From Bacteroidetes bacterium CG2_30_33_31 (GTDB lineage: Bacteria > Bacteroidota > Bacteroidia > Bacteroidales > UBA1556): DNA of 64,000 bases. The first letter of the stretch is position 1; every line of letters begins with the position of its first letter. Of this stretch, positions 1-64,000 are shown in pieces. Position numbers and translations under genes: made by a program. Below the pieces are notes generated by a model. It saw nothing but the letters and a program-made list of their open reading frames with translations. It searched no databases and was not told the DNA's origin. Where the stretch lies: the NCBI GenBank assembly GCA_001872625.1, contig MNXP01000054.1:1-64000 (forward strand), read 5' to 3'.

Positions 1-2
1 AA

Positions 3-265
3 AGATTGGTTTCCAGATTGATGAAAGATTGATGAAAGATTGATTTCCAGATTGATGAAAGATTGGTTTCCAGATTGATGAAAGATTGATGAAAGATTGG
101 TTTCCAGATTGATGAAAGATTGATGAAAGATTGATTTCCAGATTGATGAAAGATTGGTTTTCAGATTGATGAAAGATTGGTTTCCAGATTGATGAAAGAT
201 TGATGAAAGATTGATTTCCAGATTGATGAAAGATTGGTTTCCAGATTGATGAAAGATTGGATTCC
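3..265 (+). repeat. Tandem array of 23 contiguous units of two alternating types: AGATTGATGAA (11 bp, 13 copies) and AGATTGRTTTCC (12 bp, 10 copies, minor variants)
   Basis: Read directly; units abut with no spacers. The left end is cut by the window edge. Confidence 0.97.
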
Positions 266-267
266 AG

Positions 268-411
268 CAATCTCCAACCAATCTCCAACCAATCTTTTTC
301 CAATCAATCTCCAACCAATCTTTTCAATCAATCTTTTTGTCAATCTTTTCAACCAATCTTTTCCAACCAATCTTTTTTCTTCAATCTCCAACCAATCTTT
401 TTTCTTCAATA
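268..411 (-). repeat. Second array of about 11 CAATCT-containing units (CAATCTCCAAC, CAATCTTTTCC, CAATCTTTTTTCTTC), i.e. the AGATTG core in the opposite orientation
   Basis: Read directly; orientation switches at about 266-268. Confidence 0.93.
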
Positions 412-2039
412 TTGACTTTCTTCAGGTTCAAAATATTCATAGAGTTTATTCCTAAATTTTTCACTTTCTTGTGACTAAATCGAAGTACCTCGTCATAATA
501 AAGTATTACAAAAGGAGCTTCATCAGTAACTAATTGATCCATTTGCCTATATAAATCTAATCGCTGACTTTCGCCTTTGCTGTTGCGTGCTTGTTCAAAT
601 AACTTATCAAAAACCTGATTAAAATAATGAGTGTAGTTTGCTCCGTTCGGGCAGAAATTTTTGCTATAGAATAGAGAGAGATAGTTTTCGGCATCGGCAT
701 AATCACCAATCCAAGAACCTCTAAAAAGTGGAATTTTGCAATTAGCTATCATTTGCCTCAATGCTGCAGGTTGGTGCACATCAATTTCTATATTCATTCC
801 AATTTCGCCAAGTTGTTGCTGCATAAACTTTGCTATATCTACATAGGCTGAAGTCGTTGATAATGTGATGCTTGGAAGATTTTTTCCATAAGGGAAACCA
901 GCTTTTGCTAGCAATTCTTTTGCAAGTTCTGGATTGAAATCATAGCCCTTAGTTTTTTTATTTTCAAAACCTGGCATTCCCAGTGGCACAAAGCCATTTT
1001 CTCCAGCTATTCCAATATTATTTCTTAAATACCGAATCATCTTCTTTCTGTCGAAGCCATAATTTATCGCTTGTCTTATAGCTTTAATTTGTAGTGGAGA
1101 AGTTTTGCTAATAAAAGCTTTATCCATTTGAAAACCAAGATATTCAGTATTCAAATATGGTTTCGATTGCATGTTCAAATCCTTGGCATATTTGGGATTT
1201 AGACTACCATCGGCTTGCAGAAGTTCATCTTTGTAACTTGGGTCTATGCCCGACATAAAATCGAGATTGCCTTTGATAAATTCCAAAAATACCGACTGTT
1301 TGTCGATGATGAAACTTACAGCTACGGCATCGAGGTATGGAAGTCTGTTTCTGCCATCAAATTCAAAATAATGTTTGTTTTTCAGCATTACCAACTTCAC
1401 CCCATCTTCCATCATCTTAAAATAAAATGGTCCAGTTCCTACAGGGTTTCTGCCGAAATCTTCACCATAAAAATCGACGGCTTCTTTGGGAACTGCTGAA
1501 AAATATGGCATGCTTAATCTTCCCAAAAAAGGTGAAAATGGGCTCTCTAATTTTATTGTTAATGTACTGTCGTTTAATGCTTTTACTTCATAAATACCCT
1601 TATCATTTTTGACAATATTATTGAGCCAAACTGCCCCAGGCGACAAGGTTTTTGGGTTTAGAATCCTTTTGATGCTATATTCAAAGTCGGAGGCAATAAC
1701 CTTTCTGCCTTTGCCATTTTTGAAGTGAGACCAATTGTGGAAAAAAATATCTTGTCGAAGGTGAAAATTATAAGTAGTGCCATCATCAAGAATTTCCCAA
1801 CTTTTGGCTATGGACGGAATAACATGCAGGTTTTCATCTAATTGAATAAGTCCGTTGAAAAGCTGGTTGCACGCCCATATATTAGCTTGGTCGCGGGCAA
1901 ATGCTGGGTCAAGGCTTGTTATTCCTGAAGATTCGTTATATCGAAAAACAGATTTCCCCTTCATAGGTTCAAATCTGTTTCCGCAACTGTAAATTGCCAA
2001 AAGTGAAATAATTACTATTGGAATAAATATCTTAATCAT
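381..2039 (-). CDS. ABC transporter substrate-binding lipoprotein, family 5 (oligopeptide/dipeptide type)
   Basis: Lipobox-like N-terminus (LLAIYSCG); SGITSLDPAFARDQANIWACNQLFNGLIQLDENLHVIPSIAKSWEI is typical of SBP_bac_5. The C-terminus runs into the repeat array. Confidence 0.92.
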   Translation of the reverse strand: MIKIFIPIVIISLLAIYSCGNRFEPMKGKSVFRYNESSGITSLDPAFARDQANIWACNQLFNGLIQLDENLHVIPSIAKSWEILDDGTTYNFHLRQDIFFHNWSHFKNGKGRKVIASDFEYSIKRILNPKTLSPGAVWLNNIVKNDKGIYEVKALNDSTLTIKLESPFSPFLGRLSMPYFSAVPKEAVDFYGEDFGRNPVGTGPFYFKMMEDGVKLVMLKNKHYFEFDGRNRLPYLDAVAVSFIIDKQSVFLEFIKGNLDFMSGIDPSYKDELLQADGSLNPKYAKDLNMQSKPYLNTEYLGFQMDKAFISKTSPLQIKAIRQAINYGFDRKKMIRYLRNNIGIAGENGFVPLGMPGFENKKTKGYDFNPELAKELLAKAGFPYGKNLPSITLSTTSAYVDIAKFMQQQLGEIGMNIEIDVHQPAALRQMIANCKIPLFRGSWIGDYADAENYLSLFYSKNFCPNGANYTHYFNQVFDKLFEQARNSKGESQRLDLYRQMDQLVTDEAPFVILYYDEVLRFSHKKVKNLGINSMNILNLKKVNIEEKRLVGD

Positions 2040-2123
2040 GCTCCAAAATTATGGAAAACTTAAATACAGATATTTTATTTTCCATAAGAATAAAATTAAT
2101 CTGGAATCAGTAAATAATGAAGT

Positions 2124-3485
2124 TTAATGATTTCTGTTGCTATCATTAGAATATTTGTTACCGTTTACTTCATGGTTTTTGTGCCATGGCTTTGAACTTC
2201 CTATTCCATTATTGGAGCTTCTATTTCCTCCGCCATAATTAGGTGAATTTGTGCCTGCATTAGTACTCTTGTTTTGGAAGGTAGATCTTTTTCCACGACC
2301 ATTTTGATTTTGTCTTGGATTTTCAGTCTTTTCCTCTTCATCATCTACATCATTCACAAAAGGATGGTCGGTGATTACTGGAATTTTTTGACCTATTAAG
2401 TTTTGAATATCACGAATATACGACCTTTCTGATTTTTCACAAAATGATATAGCAATGCCGCTGGCACTGGCTCTACCAGTTCTGCCAATGCGATGAATGT
2501 AGGTCTCAGAAATATTTGGTATGTCGTAATTCACTACTAAGGCTAAGTCTGAAATATCAATGCCTCTTGCAGCAATATCTGTTGCAACCAAAACGCTAAT
2601 ATCACCATTTTTAAAATTTTCTAAAGCTCTCTGACGTGCCGACTGCGATTTGTTGCCATGAATAGCATCAGAATTTATATTGGCTTTTTCTAATATTTTA
2701 ACTATCTTATTTGCACCATGTTTTGTTCGAGAAAATACCAATGCTGAATCCACAGGATTTTTTAAAAGCAGATGAACTAATAACTTAGCTTTCGATTTTC
2801 CTCCCACATAATACAAAGCTTGTTCAACCCTTTCGGCAGTGGCTTGTTCCGGTTTTATAGTTACTCTAAAAGGATTTCCTAGAATTTTTTCGGATAGTTT
2901 TACGATTTCTTGTGGCATGGTTGCCGAGAAAAATAGAGACTGACGTTTTATGGGTAATTTGGCTACAATTTTTTTAATATCATGTATAAATCCCATGTCG
3001 AGCATGTGGTCAGCTTCGTCCAAAACAGAAAATTCTATATGTTTTAGGCTTATAAAGCCTTGGTTCATTAAGTCTAACAATCTACCGGGAGTAGCTACCA
3101 ATATATCTACACCTCGACTTAATGAGATGGTTTGGTTAGCTTGTTTTACGCCACCAAAAATGACAGCACTTCGCAAACCCGTATATTTTCCATAGGTTCT
3201 AAAACTATCATAAATTTGAATTGCCAATTCTCTGGTTGGAGTTACAATTAATGCTTTTATAATGCGCTGAGCATTGTTGCTTTCTCTTTTCAAATACAAA
3301 TGTTGTAGTATTGGTACTGCAAAAGCTGCGGTCTTCCCTGTTCCAGTTTGTGCACAACCAAGCAAATCTTTTCCCTTTAATAATACTGGAATGCTTTGAG
3401 CTTGTATTGCTGTGGGAACTGTATATCCTTGTTCTTCAAGAGCTTTCAAGATAGGATCAATAATTTCTAATTCTTTAAATGTCAT
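2124..3485 (-). CDS. DEAD-box ATP-dependent RNA helicase (RhlE-like)
   Basis: Motifs [32 protein letters not shown]; Asn/Gly-rich tail. Start moved from the ORF-track start to ATG at 3485 (MTFKELEI). Confidence 0.95.
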
Positions 3486-3804
3486 AAATATTTCCTTTAA
3501 ACCGCAATTTTTTCTATTCAAAAGTTTGATTCCCCTTTGAGCGGTTTTTGTTTTTAATTGTTATTGAATGTTTGACATCGAAATTTAAAATGTAATATTT
3601 GGGATTTGACTTGAGCTTATTAAAAATAAAGATATTGGTCTTTAAATTCACCTGATAGAATAGGTTTTGAGCTTGGTAAGTAAAATAACAGCTTTGTCAC
3701 AAAGAGAGTTTTCGGTGTAAATTATTCATTAATTTGAAATTTCGCTTTTTAATGATTTTCCTTTGTATTGATAATGTTTTACGGAATTCATTTTTAGAGC
3801 GCGG

Positions 3805-3812
3805 CAAAGGTA
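3805..3812 (-). promoter_or_regulatory. Putative Bacteroidota -7 element TACCTTTG for the DEAD-box helicase
   Basis: Matches TAnnTTTG; no clear -33 TTG seen. Implies an approximately 320-nt leader. Confidence 0.4.
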
Positions 3813-3914
3813 ATCATTTAATGGCTACTTGTATATGATATTAATTGTGTAGCTATTTGCCTTCGATTCCCTGTGGATTTTTTATTTAAGATTTGTTCAA
3901 TTAAATAATTCCTA

Positions 3915-4967
3915 TTATTTAATAATCAACTTCTGTCCTATTTGCAAAATTGAATTTTCATCTATTCTATTGAGTCTGCAAATCTTTGCGGTACTTGTAT
4001 TGTATCGCTTTGCAATAGCATAAAGCGTATCACCCTGATTTACAAGATAAATATTCTTAGATTTCTTAATTTCTTTTTTTTCAATTTGCTTTTTAGCATG
4101 AAAAGTATTTTGCAATGAATCTATTTTGATATCTTTATTCATATTTATTTCCTTACCAAAAGCTCCATAGCTACCATCAATTGGCCTTTTGTGAAAATCC
4201 TCTAATGTGATTTCATAATTATTAATATTCATTTTACTATCTTCAGTGCGGTCAAACTGAAAAAGCCATTTGTACATCACTGGCATATAAAATACATGAA
4301 CCATATCAGCATGATTTAAACCTGGGAAATAATTCGCTCGTGTATAATTCAATCTTCCATCTTTTTTGATGGCGTTTTCTATACCCTTCGACCTACTTGC
4401 AGGAACATCTCTGTCGGCTAATCCGTGCATAATCCATAACGGTACTTTAGCCATATTTGCTGCATACTTTTCATTGCCAGCGCCACATAATGCTATGGCT
4501 GCAGTAACTTCATCAGGATATTTTCCAACAAAATCAAAAGTTCCATAGCCTCCCATACTCATTCCTACTACATAAATTCGGCTTGAATCAATATTATAAT
4601 TGGCTTTAATCCATTTCATTACATTCAAAACTTTATCTGGATTCCAATGCTCGCCTCGAGGACATTGTGGAGCAAGCACAAAAGCATGAGGATTGATATT
4701 CGTCCTTAGGATTGCATCAATAACACCGTACTTTTTCACCCTATTTAAATCACTCCCAGAAAGACTGAAGCCATGTAAAAATACAATCAGCGGAGTTTTT
4801 TGCTCCGAATTTTTATATTCATCTGGTATGTTTAATAAAAAATTATATCCTTGATTAACATTATTATAGAAGCTTTTGGTTTCACTTTGGGAAAATAATA
4901 AAACCGATGAAAAAAGTGTAGAAAGTAGTATAATTAAAATTATTCGCATTTTAATGGTTTGCTGCAA
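3915..4967 (-). CDS. Alpha/beta-hydrolase esterase (PHB-depolymerase/prolyl-oligopeptidase-like) with C-terminal LysM domain
   Basis: LIVFLHGFSLSG oxyanion region, GMSMGGYG nucleophile elbow, GLNHADM; C-terminal YLVNQGDTLYAIAKRYNTSTAKICRLNRIDENSILQIGQKLIIK is a LysM. Confidence 0.88.
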   Translation of the reverse strand: MQQTIKMRIILIILLSTLFSSVLLFSQSETKSFYNNVNQGYNFLLNIPDEYKNSEQKTPLIVFLHGFSLSGSDLNRVKKYGVIDAILRTNINPHAFVLAPQCPRGEHWNPDKVLNVMKWIKANYNIDSSRIYVVGMSMGGYGTFDFVGKYPDEVTAAIALCGAGNEKYAANMAKVPLWIMHGLADRDVPASRSKGIENAIKKDGRLNYTRANYFPGLNHADMVHVFYMPVMYKWLFQFDRTEDSKMNINNYEITLEDFHKRPIDGSYGAFGKEINMNKDIKIDSLQNTFHAKKQIEKKEIKKSKNIYLVNQGDTLYAIAKRYNTSTAKICRLNRIDENSILQIGQKLIIK

Positions 4968-4988
4968 AATTAATAATATTTTAGAAAT

Positions 4989-6569
4989 ATGAAAATTTAT
5001 AATCTCAATTTAACTCTTTTACTTATCATGAAAAATTATTTGAAGACTTTTCTTTTAAATTTCAAACTCAATTTAAAAAAAAAATTAAATTTGAACTCGT
5101 CTTTTAGCACAATATTTTCAATGCAAACAATAATGAGCAGAATATCATTTCGAAGTATTTTTATGTTAATAGTATATTTGGCTTTGTTTATTTACGTCAT
5201 TCTTCGAGCAAATTCTTTATCTTTTACCCACGATGAAAGTCTAACTTACGATATCATTAAAGGTGGCACTACTTTCGTAAATACTCCTAACAATCATGTT
5301 TTGAATACTTTATTGATGAAAATAAGCAGCCAATGTTTTGGTGAAAGTGAATTAGCTTTACGATTGCCAAATATTTTGGCATTCGGAATTTACCTCATGG
5401 GTATTTTTACTATTACACTAAAATCGAAAAATATTGGACTAATCATTTTAGTCAACAGCTTAATATTATTCAATCCTTTTTTAGTCGATTTTTTTTCACT
5501 TGCAAGAGGTTATGGACTTTCTTTGGGCTTTTTGATGATAAGTTTATTTTTTGTGCTTAGAAGAAATTTCGACTGTCCCAATTTTCAATTCTTTTTCAAG
5601 GATTATTTTTTGGCAGTAAGTTTTGCTTCCCTGTCAGTATTATCGAATCTTTCTATGATTAACTTCTTGATTTCTATTCTGTTGATATTTTTATTTAAGT
5701 ATATAATTTTATTAAGAAAAACTGATGATTTATCCATAAAACTCCATTTATTCTACGCCCTAAATACTATCTTCGCCTTTATCAGCATTCATTACGGGCT
5801 AATACAACTCATGTATTTAAAAGAACATAATCAACTATATTTTGGTACAAATAATATGCTTGAAAGCCTGAATTCCATCGTCATAGGCTCTTTGTATTTT
5901 TCCAATTTATCTTACTATTATTTCATAAGTTATACAATTATTGCCATTTTAGTTTTTGGAATAATTTCCCTGATAATCAAAAAAGATATCCTTGGAAGAT
6001 TTTCTATCATTGCCTTGCTTATTGTCTTTTTGATTTTTGGCCTGCTTGCCGAGCATTATTTGTTTGCTGCAAAATTTCCTTCAGGTAGAACTGCATTAAT
6101 TTACATCCCACTTTTTGCATTATTTATCTACTATTTTGCCCTTCACATTTTGCATTTTTATCATCCAAAAAAAATTATCTTTCTGCCTCTGATAATTATC
6201 CTTTCAAGCATTTTAATTTGCCATTTTTTTTCAAATATCAACTTGAAATTCACCCAAGCTTGGAGATATGATTCACATACAAAAGACGTAATAAATATTT
6301 TGGAAAACCATGCCAACACTTCAAACGACAGCCTAAGCATTTGCAGTAATTGGCTTTTTGAACCTTCAATTAAATATTATATTCAGTCAAGAAATTTAAA
6401 AATTAGGCTTACAAATTCAAAAGATTTTAAAGAAAATGCTGATTTCAATTATGAATTTGAAGAATATTTGACATGTAACAACATGAAAACCTTAGCTTAT
6501 TACAATGATATTCATGCTCGACTACTGATGAATTCAAATTTTAAGAAATTTAAAATCAACATAAATTAG
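4989..6569 (+). CDS. Multi-pass membrane protein, GT-C/GT39-like glycosyltransferase
   Basis: Many TM segments; FTHDESLTYDII after the first strong TM helix and ELALRLPNILAFGIYL resemble GT-C family proteins. True start may be an internal Met. Confidence 0.65.
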   Translation: MKIYNLNLTLLLIMKNYLKTFLLNFKLNLKKKLNLNSSFSTIFSMQTIMSRISFRSIFMLIVYLALFIYVILRANSLSFTHDESLTYDIIKGGTTFVNTPNNHVLNTLLMKISSQCFGESELALRLPNILAFGIYLMGIFTITLKSKNIGLIILVNSLILFNPFLVDFFSLARGYGLSLGFLMISLFFVLRRNFDCPNFQFFFKDYFLAVSFASLSVLSNLSMINFLISILLIFLFKYIILLRKTDDLSIKLHLFYALNTIFAFISIHYGLIQLMYLKEHNQLYFGTNNMLESLNSIVIGSLYFSNLSYYYFISYTIIAILVFGIISLIIKKDILGRFSIIALLIVFLIFGLLAEHYLFAAKFPSGRTALIYIPLFALFIYYFALHILHFYHPKKIIFLPLIIILSSILICHFFSNINLKFTQAWRYDSHTKDVINILENHANTSNDSLSICSNWLFEPSIKYYIQSRNLKIRLTNSKDFKENADFNYEFEEYLTCNNMKTLAYYNDIHARLLMNSNFKKFKININ

Positions 6570-6709
6570 ACTCTCCAGCAAAATAAAATAAGATTTCAAA
6601 CTTTCTAAATCCAATTTCCAAGCAAACTTTTACTGAGCTTTGTTTTTAGATGGCCAAATTTCATATTAAACATCAGCAAAACTTTTTGTTAAATTTCACA
6701 AAATAGCTC

Positions 6710-6717
6710 TATTTTTG
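6710..6717 (+). promoter_or_regulatory. Bacteroidota-type promoter -7 element TATTTTTG, with TTG at 6686-6688 (21-bp spacing)
   Basis: TTG-N21-TAnnTTTG upstream of the ICDH gene. Confidence 0.55.
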
Positions 6718-6745
6718 AGACTTATTTGAAACTAAATTTAATATC

Positions 6746-7939
6746 ATGAGCATAAGAACAATAGTTAATCTTCCAGGCGACGGAATTGGTAAAGTAGTGT
6801 TGGACGAAACCCTCAGAGTTTTGGAAGCAGTAGATTTTGAAGCAAATTATATAGAAGGTGATATCGGATGGGAATATTGGAAAATGGAAGGTAATCCATT
6901 GCCTCAGAGAACAATAGATTTATTGGCCAAACACAAAATTGCACTTTTTGGAGCCATTACTTCAAAGCCAAAAGATGAAGCGGCTGAAGCCCTAAACCCA
7001 AATTTGCGAGATAAAGGATTTATTTATTCAAGCCCAATCGTTGGACTTCGTCAACATTTTAACCTTGATATATGCATCCGACCCTGCAAAACTTATTTGG
7101 GAAATCCATTGAATTTTATTCGACGTGGCGCCAAAGGTGAAATAGAAGAACCAGCTGTAGATGTTGTCATTTTTCGACAAAACACTGAGGGACTTTATAG
7201 TGGCGTAGAATGGTCGAATCCTTCTCAGCAAGTACATGATGCATTTATGACCAATACTCGTTTTGCCAAAAATTTTGGCAGCACTCCTAAGGAAGAAATA
7301 TCTATTTCTACAAGAATCTTTACTCGAAAGGCAACTGAAAGAATCCTTAGAGCTGCCTTCAATCATGCAAGAAATTTTGGATATAAATCTGTAACACTTT
7401 GCGAAAAACCAAATGTTATTCGTGAGACTTCGGGAATGATGTATAAAATGGCGATGCTTCTGCAGAAAAATGATTTCCCCGAAATAGAACTTTGGAATAC
7501 AAATATTGATGCTCAGATGATGTGGCTCACCAAAAACCCTGAAAACTATGGGGTTATAGTGGCAGGAAATCTTTTTGGCGATATTATCAGCGATGGTTTT
7601 GCTGGATTAATCGGCGGACTCGGTTTTGCCTGTTCGGCACAAATGAGCCAAGAAGGAATTGCCGTTTTTGAACCTACTCATGGCTCTGCACCTAAATATG
7701 CCGACTTCGATGTGTCTATAGTAAATCCAATAGCAATGATAGAATCAGCTTGCATGATGCTCGATTACATCGATGAAAAAGATAAGGCTGCACGTATCAG
7801 AAAAGCCGTTGCTGAGGTCATTGCTGAAGGTAAAGTTCGCACTTATGATATGATGAAAATGAGCGGACGCCCTGATGTTATTAAAAATGGTGCTGCCTCT
7901 TCTCAGGAAATGGTTGACGCAATTATTGATAAACTTTAA
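6746..7939 (+). CDS. icd: Isocitrate/isopropylmalate dehydrogenase family protein (probable isocitrate dehydrogenase)
   Basis: LPGDGIGKVV, DVVIFRQNTEGLYSG, NLFGDIISDGFAGLIGGLG, FEPTHGSAPKYA; adjacent to an aconitase-family gene. Confidence 0.88.
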   Translation: MSIRTIVNLPGDGIGKVVLDETLRVLEAVDFEANYIEGDIGWEYWKMEGNPLPQRTIDLLAKHKIALFGAITSKPKDEAAEALNPNLRDKGFIYSSPIVGLRQHFNLDICIRPCKTYLGNPLNFIRRGAKGEIEEPAVDVVIFRQNTEGLYSGVEWSNPSQQVHDAFMTNTRFAKNFGSTPKEEISISTRIFTRKATERILRAAFNHARNFGYKSVTLCEKPNVIRETSGMMYKMAMLLQKNDFPEIELWNTNIDAQMMWLTKNPENYGVIVAGNLFGDIISDGFAGLIGGLGFACSAQMSQEGIAVFEPTHGSAPKYADFDVSIVNPIAMIESACMMLDYIDEKDKAARIRKAVAEVIAEGKVRTYDMMKMSGRPDVIKNGAASSQEMVDAIIDKL

Positions 7940-7944
7940 AGATT

Positions 7945-8511
7945 ATGGAAACCAAATCAAAAGCATATCAACTTTGGAAAGAGGAGTTGTTATGGATAAA
8001 AGATAGCACGCTCAGAAAGAAAACCGCTCGAACTTGGGATCTTGCTTTTGAGCGCTCTGTGCTTACTCCCAATGACCTTAATAAAATCCCATTCACTCTT
8101 TTGGCGGGTCCAGATTTAAAGGTAACTTTTATGGACCATAAACGCTCGGTAGTTCATATTGCAAGAGATGCTGGCAATAAAATTAATGCCATGTATCATG
8201 GTGAACTCATAGTGGAAATGGATATTCTAATAGCTGGAGCAATACTTGCCGATGTTGGAAAACTCCTTGAATATGAGCTTGATAAAAATGGAAATGCTGT
8301 GCAATCTGATTATGGTAAATATGTACGTCATCCCTTCAGCGGATTAAGTTTGGCTGAACAATGTGGCGTTCCAGCAAGTGTTTGTCATATTATTGCTACT
8401 CATGCTGGCGAAGGCGATATGGTTAAAAGAACCACAGAAGCTTATATCGTCCATCACGCTGATTTTATGACTTTTCTTCCATTTAAAACAAAATTAATTG
8501 TTGATAAATAG
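7945..8511 (+). CDS. HD-domain family protein with degenerate metal-binding dyad
   Basis: HIARDAG...AGAILADVGKLLEY...RHPFSGLSLA...IIATHAGEG...VHHADF follows the HD phosphohydrolase layout, but the HD dyad reads AD. Confidence 0.7.
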   Translation: METKSKAYQLWKEELLWIKDSTLRKKTARTWDLAFERSVLTPNDLNKIPFTLLAGPDLKVTFMDHKRSVVHIARDAGNKINAMYHGELIVEMDILIAGAILADVGKLLEYELDKNGNAVQSDYGKYVRHPFSGLSLAEQCGVPASVCHIIATHAGEGDMVKRTTEAYIVHHADFMTFLPFKTKLIVDK

Positions 8512-8513
8512 CT

Positions 8514-9185
8514 ATGAATCTATTTATTGCAGCCATAGCTCCAGTATTAATAATTCTAATTTATATTTATCTTCGCGATAAATGGGAAAAGGAACCACTA
8601 CGAAAACTTTTCATGGCTGTTGTTTTGGGCGCACTCACAATTTTTCCTATTATGTTTGTGGAAATGGCTTTGTCGAAAATATTGCCTTTTTTTAATCTTA
8701 ATAGCAGGTTATCAGCTTTTTATAATGCTTTTATTGTGGCTGGCCTTACAGAGGAAACTTTTAAATATTTAGCACTTCTGTGGCTCATTTGGAAAAGCAA
8801 AGAGTTCAATGAAAAATTTGATGGAATTGTGTACGCAGTATTTATTTCTCTTGGATTTGCCATGGTCGAAAATATTTTTTATGTGTTCAATAGTGGCATC
8901 AGCACCGCAATAATGAGAGCTGTCACTGCTGTTCCAGCTCATGCCATTTTTGGTGTTTCTATGGGCTATTATCTCTCTTTTGCACGCTTCAGCCTATTCA
9001 ACAAAAAAAGAAATTTTGTTCTTGCTTTGTTAGTTCCTATTGGACTTCATGGAATTTATGATTTTATATTAATGAGCAATGAACCTGGCTATTATCTCGT
9101 ATTTATCCTTTATTTTTATTACCTTTATAAAAATGGTTTTAAAAGACTTAATGAATTATCAAGTATTTCAAGATTTAGAAAATAA
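8514..9185 (+). CDS. PrsW-family intramembrane metalloprotease
   Basis: Motifs GLTEETFKYLAL, FAMVENIFYVF, AHAIFGVSMGYY, GLHGIYDF in a polytopic protein. Confidence 0.9.
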   Translation: MNLFIAAIAPVLIILIYIYLRDKWEKEPLRKLFMAVVLGALTIFPIMFVEMALSKILPFFNLNSRLSAFYNAFIVAGLTEETFKYLALLWLIWKSKEFNEKFDGIVYAVFISLGFAMVENIFYVFNSGISTAIMRAVTAVPAHAIFGVSMGYYLSFARFSLFNKKRNFVLALLVPIGLHGIYDFILMSNEPGYYLVFILYFYYLYKNGFKRLNELSSISRFRK

Positions 9186-9197
9186 AACAAAAATGAT

Positions 9198-11003
9198 ATG
9201 AATATTATTGAAAAAATATTTGCCAATCACTCAACAAAGGAGATAGTTTTCCCTGGAGAAATCGTAGATGTGATGATTGATGCCCGAGTGGCAAGAGATT
9301 TTGGAGGCGCCAATGTTGTCAACAATTTGATTGACAATAAACTTGGTATTCATGATGCCACAAAAACATTCTTTACTTTTGATACCAACCCTGGTGGTTC
9401 CGACCAAAAATATGCTGCTAATCAGCAGTTTTGCCGAATGTTTGCACGCGAAAATGGAATTAAAGTTTTTGACATAAATACTGGCATTGGAACTCACCAA
9501 GCTATCGAACGTGGTTTGATTCAGCCTGGAGGAACATTTGTCTCAACAGATTCTCATGCAAATATCTTGGGTGCTATTGGTGCTTTCGGACAAGGTATGG
9601 GCGACCAAGATATGGCGGCTGTATGGGCAAAGGGTAAGGCTTGGTTTAAAGTTCCCGAATCGGTAAAAATTACACTGATTGGCAAAAAACCAAAAAACGT
9701 AGCTGCTAAAGATCTAATATTAAACTTGTTGAATATTTTTGGAGCCAATAAACTTCTGGGCAAATCGGTAGAAATTTATGGTGATGAAGTTGATAATTTT
9801 TCTCTCGATGAACGTATTACAATTTCTTCTATGGGTACTGAAATGGGGGCCATTATAGTTTTTTTCGCCCCAAATGAAACAATTTATAAACATCTTGAAA
9901 AATTAAGCGGCCTAAAATCTCCTAGGATTGCTGCTGATGATGATGCTCATTATTCTGAAATTTATGAAATTGACATAAGTGCGTTTACATCTATGGTTGC
10001 TCGTCCTGGTCATCCTCATGATGACGCAACGGTGGAAAGCGTAAAAAAAACCAGAATTGACTCGGCATTTATTGGAAGTTGTACCAATGGACGTATGGAA
10101 GATTTGCGAATTGTAGCCGATATTCTAAGAGGCAGAAAAGTTGCTTCGGGTGTGGTTTTAAAAATCGTACCTACAACAGATGAAATATGGCAACAAGCTT
10201 TGGATGAAGGTCTTATAAAAATATTTAAAGATGCTGGGGCATTAGTTTCTAATGCTGGTTGTGGAGGTTGTGCTGCTGGTCAAGTAGGACAAAATGGCCC
10301 TGGCGAAGTTACTCTTTCAACAGGAAATAGAAATTTTGCTGGCAAGCAAGGCAAAGGAGAAGTGTATCTTGCTTCACCTGCTACCGTTGCAATTTCTGCT
10401 ATCGCCGGATATATTACCGACAAGATTGAAGTTTTTGATAAACCTGTAGAATTTGTTTCTACTGGACTGAAACTCAATCCACAAAAGAATGTGGCTAAAA
10501 TTTTAAAAGAGAAACCTTTAATAGTGGAAGGTAGAGCTTGGCTAATTTTAGAAGATAATATCGACACTGATATGATTTTCCATAATAGATATCTTGCCAT
10601 TACAGATTTATCAGAAATGGGTCAATATGCATTCGATAATTTGAAAGGTTTTGAAAATTTTGCTAAGAAAGCCAAAGTAAATGATATCGTTATTACTTCA
10701 AAGAATTTTGGCGCAGGAAGCTCTCGCCAACAGGCTGTAGATTGTTTTAAAGCATTGGGAATTTCATGTATCTTGGCGGAGTCTTTTGGCTCAATTTACG
10801 AACGAAATGCAATAAATGCTGCCCTGCCAATTCTCACTTACACACCAGAAATGATAATTGCTTTGGGCTTGAAAACTGCTGATGAAATAATTGTTGATTT
10901 TATGAATGGCACTGTAATAAATAAAACCAATAACAAAAGCTTCAAAATCAATACTTTCTATGATGTTCAAAAAGAAATTTATTTGAATGGCGGTTTGCTT
11001 TAG
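9198..11003 (+). CDS. Aconitase/homoaconitase/isopropylmalate dehydratase family, LeuC-like and LeuD-like domains fused in one chain (probable aconitate hydratase)
   Basis: FVSTDSHANILGAIGAFGQGMGDQD, GSCTNGRMEDL, NAGCGGCAAGQ (Fe-S ligands), swivel domain ILEDNIDTDMIFHNRYL and KNFGAGSSRQQAVDCFKALG. Confidence 0.88.
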   Translation: MNIIEKIFANHSTKEIVFPGEIVDVMIDARVARDFGGANVVNNLIDNKLGIHDATKTFFTFDTNPGGSDQKYAANQQFCRMFARENGIKVFDINTGIGTHQAIERGLIQPGGTFVSTDSHANILGAIGAFGQGMGDQDMAAVWAKGKAWFKVPESVKITLIGKKPKNVAAKDLILNLLNIFGANKLLGKSVEIYGDEVDNFSLDERITISSMGTEMGAIIVFFAPNETIYKHLEKLSGLKSPRIAADDDAHYSEIYEIDISAFTSMVARPGHPHDDATVESVKKTRIDSAFIGSCTNGRMEDLRIVADILRGRKVASGVVLKIVPTTDEIWQQALDEGLIKIFKDAGALVSNAGCGGCAAGQVGQNGPGEVTLSTGNRNFAGKQGKGEVYLASPATVAISAIAGYITDKIEVFDKPVEFVSTGLKLNPQKNVAKILKEKPLIVEGRAWLILEDNIDTDMIFHNRYLAITDLSEMGQYAFDNLKGFENFAKKAKVNDIVITSKNFGAGSSRQQAVDCFKALGISCILAESFGSIYERNAINAALPILTYTPEMIIALGLKTADEIIVDFMNGTVINKTNNKSFKINTFYDVQKEIYLNGGLL

Positions 11004-11022
11004 GCTTTAATTTAAAATGATG

Positions 11023-11071
11023 AAAAAGTCCCGATTTTACAATTAGTATTTTTGTTGAATCGGGACTTTTT
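11023..11071. terminator. Bidirectional intrinsic terminator hairpin AAAAAGTCCCGATT / AATCGGGACTTTTT
   Basis: Perfect 14-bp inverted repeat between convergent genes, flanked by A/T tracts. Confidence 0.9.
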
Positions 11072-11101
11072 GTTATTTTGAATCCAATATATTATAATTC
11101 A

Positions 11102-12919
11102 TCAATCCTCTTTAGGTTTTTGCACTACTTCCAAATCACCGCAATCCACTGTATATCCGTATAAAAAGTCTAATTTAACTTTGTAAACCTTTTTAAGAAG
11201 ATTCCTTTTGAGTTTGAGGGTAGGAGAAAGCTCACCAGTCTCAGGACCCCATTCCTTGCATGTCAAACTAAATTTTATTATCTGTTCATGCTTACCTAAT
11301 TTCATGTTGATTCTATCAATCTCTTCTTGATATCGTTTGATAACTTTGGGGTTATTTACCAATTCTACATTTCCTCTAAATTTTATATTATTTTTGAAAC
11401 ACCACCCATGAAGATAATGAAATGAAGGGCTTATGATTGCAGCAGCAAATTTTTCACTTTCGCCTACTACAAGCAATTGCTCTATTAATGGTGATTCTTT
11501 GAAGATATTTTCAACCACTTGAGGAGCAACATATTTGCCCGTTGAAAGTTTAAAAATTTCTTTTTTTCGGTCAGTGATTTTCAATATTCTATGGTCGCTA
11601 AGCTCCCCAATATCACCGGTATGGAACCAACCATCTTTGTCGATTGCCTCAAGAGTGCGTTCTGGATCTTTATAATATCCTTGCATCAAACTTGGGCCTT
11701 TCATAAGAATTTCGCCATCTTCGGCAATTTTTACTTCCACATTGTCAAGCACTGGTCCAACCGTTCCAAATCTAAGCAATGGATAATTAATATGGTTTAC
11801 TGAAATTACTGGTGAAGTCTCTGTTAAGCCATAACCTTCTAAAAGTGGAATGCCAGCAGCAGTAAAAATTCTTGCCAGACGAGGTTGTAAGGCAGCGCCT
11901 CCAGAAACCACAATTTTAACTTCTCCTCCTAAAGCTTCTCTCCATTTGTTGAATACCAGCTTATTAGCGAGTTTAAGCTGTAATTCGTACCAATAACCAT
12001 TGGCATTATTGAGCTCATACCTCAATCCTAAATTTACCGCCCAGAAAAATATTGAACGTTTTACGCCTTTCAATTCTTTGCCTTTAAGTAAAATTTTGTC
12101 ATATAATTTTTCTAAAACTCTCGGCACTGCTGCAAAGCCATGAGCATGAATCTCGTTCAAATTTTTCCCTATTGAATCCATATTTTCAGCGTAATAAACT
12201 GCCACACCTCTTGCTTGAATAAGATAATTTACCATTCTTTCAAACACATGGCAAAGAGGAAGAAAGCTTAGAAATCGTTCGCAACCATCGGGCAAAATGC
12301 TTTGAGAATATTCTACATTAGACATAAAATTATAATGTGTCAACATTACGCCTTTTGAGCGACCTGTAGTTCCAGAAGTATATATTATTGAAAGTAAATC
12401 ATCCTTTGAAATGGAATCTTTTATTTTCTGAAGTTCAGCTTCATATTTTGATTTATTTGCTTTGCCAAGTTCAATAATCTCCATCCAATTAGGAGCTCTT
12501 TCAACATTGTCAAAAGTACATATTTTTTCAATTTTTGAAATCTTTGCACCAAGAGGTTTAATATTTTCATAATGCTCTTTGGAAGATAAAATTACCAATC
12601 GAGCATCAGAATGTTCCAAAATATATGCATGTTCATCAGTGCTAATATTTGGATATACAGGCACATGCACGCACCCAATCTGTCCCAATCCCATATCCAC
12701 AAAATTCCATTCTGGACGATTGTTAGATATGGTTAATATTTTATCGCCTTTTTTAAAACCTAATTCAAGTAGTCCATAACTGAAATTATCGGCCATTTCT
12801 TTATATTCCTTAATGCTAAAATTTTCCCATTGACCATTTCTTGATATGGACAGGGCAATTTCGAGTTTGTTCTCTAATGCATTGTAGTCTAAGATGTCAA
12901 AATTTCTTTCGAGTTTCAT
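11102..12919 (-). CDS. fadD: Long-chain fatty-acid--CoA ligase (AMP-forming)
   Basis: IYTSGTTGRSKGVMLTHYN, GYGLTETSP, DGWFHTGDIGELSDHRILKITDRKKEIFKLSTGKYVAP. Confidence 0.95.
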   Translation of the reverse strand: MKLERNFDILDYNALENKLEIALSISRNGQWENFSIKEYKEMADNFSYGLLELGFKKGDKILTISNNRPEWNFVDMGLGQIGCVHVPVYPNISTDEHAYILEHSDARLVILSSKEHYENIKPLGAKISKIEKICTFDNVERAPNWMEIIELGKANKSKYEAELQKIKDSISKDDLLSIIYTSGTTGRSKGVMLTHYNFMSNVEYSQSILPDGCERFLSFLPLCHVFERMVNYLIQARGVAVYYAENMDSIGKNLNEIHAHGFAAVPRVLEKLYDKILLKGKELKGVKRSIFFWAVNLGLRYELNNANGYWYELQLKLANKLVFNKWREALGGEVKIVVSGGAALQPRLARIFTAAGIPLLEGYGLTETSPVISVNHINYPLLRFGTVGPVLDNVEVKIAEDGEILMKGPSLMQGYYKDPERTLEAIDKDGWFHTGDIGELSDHRILKITDRKKEIFKLSTGKYVAPQVVENIFKESPLIEQLLVVGESEKFAAAIISPSFHYLHGWCFKNNIKFRGNVELVNNPKVIKRYQEEIDRINMKLGKHEQIIKFSLTCKEWGPETGELSPTLKLKRNLLKKVYKVKLDFLYGYTVDCGDLEVVQKPKED

Positions 12920-13026
12920 AATAATTAGATTTTAGTAAGTTAAGATAAAAAGGTAAAATGTGTTTGAGCAAATTTACAAAAATATTAATCTAATAATAAA
13001 AACTCAGATTAATATTTTTTTGCTTA

Positions 13027-13506
13027 TTATTTAGACTTGAATGTCCAAGTAAATTGGAATTCAGAAACAATTTCTCCATCGGTGTCTTTACCAATAGATT
13101 TAACGATAACTATCTGTGCTTCATTTGTTTCTATAGCATTTCTTACGGCATCTGCAATGGCTTTTCCTTCATTACAAATGAAGAAAATTTTTGAACGAGC
13201 TTTCTTTAAAAATGTCGCCTGCATATCAATTACAAGCATGGAAACGGGTGATTTAGCGCTCATTACCTCTGCCATTGCCATGGCTCCAGTAGATAATTCT
13301 GCTGCCATGGCTTGCACAGCAAAATAAACAGAATGGAATGGATTTTTTGTTAAATAATTAAATGGAACTGAAACGATTGCCTCTTTTTGGCTAATTTCAA
13401 TTACCCTCATGCCACTGAGAAATCCCATAGGCATTTTTTTTAAGAAAAATAGTTTTAGCCGTAATTGATTGTTTGCCATTTTGCGAAAATCTTGCTTCAG
13501 TTCCAT
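13027..13506 (-). CDS. Hotdog-fold thioesterase-like protein (DUF4442/PaaI-like)
   Basis: Size and composition (FHSVYFAVQAMAAELSTGAMAMAEV) fit a hotdog fold; located within the beta-oxidation operon. Confidence 0.7.
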   Translation of the reverse strand: MELKQDFRKMANNQLRLKLFFLKKMPMGFLSGMRVIEISQKEAIVSVPFNYLTKNPFHSVYFAVQAMAAELSTGAMAMAEVMSAKSPVSMLVIDMQATFLKKARSKIFFICNEGKAIADAVRNAIETNEAQIVIVKSIGKDTDGEIVSEFQFTWTFKSK

Positions 13507-13529
13507 TTTAAAATTTATGTATTTTGATT

Positions 13530-15314
13530 TTATAAATTATAATTGTTGGCTTCTATTAGTGATTCAGCGATACGTCTTCTTGCTATCACTACGTTTATCG
13601 ATGCAGCTTTTGTAAAGCGTTTCATGCCCATCATCATGCCAGCTTGTTCGTCGCCTTCGGCAAAAGAACAAATTGCATCTATTCCATATTTATTAATTTT
13701 TGAGGCTGTATCGAACATAAAGACGTCTAAAATATCCTTATAAAGAGAAATTTTTGATTCATCATATTTTGAATATAATTTCTCAACACGCAGAGCTGTA
13801 GATTCAGCTGCATAAGTAAGTATAAGCATATCAGCGAGATTCATCATTATTTCTTGCTCGTTTTGGAATTTGTCCATAAGTTTTTGCAAGGCTGCTCCAG
13901 CTACCATCAAAATAGATTTTTTGAAGTTGACAATCATTTTATGTTTTTCTTCAAAATAATCTGTTGATGTACTTCCGAAATCTGGGATTCCCATGAGCTC
14001 TGCTCCAACTTCCTTAGCGAGGGTTAGGAGGTCTATTTCTCCTTTCATGCCGCGTTTTATAAGTTCACCCACAGCCACCATTCTGTTAATTTCATTTGTT
14101 CCTTCAAAAATTCTGTTGATTCTGCTATCGCGATATGCCCTTTCAACAAGAGTTTCCGAAGAATATCCCATTCCACCATGAATCTGAACAGCCTCATCAA
14201 CAACATAATCTAAAGCCTCTGAACCATATACTTTAGCTATGGAGGCTTCTATAGCATACTGCCGAATTCCTTCCACACTTGCCAAACCTTTGTCCATTCC
14301 GCCAGCTACTAAAGAAACAATTGCATCATCAATATTTTGACTTGCACGGTAGGTTAGAGATTCATTGGCGAAAGTCCTTATTGCCATTTCTGCTATTTTG
14401 TATTTAATAGCTCCAAAATTTGAAATTGGGGTGCCAAATTGTTTTCTTTCGTTTGCATATTGAATTGCAATACTTATAGTTTCTTTTGATGCTCCGACAG
14501 TGGCGCCAGCGAGTTTTATTCTTCCTAAATTTAAAATATATAAAGCGATTTTAAAACCACTATTACGCTCGCCAAGAAGGTTTTCTACTGGAATTTCAGA
14601 ATTATCGAAGAAAATTTGAGTTGTAGAAGAGCCTCTAATTCCCATTTTATCTTCCTCTGCACCGATTGTAAACCCCTTTGTGTCGCGTTCTACAATGAAA
14701 GCACTTAAATTTTTATCATCTTCAATTTTTGCATATACAATATATAAATCGGCAATGCCGCCATTGGTAATCCACATTTTGCCACCATTCAGAATGAATG
14801 ATTTTCGATCCTTGCTATAATTGGCCTTGGTTTTCGCATTATTTGCGTCGGAGCCTGAATCTGGTTCTGTAAGTGCATAAGCTCCAATAAGTTCGCCAGA
14901 GGCTAATTTGGGAAGATATTTTTTCTTTTGAGTTTCATTGCCAAAATATAAAATTGGCAAGGTTCCTATTCCAGTGTGGGCGGAATAGGCCACGGCAAAG
15001 CTGAAACCTTTTCCCATTTCTTCCACGGTGAGCATAGATGTTACGAATTTCTGCCCGAAACCTTCATATTCTTCAGGTACAGCTATTCCTAATAGCCCCA
15101 GTTCACCAGCATCTTTCATTAATTTCTTTAGCAATGCACTGTCGTGATGCTCTAATTGTTTTATATTTGGTAGAACCTGAGTTTTCGTAAAATCGGCACA
15201 GGTTTTTGCCATCATTCTTTGTTCTTCATCAAATTCCTCTGGAATAAAAACCTCTGTGGCTTTTGTTTCTCTTATCAAGAATTCGCCACCTTTTAAAACT
15301 TTTTCGTTTGACAT
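13530..15314 (-). CDS. Acyl-CoA dehydrogenase
   Basis: YALTEPDSGSDANNAKTKA, MGIRGSSTTQIFFDN, QIHGGMGYSSETLVERAYRDSRINRIFEGTNEINR. Confidence 0.96.
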   Translation of the reverse strand: MSNEKVLKGGEFLIRETKATEVFIPEEFDEEQRMMAKTCADFTKTQVLPNIKQLEHHDSALLKKLMKDAGELGLLGIAVPEEYEGFGQKFVTSMLTVEEMGKGFSFAVAYSAHTGIGTLPILYFGNETQKKKYLPKLASGELIGAYALTEPDSGSDANNAKTKANYSKDRKSFILNGGKMWITNGGIADLYIVYAKIEDDKNLSAFIVERDTKGFTIGAEEDKMGIRGSSTTQIFFDNSEIPVENLLGERNSGFKIALYILNLGRIKLAGATVGASKETISIAIQYANERKQFGTPISNFGAIKYKIAEMAIRTFANESLTYRASQNIDDAIVSLVAGGMDKGLASVEGIRQYAIEASIAKVYGSEALDYVVDEAVQIHGGMGYSSETLVERAYRDSRINRIFEGTNEINRMVAVGELIKRGMKGEIDLLTLAKEVGAELMGIPDFGSTSTDYFEEKHKMIVNFKKSILMVAGAALQKLMDKFQNEQEIMMNLADMLILTYAAESTALRVEKLYSKYDESKISLYKDILDVFMFDTASKINKYGIDAICSFAEGDEQAGMMMGMKRFTKAASINVVIARRRIAESLIEANNYNL

Positions 15315-15373
15315 AATATTTTGATTTATAGTTAATATATAATTTAAAAATTGTTTTATTTATGATTTAGCAT

Positions 15374-16546
15374 TTAAAGCATTTCATAAATTCCAGCAGC
15401 ACCTTGTCCCGTTCCAATGCACATAGTTACCATACCGTATTTTTTATTGCGACGTTTTAATTCAGCCAATAATTGCACAGTAAGTTTGCCGCCAGTTGCG
15501 CCCAGAGGATGCCCCAAAGCAATAGCACCACCATTTACATTTAAAACGTCAGGATTTATTCCAAGCCCCTGTGCCACTGCTAATGATTGACTTGCGAAAG
15601 CTTCATTTAGTTCAATAAGGTCGATATCATTGAGATTCATTCCGGCATGTTTTAGTACTTTAGGAATGGCTTTCATTGGCCCAACACCCATCTTATATGG
15701 GTCAACACCAGCAACTTGATAATCAACAAGGCGAGCAATTGGTGTTAAATTATAGCGTTTTAAAGTTTTTTCAGAAACTATCAAAACGAATCCAGCACCA
15801 TCCGACATTTGCGAGGAATTGCCTGGTGTTGAGGAGCCATCAAGAGAAAAGGCAGGTTTCAATTTTGCTAAACCTTCAAGAGTGGTACCTCTGCGTGGAC
15901 ATTCATCAGTATCAAAAATCGATTCCTTGGTTTTCATTTTGCCATCTTCGTAGTAATTTTCTCTTATAGTTATTGGTGCAATTTGCTCTTTGAAATAACC
16001 ATTATCTAAAGCGTTAAAAGCTTTTTGGTAGCTATTTGCAGCAAATTCATCTAATTGCTGGCGGCTCAATTTATATTCTCGACTAACCATTTCTGAAGTC
16101 AAGCCCATGTTTAGAAACCAGTTAGGATTTGTCTTTGCAATTTTTGGATTTGGTATTAGTCGCCAGCCACCAATATTTATCATCGACATGCTTTCAGCTC
16201 CTCCTGCAATAATTATATCTGCTATTCCGGCGGTAATTTTTGAAGAAGCTATTGCTATAGTTTCAATTCCTGAAGAGCAAAATCTGTTAACAGTTGAGCC
16301 AGGAACATCCACGGATTCCATAGTCATCAGCGATAAAAATCTACCCATATTCATTCCTGATTCCGCTTCAGGGAAAGCATTTCCTACCACAATATCATCG
16401 ATTTCCGATTTTTCTATCTGTGGAAAATCTTTGAGCAATCTCTTGATTACTGCTGCTGCAATATCGTCGGGGCGTGTAAAACGCAAACTTCCTCTTGGTG
16501 CTTTTCCAATTGCCGACCGATATCCACCTACTATATATGCATCCAT
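15374..16546 (-). CDS. fadA: Thiolase (acetyl-CoA C-acyltransferase)
   Basis: [63 protein letters not shown]. Confidence 0.96.
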
Positions 16547-16578
16547 AATATTTTTGTTTTTAATTTTTATAATGATAA

Positions 16579-18981
16579 TTAATTTCTTAGGATTTTACCT
16601 TTGGTAATCAGGCTGTTGATTCTTTCAAGGGTTTTCCTTTGCATGCAAAGTTCCATAAAAGCCTTTCTTTCTAAATCTAAAAGATATTGTTCGGAAACTT
16701 CGGTAAGGGTTTGTGAGATGTCGCCTCCAGCCATAACTGAGCCTAATTTTTCAGCAATCATGCCGTCATGTTCCGACATATAATTTCCGGTTTTGAAACC
16801 GTCGGATCCTGCGTAAACCATTCCCATGACCTCAAGGCCTAAAACTTTAATATCATTGCGTGGTGCTGGCTGGGTATATCCTTTTTCTACCATTTGCAAT
16901 GCAGCTTTTTTGGCATAGGCAAGCTGATGGGCACGGCTTACAACTACTTCATCTATTCCCTTGCGAAGATAACCTAAATCAAAAGCTTCGTAAGCGGAGC
17001 TGCTAACTTTTGCTTGTCCAATACTTAAATATCTGTTGAGAAATGCATTGGTTCTTATATCGCCTGTAGATAAACTATCTCCTAATCGTAAGGCAAATTC
17101 TTTAGTTCCGCCGCCACCTGGTATAAGTCCAACGCCAAATTCAACCAAGCCCATATATGTTTCTGCATGGGCAATAACTTTATCACTGTGCATGCATATC
17201 TCGCATCCTCCTCCCAAGGCCATATTATGAGGAGCTGCAATCACTGGGATTGAAGAATATCGCATTCTCATAGTAGTTTTTTGAAACCATTGAACAGCTA
17301 AGTTTAGGTCTTCCCATTCTTGTTCTACAGCGAGCATATAAATCATTCCAACATTTGCTCCTGCGGAGAAATGGTCGCCTTCGTTGGAAATTATAACTGC
17401 TTTATAATCTGCTTCTGCCATATCAATGGCTTTGTTTAATCCTTGTAGAACTCCTTGTCCTATGGTGTTCATTTTTGTATGAAATTCTACATTTATTACA
17501 CCATCACCCAAATCAAATATTGATGTGTCGGTATTTTCCCAGAGAACATTCGTCTTTCGTAGAACTTCTAATGAAAGTCTGCCTGCTTGACCAGGAATTT
17601 CTTTATATGATTTAGATTCAATATCATAGCAATATTTCAAGCCATTTTCTACTTTATAAAATGTGGTGATTCCAGCAGCCAACATTTCATAAATCCATGG
17701 GGCAGCTTTGTAGTTTGCATTGTTCATAGCCTCAACAGTTTGGGCGACTCCAACAGAATCCCATGATTGAAATGGCCCTAGTTTCCATCCAAAACCAGCA
17801 TTTAAAGCATCATCAACTTTGTAAATATCTGGTGTAATTTCGGGAATGCGATTTGAAGCAAATTGGAATAGGCTATAAAATGAATCACGGAAAAAATCGC
17901 CAACTTTGCCTTTATCATTTAGGAATATTGGCATTCGCAATCTTATATCATCAATACCTTTGGTTTTCTCAAATATTGAAAATTTAGGTCTTGTATCTTC
18001 TTTATATTCAAGGGTTTTAAAATCTATGGTCAAAAATTTCTTCTCGCCGTCAACATCTATTCTTTTAAAAAATCCTTGTTTTGTTTTTGAACCTAACCAC
18101 TTATTATCAAGCATTTTTTGAAGATATGTTGGAATTTTAAAGTCTTCTTTTGCTTCATCATTTGTTTGCTGGTAAATATAATCCGACACATGGACAAGAG
18201 TATCGAGTCCGACAACATCAGCAGTTCTAAAGGTTGCAGATTTAGCGCGGCCTATAATTGGCCCTGTTAATTTGTCAATTTCAGAAATAGTTAAATCGTA
18301 TTTATCTACATTATTTAAAAGGTGCATAATAGAAAATGTGCCTACTCTATTAGCAATAAATGCAGGGGTATCTTTTGCAATAACTGGCGTTTTGCCAAGA
18401 TATCTGGATGAGAAATCCATCAAAAACTCTATCACTTCGGGTTGGGTTTTTGATGATGGTATTATTTCGAAAAGCTGTAAATATCTTGGAGGGTTGAAAA
18501 AGTGAGTTCCGCAAAAATGTTTCTGGAAATCATAACTACGATTTTCAAGCATTTTTTCAATGGAAATCCCTGATGTATTGCTTGTTATCAATGATCCAAG
18601 CTTACGAAATTTGTCAACTTTCTCAAAGACTTGTTGCTTAATATCTAAACGCTCTATAACCACTTCTATCACCCAGTCACTCTCCTTAATCTTTGCCAAA
18701 TCATCGTCGAAATTGCCTGTGGTGATGCGCTTTGCAAAAGCTTGGCTATAAATTGGAGATGGTTTTGAAGCCAAAGCTGCTGCTAAGGAATCATTTACAA
18801 TTCTATTTCTTACAGCTTTGCTCTGAAGAGTAAGATTTTTAGCTTTCTCATTTTCTGACAGTTCGCGTGGAACAATGTCGATAAGTAGAACTTCTAAACC
18901 GATGTTTGCAAAATGGCAGGCGATTCCTGAACCCATAACGCCTGAGCCTAAAACTGCTACTTTTTTTATTCTTCGTATCAT
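16579..18981 (-). CDS. 3-hydroxyacyl-CoA dehydrogenase / enoyl-CoA hydratase fusion (FadN/FadB-like)
   Basis: N-terminal VAVLGSGVMGSGIACHFANIGLEV Rossmann motif, THFFNPPRYLQLFEII; C-terminal crotonase region (ISNEGDHFSAGANVGM, ALGGGCEICMHSD). Confidence 0.95.
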   Translation of the reverse strand: MIRRIKKVAVLGSGVMGSGIACHFANIGLEVLLIDIVPRELSENEKAKNLTLQSKAVRNRIVNDSLAAALASKPSPIYSQAFAKRITTGNFDDDLAKIKESDWVIEVVIERLDIKQQVFEKVDKFRKLGSLITSNTSGISIEKMLENRSYDFQKHFCGTHFFNPPRYLQLFEIIPSSKTQPEVIEFLMDFSSRYLGKTPVIAKDTPAFIANRVGTFSIMHLLNNVDKYDLTISEIDKLTGPIIGRAKSATFRTADVVGLDTLVHVSDYIYQQTNDEAKEDFKIPTYLQKMLDNKWLGSKTKQGFFKRIDVDGEKKFLTIDFKTLEYKEDTRPKFSIFEKTKGIDDIRLRMPIFLNDKGKVGDFFRDSFYSLFQFASNRIPEITPDIYKVDDALNAGFGWKLGPFQSWDSVGVAQTVEAMNNANYKAAPWIYEMLAAGITTFYKVENGLKYCYDIESKSYKEIPGQAGRLSLEVLRKTNVLWENTDTSIFDLGDGVINVEFHTKMNTIGQGVLQGLNKAIDMAEADYKAVIISNEGDHFSAGANVGMIYMLAVEQEWEDLNLAVQWFQKTTMRMRYSSIPVIAAPHNMALGGGCEICMHSDKVIAHAETYMGLVEFGVGLIPGGGGTKEFALRLGDSLSTGDIRTNAFLNRYLSIGQAKVSSSAYEAFDLGYLRKGIDEVVVSRAHQLAYAKKAALQMVEKGYTQPAPRNDIKVLGLEVMGMVYAGSDGFKTGNYMSEHDGMIAEKLGSVMAGGDISQTLTEVSEQYLLDLERKAFMELCMQRKTLERINSLITKGKILRN

Positions 18982-18984
18982 AGT

Positions 18985-19458
18985 TTATAAATTTGATGGA
19001 ATATTTTCTGAAAATCCTGATGTGTATAATTTATCTGTTTCTATTTTGATATGTTGGTTTATGATTTTAAATACATTAAAAAAAGCTTGTAAATCTGCCT
19101 CGCCTATGTTATTTAAAAGTTTTTCGTTAAACTCTAAAACAGTTTTTTTGGCAATAATTCTTTTTTCAAGACCAAGTTCGGTAAGGAATACTCGAGTTAT
19201 TCTCTTGTCATTGTCGTCCAATTTTTTGTAAATACTTCCATCGGATTCCATGTTTTTTAAAATTCTTGTTAGGCTGGAAATCTTCATTCCCAATAACTTA
19301 GCTAATTTTGTTGAAGGAGTTCCTTCTTTTTCTACGTAAATTAAAATGTAACCCATTGTCTGCGAAATTCCATAGCTTGCAGCTATTGCATTGTACATTC
19401 TGCTAAGCGCCATGGAAGTGGTTTTTATATAAACTTCGAGTGTATCGTTTAAGGTCAT
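18985..19458 (-). CDS. MarR-family transcriptional regulator
   Basis: wHTH region TPSTKLAKLLGMKISSLTRILKNMESDGSIYKKLDDNDKRITRVFLTELG. Start moved to ATG at 19458 (MTLNDTLEVY); upstream in-frame starts lie in the promoter. Confidence 0.9.
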   Translation of the reverse strand: MTLNDTLEVYIKTTSMALSRMYNAIAASYGISQTMGYILIYVEKEGTPSTKLAKLLGMKISSLTRILKNMESDGSIYKKLDDNDKRITRVFLTELGLEKRIIAKKTVLEFNEKLLNNIGEADLQAFFNVFKIINQHIKIETDKLYTSGFSENIPSNL

Positions 19459-19480
19459 AAAATGTGTTGAAGGTGTATGA

Positions 19481-19488
19481 CAAATATA
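19481..19488 (-). promoter_or_regulatory. Putative -7 element TATATTTG of the marR-fad operon
   Basis: TAnnTTTG match, 22 bp upstream of the proposed start codon and adjacent to the palindromic operator. Confidence 0.5.
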
Positions 19489-19493
19489 CATCA

Positions 19494-19515
19494 ATTAGTA
19501 CGCATGCGTACTAAT
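19494..19515. promoter_or_regulatory. 22-bp perfect palindrome ATTAGTACGCATGCGTACTAAT, putative MarR operator
   Basis: Exact palindrome immediately upstream of the MarR-led operon. Confidence 0.75.
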
Positions 19516-19759
19516 AGTAATAATTTTTTTAATAAAATTTTTTAATTAGCTGTATTACTGTAATATAAAAATAAATATTCTCGTTAAATACACAAAAAAG
19601 GAACTAAAATTATGTTGTTTTTCATCAATTTTACTGCTCAAAAAATGTAAAATTCATCAATTATGTTTTTGTTAATTAATTAGCAATATGAAATTGTGTT
19701 TTATTATTTTGTTTTTTTATTTGTTAGGAAAAGGATATTTTTTACTTAGGAGATTTTGC

Positions 19760-19793
19760 AAAAAAAAAGCTGCTCGTCAAAGGCGAACAGCTT
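19760..19793 (-). terminator. Intrinsic terminator downstream of rpsA
   Basis: Minus-strand RNA AAGCUGUUCG-CCUUUGA-CGAGCAGCUU followed by U run (one G-U pair). Confidence 0.88.
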
Positions 19794-19815
19794 ATACTTA
19801 AAGGGAATGTTTATT

Positions 19816-21888
19816 CTATTTTTCTTCTGAGCTTTCAGCTTTAGCATTTTTTGCTTCTTCTTTGTCTTCGATATTCTTTAAAAATTCTTCAGCTTTTGCT
19901 TTTTCATTTTCTTGGAGCTCGACTTTCAAATCATTTAAGATACCCAAATCGCCAAGAGTTGTTTTTTCAACTTTGTCGTTAAGATTTTTGACAGCATTTG
20001 AGGTAGTAGCTTTGTTACTATTTTCCTTTTCTTTTTCAACCGCCCGTTTATCTTTATAGATTTTAGAGTGGGAGAGAATGATTTTCTTGTTTTCTTTATT
20101 AAATTCAATAACTGAGAATTCGTTAGTTTCATCATTAGCAAGCTGAGAACCATCTTCTTTTTGCATATAGCGTTTAGGTACAAATCCTTCAACACCATAA
20201 GGTAGAGTTATAATTGCACCTTTATCGCTTATTTGAGAAACAGTACCTTCGTGAATACTGTCGTTAGCAAAAACAGTTTCGAAAACATCCCAAGGATTTT
20301 CTTCTAATTGTTTGTGACCCAAACTTAATCTACGGTTTTCGGAATCGATATCGAGTACCACAACGTCGATTTTCTCACCAATTTTTGTAAACTCTGCTGG
20401 GTGAGAAATTTTCTTCGACCAGCTTAGGTCTGAAATATGAATTAATCCATCGACTCCTTCTTCAAGTTCAACAAAAATTCCGAAGTTGGTAAAGTTACGA
20501 ACGATTGCATTTTGTCTTGAGCCGATAGGGAATTTTGAAATTATCAATTCCCAAGGGTCTGGAATTAGTTGTTTTACCCCCATCGACATTTTGCGTTCTT
20601 CGCGGTCGAGAGTAAGAATAATAGCTTCAACTTCATCGCCAACTTTTAGGAAATCTTGAGCTGTTCGAAGATGTTGCGACCATGACATTTCAGAAACGTG
20701 AATCAGTCCTTCAACGCCTGGTGCAATTTCGATAAATGCGCCATAATCAGCTATTACAACAACTTTACCTTTAACTTTATCGCCGATTTTTAAATTAGCA
20801 TCTAAAGAATCCCAAGGATGAGAAGATAGTTGTTTCATGCCGAGGGCAATACGTTTTTTGCCTTCGTCGAAATCAAGAATAACGACTTGAATTTTCTGGT
20901 CAAGTTCAACAATTTCGTTAGGATGATTGATACGTCCCCAGCTAAGGTCAGTAATATGAATAAGACCATCGACTCCACCGAGGTCAACAAATACGCCATA
21001 AGAAGTAATGTTTTTAACGGTGCCTTCGAGAATTTGTCCTTTTTCAAGTTTGGACATAATCTCCACTTTTTGTTTCTCAAGTTCATCTTGGATAAGTGCT
21101 TTATGGGAAACAACAACGTTTTTGTATTCGTTATTAATTTTAACAACTTTGAATTCCATTGTTTTACCAACATAAACATCATAATCGCGAATAGGTTTCA
21201 CATCAATTTGTGAGCCTGGCAAGAAAGCTTCGATGCCAAAAACGTCAACAATTAATCCACCTTTTGTGCGGCATTTTACGAATCCATTTATTACTTCTTC
21301 GCTTTCTAATGCATCGTTTACGCGATCCCATGATTTCAATATTCTTGCTTTCTTGTGTGATAAGAGCAATTGTCCATTACTGTCTTCTTGGTTTTCGATA
21401 TATACATCAACTTTTTCACCTATAGTAACATTATCCTTGTATCTTAATTCGTTACGAGAAATAACGCCATCGGATTTATATCCGATATTGACGACAATTT
21501 CTCTTGAATTGATAGCCATGATGGTGCCGCTAACAACTTCTTTGTCATTGATTGATTTTAAAGTTTTGTCGTAAACATCAGCAAGGGTTTCTCTTTCCGA
21601 TTTTGAGTAAAGGTCTTTATCCTGCTCATAAGCATCCCAATTGAATTCTTCAAGACTAATGGCAGATGCTTTTTCAGTTTTTTTTAAGGTAATTACTTCA
21701 ACATCTTCTTCAGTAATGGCATCAACATCTTCTTCAGTTGTTGATTCGGTTTCTGCTACAGAATCTTCTTCAGTTTCTTCAGTAATTTCATTTACTTCGA
21801 TAGGAGTTTCAACATTTTGTTGAGCTGTTTCATCAGAGTGTTCTAATGTGATTTCAGCTTCTTCTAAATTATTAATTTCTTCAGCCAT
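19816..21888 (-). CDS. rpsA: 30S ribosomal protein S1 (acidic N-terminal extension)
   Basis: Repeated S1 domains (GTVKNITSYGVFVDLGGVDGLIHITDLSWGRINHPNE, GVEGLIHVSEMSWSQHLRT, EEGVDGLIHISDLSWSKKISHP). Confidence 0.96.
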   Translation of the reverse strand: MAEEINNLEEAEITLEHSDETAQQNVETPIEVNEITEETEEDSVAETESTTEEDVDAITEEDVEVITLKKTEKASAISLEEFNWDAYEQDKDLYSKSERETLADVYDKTLKSINDKEVVSGTIMAINSREIVVNIGYKSDGVISRNELRYKDNVTIGEKVDVYIENQEDSNGQLLLSHKKARILKSWDRVNDALESEEVINGFVKCRTKGGLIVDVFGIEAFLPGSQIDVKPIRDYDVYVGKTMEFKVVKINNEYKNVVVSHKALIQDELEKQKVEIMSKLEKGQILEGTVKNITSYGVFVDLGGVDGLIHITDLSWGRINHPNEIVELDQKIQVVILDFDEGKKRIALGMKQLSSHPWDSLDANLKIGDKVKGKVVVIADYGAFIEIAPGVEGLIHVSEMSWSQHLRTAQDFLKVGDEVEAIILTLDREERKMSMGVKQLIPDPWELIISKFPIGSRQNAIVRNFTNFGIFVELEEGVDGLIHISDLSWSKKISHPAEFTKIGEKIDVVVLDIDSENRRLSLGHKQLEENPWDVFETVFANDSIHEGTVSQISDKGAIITLPYGVEGFVPKRYMQKEDGSQLANDETNEFSVIEFNKENKKIILSHSKIYKDKRAVEKEKENSNKATTSNAVKNLNDKVEKTTLGDLGILNDLKVELQENEKAKAEEFLKNIEDKEEAKNAKAESSEEK

Positions 21889-21995
21889 AAATAAGGCATA
21901 AAATTGTGACTGCCTAAAATATCAGTCTGGTTAAACATTTAATGAATTAGTACCAAAAAAGTTAAGGTTATAAAAACCCATAAATTTTGGGGCTG

Positions 21996-22003
21996 CAAAA
22001 GTA
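21996..22003 (-). promoter_or_regulatory. Putative -7 element TACTTTTG for rpsA
   Basis: TAnnTTTG match about 108 bp upstream of the rpsA start; no clear -33. Confidence 0.35.
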
Positions 22004-22093
22004 GAATAATTATTTTAATAATTCGCCTTTAGGAAGAATTTTTTTATCAATTACTCAACTCATCAAAAAAATCTCAACAGAATAATTGGTTTT

Positions 22094-23155
22094 TTATTGA
22101 AATAATAATTTGAATTCTGCTTTAACTGGTTGATGATCAGAGTTTACAAATCCATTTGGAATATTTTCGAGACTAATTTTTTCGATATTTGGCGAAAGCA
22201 AGAAGAAGTCTATAACTGTGGTTAGGGTTTTCCCTTTAGTATATGGGATATCAACTCGTCTGTTTGTTGGATTTTTATTGTCGAAAGCCCACGTCCAGCC
22301 TTCTAAATAATCTGCCTTTATATTTATTTTGTCAATGTTATCCATTGGTTGATTTTTAAATTCAGGTTTGAAATCTGGAGGACATTGATTCCAGTCGCCA
22401 CCTACGATTATATAATTTCCTTTAGCATATTCGGCTTTAAGAAAAATAGATAATTGCTTCATTTGCTTGATTCTTAATGTGCCATCGTCATAGGCTGAAT
22501 TGTGAGTGTTGATTACAATTAATTCCTTGTTATTAGATGTTGGATATCTATTTACAAGGAAGCATCTATCGAGCATAAATAAACCTTTTGGCCATGAATA
22601 GTTGCCTATATAACTGTGTCTTACAACTTCTTTTGGTTGGTATTTGCTTATTGTCAAAATTCCACTTTCAACGGAGCCCATTGGGTTTGTGAAAGGAACT
22701 GGAACAAAAAATACATTATAATTCATGCCAAGAGAAGAGGAGTAGCCAACAAAATCGTTTGAAAATTTTTCAACCTCATTTATATGATACGACCTCATGG
22801 AATTTACATCTACTTCTTGCATTAACAAAAAGTCGATGCCTTTGTAATTTTTAAGAAAATTTTCGACTCCTAAAATATTCTTTTCTACTACTTCTTTTTC
22901 TGGATAAACTTGTTTGCCTCCATCATAAAAAAAGTCCATTTCCTTATTTAAACCACAATAACCAATATTCCATGAAAGGAAATTTAGTTGATAACCGGCA
23001 GAATCGATTTGAATTATATCTGCTTTGTTGGAGGTGGAGACAACAATTTCTTCTTCAGGATCATAATCAGAGATGGTGGCATAGGCTATTATTGAGCCCA
23101 AAACCAATGCTATGGCTAAAATTATAAAACCAAAAATCTTTAAAGCTTTTTTCAT
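22094..23155 (-). CDS. Endonuclease/exonuclease/phosphatase family protein, membrane anchored
   Basis: N-terminal TM; LSWNIGYCG, LLMQEVD, INTHNS, GGDWNQ, NSDHQPVKAEF. Confidence 0.88.
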   Translation of the reverse strand: MKKALKIFGFIILAIALVLGSIIAYATISDYDPEEEIVVSTSNKADIIQIDSAGYQLNFLSWNIGYCGLNKEMDFFYDGGKQVYPEKEVVEKNILGVENFLKNYKGIDFLLMQEVDVNSMRSYHINEVEKFSNDFVGYSSSLGMNYNVFFVPVPFTNPMGSVESGILTISKYQPKEVVRHSYIGNYSWPKGLFMLDRCFLVNRYPTSNNKELIVINTHNSAYDDGTLRIKQMKQLSIFLKAEYAKGNYIIVGGDWNQCPPDFKPEFKNQPMDNIDKINIKADYLEGWTWAFDNKNPTNRRVDIPYTKGKTLTTVIDFFLLSPNIEKISLENIPNGFVNSDHQPVKAEFKLLFQ

Positions 23156-23290
23156 AGTGTTTGAGTTTGTATTGTCAAAAGTAATTATTTTATTTGAGAT
23201 ATGGATTCATAATATTAAATTTTTACAATAATTATTTCTATATCTTCGTGCATTAATTTTTAAGAATTCTTTATGGTAGAGGAAAGTTTA

Positions 23291-23764
23291 ATGAAAATTG
23301 CTGTTTTTCCAGGAAGTTTCGACCCAATAACTGTAGGACATGAGAGTGTAATTAATAGAGCTTTAGCGCTTTTTGATAAAATAATAATTGCTGTTGGAGT
23401 AAATTCTTCAAAAAATAATATGTTTACTATCGAAGAAAGAATTGAGTTTATTGAAGATACTTTTTCGACGGAGAATAAAATTCAAGTTGTAAATTATGAG
23501 GGACTTACTGTTGATTTTTGCAAAAAAAACAATGCCAAATTTATTTTAAGAGGTCTTCGTACGGCAGCTGATTTTGAGTTTGAAAGAAGCATAGGCCAGG
23601 TAAATACCATTATGGATTCGAGCATCGAAACAATATTTTTGCTTACCTCAGCAGCCCATGCACCCATAGCTTCATCGGTGGTGAGAGATATTATCAAAAA
23701 TCGTGGTGATATAACTGATTTGGTTCCAAAAGCGATTGAAAAGTATTTCAAGAAATTGAAATAA
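23291..23764 (+). CDS. coaD: Phosphopantetheine adenylyltransferase
   Basis: MKIAVFPGSFDPITVGHESVINRAL, RGLRTAADFEFERSIGQVN, SSVVRDI. Confidence 0.97.
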   Translation: MKIAVFPGSFDPITVGHESVINRALALFDKIIIAVGVNSSKNNMFTIEERIEFIEDTFSTENKIQVVNYEGLTVDFCKKNNAKFILRGLRTAADFEFERSIGQVNTIMDSSIETIFLLTSAAHAPIASSVVRDIIKNRGDITDLVPKAIEKYFKKLK

Positions 23765-23809
23765 TAAAATATATCAATGTTTCGTTAAGCATCGAATAAA
23801 TTCTGAATT

Positions 23810-25225
23810 ATGAAACTCCAAATCTCCATTTTATTATTTTTTTTTCTTGCGATAAACCTCATTAGCAGTGCCAAAACAACTATTAAAATAAATTTTCCAG
23901 GTAGCCAAGGCAGAAAAGCTTTATTGTGGACTTATTCTGATTTCATCTCTTATCAGCAAATAAAAAATAGTGAAACTACAATCGACAGTAATGGAAAGTT
24001 TAATTTTTCACTTACCAATTCGCAGATAACTTTTGTTACTATTCAGGTGGAATTTCTGAAAATCGAATTTTATGTGGAGCCAAATATGGATTATGAAATT
24101 GAGGTTGATAAAGTTGACTTTAATAACCGAGATTTATTCCCTCAAGAGATGATTGGCTATTTAAATCCTCAATTTAAAATAGTGAAACCTACTAAACATG
24201 AGCTTAATAGCGAATTAGCTATGGTTACCAAGGTTTTTGATTCATTTTTTGATACAGCTTATCTTTACCTTTATCAATCGCGTTTGCCACAGGAAACTGT
24301 TGAAATATTTAAGGCTCAAGCGGACTCAATAAAATCTATCATAAAAAGCGATTTTGTTAAGAAATTTATAGAAATTCAACTTGCAAATTTGGATTTAATA
24401 ACAAGGAAAGTTAATACAAAATATATTGTCGATAATTATTTTAAAAGTACCAATATATTGTATAACAACAGATTATATATGGATTTCTTTAATTCTTTTT
24501 GGTCTAAATACCTTCTTACAAGCATAAAAGGATTAAAATATGGGGAACTTGACTCTGTAATAAATAATGGACAAAGCTATTATTCATTGACGCGTTTAAT
24601 AGAGAAAGACGAGTTTTTAAAAGAGCCTAAATTACGTGAGTTGGTGGTGCTTCGCAATCTTAATCAAATGTATGCCGACAGAAGATTTAGCAAAGTTGCC
24701 ATTCAAAATATTTTATCGGATATTGCAGCCAAAGGACTAAACGCAGAAAATAAAAAAATTGCTACAAATATTAGAAAATCTCTTATGTGGAATGCTGAAA
24801 GTAAAGCAGCAGATTTTGCATTGCCAAGCTTTAATAATGAAATATATTCCCTAAAAAGCTTTGAAGGAAAATATATTTACTTAAATTTTTGGGATGATAA
24901 ATGCCCTAAATGCTTGGCAGAAATGGATTTAGAAAAGGAATTAGTTTACGATTTTGACGATATTATTAACTTCGTGAGTGTATATGTGGGTCCTGATACT
25001 AACTTGGCAAAAACGATTATTGAGAATCGTGATTACAAATGGATAAATCTGTATTACAATCATGATTTTGAATTTCTTAGAAACTATAAGGCCGAAATAT
25101 TACCTTTACATATTCTAATTGATAAAAATTCTAATATGGAATGGTTCCCTGCAGCTTTGCCCAGCGAAGATTTCAAGAATCTGTTTCTTGAGATGTTGAA
25201 TGAAAAAAAAGGAAATCTTAAATAA
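23810..25225 (+). CDS. Secreted thioredoxin-like (TlpA-type) redoxin protein
   Basis: Signal peptide; C-terminal AADFALPSFNNEIYSLKSFEGKYIYLNFWDDKCPKCLAEMDLE with CPKC. Confidence 0.82.
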   Translation: MKLQISILLFFFLAINLISSAKTTIKINFPGSQGRKALLWTYSDFISYQQIKNSETTIDSNGKFNFSLTNSQITFVTIQVEFLKIEFYVEPNMDYEIEVDKVDFNNRDLFPQEMIGYLNPQFKIVKPTKHELNSELAMVTKVFDSFFDTAYLYLYQSRLPQETVEIFKAQADSIKSIIKSDFVKKFIEIQLANLDLITRKVNTKYIVDNYFKSTNILYNNRLYMDFFNSFWSKYLLTSIKGLKYGELDSVINNGQSYYSLTRLIEKDEFLKEPKLRELVVLRNLNQMYADRRFSKVAIQNILSDIAAKGLNAENKKIATNIRKSLMWNAESKAADFALPSFNNEIYSLKSFEGKYIYLNFWDDKCPKCLAEMDLEKELVYDFDDIINFVSVYVGPDTNLAKTIIENRDYKWINLYYNHDFEFLRNYKAEILPLHILIDKNSNMEWFPAALPSEDFKNLFLEMLNEKKGNLK

Positions 25226-25266
25226 ACTATTTTGTATTAAAAAGAATTTCTCTAAAGCTTTTTCAA

Positions 25267-25842
25267 CTATTTTTTCCATTTAAAAGTTTTAATTAAAACC
25301 TTAATGTCTTTTTCAATATCTTGAATTACTGGCGATAAAGAATCATTTTTTGGAGCCATATTAAAATATAATGCCCCTCTTAGAAAATTATTTACACTGT
25401 CGGTAAGGTAGAAATTTATTGGCGAAGCAACATTATTTCCTTTGATATAATAGATTAACCCATAGAGTTTTCTCGAATTATCAATCACAGCTTCCGATTC
25501 AATATCAGCTGCCATGGAGGCATGTTTAAATGCTAAATCATGGCTTTCATTAATATATTTCGATAAGGAAGTATCCATTTTGATATAGCTGATATAGATT
25601 TTAGCTTTAAATTTTGGATAAAAAATATCCAACCAATATGGATTATTATCTTTAAAAGAATTAATCTGTGCATAATCGGCATAATCAAAAGAGTAGGGGA
25701 GCTCCTTTTGATTCAGGTTATAATAGTTGTGTTTTGGAATATCTATTCTGAAATTTCCTACAGGTTTTGGAATCACATCGCTGGTACATGATAAAATGCT
25801 TATCCCTAAAAATATAACTAATGCACAGGTATTCAATTTCAT
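25267..25842 (-). CDS. gldD: Gliding motility lipoprotein GldD
   Basis: Lipobox ISILSC; PKPVGNFRIDIPKHNYY; directly downstream of gldE. Confidence 0.85.
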   Translation of the reverse strand: MKLNTCALVIFLGISILSCTSDVIPKPVGNFRIDIPKHNYYNLNQKELPYSFDYADYAQINSFKDNNPYWLDIFYPKFKAKIYISYIKMDTSLSKYINESHDLAFKHASMAADIESEAVIDNSRKLYGLIYYIKGNNVASPINFYLTDSVNNFLRGALYFNMAPKNDSLSPVIQDIEKDIKVLIKTFKWKK

Positions 25843-27179
25843 AACATCTTCAATTTTATGCGTTTGATTCGGCGATTGTCCATCATTAAAACTTCAAACT
25901 CAATATTATTATATTTTATAATGTCGTTAATTTTTGGAAATTCACCTTTTAATTCTAATATCAAACCCGCAATTGAATCTGATTCACCTTTAATTTTATC
26001 AAAGTAATAAGCATCGATATTTATAATTTTGCAAAGGTCGTTGATAGAAGTTTTGGCATCAAAAACCCAAGTTTTCTCATCAATTTTCTTATAACTTAGG
26101 CTATCCTCTTTTATGTCGAATTCGTCGCTAATTTCTCCAACTATTTCTTCAAGAATATCTTCGAGAGTAACTATACCAGAGGTTCCACCATATTCATCGA
26201 CTACTATGGCGAGATGGATTTTTTTCTTTTTAAACTCTTGAAGCAAGTCATTAATTTTTTTATTCTCAGGTACAAAGAAAGCTTGTCGAATTAAATCTTG
26301 CCAATGGAATAATTTGTCGTTGAGGTGTGAAAGTAAATCTTTGATATAAAGAACACCTTCTACACCATCGTAATTTTCTTTGAAAATAGGAATTCTGGAA
26401 TAGCCTTGCTCTTTTATTAATTCAATGAGTTGTTCGGTAGGTGTAGAAATATTAACGGCAAATACATCTACTCGAGCTTTCATTATTTCTTTTACATCAG
26501 TTTCTCCAAAAGTGGTGATGCTCTTCAGAATTTTAGCTTCTTCCAACTCACTTTTATTATTATTAGCGTTTGCAATTTCAACAATTTCCGACAATTCGCT
26601 CATCGTTAGTGATGCTTTTTTCTTAAGCATTGATTTATCAATAATATTGGTAGACACCACAAGAACATGCACCAAAGGTTTGAAAATTTTGCCCAAAATA
26701 CTTAAGGGAGTAGCCATTAATCTTGCAAAAGGTTCGGATTTTTGGCGTGCGTAAATTTTTGGCATTATTTCACCAAAAAGCAACATTATTGAGGTTATAA
26801 AAATAACTTCAACAAAAAATCCTAAAGCTGGAAAGGATGAGAAATCGAATAAAACATTTGACAGCCAAGCTGATATTAAAACTATTGCTACATTAATAAA
26901 ATTATTGGAAATCAGAATAATAGCAAGCAAATGCTTTGGCTTTTCAATTAATGAAAGTATCATTTTGTCCGATAAATTCTCTGAATTTTCTATTTTTTTT
27001 AAGAAACTGTGGTTAAGAGAAAAGAATGCAATCTCAGCACCAGAGATAAGACCTGAAAAAATTAATAGCAAAATAATAATTATAAATCCATATATTTCTG
27101 AAATATCAAAGGGTTTAATAATATCAAATATGGAAGATATATTATTAAGGATTAAGAAATTAGATAAACTTACACCCAT
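25839..27179 (-). CDS. gldE: Gliding motility-associated protein GldE (CNNM/CBS/CorC domains)
   Basis: DUF21 TM region, CBS ([31 protein letters not shown]), [31 protein letters not shown]; overlaps gldD. Confidence 0.88.
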
Positions 27180-27204
27180 TTAAAAATTATTAAAATGTTG
27201 GTGG

Positions 27205-27212
27205 CAAAAATA
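27205..27212 (-). promoter_or_regulatory. Putative -7 element TATTTTTG for gldE-gldD
   Basis: TAnnTTTG match 26 bp upstream of gldE. Confidence 0.4.
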
Positions 27213-27244
27213 TAATAAATTAATAAGACATCTCATAAAATATC

Positions 27245-27252
27245 TAATTTTG
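27245..27252 (+). promoter_or_regulatory. Putative -7 element TAATTTTG for the thioesterase gene
   Basis: TAnnTTTG match 40 bp upstream of 27293. Confidence 0.4.
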
Positions 27253-27292
27253 CCAGCATATATCAAAATTTTCAAATTTCAGAGATTATTCG

Positions 27293-27811
27293 ATGGCAAA
27301 AACTAAAATTAAAAGGGAAGATATTCATGATATTAAAGACAGTAAAGAGTTGATATTTCCAAAAAATTATGGAGAAGGGACTTCTTTTGTTGTAGGCGAT
27401 GATGACGAAAACAGGCTGATTGTTAAGTACTTCCTTCGTAATATCGACAAGAAATTTATCGCTAAAGTCTATTTTGGTGCAAAAACACAAGGGCCAGCGT
27501 CGCATGTTCATGGTGGAGCAATGGCAGCGGTTTTAGATGAAGCTATGGGTTTGGCCGCATGGGCTGCTGGCTTTTCTGTGGTCGCCAAAACTATTTCAGT
27601 TGATTATATTTCCTTGCTGCCTCTGCACACTTTAGCTACAGTGGAAACAAATGTTGAAAAAGTTGATGGTCGGAAAATTTTTATGTCTGCAAAGTTAATT
27701 GATGAGCTTGGCAAAGTATATTGCTCATCTACTGGATTATATATCACATTGCCCTTGGGAACTTTTAGTGCCGATGGATTTCATGAAGAACTTCTTAAGC
27801 AAGTTTTATAA
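27293..27811 (+). CDS. PaaI/hotdog-fold thioesterase
   Basis: GPASHVHGGAMAAVLDEAMGLAAWAAGFSVVAKTISVDYISLLPL. Confidence 0.88.
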   Translation: MAKTKIKREDIHDIKDSKELIFPKNYGEGTSFVVGDDDENRLIVKYFLRNIDKKFIAKVYFGAKTQGPASHVHGGAMAAVLDEAMGLAAWAAGFSVVAKTISVDYISLLPLHTLATVETNVEKVDGRKIFMSAKLIDELGKVYCSSTGLYITLPLGTFSADGFHEELLKQVL

Positions 27812-27835
27812 TGGATATTTTGAAAAAATAGCATA

Positions 27836-27870
27836 AAAAAATCCCCGCTTATAATATATCAGCGAGGATT
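27836..27870 (-). terminator. Intrinsic terminator downstream of htpG
   Basis: Minus-strand AUCCUCGCU ... AGCGGGGAU followed by a U tract. Confidence 0.85.
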
Positions 27871-27887
27871 TAATTGCTTTAGACCTT

Positions 27888-29798
27888 CTATTTTTCAGGT
27901 TTAATAATTTCAACAGAGCGTTTAATAAATTCAGCCAAGTCTTTACCTTTTAATAAGTTTTGAGATAACATTGCTAAATCAATAAGCTGTTTCACAATCT
28001 TTTCCTTGTGTTCTTCATCATTATCATTCACCAGTTGATAAACTAATGCATGATTTGAATTTACAACCAAATTGTATTGGTCTGGAAGTTCGCCATAAAA
28101 TGACATTCCGCCGCCACCACCCATAGCTTGCATATCTTTCATACGTCTCATAAATTCAGGTTGATTAATTTGAACTGCTTGTTCATCTTCGTTCATACTT
28201 TCAAAAACCACAGAATATGATTTGGAATCTAAGGACTTTTCAAAAACGGATTTTATCTTATTTTGCTCATCTTCAGATATTTTTGATGGAATTTGCTCGT
28301 CTTTTTTGATGAGTTTATCAATTGTATCAGCGTCAACACGAGAGAAACTAAATTTTTCTAATTTCTGTTCCAATTGATTTATAAAGTGGCTATCTAAAAT
28401 ACCATCCATTAGCAGCACATCGTAATTGCGATTTATGGCAGTTTCGATATAACTATATTGAGCATCTAAATCATTGGAATAAAGAGCTATTAATTTGCCA
28501 TCTTTATCTGTCTGAAGTTCTTTTATTTTCTCCTTATATTCTTCAATGGTAAAATATTTTTCGTCTAAGTTTCTAAACAAAGTAAATTTCTCTGCTTTTT
28601 CATAGAATTTTTCATCTGAGAGCATTCCATATTCTATAAAAACTTTAATATCGTTCCATTTTTTCTCGAAAGATTCACGGTCATTTTTGAAATTATCTTC
28701 CAGTTTATCAGCAACTTTTTTGGCTATATGGTTAGAAATCTTCTTTACATTTGAATCGCTTTGCAGATATGAGCGCGACACATTCAAAGGAATGTCGGGA
28801 GAATCGATAACACCATGAAGAAGTGTCAAAAATTCAGGAACAATATCTTTTACGTCGTCGGTAATAAAAACTTGATTAGAATAAAGTTGAATCTTATCTT
28901 TCTGTATTTCAATATTTTTCTTGATTTTTGGGAAATAGAGTATTCCCGTCAAATTAAAAGGATAATCAACATTTAGATGAATCCAAAACAGAGGTTCATC
29001 GAATTGCATAGGATAGAGTTCGCGATAGAAATTGATATAGTCTTCATCTTTCAATTCGGTAGGAGATTTTTTCCATAAAGGCTTGGTATTATTGATTATG
29101 CGTGGAATTTTTATTTCCTTCTTTTCAGCTTTGCCGTCTTTATCTTTCTTTTCATCATCATCCACCCATTTGGATTCTTCGCCAAATTCAATTTCTACAG
29201 GTAAAAATTTGCAGTATTTATTCAGAATTCCTAAAATGCGCTGTTCATCTAAAAACTCTTTAGATTCCTCAGAAACGTGGAGTATAACTTCCGTTCCTCT
29301 ATTTTTTTTGTCTGAATCTTCTATAAGATATTCTGGGCTGCCATCACATTCCCAACGAACAGCCTTTGTTCCAGGTCCTTTTTTATAGCTTTTCGATTTT
29401 ATTTCCACTTTTTCGGAGACCATAAATGCTGAGTAGAAGCCAAGACCAAAATGACCAATAATATTTGTGCCATCAATATCTTTAAACTTTTCAACAAACT
29501 CTTCGGCACTCGAGAATGCAATCTGATTTATATATTTTTCAATCTCTTCTGCCGTCATTCCTATACCACTATCAATAATTTTTATGGTTTTTCCCTTGGA
29601 ATCTAAGACAATTTTAATTGTCAAATCTCCTAATTCTACATCAGATTTTCCTCCTCTTACAAGGGCTTTCATTTTCTCGGTAGCATCTTCAGCATTAGAT
29701 ATTAATTCCCTTAAAAATATTTCATGATCAGAATATAGGAATTTTTTTATAACCGGAAAAATGTTTTCGGTTTGCACATTTATCTTACCTTTTTGCAT
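27888..29798 (-). CDS. htpG: Chaperone HtpG (Hsp90)
   Basis: LRELISNAEDATEKM, IKIIDSGIGMTAEEI, IGHFGLGFYSAFMVS, LNVSRSYLQSD. Confidence 0.98.
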   Translation of the reverse strand: MQKGKINVQTENIFPVIKKFLYSDHEIFLRELISNAEDATEKMKALVRGGKSDVELGDLTIKIVLDSKGKTIKIIDSGIGMTAEEIEKYINQIAFSSAEEFVEKFKDIDGTNIIGHFGLGFYSAFMVSEKVEIKSKSYKKGPGTKAVRWECDGSPEYLIEDSDKKNRGTEVILHVSEESKEFLDEQRILGILNKYCKFLPVEIEFGEESKWVDDDEKKDKDGKAEKKEIKIPRIINNTKPLWKKSPTELKDEDYINFYRELYPMQFDEPLFWIHLNVDYPFNLTGILYFPKIKKNIEIQKDKIQLYSNQVFITDDVKDIVPEFLTLLHGVIDSPDIPLNVSRSYLQSDSNVKKISNHIAKKVADKLEDNFKNDRESFEKKWNDIKVFIEYGMLSDEKFYEKAEKFTLFRNLDEKYFTIEEYKEKIKELQTDKDGKLIALYSNDLDAQYSYIETAINRNYDVLLMDGILDSHFINQLEQKLEKFSFSRVDADTIDKLIKKDEQIPSKISEDEQNKIKSVFEKSLDSKSYSVVFESMNEDEQAVQINQPEFMRRMKDMQAMGGGGGMSFYGELPDQYNLVVNSNHALVYQLVNDNDEEHKEKIVKQLIDLAMLSQNLLKGKDLAEFIKRSVEIIKPEK

Positions 29799-29953
29799 AT
29801 TATTTCTGTTTATAATTGATTTGTATTTTGAGGCTCGATATTAGTCAAAGGTTATGCCAGCACCCTAAAACTGACATATTGGCAAATTTAAAATCAAATT
29901 TTTTTTGAAATTTTTCTCTGCAATATTTTATAATTTAAAAGTATTAATCATTT

Positions 29954-29961
29954 TATCTTTG
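29954..29961 (+). promoter_or_regulatory. Putative -7 element TATCTTTG, 4 nt before the start codon
   Basis: TAnnTTTG match; implies a leaderless or near-leaderless mRNA. Confidence 0.45.
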
Positions 29962-29965
29962 CTAA

Positions 29966-30820
29966 ATGAGTTCAATCGAAAATTATATAATATTTAACGG
30001 CAAAATACTTAAGCATAAAGCATTTACCTTGAAAACCAGCAATAGGAGTTTTCTCTATGGCGATGGATTATTTGAATCGATTCGCGTAATTGATGGTACA
30101 CCACTTTTTTTGTACGACCACTTGTCGAGATTACATAGTGGCATGAAGTTGCTTAAAATGTCTTTTGAATATGATATAATTCCTGATTTTGAAAACCTAT
30201 TTTATGAACTTTTAAAGGCTAATAAAATTGATACTGGAGCATATATTAGGCTTAATGTCTTTAGAAAAGATGGTGGTAAATATTTACCAACAAATAGAAA
30301 TGTTGATTTTTTGATAGAAATATTTAGGATTCAAAATGAATTTTTATTGCAAACCCAAAAAGTTACTCTTGGAATTTTTTCAGACCTACTAAAACCAATA
30401 AATATCTTAAACTTAATAAAAAGCAATAATGCTCAGTTTTTTGTGATGGCATCGATTTATGCAAGCGAAAATAATTTTGATGAAGTGCTGATTTTAAATG
30501 AGAACAAACAAATTATTGAAGCCACATCTTCCAATTTATTTGCAATTATTGGAAATAAATTAATAAGTCCACCCTTGGATTCTGGTGTTCTTCCAGGAAT
30601 TATGCGTAAGCAAGTGCTGAAATTATGTGATGAATTAGGCTTCGAAATATTAGAGCAATGTCCTACCCAAAGTCAGCTTATTGAGGCCGATGAAATTTTT
30701 CTCACTAACGCAATTATTGGAATAAAAGCTGTTGATTTTTTTATTAATAAAAATTACGCTAAGACACAATCTACCAAATTATTACAAAAAATTAGTTTGA
30801 TAAAAGATACTTCTCTTTAA
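29966..30820 (+). CDS. Aminotransferase class IV (aminodeoxychorismate lyase / BCAT-like)
   Basis: FLYGDGLFESIRV, YIRLNVFR, EATSSNLFAIIGNKLISPPLDSGVLPGIMRKQVL. Confidence 0.9.
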   Translation: MSSIENYIIFNGKILKHKAFTLKTSNRSFLYGDGLFESIRVIDGTPLFLYDHLSRLHSGMKLLKMSFEYDIIPDFENLFYELLKANKIDTGAYIRLNVFRKDGGKYLPTNRNVDFLIEIFRIQNEFLLQTQKVTLGIFSDLLKPINILNLIKSNNAQFFVMASIYASENNFDEVLILNENKQIIEATSSNLFAIIGNKLISPPLDSGVLPGIMRKQVLKLCDELGFEILEQCPTQSQLIEADEIFLTNAIIGIKAVDFFINKNYAKTQSTKLLQKISLIKDTSL

Positions 30821-30855
30821 AGTATTTTGCATTCTGTACATCAACTTTTAGAACT

Positions 30856-30911
30856 GCGGGTTTGCGGGTTTGGGGGTTTGGAGGTTTGGAGGTTTGCGGG
30901 TTTGGGGGTTT
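30856..30911 (+). repeat. Seven perfectly phased 8-bp repeats (GCGGGTTT, GGGGGTTT, GGAGGTTT variants), followed by GGGTAGG
   Basis: Read directly; strongly G-rich in an AT-rich genome, lying between convergent genes. Confidence 0.95.
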
Positions 30912-30990
30912 GGGTAGGATGATGAAAATGGAATTTCTTTCAATGTTCTTATATTCCATGTTAATCCAAACATGGTAGAAATTTATTGTT

Positions 30991-33900
30991 TTATTTTTGA
31001 GATTCTAATTTATTAGTTTTTTCAAAAAGCTCCCTTAGATTATCAAATTCTTTGCGGTAAACAATTCCAACTCCTTGTGTATATGGGGCTTTCTTAAGAA
31101 AAGGTTCGTCGTAATTAGTTCTATTAAAGGCTTTTGCTTTTAAGTTTCCGTTTTTGGTAATTTTATATTCCATATCAAAATCACCAACAACTCTTGTAGA
31201 ATTTTGGTCTTTCATATCTCCACCAGAGCCAAATTTGCCATCAATCAAAAGTCTATCGTTGAATGCTTGATACGACATAGAAACAGCAAATTCTTGACTT
31301 GTAACATCATCACCAGGAACATAAGAAACTCCAATATCAACATCATTTGACATTTTACTTAGCCAATTACTAACTTGATTTGCAAGCATTTCAGTGGCAT
31401 TTGAGGCTATGGAATTTGGATTTGTGGCATTGCTGTAACCACTTGGTGCTTGAAATGTACCTAACATCAAAAGGCTAATGAAATTCTTATTCATAATATC
31501 CTGATTTGTTTCTCCAGAACTCGCAAATAAAACCATATTTACCAACTCTTTTGTGGTGCTGCTTTCCTCAGGAAGTTCTATGTTGAAGGCGATATCGGGC
31601 GATACCAGATTGCCATTAATGTTAATTACACAATCTACTTTTGAACGACGTTTGTAAACGGAAGAAGTATCAACCATCCTTAGCAAATCATAGAGTTTAG
31701 CCTCAGTTCGATAGACAGCTTGAAGATTCATTTTCGCATTCATAACATCTCCATTCCAACGTATGCTTCCACCGGGTTTCAAATAAAAATGTTTGTTAAT
31801 TATATTTCTCATGGTGAAAAGATAATCTCCCTTGGTGATTTCATAAGTACCATACATATTTACGTTCATAAGTCTGTCAATAGTCATTCTTATATTGCCA
31901 GCACCATTGGCTGTAATTATATCGCCAACAGTCTCATCCATTACAAGTTGAACTGTAGCCTCAGGAGTCATATCGAATTCTAATTTCAGGCTCATATTAT
32001 ATTCTTCATCTGTTTTCTTAGGTGCAGCTTTTAAAGTGGTATCTTTTACAATAAAACTAATAAATTCTGTCGTCTGCACTGAGGAAGATTCAGACATTGG
32101 AATAGCTATCTTACTATTGCGCAATGGTTTAACATATATGTCAAATTTTAAATCTGTCAAAGGGCCATCGATTGTTATTTTTGCATCGCCTACGCCATAG
32201 CCATAAAATAGCTCATTATCTACTTTAGTGGTATTTAGCAAATTAATGTTTTCTGCATCCACCGACAGCTCCATTCTCATATCTGCAAAATTTTTATGGT
32301 ACATTTTGAAGGTCAAATCGCCCGAATGAGATTTACCGCTGCTGTATTGTGAATCATGAATTTTTGCATGTTCAAAGCCAAAATAATTAGGTTTAAATAC
32401 GAAATTATCATTGATAGAATATTCAGTATTTAAATAATCGACCTTCAAAGCATTAATGTTGGTTTTCAAAAATCCACTGATAAGAGGCGCTTCTAAGGTG
32501 CCATCAAGTTTAAGATTGCCTGAAGCTGTGCCTTCAATTTTTGAGCTAAACGAAGATAAATAAGGCTGAATACTCCTCAAAGGAAAATTGCTGGTGATAA
32601 TTTCTAAGTCTAAATTTTGTTCTTTACTGTATGGGAAATAATATCCATCAACGCTTACAGTATTCATTGGAATTGATAATTTATTATTCAGAATATCAAC
32701 ATTTAAGCCTACGGCTTGAAGTTTGTCGTTCCAGAGTGCCTTAATCGATAAATCGCCCAAATATGATTCATTGAAATTAAGATTTTCTACTTTAAAATTA
32801 GAAGTAAAATTTGGATGATCCCAAAGTTTCGACAAGTCCACATAACCAGTTACTCGACCTTGCAAATTTGTTTGATATCCACGCAGAAAAAAGTTCAAAA
32901 AGCTCAGTTCAAAGTCATTAAAACTTAACTTCATTAAATCTGTTGGTGAGTCTGAAATTATGCCATCAATATTTAAGCTATTTAGTCCTGATACAAGTCT
33001 TAAATCACTGACATTCAAATAGTGGTGCTTATATATAATATTGTTATGCTGTTTAAGCCGCCAAAGTGAATCTTCAATAAAGACGTCCAATTGAGTTATT
33101 GAGGCTTGAATGTTTTCGCTTCCCAAAAAGTGTACTCCACTTTTAATAATTGCCCTTTTGGTAGAATCGCCACTTTTGCCTATGGAGAAAGAAATATCTG
33201 CACTATCTCTAAATACTCGAGAAATAAGCTGTAAACTGTCAAATTTTAGGCTGTCGTTTATGACAAATTTTGATGCTCTTACCAAAATGTTGAATGTGTC
33301 CAAATGGCCCGAAATAACTGATGATACAGATTTAAATTTTTTGCCAACGTAAGAAATTTCTGGCACTTTCAATTTTATATCGAGCAAATGTTTTTTGGCA
33401 TTAAATAATCCATTTAGGTTAGAATGGTCAGAAATCATCAAATCGGGATAAAAAATTTCTGACAAATCTTTTGTGTTTTTTAGATTGAAGTTAAATTTAA
33501 AAAACTGATTGCCAACTATATCAAGGTCTTTTTGTACTTTCTGAGGCTTATACTTTTCACCGTTTAAAAGCGAAGGGATAAAATTATCGAGCAAATAGGT
33601 ATAAACTTTTGTTAAATCTTTGAAGTTGAATTCACCATTTATTTTGCCGTCAATATATTTTGAGTCGATGGAAATATCGCGGTTTACACCTTGGTTCGAG
33701 CTGGCAATAGTAATATTTCCACCTTGATAAAGTTTGTCATTATAGAGATAAATTATTGAGTCAGCATCAATATTTCCTCTAATATTATCAATGCTATTTC
33801 CTTGAGCGTCAACTATTAAATGTCCACTTATTGTTCCGAAGGAATCAGCATTCGACATAAAAAGTCGGTCGAGGCGGGCATTAGCAATTTTCGCATCAAA

Positions 33901-35430
33901 TTTATAAATTGGTAGTTTGTAGGCGAAATTATAACTTCCAGCAGCCACCAAGTGGAAGAGGCTATCCTGAGAAATTACCTTGGCAGAAATTTCTCTATTT
34001 TTAATATTCCCAACCACACTCGAATGGCGATAGGTATATTTAGCAATTCTAATATTTGACACATCAAGATTAATTTCGGCAACAGCATCTTTTGTCAAAC
34101 CTTGGCCATTAATTTCACCATTCAAACTTAAATTTCCTATATTTACTCCACCGATAAATTTTCCTAAGTCGAAATTTTTTAAGTCAATTTTTCCGTTGTA
34201 AGCCAGAGAATTAGAATCTTTTAGAGGTTTAAGTAAAATGTCGGTTTCAAGACTTCCAATAGCTGTATTAAATTTTGCATTGGCCACAAAATCATTATAA
34301 AATCCTGTAAAACGGCCATTGATATTTATATTTTGAAGAGATTTAATATTGTCAGGCAACGGAATAGTTTCTTTGTTGGGCAGCAATATAGAATTTATAT
34401 CATTGCTATTGGTAATGAACTTATTAACCTTAATATCGATAAAGGATTTTTCAATATCTGGTAATCCAGCAAGGCTAATTTTTCCATCAAAATGAGTGAT
34501 TTTGCCATAATCAAACTTAAAGTTTTTCAATTTTAAGTTGGCTATGCTGCCAATGATATTACCAGAGGCCGAAAAGACATCATTCATTCCTTTTAAATCG
34601 GGCGCAAAATATTTTATATCTGCAATATTAATTTTGGAAGAATCCAGCTGCGTATTGAAATTTATTTTATTTATAAAATCGAGCCAATCTCCCCAATGAT
34701 TATATTTGAATTCAAATTGAGAGTTTATCTCCGAATTTGGTGTAAGGAAATATAAATCGTTGATTGTGAGTCTGTCGGAACCTAATATTACATCTCCGAC
34801 CATATTTTTTATTTGAAAACCAGAAGTTTCTTTAATAGAAAATGACTTGAAATTAGCAAAGAAATAACCTGTATCGATTCTAAAATCTCTTACTGATGCG
34901 TTGATATTGCTAACGTCTAAATGGTAATAATCTATGCCATTAGGGTATTTTTTTTCATTTTCATCGTCCAAGATATATCTGCCATTTCTTATAATTATTT
35001 TGTTGATTCCAAAGATTGAAGGCTTTGATGCTGTGGTATCTGTGGAGGCGAAATGGTCGATGATAAATTGAAAGTTTACATCTTTTTCTCCTTTATAATA
35101 TCGCATGGCAAGATATAAATCATTGATTTCCAAATTAGAAAGTACAAATTTATTTCTTTTTCTTTGAAATGAACTAAATCTACTTATCAATTCTTTGGCT
35201 TTGAAAAAATCATTTTTATGGTGGTCTTTTATAGTAATATTTTGCAACACAACATTCATAAACCACGATATATCAACGCCTTCAATACTTACTTCTGTTT
35301 GCAAATCTTTAGATAGTTTGTCGGCAATTTTTGTTATTAGCCAAGTTTGCACCGAGGCAGTTCTAAAAATGAAATACGAGATTATCAATAGCCCAAGAAA
35401 GGCTAATAAACTGTATCTCAATATTTTCAA
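30991..35430 (-). CDS. tamB: Translocation/assembly module TamB (DUF490) family protein
   Basis: 1479 aa, N-terminal TM, repetitive AsmA/TamB beta-rich repeats, C-terminal DUF490 (GDYLFTMRNIINKHFYLKPGGSIRWNGDVMNAKMNLQAVYRTEA). Confidence 0.92.
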   Translation of the reverse strand: MKILRYSLLAFLGLLIISYFIFRTASVQTWLITKIADKLSKDLQTEVSIEGVDISWFMNVVLQNITIKDHHKNDFFKAKELISRFSSFQRKRNKFVLSNLEINDLYLAMRYYKGEKDVNFQFIIDHFASTDTTASKPSIFGINKIIIRNGRYILDDENEKKYPNGIDYYHLDVSNINASVRDFRIDTGYFFANFKSFSIKETSGFQIKNMVGDVILGSDRLTINDLYFLTPNSEINSQFEFKYNHWGDWLDFINKINFNTQLDSSKINIADIKYFAPDLKGMNDVFSASGNIIGSIANLKLKNFKFDYGKITHFDGKISLAGLPDIEKSFIDIKVNKFITNSNDINSILLPNKETIPLPDNIKSLQNININGRFTGFYNDFVANAKFNTAIGSLETDILLKPLKDSNSLAYNGKIDLKNFDLGKFIGGVNIGNLSLNGEINGQGLTKDAVAEINLDVSNIRIAKYTYRHSSVVGNIKNREISAKVISQDSLFHLVAAGSYNFAYKLPIYKFDAKIANARLDRLFMSNADSFGTISGHLIVDAQGNSIDNIRGNIDADSIIYLYNDKLYQGGNITIASSNQGVNRDISIDSKYIDGKINGEFNFKDLTKVYTYLLDNFIPSLLNGEKYKPQKVQKDLDIVGNQFFKFNFNLKNTKDLSEIFYPDLMISDHSNLNGLFNAKKHLLDIKLKVPEISYVGKKFKSVSSVISGHLDTFNILVRASKFVINDSLKFDSLQLISRVFRDSADISFSIGKSGDSTKRAIIKSGVHFLGSENIQASITQLDVFIEDSLWRLKQHNNIIYKHHYLNVSDLRLVSGLNSLNIDGIISDSPTDLMKLSFNDFELSFLNFFLRGYQTNLQGRVTGYVDLSKLWDHPNFTSNFKVENLNFNESYLGDLSIKALWNDKLQAVGLNVDILNNKLSIPMNTVSVDGYYFPYSKEQNLDLEIITSNFPLRSIQPYLSSFSSKIEGTASGNLKLDGTLEAPLISGFLKTNINALKVDYLNTEYSINDNFVFKPNYFGFEHAKIHDSQYSSGKSHSGDLTFKMYHKNFADMRMELSVDAENINLLNTTKVDNELFYGYGVGDAKITIDGPLTDLKFDIYVKPLRNSKIAIPMSESSSVQTTEFISFIVKDTTLKAAPKKTDEEYNMSLKLEFDMTPEATVQLVMDETVGDIITANGAGNIRMTIDRLMNVNMYGTYEITKGDYLFTMRNIINKHFYLKPGGSIRWNGDVMNAKMNLQAVYRTEAKLYDLLRMVDTSSVYKRRSKVDCVININGNLVSPDIAFNIELPEESSTTKELVNMVLFASSGETNQDIMNKNFISLLMLGTFQAPSGYSNATNPNSIASNATEMLANQVSNWLSKMSNDVDIGVSYVPGDDVTSQEFAVSMSYQAFNDRLLIDGKFGSGGDMKDQNSTRVVGDFDMEYKITKNGNLKAKAFNRTNYDEPFLKKAPYTQGVGIVYRKEFDNLRELFEKTNKLESQK

Positions 35431-35540
35431 AAATGTTTTAATTGTAAATCTTTTGAGTTATTAATTTTAAATAACGTTTCAAAGGTAGTTTATTTTGTCG
35501 AATTGGAAAATTATTTTAGCTACCAAAAATTTATAATAGC

Positions 35541-36257
35541 TTAGTCCTTAATTTGTTCGGCAAAATAGCTTTCTAATTCGTTCAAAGTGCTTGTGGAGGT
35601 TTCAATATCTTTAACAATATCGCCCTTGTGCAGAACAACTATTCGCTTGCAAACATCTGTTACATGATTTAAATCGTGACTCGAAATAAGCATGCTGATA
35701 TTTTTTTCTGTGGACAATTTATTTAATAATTTCTTTAAAATTATTTGAGATGTAGGGTCAAGATTGGAAAATGGTTCGTCAAGAATAATGATTTCAGGAT
35801 TGCTCATGATGGCAGCTGCAATTCCAACTTTCTTTTGATTTCCTTTAGAAAGATCGCGTATATATTTCTTTTTTTCTAAAATCTCATCGCCAAAAAAATC
35901 ACGAAAAGATTTCAAAAATTCTTCGATATCGCCAGCGGATAAGTTGTTGAGCTTGCCCACAAAATCGAAATATTCTTCAGGGGATAAATAATCTATCAGA
36001 AATCCTTCATCGAGAAATGAGCCTGTATAAATTTTCCAATCTTCACTGCCAGCCACATTTTTGCCTTTAGATTCTATATGGCCTTCGTTGGCACGAATCA
36101 AATCCAGTATCAACCTAAAAAAAGTTGTCTTTCCGGCGCCATTATTTCCAACTAATCCAAAGCTTTCTCCTTCTTTAATCTTCAAATTTGCAATGTTTAA
36201 AACCACCACGCCAGAATAAATTTTCTTTAATCCTTTTACTGTAATAATATTTTCCAT
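35541..36257 (-). CDS. ABC transporter ATP-binding protein
   Basis: Walker A GNNGAGKTT, signature LSKGNQKKVGIAAAI, Walker B IIILDEP. Confidence 0.96.
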   Translation of the reverse strand: MENIITVKGLKKIYSGVVVLNIANLKIKEGESFGLVGNNGAGKTTFFRLILDLIRANEGHIESKGKNVAGSEDWKIYTGSFLDEGFLIDYLSPEEYFDFVGKLNNLSAGDIEEFLKSFRDFFGDEILEKKKYIRDLSKGNQKKVGIAAAIMSNPEIIILDEPFSNLDPTSQIILKKLLNKLSTEKNISMLISSHDLNHVTDVCKRIVVLHKGDIVKDIETSTSTLNELESYFAEQIKD

Positions 36258-36283
36258 AATAATTTGTTTTTCAATGTTATAAT

Positions 36284-37762
36284 CTATGATTGACGAAATC
36301 CTTCAGAGATTTTATACCTATTTTTTTCAAAAAATTTTACTGCGTATTTTATAAGTATTTTGTGGCTCAAAAAACCAGAAATGCCTATAATTGTGAATAT
36401 TAATAGAGATGTATTTACATTAAAAAAAATCATCAATATTTTGAAAATTATTGCTGGGAAAGCAATAAGTGGAACTGCGGCAATAAAATTGTTGATGCCA
36501 ATACCTTGATAATTCATGGAAGCACCTTTTGCTAATTCCATCCGCTTTCGGTTGAAGGAAGCTGTGAATAAAAGTAATGGCGCATTTATGCCAATATTAT
36601 AAATGAATGCTACCGTATTTATCAGCAAAATGTCTTTGCCAAAATATACGTATGGTGTTGTTAATATGAACATTAATAATGTAGGTGTAGCAATCAGATA
36701 ATATTTAGCTGTAAAGAAATCCTTTCGACTAATGTTCGATGATTGTAAAAAATCGAAATGTCGACTTTCCCATGATAAAATATATTGACCATAAGCCATC
36801 ATAAATCCGCCAGTAACGAATATTCCTACAAAAACAAGCCATCCAAAACTATTTCTGTATAAATCTTGAGGATAAAAAAGGAGACCATAAAGAAGAAACA
36901 TTGGAGTCATATATAATATTGATTTTGAACGTTTGTGCCGAAGAAGAAGTTTAATTTCATTTAATACAAGTTGGCCTACTTTGCCATAATTGCCAATGAT
37001 TGTAAATTTAGAGGAGATGCTTTCTGATGCATTTTTTGTGGAAGGCAAATCTTCTAAATAGCTGTTTTTTATGATGTATTTATAAGATAAAATGAATGAA
37101 ATTATTGACAAACCTATTGGTATCAAAATCAATGAAAAGTTGTTTTGCAATGCTTCAAAATAGCTTTTGCTTAAGTCGGAAAGTGAATATAATTTCATAT
37201 TTTCTAAAAGAAATGCCATGACTATAATTCCAATTATTATAAAGAAAATCAAGGAGTTATTATTAGATTTTCTTTTCAGCCATAGTAAGCTAAAATTGCT
37301 TGTCATATCGAAAAAGAATATTGCTCCAAACCATACCAAAGCTGTGATGGAGGAGTATTCGTGGCTCATAAATTTTATGGCAAAGGGCAAAAAAAGTATG
37401 AAAGGTATGAAATTAAAAAATGTTGATAGCGAACGCAATTGAACATACATTGCGATTTTTGACCTTTTGATAGGGAGATGCAAAAACTGCCCAATTTCCG
37501 CCGTAGGTAAGTTCTGCATAAAAAATCTCGATAGAAAAGTCAATAGAAAATAATATAAAAAAATGCTTTCAAGCATAAGCTCTGGTGCACCTTCGGGGTC
37601 AATGGACAAAAGAATTTCATCGAGAAAATATCCTAACAAAACAAATTCTGCGGTCAGCATAAAAAGTATAAAACCTATGAAGATATTTAATGCTAAATTT
37701 TTTTGCCAGATTGACGAACGTGCTGCTTTTTTTATTTGAAGAGCAATAAAATTTTTAATCAT
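36284..37762 (-). CDS. DUF5687-like multi-pass membrane protein, probable ABC permease
   Basis: About 490 aa polytopic protein paired with the ATPase gene. Confidence 0.78.
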   Translation of the reverse strand: MIKNFIALQIKKAARSSIWQKNLALNIFIGFILFMLTAEFVLLGYFLDEILLSIDPEGAPELMLESIFLYYFLLTFLSRFFMQNLPTAEIGQFLHLPIKRSKIAMYVQLRSLSTFFNFIPFILFLPFAIKFMSHEYSSITALVWFGAIFFFDMTSNFSLLWLKRKSNNNSLIFFIIIGIIVMAFLLENMKLYSLSDLSKSYFEALQNNFSLILIPIGLSIISFILSYKYIIKNSYLEDLPSTKNASESISSKFTIIGNYGKVGQLVLNEIKLLLRHKRSKSILYMTPMFLLYGLLFYPQDLYRNSFGWLVFVGIFVTGGFMMAYGQYILSWESRHFDFLQSSNISRKDFFTAKYYLIATPTLLMFILTTPYVYFGKDILLINTVAFIYNIGINAPLLLFTASFNRKRMELAKGASMNYQGIGINNFIAAVPLIAFPAIIFKILMIFFNVNTSLLIFTIIGISGFLSHKILIKYAVKFFEKNRYKISEGFRQS

Positions 37763-37796
37763 AATAAGATGAAATAAATTAAGAAACCAAAAATAT

Positions 37797-37837
37797 GAAA
37801 AAATGGAAATTCTTTTATCATAAAAGAATTTCCATTT
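37797..37837 (-). terminator. Intrinsic terminator, perfect 17-bp stem with 3-nt loop, downstream of the FKBP gene
   Basis: AAATGGAAATTCTTTTA-TCA-TAAAAGAATTTCCATTT; U tract on the minus-strand transcript. Confidence 0.85.
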
Positions 37838-37853
37838 CTAAAAGAATTTTTTT

Positions 37854-38357
37854 CTAATGATGGTGGTCTTCTGGACCATGAACATGACCATGTTGAAGAT
37901 CTTCTGCTGTAGCTTCGCGAACATCCACAATTTCGCCTTCAAAATATAAGTCTTGACTTGAAAGAGGATGATTAAAGTCCATTTTCACTGTATTATCACT
38001 AATTTCCTTAATAATGCCATGCAAATGATTTCCCTCGTTATCTTGCATTGGCAGCATATTGCCAATTTTTATTATTGAGTAATCTATTTTGCCTTCATTT
38101 TCAAAAATATTTAATGGCAAATCAACCACCATTTCTGGATTATTAAGACCGTAAGCTTGCTCTGCGGCAATGCCAAAAGAAAATTTCTCAGCTTTGCTTT
38201 TGCCTTGTAGCTCAGCTTCAAATTTTGGAATCATCATTCCCACACCATAAAGAAAAGTCATTGGCTGGCTGCCATAAGTTTCTTCTATCAGTTCACCGGA
38301 TGCGTCGCTTTTTGTCAAACGGTAATTTAAACTGACTACTTTATTCTTTGCTATCAT
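37854..38357 (-). CDS. FKBP-type peptidyl-prolyl isomerase (SlyD-like), His-rich tail
   Basis: NYRLTKSDASGELIEET, PMTFLYGVGMMIPKFEAEL, HGHVHGPEDHHH. Confidence 0.92.
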   Translation of the reverse strand: MIAKNKVVSLNYRLTKSDASGELIEETYGSQPMTFLYGVGMMIPKFEAELQGKSKAEKFSFGIAAEQAYGLNNPEMVVDLPLNIFENEGKIDYSIIKIGNMLPMQDNEGNHLHGIIKEISDNTVKMDFNHPLSSQDLYFEGEIVDVREATAEDLQHGHVHGPEDHHH

Positions 38358-38435
38358 AAAAAAAATTGTATTTCGTTTAAGGGGCTAAAATATATAAATA
38401 TTGCATCATTTTGCGGCGAAATTTATTTAAAATAT

Positions 38436-39914
38436 TTAATCAATTTTTTGAATTTCTACTATTTTCCATACACTTGCACGGCTCATCCAATTATTAAAAT
38501 TGAAATTTGAAATCCATTTTGGAAATGTGCTATAAACTATTTTGCTGTGGTAACCCACAAAATCATTGTTGGAAGAAAAATTCCTCTCCAGCAAATATAT
38601 TTGTCTTTGCTTGTTGATTTTTAAATAATTAGAAATCTGAACATTGTCTTTAAGAACCACACATTTTACTTTGGAAGATTCATAAAAATGAGTTTTAATG
38701 CCCACCATATCATAAACATTTTTTTCTTTACACAATAGTATCATTTCATTTTTTGATGAATTATTATATAAAAATTTATAGCAATTTATGGAATCTTGTG
38801 CTGGTGTAAACATGATGGAGGCCAGGATGATGAAGTTAATTGCAGCGGCAAAAATAAAGATATATCGACCTATTCTTTGAAGTTTCTGTTTGGCAAAATA
38901 TGACTCAATTCCAATGTTAGCAAGGTAAATTAATATAAATACCATGGGAAATAGAAATCTTAATTCTTTGTGTCCGATGGCAAAATGGCCTATTAAAAAT
39001 GGGATTAAAATCCATACAAAAATGCTTCTTGGCTTTTTGTAAATGCCAATAAGGAAAAAGCCTAATAAAATGATACTTATTGGAGGCACAGCTTTCAAAA
39101 TAAATAATATAAAATAATACCACCATGGGTCAGTTCCATAATCTGCTGCTTTATTTTCAATGATATTTGCTAAAAAATAATTTACAGGGCTTAGTTCAAA
39201 ACTTCCATAAAACCAATAATCGAGATATATGCAAAATGTAATGGCGAGCATGCCAGAGACTATTAATACTGAAAGATTTTTCCATTTCATCTTGCCAATT
39301 ATTACTAACCACAAACCAATGCCAAGAATGGCCAAGCCCATTTGAAAACGAAAGTAAAATGAAAAACCTAAAAGCATACCAGCAAAAATAAGCTGTAAAA
39401 TGTTTTTATATAAAGGGCTGTCGTTGAACTTGATAATTAAATAAACTGCTGAAAATAAAGTCAAAGCTGAATAATTTTCTGACGAAAAGCGAACGCTGAG
39501 GAGAGGCACAAACCATAGAAAAAGGCTCATCCATATAAAAATCTTTCGGGCTTTTTCGGTAGAGAATTCTTTGATTAAGAGTAGGCAAAATTTGCTTATA
39601 ACTAACCATGAAAATATGGCGGTGAGAATTCTGAATATCAGTGAATAAGTGAATGGATTTTGAATGCTTATAATATTTAATCCTTTGATTATTAGATATC
39701 CTAATGCTGGTTGCAATGCTGGACGTATTCTCTCGTGGAATTCCCATGGTAAGTCTGCGGCAGGAGTCTGTCCGAGTTTAAAATTGCAAAATTCAAGAAT
39801 TTGAAAGTGTTCGTCAGGATGAAAACAACCCGTGCTGAAAAATGCTGTGATTAGAAATACCAGCAAACTAAGAATAAAAATGTTTCGATAAGATGACTTA
39901 AAAATTTCGCTCAT
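38436..39914 (-). CDS. GT22-type (Alg9/PIG-B-like) mannosyltransferase, multi-pass membrane protein
   Basis: FFSTGCFHPDEHFQILEFCNFKLG and GHKELRFLFPM resemble the GT22 HPDE and HKExRF motifs. Confidence 0.78.
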   Translation of the reverse strand: MSEIFKSSYRNIFILSLLVFLITAFFSTGCFHPDEHFQILEFCNFKLGQTPAADLPWEFHERIRPALQPALGYLIIKGLNIISIQNPFTYSLIFRILTAIFSWLVISKFCLLLIKEFSTEKARKIFIWMSLFLWFVPLLSVRFSSENYSALTLFSAVYLIIKFNDSPLYKNILQLIFAGMLLGFSFYFRFQMGLAILGIGLWLVIIGKMKWKNLSVLIVSGMLAITFCIYLDYWFYGSFELSPVNYFLANIIENKAADYGTDPWWYYFILFILKAVPPISIILLGFFLIGIYKKPRSIFVWILIPFLIGHFAIGHKELRFLFPMVFILIYLANIGIESYFAKQKLQRIGRYIFIFAAAINFIILASIMFTPAQDSINCYKFLYNNSSKNEMILLCKEKNVYDMVGIKTHFYESSKVKCVVLKDNVQISNYLKINKQRQIYLLERNFSSNNDFVGYHSKIVYSTFPKWISNFNFNNWMSRASVWKIVEIQKID

Positions 39915-40101
39915 TATTTATTCTATAAAGGTTTTGTAATATTTAACTCACAAATTTTCAATATAATTGTTGACAATTTATCGCTTGCGAAAATATAGAA
40001 TTATTCAGCTATTGTGATAGCAAGGCAAAACTTTTAGCAAATTAATTTTTTTGAGATGAGGCAAATTCTCTCAATAATGGACGACAGCGAAAAAAATTTC
40101 C

Positions 40102-40109
40102 TAATTTTG
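40102..40109 (+). promoter_or_regulatory. Putative -7 element TAATTTTG for tsaD
   Basis: TAnnTTTG match 8 nt before the tsaD start codon. Confidence 0.4.
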
Positions 40110-40117
40110 CCGCCACT

Positions 40118-41140
40118 ATGAATGAACCGATAATCTTGGCCATTGAATCTTCTTGTGATGATACTTCTGCTGCAATTTTGCAAGGTAGGCGAGTATTAGC
40201 AAACGTAATTGCATCGCAGGATGTACATAAAAAATATGGCGGAGTTGTGCCCGAATTAGCTTCACGAGCTCATCAACAGAATATTGTTCCGGTGGTGGAT
40301 AATGCGTTAAAAGAAAGTGGATTAACGAAAAGAGATTTATCGGCAATTGCTTTTACCAGAGGGCCGGGCCTTCTTGGGTCTCTTCTTGTAGGCACCTCGT
40401 TTGTAAAAGGTTTGGCTTTGGGATTGAATATCCCTTTGATCGAAATTGACCATCTTCAAGCACATATTTTAGCGCATTTTATCGACAGTGGTGGCAACAA
40501 TGTTCCAGCTTTTCCTTTTCTATGCCTTACTGTTTCTGGTGGGCATTCCCAAATTGTTCTGGTGCGCGATTATTTCGACATGGAAATCATAGGTAAAACC
40601 ATTGATGACGCCGCTGGAGAGGCTTTCGATAAATCAGCAAAAATTCTTGGATTGCCTTATCCTGGTGGCCCTCTGATAGATAAACTTGCCGCCGAAGGTG
40701 ATGCCTTATCATTCAATTTCCCGAAACCAAAAATCCAAGGTTTTGATTATAGTTTTAGTGGCCTGAAAACCTCATTTCTCTATTTTATTCGTGATGAACT
40801 AAAGAATAATCCACTTTTTATTGAAGAAAATAAAGTAAACCTCGCCGCTTCTATCCAAAGAATTATTGTGGAAGTGCTGATGGATAAATTGATAAAAGCT
40901 TCTAAAGAGTTACAAATCAATCAGATTGCTGTTGCTGGTGGAGTCTCAGCCAACTCCGAACTTCGAAAACAAATTATGCTGGGGCAAGCTAAATATGGTT
41001 GGCAATCGTTTATTCCTCCCTTCAATTTCACTACTGACAACGCTGCAATGGTTGGTATTGCTGGATATTATAAATATTTGAAAAAGGAATTTATAGGTTT
41101 GGATTTCGCTCCTTATGCTCGAGCATTACATAAATCTTAG
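40118..41140 (+). CDS. tsaD: tRNA N6-adenosine threonylcarbamoyltransferase TsaD
   Basis: ILAIESSCDDTSAAI, VPELASRAHQQNIVPVV, GPGLLGSLLVG, VAGGVSANSELR, DNAAMVGIAGYY. Confidence 0.98.
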   Translation: MNEPIILAIESSCDDTSAAILQGRRVLANVIASQDVHKKYGGVVPELASRAHQQNIVPVVDNALKESGLTKRDLSAIAFTRGPGLLGSLLVGTSFVKGLALGLNIPLIEIDHLQAHILAHFIDSGGNNVPAFPFLCLTVSGGHSQIVLVRDYFDMEIIGKTIDDAAGEAFDKSAKILGLPYPGGPLIDKLAAEGDALSFNFPKPKIQGFDYSFSGLKTSFLYFIRDELKNNPLFIEENKVNLAASIQRIIVEVLMDKLIKASKELQINQIAVAGGVSANSELRKQIMLGQAKYGWQSFIPPFNFTTDNAAMVGIAGYYKYLKKEFIGLDFAPYARALHKS

Positions 41141-41229
41141 CTGTTCATTTCATGTTGTAGCATAATTTCTTTTCAATCAGTTAAAAAATTTATTACAATT
41201 ATCTTTCAGCTCTAAAATTCTGGAGTTAG

Positions 41230-43071
41230 TTACTCCAAAAGAATTTTCTTCACAATGGATTTATCAGCGACAGAAATCCTTACAAAATAAAAACCCTTAT
41301 TATAATTTGGAATCAACTCCTCAGGCTTATTAGAGTTCATTTTAATTAAGCTTAACCCATTTTCATCAAAAATTTCTAAAATACTGTTAGATAAAGACTT
41401 ATTGACGATATGAATATTTTTTTCATCAGAAAAAACTTTGAAATTTGCTTCCAATAAATCATCTTGTTTTTTGAAATTAGTGGAGCTATTTATATGATAT
41501 TCAATATTTTCAATTATTGTTCCATCTTGTCGTTCGGCAGTAAATTTAAGAGTGTCATTGTCGATATTGAATTTGCAAAAATGATAGGATTTTTCGGAAA
41601 CAATAATGCTATCTGAACTTGCTTTGGGATTATAAAGCGGTGCGCCACCACCGCCAGTAGTGATATGCATAACGCCATTGACAGAGGCTCTTGCATAATA
41701 ATGATTATGGCCGGTTATAACAAACTGAACTCCATGTTTTAAGCATAGTGGTTGAATTATATTTTGCACTTTTAAATTATTAGAATGACCGCCAGCAGTC
41801 CACCCCGGTTCATGCAGGAGAATGAATTTCCATGCTTTATTGCTACTTGCCAAATCGTTCAAGAGCCAATTATACTGACAGCTTCCAATAGAATAATCGG
41901 TAAATTGATCAATAATGGAAAAATGCACTGGCCCATTATCGAATGAATAATAAAATCTTCCATTGGTAAACATCGGGTAGGGAAAATATTTTGCATAAAG
42001 GATTCCTTGCCCCTCGTGATTTCCTAAAGCGCTGCAATAAGGCAAGTTGGCTAACATTTTTTGAAGATATAAATATTGTGGGTCGAAAAATTGAGAATCC
42101 CAATCTGACTCATTATTGCCATTGGAAACAAAATCACCACTCGAAACAATAAATGTTTGAGATAATATATCATGAGCAATTTCTTCCATAATTTTTTTAG
42201 CAATTAAATTATGTTCAGCTGGATTTGTTCGTGTGTCGCCATAAGCATAAAAACTAATTTTTTTAACATTGGCGGAGGTATTAGAATAGAAACTACCCTT
42301 TTTTGTTGCGCTGCTGTCAATGCTTACTTTATAATAATATTTTGTGTTTGGCTTCAAGCTCGAAAGCATCATTTTGTGAAGGTGTGAGTTTCCATATTCA
42401 CTGCTAATTTGGGAGTTTTCATAAAAATTTGTGTCGGTGCCCCAATATATAGTACAAGTTTTCGATTCGTTCAACTGCCACAACAACAGCATTTTAGTAT
42501 CATCGTTAGAAAAAAGTAAATATGGAGCTTTTATAAATGAAGATAAGAATGAAAAATCTAATTGCAAATCAAATCTCATTTTGGATTTTGATTCTTTACT
42601 TTTATGAACTTCTACGGCAATAGTATTTTTCCCGGATTTTAGAAAATTAGAAGGAACTATATATGTGAAATAATGCTTGGAATTGTTTTCGTCAGATTCC
42701 ATTGATGCTGTGCTTGTGTATGTTATATTACCATTAGGCATATTCGAACGAATCATTTCATGTCCATTTATATAAATAATTGCTCCATCATTTCTCAAAA
42801 TCTGAAAACGTAATCCTTTCTGCTTTTTTGGATTTTTAATTTTAAACGTCTTGCGAAAGTAGAAAGTTGTTGAATTATTATTTTCGAAATTTCCTGAGAT
42901 AAAGTCTGAAGAATGAGCCCATTTATTGTCATCAAAGGTTGGATTTCGCCAACAACTATCTTGGATGGAGTCATAAGGAAGATATTTCCAACTCGATTGC
43001 TTAGAAATTATTTGGGAACTACAACTCGATATCCAAATGGAAAAAAAAAGGAGAAAAAAAATAGATTTCAT
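41230..43071 (-). CDS. Secreted metallophosphoesterase (purple-acid-phosphatase-like) with T9SS type A C-terminal sorting domain
   Basis: YGDTR, GDFVSNG, LGNHEG, VITGHNHYY; C-terminal ILEIFDENGLSLIKMNSNKPEELIPNYNKGFYFVRISVADKSIVKKILLE. Confidence 0.9.
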   Translation of the reverse strand: MKSIFFLLFFSIWISSCSSQIISKQSSWKYLPYDSIQDSCWRNPTFDDNKWAHSSDFISGNFENNNSTTFYFRKTFKIKNPKKQKGLRFQILRNDGAIIYINGHEMIRSNMPNGNITYTSTASMESDENNSKHYFTYIVPSNFLKSGKNTIAVEVHKSKESKSKMRFDLQLDFSFLSSFIKAPYLLFSNDDTKMLLLWQLNESKTCTIYWGTDTNFYENSQISSEYGNSHLHKMMLSSLKPNTKYYYKVSIDSSATKKGSFYSNTSANVKKISFYAYGDTRTNPAEHNLIAKKIMEEIAHDILSQTFIVSSGDFVSNGNNESDWDSQFFDPQYLYLQKMLANLPYCSALGNHEGQGILYAKYFPYPMFTNGRFYYSFDNGPVHFSIIDQFTDYSIGSCQYNWLLNDLASSNKAWKFILLHEPGWTAGGHSNNLKVQNIIQPLCLKHGVQFVITGHNHYYARASVNGVMHITTGGGGAPLYNPKASSDSIIVSEKSYHFCKFNIDNDTLKFTAERQDGTIIENIEYHINSSTNFKKQDDLLEANFKVFSDEKNIHIVNKSLSNSILEIFDENGLSLIKMNSNKPEELIPNYNKGFYFVRISVADKSIVKKILLE

Positions 43072-43280
43072 ATTGAGAATTTATATCTTATGTGGTGGCA
43101 AATTTAACAGAAAATATTGTTTAAGTATTTTTTGTTTTTATGAATTTAAGATTTTCAATGCTAATGAGTTAGAGCGATTTTAAAATTTCTTAAAACTGAT
43201 TTTAGAGCTTTCATTAATTTAAAGATTCAAAACTGCTATGACGAAAGATACTTTTTTTAAAGCAAAAGCGAATTTTAATC

Positions 43281-43288
43281 TACTTTTG
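43281..43288 (+). promoter_or_regulatory. Putative -7 element TACTTTTG for the eight-gene operon
   Basis: TAnnTTTG match 45 bp upstream of ATG 43334 and downstream of the ORF-track start at 43238. Confidence 0.4.
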
Positions 43289-43333
43289 ATAAGTTGTAAT
43301 AGGAAATGGCAGGAAAAATATCAAATTGATTTA

Positions 43334-44494
43334 ATGAGGAAAGATAAAAGGCTTTATATAATTTTCAGCATCACACTTGTTGCAGTCATGGGAGTAGCAA
43401 GTTTAACGCCGGCATTACCAAAAATTGCTGAAACTCTGCATATTACTAAAGTACAAGTAGGCTTATTGATTAGCGCTTTTACATTTCCAGGAATATTTTT
43501 AGCGCCAATAGCGGGGATTTTAGCCGACCGTTGGGGTCGAAAAAAAGTACTCATACCATCATTATTTATCTTTGCTATTGCTGGTTCGACAGCTTTTTTT
43601 ATTCATAGCTTTCATGTTTTGGTGCTTCTTCGAATTTTTCAGGGAGTGGGTGCTTCTGCATTAGGTTCCTTAAATGTAACTTTAATTGGCGATTTTTTTA
43701 AAGGAAAGGATAGACCCAAAGTTATGGGATATAACGCCAGCGTTTTGAGTTTAGCTACTGGTTTTTTCCCTTTGATTGGTGGCATGTTGGCTGGCATTGC
43801 TTGGTATTATCCTTTTTTGTTGCCAATATTTGCAATACCTGTAGGACTCATTGTCATATTTTTTTTAGAAGAGCCTGAATTTGAGAAAACTCCAAATTTA
43901 AAAGTTTACCTAAAAGCAATTTCCAAGAGTATTCAAAGAAAAGAAGTTATTGCAACTTTTGCCCTTAGCGTTTTGACTTTTTTAATTCTTTATGGTGCAA
44001 TTTTAACGTATATCCCATTTTTATTAAGTCAAAATTTTAAACTATCGGCACCGAAAATTGGCATAGCTTTATCTTTGAGCTCACTATCTACCGCAGCAGT
44101 GGCAAGTCAAGTGGGAAAATTAACAAACAGATTTGGAAGCATAACACTCTTAAAATCAGCATTTATATTATATACAATCACCATGCTGATGGTTCCATAT
44201 ATTCACAGTTTTTATTTCTTTATAATTCCACTTTTATTATTTGGGTCTGCACAGGCATTGAATATTCCAAGCTTACAAACACTTTTGGCGAACCTTGCTC
44301 CCGATGAACAAAGAGGATTATTTATGTCTATTAATGGGATGGTTTTGCGTTTGGGACAGACCTTAGGACCTCTTGTGATAGGATTGGGATTTGCCATTGG
44401 CGGATTTGAAGGCGCTTATTTTCTGGCGGCTTCCATTGCTGTGGCTTGTCTTATAGTTATTTACACATCTTTTCATACAAATATTAGTAATTAA
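43334..44494 (+). CDS. MFS transporter (DHA1-like efflux)
   Basis: Polytopic; GILADRWGRKKVLIPSLF motif A. Start moved to ATG 43334 (MRKDKRLYIIF). Confidence 0.9.
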   Translation: MRKDKRLYIIFSITLVAVMGVASLTPALPKIAETLHITKVQVGLLISAFTFPGIFLAPIAGILADRWGRKKVLIPSLFIFAIAGSTAFFIHSFHVLVLLRIFQGVGASALGSLNVTLIGDFFKGKDRPKVMGYNASVLSLATGFFPLIGGMLAGIAWYYPFLLPIFAIPVGLIVIFFLEEPEFEKTPNLKVYLKAISKSIQRKEVIATFALSVLTFLILYGAILTYIPFLLSQNFKLSAPKIGIALSLSSLSTAAVASQVGKLTNRFGSITLLKSAFILYTITMLMVPYIHSFYFFIIPLLLFGSAQALNIPSLQTLLANLAPDEQRGLFMSINGMVLRLGQTLGPLVIGLGFAIGGFEGAYFLAASIAVACLIVIYTSFHTNISN

Positions 44495-44502
44495 ATTGCC
44501 CT

Positions 44503-45648
44503 ATGAATTTGACAATAGACATTCTTTCATTTATAAATAGCCATTCCGAAAAAGATTTTGAGCCATATTACCTTTATGACATTAATATTATTAGACAAAA
44601 TTGTCGTAAATTTCAAAATATTCCTTACCAAAATAAGGAAATACATTTTGCTTCTATGGCCAATGTTAATCCTAATTTTCTTCAAATTGTTAAGGAAGAA
44701 AAGGTAAAAGTTTTTGTAAATTCCACCATGCATCTACAGTCTGTTCAGCAAGCAGGTTTTCGAAAATCGGAAATAATTTTTACTTCCTCAGCGCTCAGCG
44801 AAAAAACTATGAAATTTGTTGAAAGTTGTGAAGTTCAAATTAACCTTGATTCGCTAAAACAACTCGAGCTTTGGCAGAAATTATTTCCCGAAAAGTCTGT
44901 TGGAATCCGCGTAAATATTGGTGACGAAGTAAAACCTTTTTCTACACGTGCAGGATTTTTTATTGGCAAAGAAAGTAGATTGGGTTTCAACATGCAAGAT
45001 ATCAATATGATAAAAGATAAATCAAAAATAAAAGGATTGCATCTTTATGTAGGAACAGATGTTTTTGACATAAATTATTTTATTGATTGCTACAAAGAAC
45101 TTATAAAAATTGCATCTTTCTTTCCAAATCTTGAATATTTGAATTTTGGTGGCGGCTTTGGTGTTTCTGAAAATGGTAAACAAAAGTTCGATTTTCCAGA
45201 ATATTATTTAAGAGTTACAAATCTTATGAATGAAGTTTCCGAAAAATATGGCAAAAGCATGAAACTTATTGTGGAACCAGGAAGAATTATCGGTGGAGAA
45301 GCTGGCTATTTTGTGTGCAATGTCACTGATATTAAAAGACGAGAAAACAAACGACTTATAGGTTTAAATGCTTCTACAGTTCAGTTTACCAGACCTTTAA
45401 TTTATCCTGGGACAGCCAAACATCCAGCAATTATTATCAGAAATGGAAATATTTTAGACTCGCAACAGAAATATAACTCTACAGTTTATGGCTGTTCCAC
45501 ATACTCGCGCGATATTTTTTCCGAAGCAGTAAATTTACCTGAATTAGAAATTGGCGACATAATAGTTTTTGGCATAGCAGGCTCATATTTAGCATCTTCA
45601 TATTGTCAATTCTTAGGATTTCCAAAACCTGATGAATATTTTTTATGA
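44503..45648 (+). CDS. PLP-dependent decarboxylase family 2 homologue (alanine racemase fold type III) lacking the canonical Schiff-base lysine
   Basis: YLYDINIIRQNCRKF, FASMAN (YAVKAN position), ESRLGF, NFGGGFGV, VEPGRIIGGEAG, CSTYSRDIF, AGSYLASSYCQFLGFPKPDEYF. Confidence 0.88.
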   Translation: MNLTIDILSFINSHSEKDFEPYYLYDINIIRQNCRKFQNIPYQNKEIHFASMANVNPNFLQIVKEEKVKVFVNSTMHLQSVQQAGFRKSEIIFTSSALSEKTMKFVESCEVQINLDSLKQLELWQKLFPEKSVGIRVNIGDEVKPFSTRAGFFIGKESRLGFNMQDINMIKDKSKIKGLHLYVGTDVFDINYFIDCYKELIKIASFFPNLEYLNFGGGFGVSENGKQKFDFPEYYLRVTNLMNEVSEKYGKSMKLIVEPGRIIGGEAGYFVCNVTDIKRRENKRLIGLNASTVQFTRPLIYPGTAKHPAIIIRNGNILDSQQKYNSTVYGCSTYSRDIFSEAVNLPELEIGDIIVFGIAGSYLASSYCQFLGFPKPDEYFL

Positions 45649-46733
45649 AAGTAGAATTTATTGATGGCAAGTCGGCATATAAGATTTTTTCTAAAGTTGC
45701 TGCCGATGTTTATAAGGGAAATAAGTTTTTTAAAGCTACAGAAAGCAGTGTAGAAAAGCTTTTGTTGAATTCTGATAGCGCCTTCAATAGCCATTCAATT
45801 ATCAAAAAATTTGTCCTAAGTGATGCTAATAATCTTGTGGCTCGTTTTGCTTTGATTCACGATTTTCGTCTTCCTGAATATATTCAAGTGTCATTCTTTG
45901 AAGCGCAGCCTGCCTTAGGCAATATCTTTGACCTTATAAAAAATGAGATTTATCATCATTTTCCTAAAGTCAGAAAAGTTGTTGTGGGATTAAATGGACA
46001 TTTGAATTATGGCGCTGGAATTTTGCTAAATCATTTCGATGAAGCTCCGCTCTTTGGACTTCCTTATAATCCAGATTATTACTCTGAGTATTTCAAAGAT
46101 TTGCATTGTCGCAAGATGTTTACTTTTAGATTTAGCATGGAAGTTTACCAAGCGTGGGCACAATCCTATTCTGTTCAGCGCGAGCTTAAAGGGTTGAAGC
46201 TTAGATTTATGAATAAACGAAATATCAAAGAAGAAAGCGCAATTTATACTCAACTCAATAATCAATCTTTTTTGCAACATCCTTACTGGGCAAATCGCGA
46301 CAATCAAGAGGATTTAGACTTGTTTTATCCTTTTCGATTTCTGTTAGATAACGAAAATTTGATCTTTGCCGAAGTCGATGATAGACCTGTGGGATTTTTT
46401 TTATGGTATCCCGATTTTAATCAATTAGTTGATAGTCAGCGTGATTTAAATGTTTTTGACCTTATAAAATACCGTTTTGGTAAGTCAATAGATAGTTTTC
46501 GATTTACCGAAATTGGCATTATTCCAGAATATCAGCGCAGCCCTGTGGCTTTGGCATTAATTAATAAATCGCTACCGACTCTTTTAGAAAAAGGCTATAA
46601 ATATTGTGAAGGAGGTTTTATCTTCGAAGAAAACCTAGCATCAATAGCTTTTGTCAAAAGGATTTTGCAACGTTGCTATGGCAAAGAACCAGAGGTTTAT
46701 CGTAAGTTTGCTACTTTTGAAAAAAACATATAA
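45645..46733 (+). CDS. GNAT-like acyltransferase (YghO-like)
   Basis: FGLPYNPDYYSEYF, FRFTEIGIIPEYQRSPVALALINKSLPTLLEKGYKYCEGGFIFEENLASI; overlaps the preceding gene. Confidence 0.68.
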   Translation: MKVEFIDGKSAYKIFSKVAADVYKGNKFFKATESSVEKLLLNSDSAFNSHSIIKKFVLSDANNLVARFALIHDFRLPEYIQVSFFEAQPALGNIFDLIKNEIYHHFPKVRKVVVGLNGHLNYGAGILLNHFDEAPLFGLPYNPDYYSEYFKDLHCRKMFTFRFSMEVYQAWAQSYSVQRELKGLKLRFMNKRNIKEESAIYTQLNNQSFLQHPYWANRDNQEDLDLFYPFRFLLDNENLIFAEVDDRPVGFFLWYPDFNQLVDSQRDLNVFDLIKYRFGKSIDSFRFTEIGIIPEYQRSPVALALINKSLPTLLEKGYKYCEGGFIFEENLASIAFVKRILQRCYGKEPEVYRKFATFEKNI

Positions 46734-47755
46734 TGTTGGAATTTAAATATATACAAGAATCTTCAAATCTCCCTGATGAATGGGATATGCTTGCCGATAA
46801 TTATTTTCAACGCAAAAGATTTCTGCTTCACAGTGAAAAATATAATCCTTGCTACCAAAGATACTATTTATGTTCGGAGAGTGGGAAATTGGTAGCAGCC
46901 GCAATTGTTTACTCCCTAAGGCTTGATATTTTTACTTTCGTGAAAATTAAAAGCCCAATAAAAATGAATATTATTGGGATTCCTTGTTCGGTTTCAAGTT
47001 CAGGAATCTTTGGAAATAATAACACAATCGAAGACCTAAAAGAATATATTTATAAAATTGAGCATGGTTTTGTTATAAGCTTAAATTTGATTTTAAAACC
47101 TTTATCCACGAAATTTGCCTCTGGAAAAACATTGCCAACTATTATATTATCAAATAATTATGAAAATTGGGAAGAATATTTGGCTTCTATGCGGTCGAAT
47201 TATAGAAGAAGATTGAAGCAAATTAATGAGCCAAATAGCAGGTTGATATTTGAAAAAATTCCATGTTCAGAATTTACTACAGCGATGTATCAGCAATATC
47301 TATCGGTGTTTATGCGCAGCAATGGCAAGTTGGAAATGTTGAGCTTCGACTTTTTCAAAAACCTCCCTGAAGAATTTATTTTAAAGGTCTGCAAAATTGA
47401 CGAAGCCATAATAGGCTGGAATATTGCGCTGTCCTCTGGAAATATTTATTACTTTTTCTTAGGTGGAATTGATTATAAATACAATAAAATTTACAATACT
47501 TATTTGCGTTTGCTTTCGTCACTCATCGAAGATGGTATTAATAAAAATGCCGAAATAATTGAACTTGGTCAAACTGCTGAGATTGCAAAAATGCGCATGG
47601 GCGGCATAGCAGAAGCTCGCTTTATGGAAGCTCACCACAGTAATTTATTATTTCATAAGGTGTTGAAAATTAGCAGCCCTATGCTTTCTTATAAACGTAA
47701 ACTGGAAAATACTAAAGCATTTAAAGACAAGCCTTATGAAAATATTAATGATTAG
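46733..47755 (+). CDS. GNAT/FemAB (BioF2-like) acyltransferase
   Basis: WEEYLASMRSNYRRRLKQ and IIELGQTAEIAKMRMGG typical of FemAB/BioF2-like acyltransferases; overlaps neighbours. Confidence 0.72.
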   Translation: MLEFKYIQESSNLPDEWDMLADNYFQRKRFLLHSEKYNPCYQRYYLCSESGKLVAAAIVYSLRLDIFTFVKIKSPIKMNIIGIPCSVSSSGIFGNNNTIEDLKEYIYKIEHGFVISLNLILKPLSTKFASGKTLPTIILSNNYENWEEYLASMRSNYRRRLKQINEPNSRLIFEKIPCSEFTTAMYQQYLSVFMRSNGKLEMLSFDFFKNLPEEFILKVCKIDEAIIGWNIALSSGNIYYFFLGGIDYKYNKIYNTYLRLLSSLIEDGINKNAEIIELGQTAEIAKMRMGGIAEARFMEAHHSNLLFHKVLKISSPMLSYKRKLENTKAFKDKPYENIND

Positions 47756-49106
47756 ACCTAAGCCTTCGAGTGAAACTATTGGACTGCAACATCTAATGAT
47801 AGTAGAGCCTTTGGAGCTTGAAATTTTATCTGCTTTAAAACGTCCTGTTGACGAGGTTGTGATAGTGGATATGATTCTTGAAAAGAACTCTTTTGAATCT
47901 TTCGTAATATTGCACAAGCCTGATATTTTGTGTATTACAGGATATATTACTAATGTTTCCACCATAATTTTATTTTGTCAAAAAGCTAAGAAAATCTCTC
48001 CAAATATTATAAATATTGTCGGTGGCGTTCATTGTGAAGTTTGCCCAGAAGATTTTGAAAATGAGGCTATTGATTATAGAGTTGTAAGAAATGCCGCCAT
48101 AATTTTTACTGATTTGCTTTGTCATATCGCTGGAAGTGGCAATTTGCCCAAAGGTGTATTTCGCCAAGGCGATACTCTTGAAAATACTACTCTTCCAGCA
48201 TTTGATTTTCGAATTCCTTTTGCCGATAGAAGTTCTGTAGCTAAATATCGCAACAAATATTTCTATATTTTTCAGAACAAAGTGGCACTAATAAAAACTT
48301 CTTTTGGTTGCCCTTACCAATGTTCATTCTGCTTTTGCAGAGTTATTACCTCTGGGAAATTTTATCAAAGACCAGTTAATGAGGTTATTGAAGAATTAGA
48401 ACAAATTTCTGAGAAGGAAATATATATTGTTGACGATGATTTTTTGTTCGATAAACAATGGCTACAAGAGTTTATTTATGAGCTTAAAAATAGAAACATC
48501 CTCAAACATTTTTTAGTCTATGGCAGAGCAGATTTCATTGCTAAAAATCCTGAAATGATGCATGATTTAGCTGCAATTGGATTAAGAACTGTTATTGTTG
48601 GTTTTGAAAGTTTTTCGGACAAAGAACTTGATTTATACAATAAAAAAACTTCGGTGGAAATGTATAAAGGGACTATGGCTGTGATACATAACGAAAAAAT
48701 TGATGTGTTTGCAACTATCATTATTCCACCCGATTATGATAAAAATGATTTTAAAGAAATGGTGAGAGTCATTAAGAAATTGGGAATTCATTTTGTCAAT
48801 CTGCAACCGCTGACGCCTCTGCCAAAAACTGAGGTTAGTTTTCCTGACGATCAAATAATTGTGGACAAGCATAATTATGAAAAATGGGATTTGGCACATA
48901 TCACCGTGAGACCTACAAAACTTTCGGTGCCCGATTTTTATAGAGAAATTTTAAAAGCTTACGATTCAATATTATACAGTCCAAAAGTGATTTGGAAATA
49001 TCTTACAACTTACCGTCCGATAATGCTTTTCAAAATGCTTATGGGAGGCTATAGAGTGGCAAAACAATATAAATCAAGAATAAAAGAAGCCGAAAAATAT
49101 GCCTAA
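47736..49106 (+). CDS. B12-binding-domain radical SAM protein (1 of 4)
   Basis: N-terminal Rossmann B12-like domain (NIINIVGGVHCEVCPEDF); FGCPYQCSFCFCR CxxxCxxC; EKEIYIVDDDFL. Confidence 0.92.
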   Translation: MKILMIRPKPSSETIGLQHLMIVEPLELEILSALKRPVDEVVIVDMILEKNSFESFVILHKPDILCITGYITNVSTIILFCQKAKKISPNIINIVGGVHCEVCPEDFENEAIDYRVVRNAAIIFTDLLCHIAGSGNLPKGVFRQGDTLENTTLPAFDFRIPFADRSSVAKYRNKYFYIFQNKVALIKTSFGCPYQCSFCFCRVITSGKFYQRPVNEVIEELEQISEKEIYIVDDDFLFDKQWLQEFIYELKNRNILKHFLVYGRADFIAKNPEMMHDLAAIGLRTVIVGFESFSDKELDLYNKKTSVEMYKGTMAVIHNEKIDVFATIIIPPDYDKNDFKEMVRVIKKLGIHFVNLQPLTPLPKTEVSFPDDQIIVDKHNYEKWDLAHITVRPTKLSVPDFYREILKAYDSILYSPKVIWKYLTTYRPIMLFKMLMGGYRVAKQYKSRIKEAEKYA

Positions 49107-50421
49107 AATACTTTTTATTCAGCCGACACAATATGCGGAATCTGGAAAATTGTGCAAACAAAAGAAGATTAATTTGCCTGGCTTAGCTTTTCCTCTTTTG
49201 GCTGCATACACTCCAGCAAATTGGCAGGTAGAATTGCTGATTGAGGTTGTGGACGAAATTGACTTTGATGCTCAGGCAGATATTGTTGCTATTGGCACCA
49301 TGGGTCATGCTACTTTTCGCGGTTTGGAAATAGCTGCTGAGTTTAAAAAACGTGGTAAAATTGTCGTTATGGGTGGTTATATGGCTTCCATAGCATACCA
49401 AGAAGCAATGAAATATGTTGATTCGGTGGTGATTGGTGATGCTGAAATCTCGTATCCCAAGATGTTGAAAGATTTTGAGGAGACTGGTAGAGTAAAAAAA
49501 TTATATAATTTCCCTATTCATGAGCTAAAAAATCTTCCCATACCTCGTTACGACTTGCTCACTCAAAAAAAAATCGGTCTAATGCTGCCTGTCCAAGCTG
49601 GTCGCGGCTGCACTTTCACATGCTCTTTTTGTTCTATTGCTTGCCTTTACGAAGGCAAATATTTGTTCCGCCCCGTTGATGAAGTTATCAATGACATAAA
49701 AGAGGTAAAGCGTTTAGGCTTTAAAAGATTTTATCTTATTGACGATAATATTGTTTCAAATCCAAAATATCTAAAAGAACTTTGCCAGAAAATTACACCT
49801 TTGAAAATGAAATGGGCAAGCCAATGTGCGATTCACCTTGCCAAAAATGCTGAATTACTGAAGATTGTAAGAGAATCAGGTTGCGATTTGATGAGCTTTG
49901 GAGTGGAAAGTATAAACCAACAAGCGATAAATAGTCTGGATAAACCATGGCTAAAAGCTGTTGACCATGAGCAAAACATCAAGATTCTTGCGGAATCGGG
50001 CATCACTGTAAGTACTGAAATGATTGTCGGCACCGATTTCGACACTGAAGAATCAATACGAGAGACTTTTGATTTTATTTATAGAAATAGAATTCCAATT
50101 CCGCGATTTTATATTCTTACGCCAATTCCTGGAACCGCTCTTTATAATGATTTAAAGCAGCAAGGACGTATGCTGACAGATGATTTGCGACAATTTGATG
50201 GCACTCGTTGCGTGCATATTCCTAAAAAAATTGAACCAGAAAAACTGACTGAAATGTATTGGTGGTTAAATAATCAAGTATTTTCAATAAAGAGTATTTT
50301 TCATCGAGTGCTTTTCAACAAATTACTTTGGAGAAATCCCAGTATGTTGCTGTTTTCCATTGCAATAAACTTTCATTATAGGCATTATGTAAAAAGAAAA
50401 ATTACACCAAACATATTTTAG
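49099..50421 (+). CDS. B12-binding-domain radical SAM protein (2 of 4)
   Basis: IVVMGGYMASIAYQEAM; GRGCTFTCSFCSIA; FKRFYLIDDNIVSNPKYLKEL. Confidence 0.94.
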   Translation: MPKILFIQPTQYAESGKLCKQKKINLPGLAFPLLAAYTPANWQVELLIEVVDEIDFDAQADIVAIGTMGHATFRGLEIAAEFKKRGKIVVMGGYMASIAYQEAMKYVDSVVIGDAEISYPKMLKDFEETGRVKKLYNFPIHELKNLPIPRYDLLTQKKIGLMLPVQAGRGCTFTCSFCSIACLYEGKYLFRPVDEVINDIKEVKRLGFKRFYLIDDNIVSNPKYLKELCQKITPLKMKWASQCAIHLAKNAELLKIVRESGCDLMSFGVESINQQAINSLDKPWLKAVDHEQNIKILAESGITVSTEMIVGTDFDTEESIRETFDFIYRNRIPIPRFYILTPIPGTALYNDLKQQGRMLTDDLRQFDGTRCVHIPKKIEPEKLTEMYWWLNNQVFSIKSIFHRVLFNKLLWRNPSMLLFSIAINFHYRHYVKRKITPNIF

Positions 50422-50422
50422 A

Positions 50423-51721
50423 ATGAAGATAACTTTAATAAAACCAAGTTTAGGCAATCTAATTACAGGTTATAACATTGCCGAGGGGAGCATGGAACCT
50501 TTGCAACTTGCTATTATTGCAGGACTTATTCTCAAACCTGATGAGGTAATTATGTATGATGAACGCATTGAAAAAATTCCCTTTGACGAACCTACCGATT
50601 TGGTTTGTATCACTGTTGATTCCTTTAGTGCCTACCGCTCTTATAAAATTTCTGCCGAATTCCAGAGTCGAGGAATAAAAGTTATTCTTGGAGGAATGCA
50701 TGCCTCTTTGCTGCCAGATGAAGCTTCCCAACACGCCGATTCCATTGTGGTAGGCGATGCAGAACCTGTTTGGAATCAAATGATTAAAGACTTTAAAGAA
50801 TCAAATCTTCAGAAAATATACCATGCTCCTTTTGGTTTGCCACAAGAAGGCTGCTTCCCTAATAGAGATATTTTTAAAGGTAAAAAATATTTGCCTGTTT
50901 CTATGCTGCAATTTAGTCGCGGTTGCAAATTTAATTGCAGTTTTTGTTCCGTATCGCAATTTTTTAATCATTCACACACCTGCCGCAAAATGGAAGATGT
51001 GCTATATGAAATAGAAAAAGATAAACTTAAGACAATTCTTTTTGTTGACGATAATATGGTTTCCAATAAAGCCGAACTCAAAGTTTTTTTGAAAGAGCTT
51101 ATTCCGCTAAAGGTTAAATGGGCAAGCCAATCGAGCATGGATTTGACGGGTGATAAAGAGCTTATGAAACTTATGGCCGACAGTGGCTGCATTGGAAATT
51201 TAATTGGATTCGAGTCAATAAATATTAATACGTTAAAATGGTTCAATAAATCGCCAAACATCAAAAATTTTGATAATTATAAAAAAGAATTAGAAATATT
51301 TAGAGATTATGGCTTTTTGACATGGGCAAGTTTTATGATTGGCAACGACTTTGACAACCTTGATACCATAGAAAAAACTGTTGAATTTGCTATAAAAAAT
51401 AAATTTACTCTGGCATTTTTTCACATTTTGATGCCTTATCCTGGCACCGAAGTTTATAATCAATTTAAAAGTGAAGGCCGATTGCTTTATGATGGCCATT
51501 GGTGGAATCATCCCGACTACCGCTACAATCAGGCAAGTTTTAAACCTAAGTTGATGAGTGCAAATCAGCTTAGTGATGCCGCTGTGAAAGCAAACAAAGA
51601 TTTTTACAGTTTATCTTCAATTTCTCAAAGGCTATTTGATGGTAAAACAAATTTTAGAAATCTTGTTAATATTATGATATACAGTCGATTGAATTATATT
51701 ATAAGGAAAACAAGCACCTAA
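50423..51721 (+). CDS. B12-binding-domain radical SAM protein (3 of 4)
   Basis: VILGGMHASLLPDEASQHADSIVVGDAE; SRGCKFNCSFCSVS; LKTILFVDDNMVSNKAELK. Confidence 0.95.
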   Translation: MKITLIKPSLGNLITGYNIAEGSMEPLQLAIIAGLILKPDEVIMYDERIEKIPFDEPTDLVCITVDSFSAYRSYKISAEFQSRGIKVILGGMHASLLPDEASQHADSIVVGDAEPVWNQMIKDFKESNLQKIYHAPFGLPQEGCFPNRDIFKGKKYLPVSMLQFSRGCKFNCSFCSVSQFFNHSHTCRKMEDVLYEIEKDKLKTILFVDDNMVSNKAELKVFLKELIPLKVKWASQSSMDLTGDKELMKLMADSGCIGNLIGFESININTLKWFNKSPNIKNFDNYKKELEIFRDYGFLTWASFMIGNDFDNLDTIEKTVEFAIKNKFTLAFFHILMPYPGTEVYNQFKSEGRLLYDGHWWNHPDYRYNQASFKPKLMSANQLSDAAVKANKDFYSLSSISQRLFDGKTNFRNLVNIMIYSRLNYIIRKTST

Positions 51722-51727
51722 AATCGT

Positions 51728-53368
51728 ATGAAACCTAAAATTCTTTTTGCTTCCCCAATCGGTCCTTATACGAAATTAGCTCTCAAGGAAGATCCTATCG
51801 ACTTTTTCTATTATCGTAATACTTTTGGGCAAAAGATGTTTCAACTGCGCTCATTTCAAAGCTGGCATTCCTTGCATTTTTTGGCTCAAAATATTGCTGT
51901 TGATTCGGTAGTTCTCGAAAATCCAACAATGAAGATTTTCCAAAAGGAGATTCATAATGGTGAATATGAGATAATTGCCATAGGTTTTACAATCCTTCTT
52001 ACAAAAAAGGTTTTGGAAATGGTGGAATGGATTAAGTTAAATTTTCCCGCGATAGAAATTGTTATCGGCGGCTATGGAACAGCTGTTTTTACAGAATCTT
52101 TTGAGACTTCTGACAAGCTGAAAAATATGGTAAATTATATTAGCTATGGTGAAGGCTTAGAATTAATGAATTCAATTATCAAGCATAAATGGAATATCAA
52201 TAATAACAATAAGGTTCTAAGGCAAGATTTACTTCCAGCAAAAAATAGCTTTTTCAGAACTCATATAGAAATTTTTCAGCAGATTGTTCTCGTTGGAGGT
52301 CTGGGTTGTGTTTTTGGCTGTTCTTTCTGCGCCACTTCAAGTCAATTCAACAAAAAGTATATTCCACTTTTCACTGGAAAGCAACTTTTCGATAGCCTGT
52401 GTGAACAAAGAAAGAAGCATCCTACAATTAAATCAGCTATTATTTATGATGAGGATTTTCTCTTAAATCGCAGGCAGGTTTTAGAATTTATTGAATGTTT
52501 CAAAAATAGCGAACTACAAAATAGCGGCATGCTATTGACAATTTTTGCCAGTTTGAAATCTCTTTTGAATTTTAGTCGTGAAGAGCTTATCGATTGCGGA
52601 GTAGGCAGCATTTTTATTGGTGTCGAATCTCTCAGCGAAGAAGTGCTGAAAAGGGAAGGGTTGACAAAAAGAAAAGGCGAAGTTGAAGATATTTTTAGGC
52701 AGTTGCATTCTTATGGAATTAATACAATTGGCTCCCTCATAATTGGTTGGGATAGTCAAAATTTGATGCTGGCTAAGTCCGATTCTGAGCGTTTTATAAA
52801 TATGAATCCTACATTTTATCAGGTTGTGCCATTGCATATTGTACCAGGCACTAAGCTCTGGGACGAAATGAAACTTGCCGAAAGAGTATTGCCAAATTAT
52901 AAAGTGGAGTTCGATGGAATTACGGATTTTAATTTTGAAGCTAAGAGTTTCTCTCACCATGAAGCTCGAGACCTTGTATTTAAAACTTATGATGGTCTGG
53001 TAAAAGAGGGAGGGCCATGGCCATTTAGATTTTTTGAAAACCTTCTTTATGGATATCTTAATTTGAAAGAGAAAAATGAAGCCAATTTATTTAATAGAGC
53101 AAAAATTTATAAGTCGATGCTCCCTGCTACTTTTATTCTTGCATTCGCCTCACGCTATTTCTTTTTCGGCAAAAACTACCGATACCGTTGGAATCAAAGC
53201 ATGAGAAAATTTATAAAGCATTCTCCAATGCTATTTTTTTTGGGAACAGTTATCTCGCCATTTGTGGCATTTTTGCTCCTGGTCATTTGGTTTTATGGAA
53301 ATATTAAATTCCTATTCAGTCGAAAAGGAGATCAACCAGATTTTATCAGGAGAGAATATTTTAGTTAA
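51728..53368 (+). CDS. B12-binding-domain radical SAM protein (4 of 4), with C-terminal hydrophobic segment
   Basis: IEIVIGGYGTAVFTESFE; GLGCVFGCSFCATS; VGSIFIGVESLSEEVL; C-terminal MLFFLGTVISPFVAFLLLVIWFY. Confidence 0.92.
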   Translation: MKPKILFASPIGPYTKLALKEDPIDFFYYRNTFGQKMFQLRSFQSWHSLHFLAQNIAVDSVVLENPTMKIFQKEIHNGEYEIIAIGFTILLTKKVLEMVEWIKLNFPAIEIVIGGYGTAVFTESFETSDKLKNMVNYISYGEGLELMNSIIKHKWNINNNNKVLRQDLLPAKNSFFRTHIEIFQQIVLVGGLGCVFGCSFCATSSQFNKKYIPLFTGKQLFDSLCEQRKKHPTIKSAIIYDEDFLLNRRQVLEFIECFKNSELQNSGMLLTIFASLKSLLNFSREELIDCGVGSIFIGVESLSEEVLKREGLTKRKGEVEDIFRQLHSYGINTIGSLIIGWDSQNLMLAKSDSERFINMNPTFYQVVPLHIVPGTKLWDEMKLAERVLPNYKVEFDGITDFNFEAKSFSHHEARDLVFKTYDGLVKEGGPWPFRFFENLLYGYLNLKEKNEANLFNRAKIYKSMLPATFILAFASRYFFFGKNYRYRWNQSMRKFIKHSPMLFFLGTVISPFVAFLLLVIWFYGNIKFLFSRKGDQPDFIRREYFS

Positions 53369-53423
53369 AATTGTTTAATTAAACATCAATTAACCTTAAA
53401 AAAATTGTTGAAAAAAGCTTCTT

Positions 53424-55187
53424 TTATAATCCAAACAAATATTTCTCTTTGCCTTTCTGTGCCCAATTTTCGGGAACAATTTTCCAGCTGTTAAGTTTGT
53501 TAGCTTTAAAAGATTTTTGTTCTTCAATCCATTTCATTATTAAAAATCTGAAGTCTAAATCTGAGCTTACAATTAATCTTTTTGAAAGTTCTTCTGATGA
53601 AATTCCAGCACCTTTAGTAAGAATATTGCCACCACCATTGCCTCTATACGAGTTCATCGCAACAGAATAATCTTTTTTCAAATCGAATGCTGAGCCATCT
53701 GCCATCGACAAAATACTTATTCTTTTCCCCACTTCTTTTCTTATGTCAACTTCGTAAATTATTCCAGCACCACTATCGAAATTATAAAATGGATTTTCGA
53801 GATTAACCTTTCCATTGCTACTCAAAATATCCTGACCCAATGAATCTCTTTTGCACAATAAAATCGAACTTTTCTCATCCGCCATTGTGCTTAGCCAATT
53901 GCCATAAGAATATTCCAAAGCGTCTTTTACTTCCTGACCCGTCAAGCGCATTGTGTAAAGGAAATTTTCATAGCGATAAAGCTTGAACATATCGCGAACA
54001 TACAATTGACCTGAGTCGATTTTAACGGAAATAGAGAACGGTGATGCGAATGAAATGTCGGCTTTAGATAAATTTAACTGAACTATATGAACTAAATCAA
54101 CAAATTCTGAGGAGCCAAATAGAGCATCTTTCGAATCAATATTATTTTGCAATTTTCCTATCGGACGATTTACGTATTTTTCTACATTATAGAGACTTAC
54201 ATTGAATTTATATTGAAAAAGGCTGTCGGGTTTTATAGCTTCCATTGGTTGAATGCTTCCTTTTATATCCACATTATATTTCTTTTTTACTTTATCATAT
54301 TTCATACAAATATCGGCAACGCCAACATTAGTTGCATGTGCAGAAGGGTTTAAGATAAGAGTACTATCGCCATTAGAATTTCGTATAAAAAAATTTGCAA
54401 ATTGGTGGTCGTGACCAGCAAAAATTATATCAAAGCCAGGAACCTTTTCAGCTACCAGTAGGCAAGCATTTTCGTTGAATTTCGCCTTTGGATCGGCGCC
54501 ACCGTAAGAAGGATTTGTGCCGCTATGAAAAAGGCCAATGAGCAGGTCTGGTTTTTCGTTTTCTTCAATATAGTTTTTCCAATATTTTGCCGATTCTATC
54601 ATATCGTTGAAATGCATGCCTGACCAAATATTTCGTGGCAACCAATTTGGAATGGCAGGAGTAATTAATCCAAGAATTGCAATTTTAACTCCTTGTCTTT
54701 CAATAATTTTATATGGTTTAAAGTATGGCTTTTCGTCAAAATCATTAATAGCATTTGCGGCTAAAATATCAAAGTTCACTTCTTTTCTAAATTTATCATA
54801 AACAGGATGGCCTGCTTCTATATCGTGATTGCCAATGGTAGCAACATCATAAGCCATAAAATTCATTACCTTCGATAAAAGATGAATGGAATCTGGAACT
54901 TCAAAATTGTAATAATAAACTAACGGTGTGCCTTGCAAAATGTCGCCATTGTCAATCAAAATTACTTCTTGACTTTTGTCTTCCCTTTGTTCAGTAACAT
55001 AAGTATATACCTGAGCAAGAGAGCCTTCGCTAATTTTTTGGTTAATCAAATCTTTAGGAAATATAGCACCATGAACATCAGTGGTCTCAATAATTTTTAG
55101 CTTTATTTCTTTTTGTGTTGTCATAAAAACAGTTTTACATCCAGCAATAAGAATTGCAAGAGTTATCATTATTATCAGTTTCTTCAT
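53424..55187 (-). CDS. 5'-nucleotidase / 2',3'-cyclic-nucleotide phosphodiesterase family lipoprotein
   Basis: Lipobox LIAGC; IIETTDVHGAIFP, LIDNGDILQGTP, ATIGNHDIEAG, IIFAGHDHQ, AMNSYRGNGGGN. Confidence 0.92.
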   Translation of the reverse strand: MKKLIIMITLAILIAGCKTVFMTTQKEIKLKIIETTDVHGAIFPKDLINQKISEGSLAQVYTYVTEQREDKSQEVILIDNGDILQGTPLVYYYNFEVPDSIHLLSKVMNFMAYDVATIGNHDIEAGHPVYDKFRKEVNFDILAANAINDFDEKPYFKPYKIIERQGVKIAILGLITPAIPNWLPRNIWSGMHFNDMIESAKYWKNYIEENEKPDLLIGLFHSGTNPSYGGADPKAKFNENACLLVAEKVPGFDIIFAGHDHQFANFFIRNSNGDSTLILNPSAHATNVGVADICMKYDKVKKKYNVDIKGSIQPMEAIKPDSLFQYKFNVSLYNVEKYVNRPIGKLQNNIDSKDALFGSSEFVDLVHIVQLNLSKADISFASPFSISVKIDSGQLYVRDMFKLYRYENFLYTMRLTGQEVKDALEYSYGNWLSTMADEKSSILLCKRDSLGQDILSSNGKVNLENPFYNFDSGAGIIYEVDIRKEVGKRISILSMADGSAFDLKKDYSVAMNSYRGNGGGNILTKGAGISSEELSKRLIVSSDLDFRFLIMKWIEEQKSFKANKLNSWKIVPENWAQKGKEKYLFGL

Positions 55188-55199
55188 AATTAGAGCATT

Positions 55200-55940
55200 T
55201 CATAATATATATTCAATTTCTTTGAATCCAAATACTTCAATTTTTTTATCTATCTCCACTTTCAATTGACCAAAATCGTTGATTCCAATAATTTTTCCAT
55301 GAGTTATTTTGTTGTTAATCATAAATTTAGACTGAATTCCTTTCAAAAATAACTCTTTGTAATAGTTAGTTTTTAAAAGTTCAAACTCATTTTTGGCAAT
55401 TAGACTCAGATGAATATTCAATTCAGTTAAAATATCTGCCAACAATGAATCCCTATCGATATTTTCTCCCGAAATATTTATCATGGAAATTGGATTTGGC
55501 AGTTTTTCTGAAAAGTTTAATTGGTTTACATTCAAGCCAATACCTACTATAGAATCAGATAATGCGTCGCCCATAATAGTGTTTTCAATTAATATGCCTG
55601 CAATTTTTTTCATCCCAAAATAAATATCGTTTGGCCACTTTATTTTGAAGTCATTTGCCGATGTTCGTTGCTTTAAAACGTTAATTAAAGTTAAGCTAAC
55701 AGCCATAGACAAGTAAAATTGCTTGTTTGCTGCCAAAAAGTCGGGCTTTAAATACACGCTTAATAATAGATTTTTACCTTTTGCGCTTTCCCATGAATTT
55801 TCGCCATAACCTTTGCCTGTCAATTGATGATCTGCAACAATTACAGTTCCTTCCGAAGTATTTTCAAATTTTATTTTGTCAGATAGATATGTATTTGTAG
55901 AAACTAAATTGTCATATTTGCCGATATTAAATTTTATCAT
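55200..55940 (-). CDS. birA: Biotin--[acetyl-CoA-carboxylase] ligase
   Basis: VIVADHQLTGKGYGENSWESAKGKNLLLSVYL, IKWPNDIYFGMKKIAGILIEN, GIGLNVNQ. Confidence 0.95.
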   Translation of the reverse strand: MIKFNIGKYDNLVSTNTYLSDKIKFENTSEGTVIVADHQLTGKGYGENSWESAKGKNLLLSVYLKPDFLAANKQFYLSMAVSLTLINVLKQRTSANDFKIKWPNDIYFGMKKIAGILIENTIMGDALSDSIVGIGLNVNQLNFSEKLPNPISMINISGENIDRDSLLADILTELNIHLSLIAKNEFELLKTNYYKELFLKGIQSKFMINNKITHGKIIGINDFGQLKVEIDKKIEVFGFKEIEYIL

Positions 55941-56042
55941 TCAAAGGTATTATAGTTGATTGAAAGTTCGATGCCTAATGCTGGCAAAATTAAGAAATAT
56001 CAAAGCTTAAAAATAGTATTTTTGTAGATTAAATTCTTTTTG

Positions 56043-56411
56043 ATGGTTAAAATAAATAAGAACAGTACAAAATTGGTTAAAACAATAACTGAAGCAATTC
56101 AGGATAAAAAAGGTAGTAACATAACTGTTTTGGACTTAAGAGCTTTAGGCTCAGCAATCTCCGATTATTTTATTGTATGCACTGGCAACTCACGTCCGCA
56201 AGTGGAGGCGATTATGGACAGCATATTGGAGAAGGTAAAGAAAACCCATGGCGAAAATCCTTTAGGCGTCGAGGGGCGTGAAAATGCTGAATGGATATTA
56301 TTGGATTTTATGGATGTCATTGTTCATGTTTTTCAGCCCGAGACACGCGATTTTTATAAACTCGAGAAACTCTGGTCAGACGCAAAAGTAAAAAATATAT
56401 TAGATAATTAA
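56043..56411 (+). CDS. rsfS: Ribosome silencing factor
   Basis: DYFIVCTGNSRPQVEAI, GVEGRENAEWILLDFMDVIVHVFQPETRDFYKLEKLWSDA. Confidence 0.96.
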   Translation: MVKINKNSTKLVKTITEAIQDKKGSNITVLDLRALGSAISDYFIVCTGNSRPQVEAIMDSILEKVKKTHGENPLGVEGRENAEWILLDFMDVIVHVFQPETRDFYKLEKLWSDAKVKNILDN

Positions 56412-56422
56412 TTGAAATTAAG

Positions 56423-58555
56423 ATGAGTCAAGAAAATAATCAAAACGAAAATCCTTCGAACGAACCTCTGAAACCTAACTTTCAAAATGGGAAAAAGAAG
56501 GGCTTTAGTTTCTATTGGATTTATGCAATTATTGCTGGGGCATTTATACTTCTGCAAGTTTTTGCTTCTACCACAAAAAAAACCGAAGCAATTCAATGGG
56601 GACAATTAAAAGACATTATTACCAAGAGTGATGCTTCTAAGATTGTCGTTATCAACAAAGACGAGTTAGCCGAAATTCATATCAAAAAGGATAAAGTTGC
56701 TAATTATCCTGAGCTTAAGAAAAGTGAAGGTTATAGCTTCAATAAGAGTGAACCTGTGCTTGTTTATGATGGTGATTTAGAAAATTTTGGTGAAAGAATT
56801 CAGAAAGTTCAGGACGATTTTAAAATTCCTGAAAGTGAAAGAGTGTATGTATCTCGCGAAAACAGAGTTGATTATACAGGTCAAATCATAGGCTGGTTGG
56901 TGCCAATTGGGTTAATAATTTTATTTTACGTTTTTATCATGCGCCGAATGTCAGGAGGTGGCGGTGGTGCTGGCGGTCAAATTTTTAATATTGGCAAATC
57001 GAGAGCACAGCTTTTCGATGGCAATAAAGTTAGCGTAACTTTTAAAGATGTTGCTGGCTTAGAAGAAGCAAAAGTCGAGATTATGGAAATTGTAGATTTT
57101 CTAAAAAATCCAAAAAAATATACAAATCTCGGTGGTAAAATCCCCAAAGGTGCTTTGCTGGTGGGTCCTCCAGGAACAGGAAAAACACTCCTTGCTAAAG
57201 CTGTAGCTGGTGAAGCTAAAGTTCCTTTTTTCTCCCTTTCAGGTTCCGATTTCGTAGAAATGTTTGTGGGCGTTGGTGCTTCTCGTGTTCGCGACCTTTT
57301 CAAACAAGCTAAAGAAAAAGCACCATGCATAATTTTTATCGATGAAATTGATGCAATTGGCCGTGCCAGAGGAAAGAATCAATTTACTGGCTCTAACGAT
57401 GAGCGTGAAAATACACTCAATCAGCTTCTTACCGAAATGGACGGTTTCCAAGGAAATCAAGGTGTAATAATTCTTGCAGCAACAAATCGTGCCGATGTCC
57501 TCGACAGAGCTTTGATGCGTGCAGGTCGTTTCGACAGACAAATAAGTGTGGAATTGCCAGATTTAATTGAAAGGGAAGAGATTTTTAAAGTTCACGCCTT
57601 GCCGCTAAAAATGGCTGGCGATATGGATATAAGCCTTTTAGCTAAACAAACTCCTGGGTTTTCGGGAGCAGATATTGCCAATGTATGCAATGAATCTGCC
57701 CTAATTGCTGCACGCCGCGAATCTACAGTGATTGAGAAACAAGATTTTATGGATGCTATCGACAGAATTGTTGGTGGTTTGGAAAAACGAAATAAAATCA
57801 TTACCAAAAACGAAAAGAGTGTTATTGCTCACCATGAAGCTGGACATGCCTCCGTAAGCTGGCTGCTCGAATTTGCAAGTCCATTGGTAAAAGTAACTAT
57901 TATTCCTCGTGGCAAAGCACTCGGCGCTGCTTGGTATCTTCCTGAAGAAAGACAAATTACAACCTATGAGCAGATGTTCGACGAAATGACTTCTACCATG
58001 GGAGGAAGAGCTGCAGAAAGCGTGATTTTTAATAAAATCTCTACTGGCGCACTCAACGATTTAGAAAAAGTTACCAAACAAGCTTATGCTATTATCACAT
58101 ATTTTGGACTTAATGATCGCATTGGAAATCGTAGCTATTACGACTCTTCGGGTCAATCGGAATACAATTTTACTAAACCTTATAGCGAGAAAACTGCCGA
58201 AATAATTGATGAAGAAGTACATATATTGGTAGAAAAAGCATATAAAAGAGCTATCGATATTTTAATTGAAAACAAAGAAAATCTCGAAAAACTTGCTGCT
58301 AAACTTCTTTCAGACGAAGTTATTTTTTATGAAGATGTGGAAGAGATTTTTGGTAAACGCCTTTTCGCTTCAAGTATTGAAAATCAGGTTGAATCAATGA
58401 AAATTAAAGAGATATCGTCTATTAAGAAAAAATTGCATCAAAAACCTGAAAATGCAGATGCTAAAATTAATAAAGATGATAATTCTTTAGTTGACAGTAA
58501 AATTGAAGAAAATGATAATAATACAAAAGATGATGAGATTTCTAGAGAGTCATAG
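56423..58555 (+). CDS. ftsH: ATP-dependent zinc metalloprotease FtsH
   Basis: [40 protein letters not shown], second region of homology, HHEAGHA zinc motif. Confidence 0.98.
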
Positions 58556-58573
58556 TTTATTGAAATAATTTTT

Positions 58574-58581
58574 TAATTTTG
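58574..58581 (+). promoter_or_regulatory. Putative internal -7 element TAATTTTG before the LUD gene
   Basis: TAnnTTTG match ending 4 nt before ATG 58586. Confidence 0.35.
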
Positions 58582-58585
58582 TATT

Positions 58586-59239
58586 ATGAATGAAACTGCT
58601 GGCAGAGAAAAAGTACTTAAAAACATTCGGAATGCAAGCCTTGTGAAGGTTGCCAACAAATATTCGGGGGCAAATCTCGAAGCAGATATTTATAAAATGG
58701 ATTCTGAAGATGATTTGTTGATTAGGTTTGCTCAAGAGCTTAACGCTATTGGAGGCTCATTTGTATATTGCGAAAATGAAGATGACCTTATTCAGAATCT
58801 GAAAGTTCTCCTACAGACAAGAAATACAAATTCTATTTTTTCGACAGATAGAATTATGCATAATATGTTGAAAGGCAGTGGAATAAATCTTGTGGAAGAC
58901 GAGTCAAAATCTGAAAGCATTAGCATTGGACTTACACGTTGTGAAGCTCTTGTGGCGCGTTTGGGTAGTGTTTTGGTTTCCTCTAAACATGACTCAGGAC
59001 GTAAATATAATTTTAGTCCCGATTTACATATCGTCATTGCGCAGCAATCACAAGTGGTTGAAACTGTAAAGGACGCATTAGCATTTGTGCGCGAAAAATA
59101 TGCTGAATTACCTTCGATGCTTACACTCATCACTGGGCCAAGCCGTACCGCTGACATAGAAAAAACTTTGGTTATGGGAGCTCACGGCCCACGCGAATTA
59201 ATAGTATTTGTACTTGATATTATCAGCCATGAATATTAA
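58586..59239 (+). CDS. LUD-domain protein (LutC/YkgG family)
   Basis: LTRCEALVARLGSVLVSS, LTLITGPSRTADIEKTLVMGAHGPRELIVFVLD. Confidence 0.92.
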   Translation: MNETAGREKVLKNIRNASLVKVANKYSGANLEADIYKMDSEDDLLIRFAQELNAIGGSFVYCENEDDLIQNLKVLLQTRNTNSIFSTDRIMHNMLKGSGINLVEDESKSESISIGLTRCEALVARLGSVLVSSKHDSGRKYNFSPDLHIVIAQQSQVVETVKDALAFVREKYAELPSMLTLITGPSRTADIEKTLVMGAHGPRELIVFVLDIISHEY

Positions 59240-59444
59240 TGAAAACAACAGCTGGCAAGAAGTATATTCTACTGAACAGGAATATAAAATTGAGATTCTA
59301 AAAGCGATTCTGAATGAAAGTGATATCAAATCATATTCGATAAATAAGAAAGATTCGCAATATTTATTTGGACTTTTTGAACTATATGTTCAAGGCGATG
59401 AAGTTATGAGGGCAAAGTTAATAATCGAAAAATCAGATCTGTGA
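59229..59444 (+). CDS. DUF2007-like small protein
   Basis: WQEVYSTEQEYKIEILKAILNESDIKSYSINKKDSQYLFGLFELYVQGDEVMRAKLIIE; start chosen at internal ATG 59229. Confidence 0.75.
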   Translation: MNINENNSWQEVYSTEQEYKIEILKAILNESDIKSYSINKKDSQYLFGLFELYVQGDEVMRAKLIIEKSDL

Positions 59445-60265
59445 AAAATTTTATAACACGCACACTTACAGGAGTTATCTTTGTGGCTATATTAATTGGC
59501 TCAATAATCTTCGATCAACTTACATTCATAGGTTTATTTTCGCTCTTAACAATTATTGCCACAATTGAATTTTATAAAATGTTTGAAGAAAGCGATATCA
59601 TCCCACAAAAATATTTTGGCATTCTCCTAACTTTAATTGTGTTTCTTGCTATTTCTTTTCTCTCAATGAAACTTATACCAGTCTATTTTCTTGGGCTAAT
59701 AATGCCATTGCTTTTTGTTGCTTTCGTGCTTGAACTTTATCGTAAAAAGAAAAATCCTATTCAAAATATTGCAATAACTTTATTACCAATATTATATATC
59801 GGTCTTTCTTTTGGACTTTTAAATATTATGGTAAATTTTTCACCAGCATATAACTATAATATTCTATTAGGATTTTTCTTCCTTATATGGAGCTTCGATA
59901 GTTTTGCCTATCTTACTGGTGTTTTGATTGGAAAGCACAGAATGATTGAAAGAATTTCACCAAAGAAATCGTGGGAAGGTTTTATTGGCGGATACACTTT
60001 ATCTATTGGAATTGCAGTAATCATTAGTGTGTTTTTCAAGGAATTAACAGTTTTTGAATGGATTTTTATGTCTGTCATTATTTCAGTAGTTGGAACTTAT
60101 GGCGATTTGGTGGAATCGATGTTCAAAAGGAGCATTGGTATCAAAGATTCTGGAAATGTTTTGCCTGGTCATGGTGGAATTTTAGATAGGTTCGACGCGG
60201 TTTTTCTCGCTTCTCCTTTTGTTGTTGGCTATCTGGTTTTTATATATAAATTTGCCAGATTATAA
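59441..60265 (+). CDS. cdsA: Phosphatidate cytidylyltransferase (GTG start)
   Basis: SPKKSWEGFIGGY, GDLVESMFKRSIGIKDSGNVLPGHGGILDRFDA. Confidence 0.96.
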   Translation: MKNFITRTLTGVIFVAILIGSIIFDQLTFIGLFSLLTIIATIEFYKMFEESDIIPQKYFGILLTLIVFLAISFLSMKLIPVYFLGLIMPLLFVAFVLELYRKKKNPIQNIAITLLPILYIGLSFGLLNIMVNFSPAYNYNILLGFFFLIWSFDSFAYLTGVLIGKHRMIERISPKKSWEGFIGGYTLSIGIAVIISVFFKELTVFEWIFMSVIISVVGTYGDLVESMFKRSIGIKDSGNVLPGHGGILDRFDAVFLASPFVVGYLVFIYKFARL

Positions 60266-60274
60266 TACTTATCC

Positions 60275-60928
60275 ATGAAGCTACATAAAGAAGGATTTAA
60301 AATTATTATTGTAAGTTTCATTCTACTCGCAATATTTGTAATTATTATTTTTAATTCTTCAACAAATTTTCCAAGTATTGTTTGGACTTTTGCTATTTCA
60401 TCGGCAATTTTTTGGCTGATGATAATTTCATTTTTCAGATATCCTATTTTTGAAGTTCTGAACGATGAAAATAAGGTTATCAGCCCAGCAGATGGGAAAG
60501 TTGTTGTCATAGAAACAACTCGCGTTACAGAGTTCTTAAATGAGGAAAGAGTGCAAGTTTCTATATTTATGTCGCCAACCGACACCCACATGAATAGATA
60601 TCCTATTGATGGACTGATTAAGTACGAAAAGCATCACCGTGGAAAACATTTAGTCGCTTGGAAACCTAAGTCATCTATTGATAATGAGCATACAACAGTG
60701 CTGATAGAAAATGAAAGGTTTTCTGTTTTGGTACGGCAAATTGCTGGTGCTATGGCCAGACGTATTATTTGCTACGCCAAAGTTGGTGATGAAGTTAAAC
60801 AAGGCCAACAACTGGGATTTATAAAATTTGGCTCACGTGTAGATTTGTTTCTTCCACTTGATGCAAAAATTGAAGTTGAAATCAATCAAGTTGTAAAAGC
60901 TGGAAAGACAATTATTGCAAGTATCTAA
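60275..60928 (+). CDS. psd: Phosphatidylserine decarboxylase family protein
   Basis: VISPADGKVVVIE, VSIFMSPTDTHMNRYPIDG, cleavage-site region IKFGSRVDLFLP. Confidence 0.93.
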   Translation: MKLHKEGFKIIIVSFILLAIFVIIIFNSSTNFPSIVWTFAISSAIFWLMIISFFRYPIFEVLNDENKVISPADGKVVVIETTRVTEFLNEERVQVSIFMSPTDTHMNRYPIDGLIKYEKHHRGKHLVAWKPKSSIDNEHTTVLIENERFSVLVRQIAGAMARRIICYAKVGDEVKQGQQLGFIKFGSRVDLFLPLDAKIEVEINQVVKAGKTIIASI

Positions 60929-60938
60929 TCGATTTTTT

Positions 60939-62168
60939 TTATTCCTTGATAAATTTTTTCATCACAATTCCTTTGGGAAGCTTTGCTTTTAAAATATAAA
61001 CGCCACTTGACAAATTTGCTAAACTAATTTTCGTTTCTGAACCATTGCAAATTACCTTTTTCACTAATTCTCCCTCAATATTAAATATTTCTATTTCAGA
61101 TATTTGAGTGGAATTAATGATTAAAAATTCCTTAGCAGGATTTGGAAAAATTTTTATGTCATCATAAATATTCTTTATATTATGATTTATTCCTATGGTG
61201 TAAAATGTTCGTTCCAAAGTTCTAAAAGTGCAACCGTAACTGTCTGTTGCCAAAGCATAAAAGTTTCCAGATTGATTTATAATTATTGAACAATTGCTCG
61301 ATAAAATTGAAGTGTCATTATAAAACCAATTGCAATTTTGATAACCAAATAATGATAATGTATCGCCATATTGACTAATATTTGGTGTGATGCCAGCTAA
61401 TTCTGTTGTATTTATGCTATCCATTGTAGTTTGAAAAGCTATATTTTTTAGCAATAAATCTTCTGCTGTTGCAATTCCAGGATTGTAAGGACTCTGTGTT
61501 GGCGAGCTCTTAAAAATTGTTGAATAAATTACGCATGCCGTAAGAAATGAGCCATGTAGTGATGGGTGTGTAAGGTCTGAACCCCATAAATCAATAGCTG
61601 AGTAGTTCGAAATTATTCTTAAGAAAGCTGGCCCAATTGGAGCTAAAATTTGTTTTGCGGTATCATTTAGATACTTATAGTTATGATAAATACTATCTAT
61701 CAAAGAAGCTCCAGTATTTCCGTAAGGAGGATATCCATTTTTTGGCCCAAAACCAGCAAAAAATATTAAATGGGCACAAGGATGATAGTATAAAAGTGAA
61801 TCACGAATCTTTAAGTGTCCTTCAATAACCAAGCTGGAAGGGGAGAAATGTTGATACCCCAAACAAAATCGACCTTGATTATCTTGCAGTACTAAATAAT
61901 CCCAGTCGTTGCTTTTTATGAGCGAATACACTATTGGATTATTCATGTGAGCTTGATTGCCTTGAGATATATCGCCGACAGAAATGCCGCCTGGCATATA
62001 TGAAGCTATAATTACAGATTTCCCTGAGCCTTTGGAAAGTTGGCTGAAAAGATTAGGAAGATCATTTTGGCTTGTAAAGCTATTGCCAATAAAAAGAACT
62101 TTTATTGTGTCTTGTGCTCTACTATTGATTACTAAAAATAGTGTTAGTAAAATTAATATTGGTTTCAT
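60939..62168 (-). CDS. Secreted SGNH-hydrolase-like protein (DUF4886-like) with T9SS type A sorting domain
   Basis: Signal peptide; VLFIGNSFTSQNDLPNLFSQL; C-terminal IKIFPNPAKEFLIINSTQISEIEIFNIEGELVKK...LSSGVYILKAKLPKGIVMKKFIKE. Confidence 0.9.
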   Translation of the reverse strand: MKPILILLTLFLVINSRAQDTIKVLFIGNSFTSQNDLPNLFSQLSKGSGKSVIIASYMPGGISVGDISQGNQAHMNNPIVYSLIKSNDWDYLVLQDNQGRFCLGYQHFSPSSLVIEGHLKIRDSLLYYHPCAHLIFFAGFGPKNGYPPYGNTGASLIDSIYHNYKYLNDTAKQILAPIGPAFLRIISNYSAIDLWGSDLTHPSLHGSFLTACVIYSTIFKSSPTQSPYNPGIATAEDLLLKNIAFQTTMDSINTTELAGITPNISQYGDTLSLFGYQNCNWFYNDTSILSSNCSIIINQSGNFYALATDSYGCTFRTLERTFYTIGINHNIKNIYDDIKIFPNPAKEFLIINSTQISEIEIFNIEGELVKKVICNGSETKISLANLSSGVYILKAKLPKGIVMKKFIKE

Positions 62169-62315
62169 GCCCTTAAATCTATTTTAAAATATATCAATAA
62201 AGATATTGTTCAATTTTGTCATTATTTAAATCGCTTTTCTTTGAAGTAGTTTATTGAAATACTCAAAATTAATTGCAAATATATCCTATAATCAGAGAAT
62301 TATGGAATTGTATAT

Positions 62316-62352
62316 AAAAAAACCCATTTTCTATTTTATGAAAATGGGTTTT
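62316..62352 (-). terminator. Intrinsic terminator downstream of pntB
   Basis: AAAACCCATTTTC / GAAAATGGGTTTT 13-bp stem with U tract on the minus-strand transcript. Confidence 0.88.
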
Positions 62353-62373
62353 AAATTTCTATAGTATCTCCGT

Positions 62374-63768
62374 TTAGCTTTTTAAGAGAGTATTGATTTT
62401 ATCAACACTTTCCTTTGCATCGCCATAAAGCATATCAGCATTTTCTTTATAAAATAATGGGTTTTCAACACCAGCATATCCTACTGCCATCGAACGTTTC
62501 ATTACAATCACTTTTTTGGCATTCCAAACTTGAATGACTGGCATACCATAAATAGGACTTGATTTATCTTCTTCAGCTCCAGGATTTACAATATCATTAG
62601 CGCCAATTACCATAACTACATCGGTTTTTGTCATATCGGTATTTATTTCGTCCATTTCCATAACTATATCGTAAGGAACATTGGCCTCAGCTAAAAGTAC
62701 ATTCATGTGGCCAGGAAGTCTGCCAGCCACAGGATGAATTCCAAATCGAACAACTTTTCCTTGCTTTTGTAGAATTTCTACCAAATCATGAACTGGATAT
62801 TGTGCCTTAGCCACCGCCATACCATAACCTGGAACTATAACTACATTATTAGCATCTTTCAGCAAATCAGCAACTTCCTGATGGCTTGTAGAAGTAACTT
62901 CACCAACCATTGCTGTTGCTTCACCTTTAGGCCCATTACCAAAACCACCAAAGATTACTGATAAAAAAGAGCGATTCATGGCCTCACACATAATGATGGA
63001 GAGTATTGCTCCCGAGCTTCCAACTAAAGCGCCAGTGATGATTAGTAAATTATTGCCAAGCATGAAACCTGCTGCTGCTGCTGCCCATCCGGAATATGAA
63101 TTAAGCATAGATATTACTACTGGCATATCTGCACCGCCAATAGCCATTACCAACATAACACCAATAAAAGCTGATATTCCTGCGATAACTAAAAGGTAAA
63201 TAAGTCCTTCAGTGCCAGGTGCTGCTGCGAATAAAACTCCAAGATAAATGGAAATGAGTAAAAGAATAATATTTACCAAATGCCTGCCTTTGTATGCGAG
63301 CGCTTTTGCAGTAATTTTTCCCTCAAGTTTTCCCCAAGCAATTATAGAACCTGTGAAAGTTACAGCTCCAATAAAAACGCCTAAAACAACTTCGATAAGA
63401 TGAATTGTATGCTCTGAGCCAATAAGCGACTGAGTTTTTGGGTCGAGATAGGAGCCAAAGCCAACGAGTACTGCAGCAAGACCAACAAAGCTATGTAAAA
63501 TTGCAACTAACTGCGGCATAGAAGTCATCTCAACTTTGCGCGCTACAGTGATTCCAATAAGTGAAGCAATAGCAATGGCAACAATAATGTAAACCTGACC
63601 ATGAACATCGCCACCAAATACGGTTGAAATTATGGCTATTGCCATTCCAATTATTCCATAAAAAACTCCTCTTTTGGCTGATTCTTGCGAAGACAATCCG
63701 CCCAAGCTAAGAATGAATAATATTGCAGCAAATAAGTATGCTGCAGTTTGAATTTGTGCTGTGATCAT
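62374..63768 (-). CDS. pntB: NAD(P) transhydrogenase beta subunit
   Basis: [68 protein letters not shown]. Confidence 0.97.
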
Positions 63769-63772
63769 ATCT

Positions 63773-64000
63773 CTATTTTCTAAACATTTTTAACATTCGG
63801 TGAGTAACAAGGAATCCTCCAACAATATTTATGCTGGCAACCAACACAGCTATAAAAGCAATGATTGTAATTGGATCAGAAATATTATCAGTTACCTGCA
63901 ACAATCCGCCAATAATAATGATTCCGCTGATGGCATTAGTTACAGCCATTAATGGTGTATGAAGTGAATGCGAAACATTCCATATCACTTGCCAACCAAC
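63773..64000 (-). CDS. NAD(P) transhydrogenase alpha subunit, TM part (PntAB-like), 5' end outside window
   Basis: [27 protein letters not shown]; reading frame stays open to the window edge. Confidence 0.88.

Follow-up and report, generated by a model that had tools for sequence, protein, structure and literature searches.

Among the described systems closest to the locus analysed here is bacterial ceramide synthesis, which is encoded by genes in the arrangement Spt-bCerS-CerR (PMC11334938, PMC11087976, PMC11324152). The GNAT acyltransferase of our operon groups by full-length profile with the GNATs of loci containing serine palmitoyltransferase (SPT) and epimerase genes, but the operon lacks Spt- and CerR-like genes and adds B12-type radical SAM enzymes, a FemAB-like protein and a homologue of PLP-dependent decarboxylases. 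This PLP homologue shares fold type III and the phosphate-binding motifs with diaminopimelate and ornithine decarboxylases, but has Met, Thr, Tyr and Phe where these enzymes have Lys, Cys, Glu and Asp. ODC antizyme inhibitors and ODC-like paralogues are likewise fold-III proteins in which decarboxylase activity is absent or catalytic residues are altered (the planarian ODC paralogue ODC6 carries Lys69Ser; PMC5574924), but unlike the PLP homologue they are eukaryotic and are found outside biosynthetic operons. The literature searched contained no published description of the cassette.

The operon lies in a 64,000-nucleotide stretch of DNA (the window) from Bacteroidetes bacterium CG2_30_33_31 (GCA_001872625.1, contig MNXP01000054.1, positions 1 to 64,000, forward strand). 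It consists of eight plus-strand ORFs (43334-53368) whose junctions overlap or leave gaps of at most 8 bp, flanked on both sides by minus-strand genes for a phosphatase-like protein (41230-43071) and a 5'-nucleotidase-like protein (53424-55187). All eight ORFs were found where a preliminary description, made from the window alone, had placed them. The first gene encodes an MFS exporter (43334-44494; Pfam MFS_1, E 1.8e-60), with an alternative in-frame ATG upstream at 43238, and the second encodes the PLP homologue, a diaminopimelate/ornithine decarboxylase-like protein without the Schiff-base lysine (44503-45648; Orn_Arg_deC_N, 1.1e-25). These are followed by a GNAT acyltransferase of the bCerS-like group (45645-46733) and a FemAB-like acyl- or aminoacyltransferase (46733-47755), whose Pfam scores (GNAT, 0.001; Acetyltransf_6, 0.0012) are both slightly below the curated cut-offs. 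The last four genes encode the radical SAM proteins R1 (47736-49106), R2 (49099-50421), R3 (50423-51721) and R4 (51728-53368). The GC content of the operon is 0.343, compared with 0.335 for the remaining window.

Related loci were sought in 393 genomes of the order Bacteroidales with a two-row profile of the PLP homologue, which gave a strong match in six: the window genome, G037, G574, G662, G571 and, as a partial copy, G078. An initial contig scan with the PLP homologue alone gave no match, while a scan with the two-row profile recovered the G037 contig as the only lysine-less relative. No further copy was found in the other 395 genomes of a phylum-wide sample at E 1e-45. G574 encodes the PLP homologue, GNAT, FemAB, R1, R2 and an interrupted R3, in that order. 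The same order is seen in G571 as far as R2 and in G662 as far as R1, each with a small beta-helix gene after that of the PLP homologue, and the syntenic genes of these three loci are 49-85% identical to those of the window. In G037 only the PLP homologue and GNAT genes are present, with a gene for a SPASM-type radical SAM protein after them. In these relatives, identities to the window proteins are 45-67% for the PLP homologue, 39-71% for GNAT, 49-64% for FemAB, 59-75% for R1 and 77-85% for R2. The G078 copy consists only of C-terminal pieces of the PLP homologue and GNAT on separate contigs (L086, 2387-3022; L087, 3907-4155) and has the appearance of a decaying copy. The beta-helix gene of G662 (L084, 8768-9439) and G571 (L085, 8983-9651) has an apparent N-terminal signal. 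The interruption of R3 in G574 is an insertion of about 190 bp (L083, 2870-3075) that is MITE-like, having nearly perfect 23-bp inverted repeats at its ends and what looks like a short duplication of the target.

A tblastn search of a plasmid collection extended the comparison to another phylum. The collection includes a 2.63-Mb Acetoanaerobium noterae record (NZ_CP154629.1) that is filed as a plasmid and whose size suggests a chromosome. In this record, homologues of R1 (46%) and R2 (47%) lie side by side in an operon with the order EamA, GNAT (31%), FemAB (29%), R1-like radical SAM, class I methyltransferase, R1, R2 and a further R1-like radical SAM. It thus has four radical SAM genes and keeps the core GNAT-FemAB-R1-R2, 29-47% identical to that of the window, in unchanged order. 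Within the set of radical SAM proteins compared, R1 of the window and R1 of Acetoanaerobium are reciprocal best matches, as are the two R2 proteins. R2 also has a conserved C-terminal tail, (K/R)ITP(N/G)I(F/V), which reads ITPNIF in the window and in Acetoanaerobium. The order of the core is therefore conserved in Bacteroidota and Bacillota. The Acetoanaerobium operon has no PLP homologue, so this protein is not essential to the core. As the core is present in a cultured clostridium (A. noterae DSL2), the pathway is open to deletion and metabolomics.

The only R2 match in the phylum-wide sample is at a locus from another class of Bacteroidota (L090), which encodes on one strand R2 (41%; tail ITPGIV), R1 (31%), a fold-I alpha-oxoamine synthase, FemAB (28%), a P450 and a sulfotransferase, and on the opposite strand GNAT (21%). 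It is looser than the Bacteroidales loci and is the only such locus in 115 genomes of its order; the G330 order sample held no further loci. The alpha-oxoamine synthase has ordinary family scores, which suggests that scaffold supply differs between loci.

The preliminary description had proposed an eight-gene operon and had named scatter of the genes in relatives as one ground for rejecting it. Gene order is kept in relatives, with no independent scatter, and the operon is more than a chance arrangement because synteny of the block extends to other genera and its core recurs in another phylum. The unit is conserved for five to six genes. The eight-gene boundary is too wide, since no related locus found contains the MFS or the R4 gene, and R4 was found only in the window genome, with no match in 245 other genomes of the order at E 1e-40. 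The operon membership of these two genes rests on their adjacency. An exporter gene heads the operon in the window (MFS) and in Acetoanaerobium (EamA-type). The nearest NCBIfam model to the MFS protein is the bacillibactin exporter BcbE, at 143 of 600 bits.

All four of R1 to R4 have a Pfam Radical_SAM match and a CxxxCxxC motif, and together they make up four of the 21 radical SAM matches of the genome. The pairing of a B12-binding domain with a CxxxCxxC domain, as in class-1 cobalamin-dependent radical SAM enzymes, is present, with R1 above both Pfam cut-offs. R1 alone exceeds the cut-off for B12-binding; the domain is weak in R2 and R3, and R4 has no Pfam match to it but has a weak B12-like N-terminus by a partial TIGR04013 match and by hhalign. 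By sequence, R1, R2 and R3 are B12-type radical SAM proteins. None of the four reaches a curated NCBIfam cut-off, so the preliminary description's other ground for rejection, that they fall into a known family with an unrelated housekeeping function, does not apply either. The best NCBIfam match of R1 is HpnR, the hopanoid C-3 methylase (TIGR04367), over nearly the full length but at 158.8 bits against a cut-off of 650, and the 94.6% complete genome has no match to hopene cyclase (TIGR01507). Hopanoid methylation by R1 was rejected on these two grounds. R2 and R3 match HpnJ- and BchE-type models and are paralogues of each other (32% identity), and R4 has a C-terminal transmembrane-like segment. 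Viral contigs scanned with an R1 profile gave no match.

The operon GNATs were compared with those of L090 and four further loci (L094 to L097), most of them with SPT-like, epimerase or PAP2 genes as neighbours. The two groups gave a full-length hhalign profile match (352 columns, E 2.9e-32), the operon GNAT being only about 20-25% identical to its ceramide-locus relatives. In L096 the GNAT gene is flanked by an epimerase-family gene and a gene for serine palmitoyltransferase (621 of 640 bits), and in L095 and L097 it precedes epimerase-family and PAP2-type genes (PAP2 by Pfam in L095, by resemblance in the ORF list in L097). No SPT, epimerase or PAP2 neighbours were seen beside the L094 GNAT. 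A Streptomyces plasmid carries an annotated triad of aminotransferase I/II, GNAT and epimerase. By their gene content, these SPT/GNAT/epimerase neighbourhoods match the published Spt-bCerS-CerR arrangement (PMC11334938, PMC11087976). The profile match relates the operon GNAT to GNATs whose genes adjoin those for serine palmitoyltransferase and epimerases, and it has the homology to GNATs of Spt/CerR-type loci expected of a bCerS; co-location with Spt and CerR, which is missing from the window operon, is common but not obligatory for bCerS. L095 (592-3585) is on contig 22 of the window genome itself and, given its consecutive genes for GNAT, an epimerase-family protein and PAP2, is a candidate ceramide-type lipid locus.

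The most surprising element of the operon, unnoticed in the preliminary description and new here, is the loss of the Schiff-base lysine from the PLP homologue. Five of these proteins were compared with 36 lysine-bearing relatives: the Schiff-base position is Met in 5/5 (M52) and Lys in 36/36. All five orthologues also have F71 for Asp, T333 for the catalytic Cys and Y334 for the adjacent Glu. From the alignment, we take the Lys, Asp and Cys columns to correspond to K69, D88 and C360 of ODC. The replacements are identical across five genomes from four families, and sequencing error is ruled out as their source by the independence of these genomes. The motifs of the phosphate and pyridine sites are invariant: GGG (of GGGFG) at 216-218, EPGR (E-x-G-R) at 258-261 and the phosphate Tyr at 362. 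Compared with fold-III PLP decarboxylases (LysA/ODC), the protein thus lacks the Lys, the Cys and the adjacent acidic residue and keeps the phosphate-site motifs. It scores 183 bits against TIGR01048 (cut-off 297.9), and a housekeeping LysA role was rejected because the genome has a separate LysA above the family cut-off. In a phylogeny with distant relatives, two own-genome rows being disregarded, the five orthologues form one clade (support 100/99), but long branches make its point of attachment unreliable. Judged by its residues, the PLP homologue is not a normal PLP decarboxylase, and its initial reading as an ordinary amino-acid PLP enzyme is unsupported because the catalytic residues are replaced in every orthologue. 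It has most likely lost the ability to decarboxylate by way of an internal aldimine. We propose that it would hold a ligand that is phosphorylated or derived from B6, and would act with the GNAT as its partner or scaffold or else carry out lysine-independent chemistry. The GNAT gene adjoins its own or lies one gene away in every intact Bacteroidales orthologue found. The invariant loss of the lysine makes it a clean test case for the capabilities of a fold-III B6 protein deprived of its defining residue.

The stronger of two alternative accounts of this protein, to which we give slightly less than an even chance, is that it is a pseudo-enzyme without activity whose role is purely structural or regulatory, as with the ODC antizyme inhibitors or the Lys69Ser planarian paralogue. 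The whole catalytic set is gone, there are precedents (PMC5574924, PMC10762828), and the gene is tightly linked to GNAT in all four intact related loci. However, the retained phosphate-site motifs suggest selection for a bound ligand.

The other account, which we consider rather unlikely, is that the protein is still catalytic, holding PMP or a PLP-substrate adduct noncovalently and using another residue. Lysine-less PMP-dependent dehydratases of fold type I are a comparable case. The invariance of GGGFG, EPGR and the phosphate Tyr fits such activity, as do the same replacements in five genomes from four families, unlike random decay, but the catalytic Cys, Glu and Asp have been lost along with the Lys, and no lysine-less fold-III PLP catalyst was found in the literature searched.

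For the operon as a whole, we propose with moderate confidence that it is the version found in this species of a so far uncharacterised biosynthetic cassette with the core GNAT-FemAB-R1-R2, whose product would be an acylated, C-methylated amino compound. Going by the families present, from which the order of steps is also taken, the GNAT would N-acylate an amine with a fatty acyl-CoA or -ACP as donor, FemAB would attach a second group, either acyl or aminoacyl, R1 and R2 (here with R3 and R4) would C-methylate or rearrange unactivated scaffold carbons, and the MFS protein would export the finished compound. The product is probably a chemically unusual small molecule that is acylated and exported. 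The earlier interpretation is thus partly supported, and the combination of acyl transfer, B12-type radical SAM enzymes and an exporter bears out its idea of a dedicated pathway. More tentatively, the locus may represent a cross-phylum class of B12-radical-SAM pathways without an NRPS, PKS or RiPP precursor that build acylated, C-methylated amino compounds, in which Bacteroidales employ a fold-III B6-type protein working without the Schiff-base lysine. Such a pathway could escape cluster detectors that rely on NRPS, PKS or RiPP signatures.

It is possible, if doubtful, that the product is not secreted but stays in the membrane as a lipid resembling ceramides, sulfonolipids or aminolipids, which the radical SAM enzymes would C-methylate or cross-link. 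The occurrence of the operon's GNAT group at SPT/epimerase loci points this way, as do the joining of the core with an alpha-oxoamine synthase in L090, the lipid methylase HpnR as the nearest model of R1, the HpnJ- and BchE-type matches of R2 and R3, and the transmembrane-like segment of R4. An exported small molecule, our preferred reading, is favoured by the small-solute exporters that head the window and Acetoanaerobium operons (MFS and EamA), neither of which includes an alpha-oxoamine synthase.

In the congener G006, an apparent Rnf operon and other genes occupy the region between TsaD and the 5'-nucleotidase, without the eight-gene operon, and in the congener G005 an apparent Rnf-like operon lies on the nucleotidase side, the Rnf label being our own reading of the sequences. 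That unrelated plus-strand genes have come to lie together here by chance, as the absence of the operon from genus mates might suggest, is highly improbable and is contradicted for five to six core genes, MFS and R4 apart, by the order kept across genera and phyla. The sparse distribution and the congener intervals fit either gain by transfer or repeated loss.

A mobilizable IncFIB/IncFII plasmid of Citrobacter portucalensis (NZ_CP134684.1) carries a cluster (L122, 11069-22455) with five radical SAM, N-acetyltransferase, GH3, PAP2 and fatty acid desaturase genes. The GH3, PAP2 and desaturase genes set it apart from the operon, as does the lack of GNAT, FemAB or PLP homologue matches at E 1e-5, but the two have in common an N-acetyltransferase, multiple radical SAM genes and a relative of R3, to which one of the plasmid's radical SAM proteins is 46% identical.
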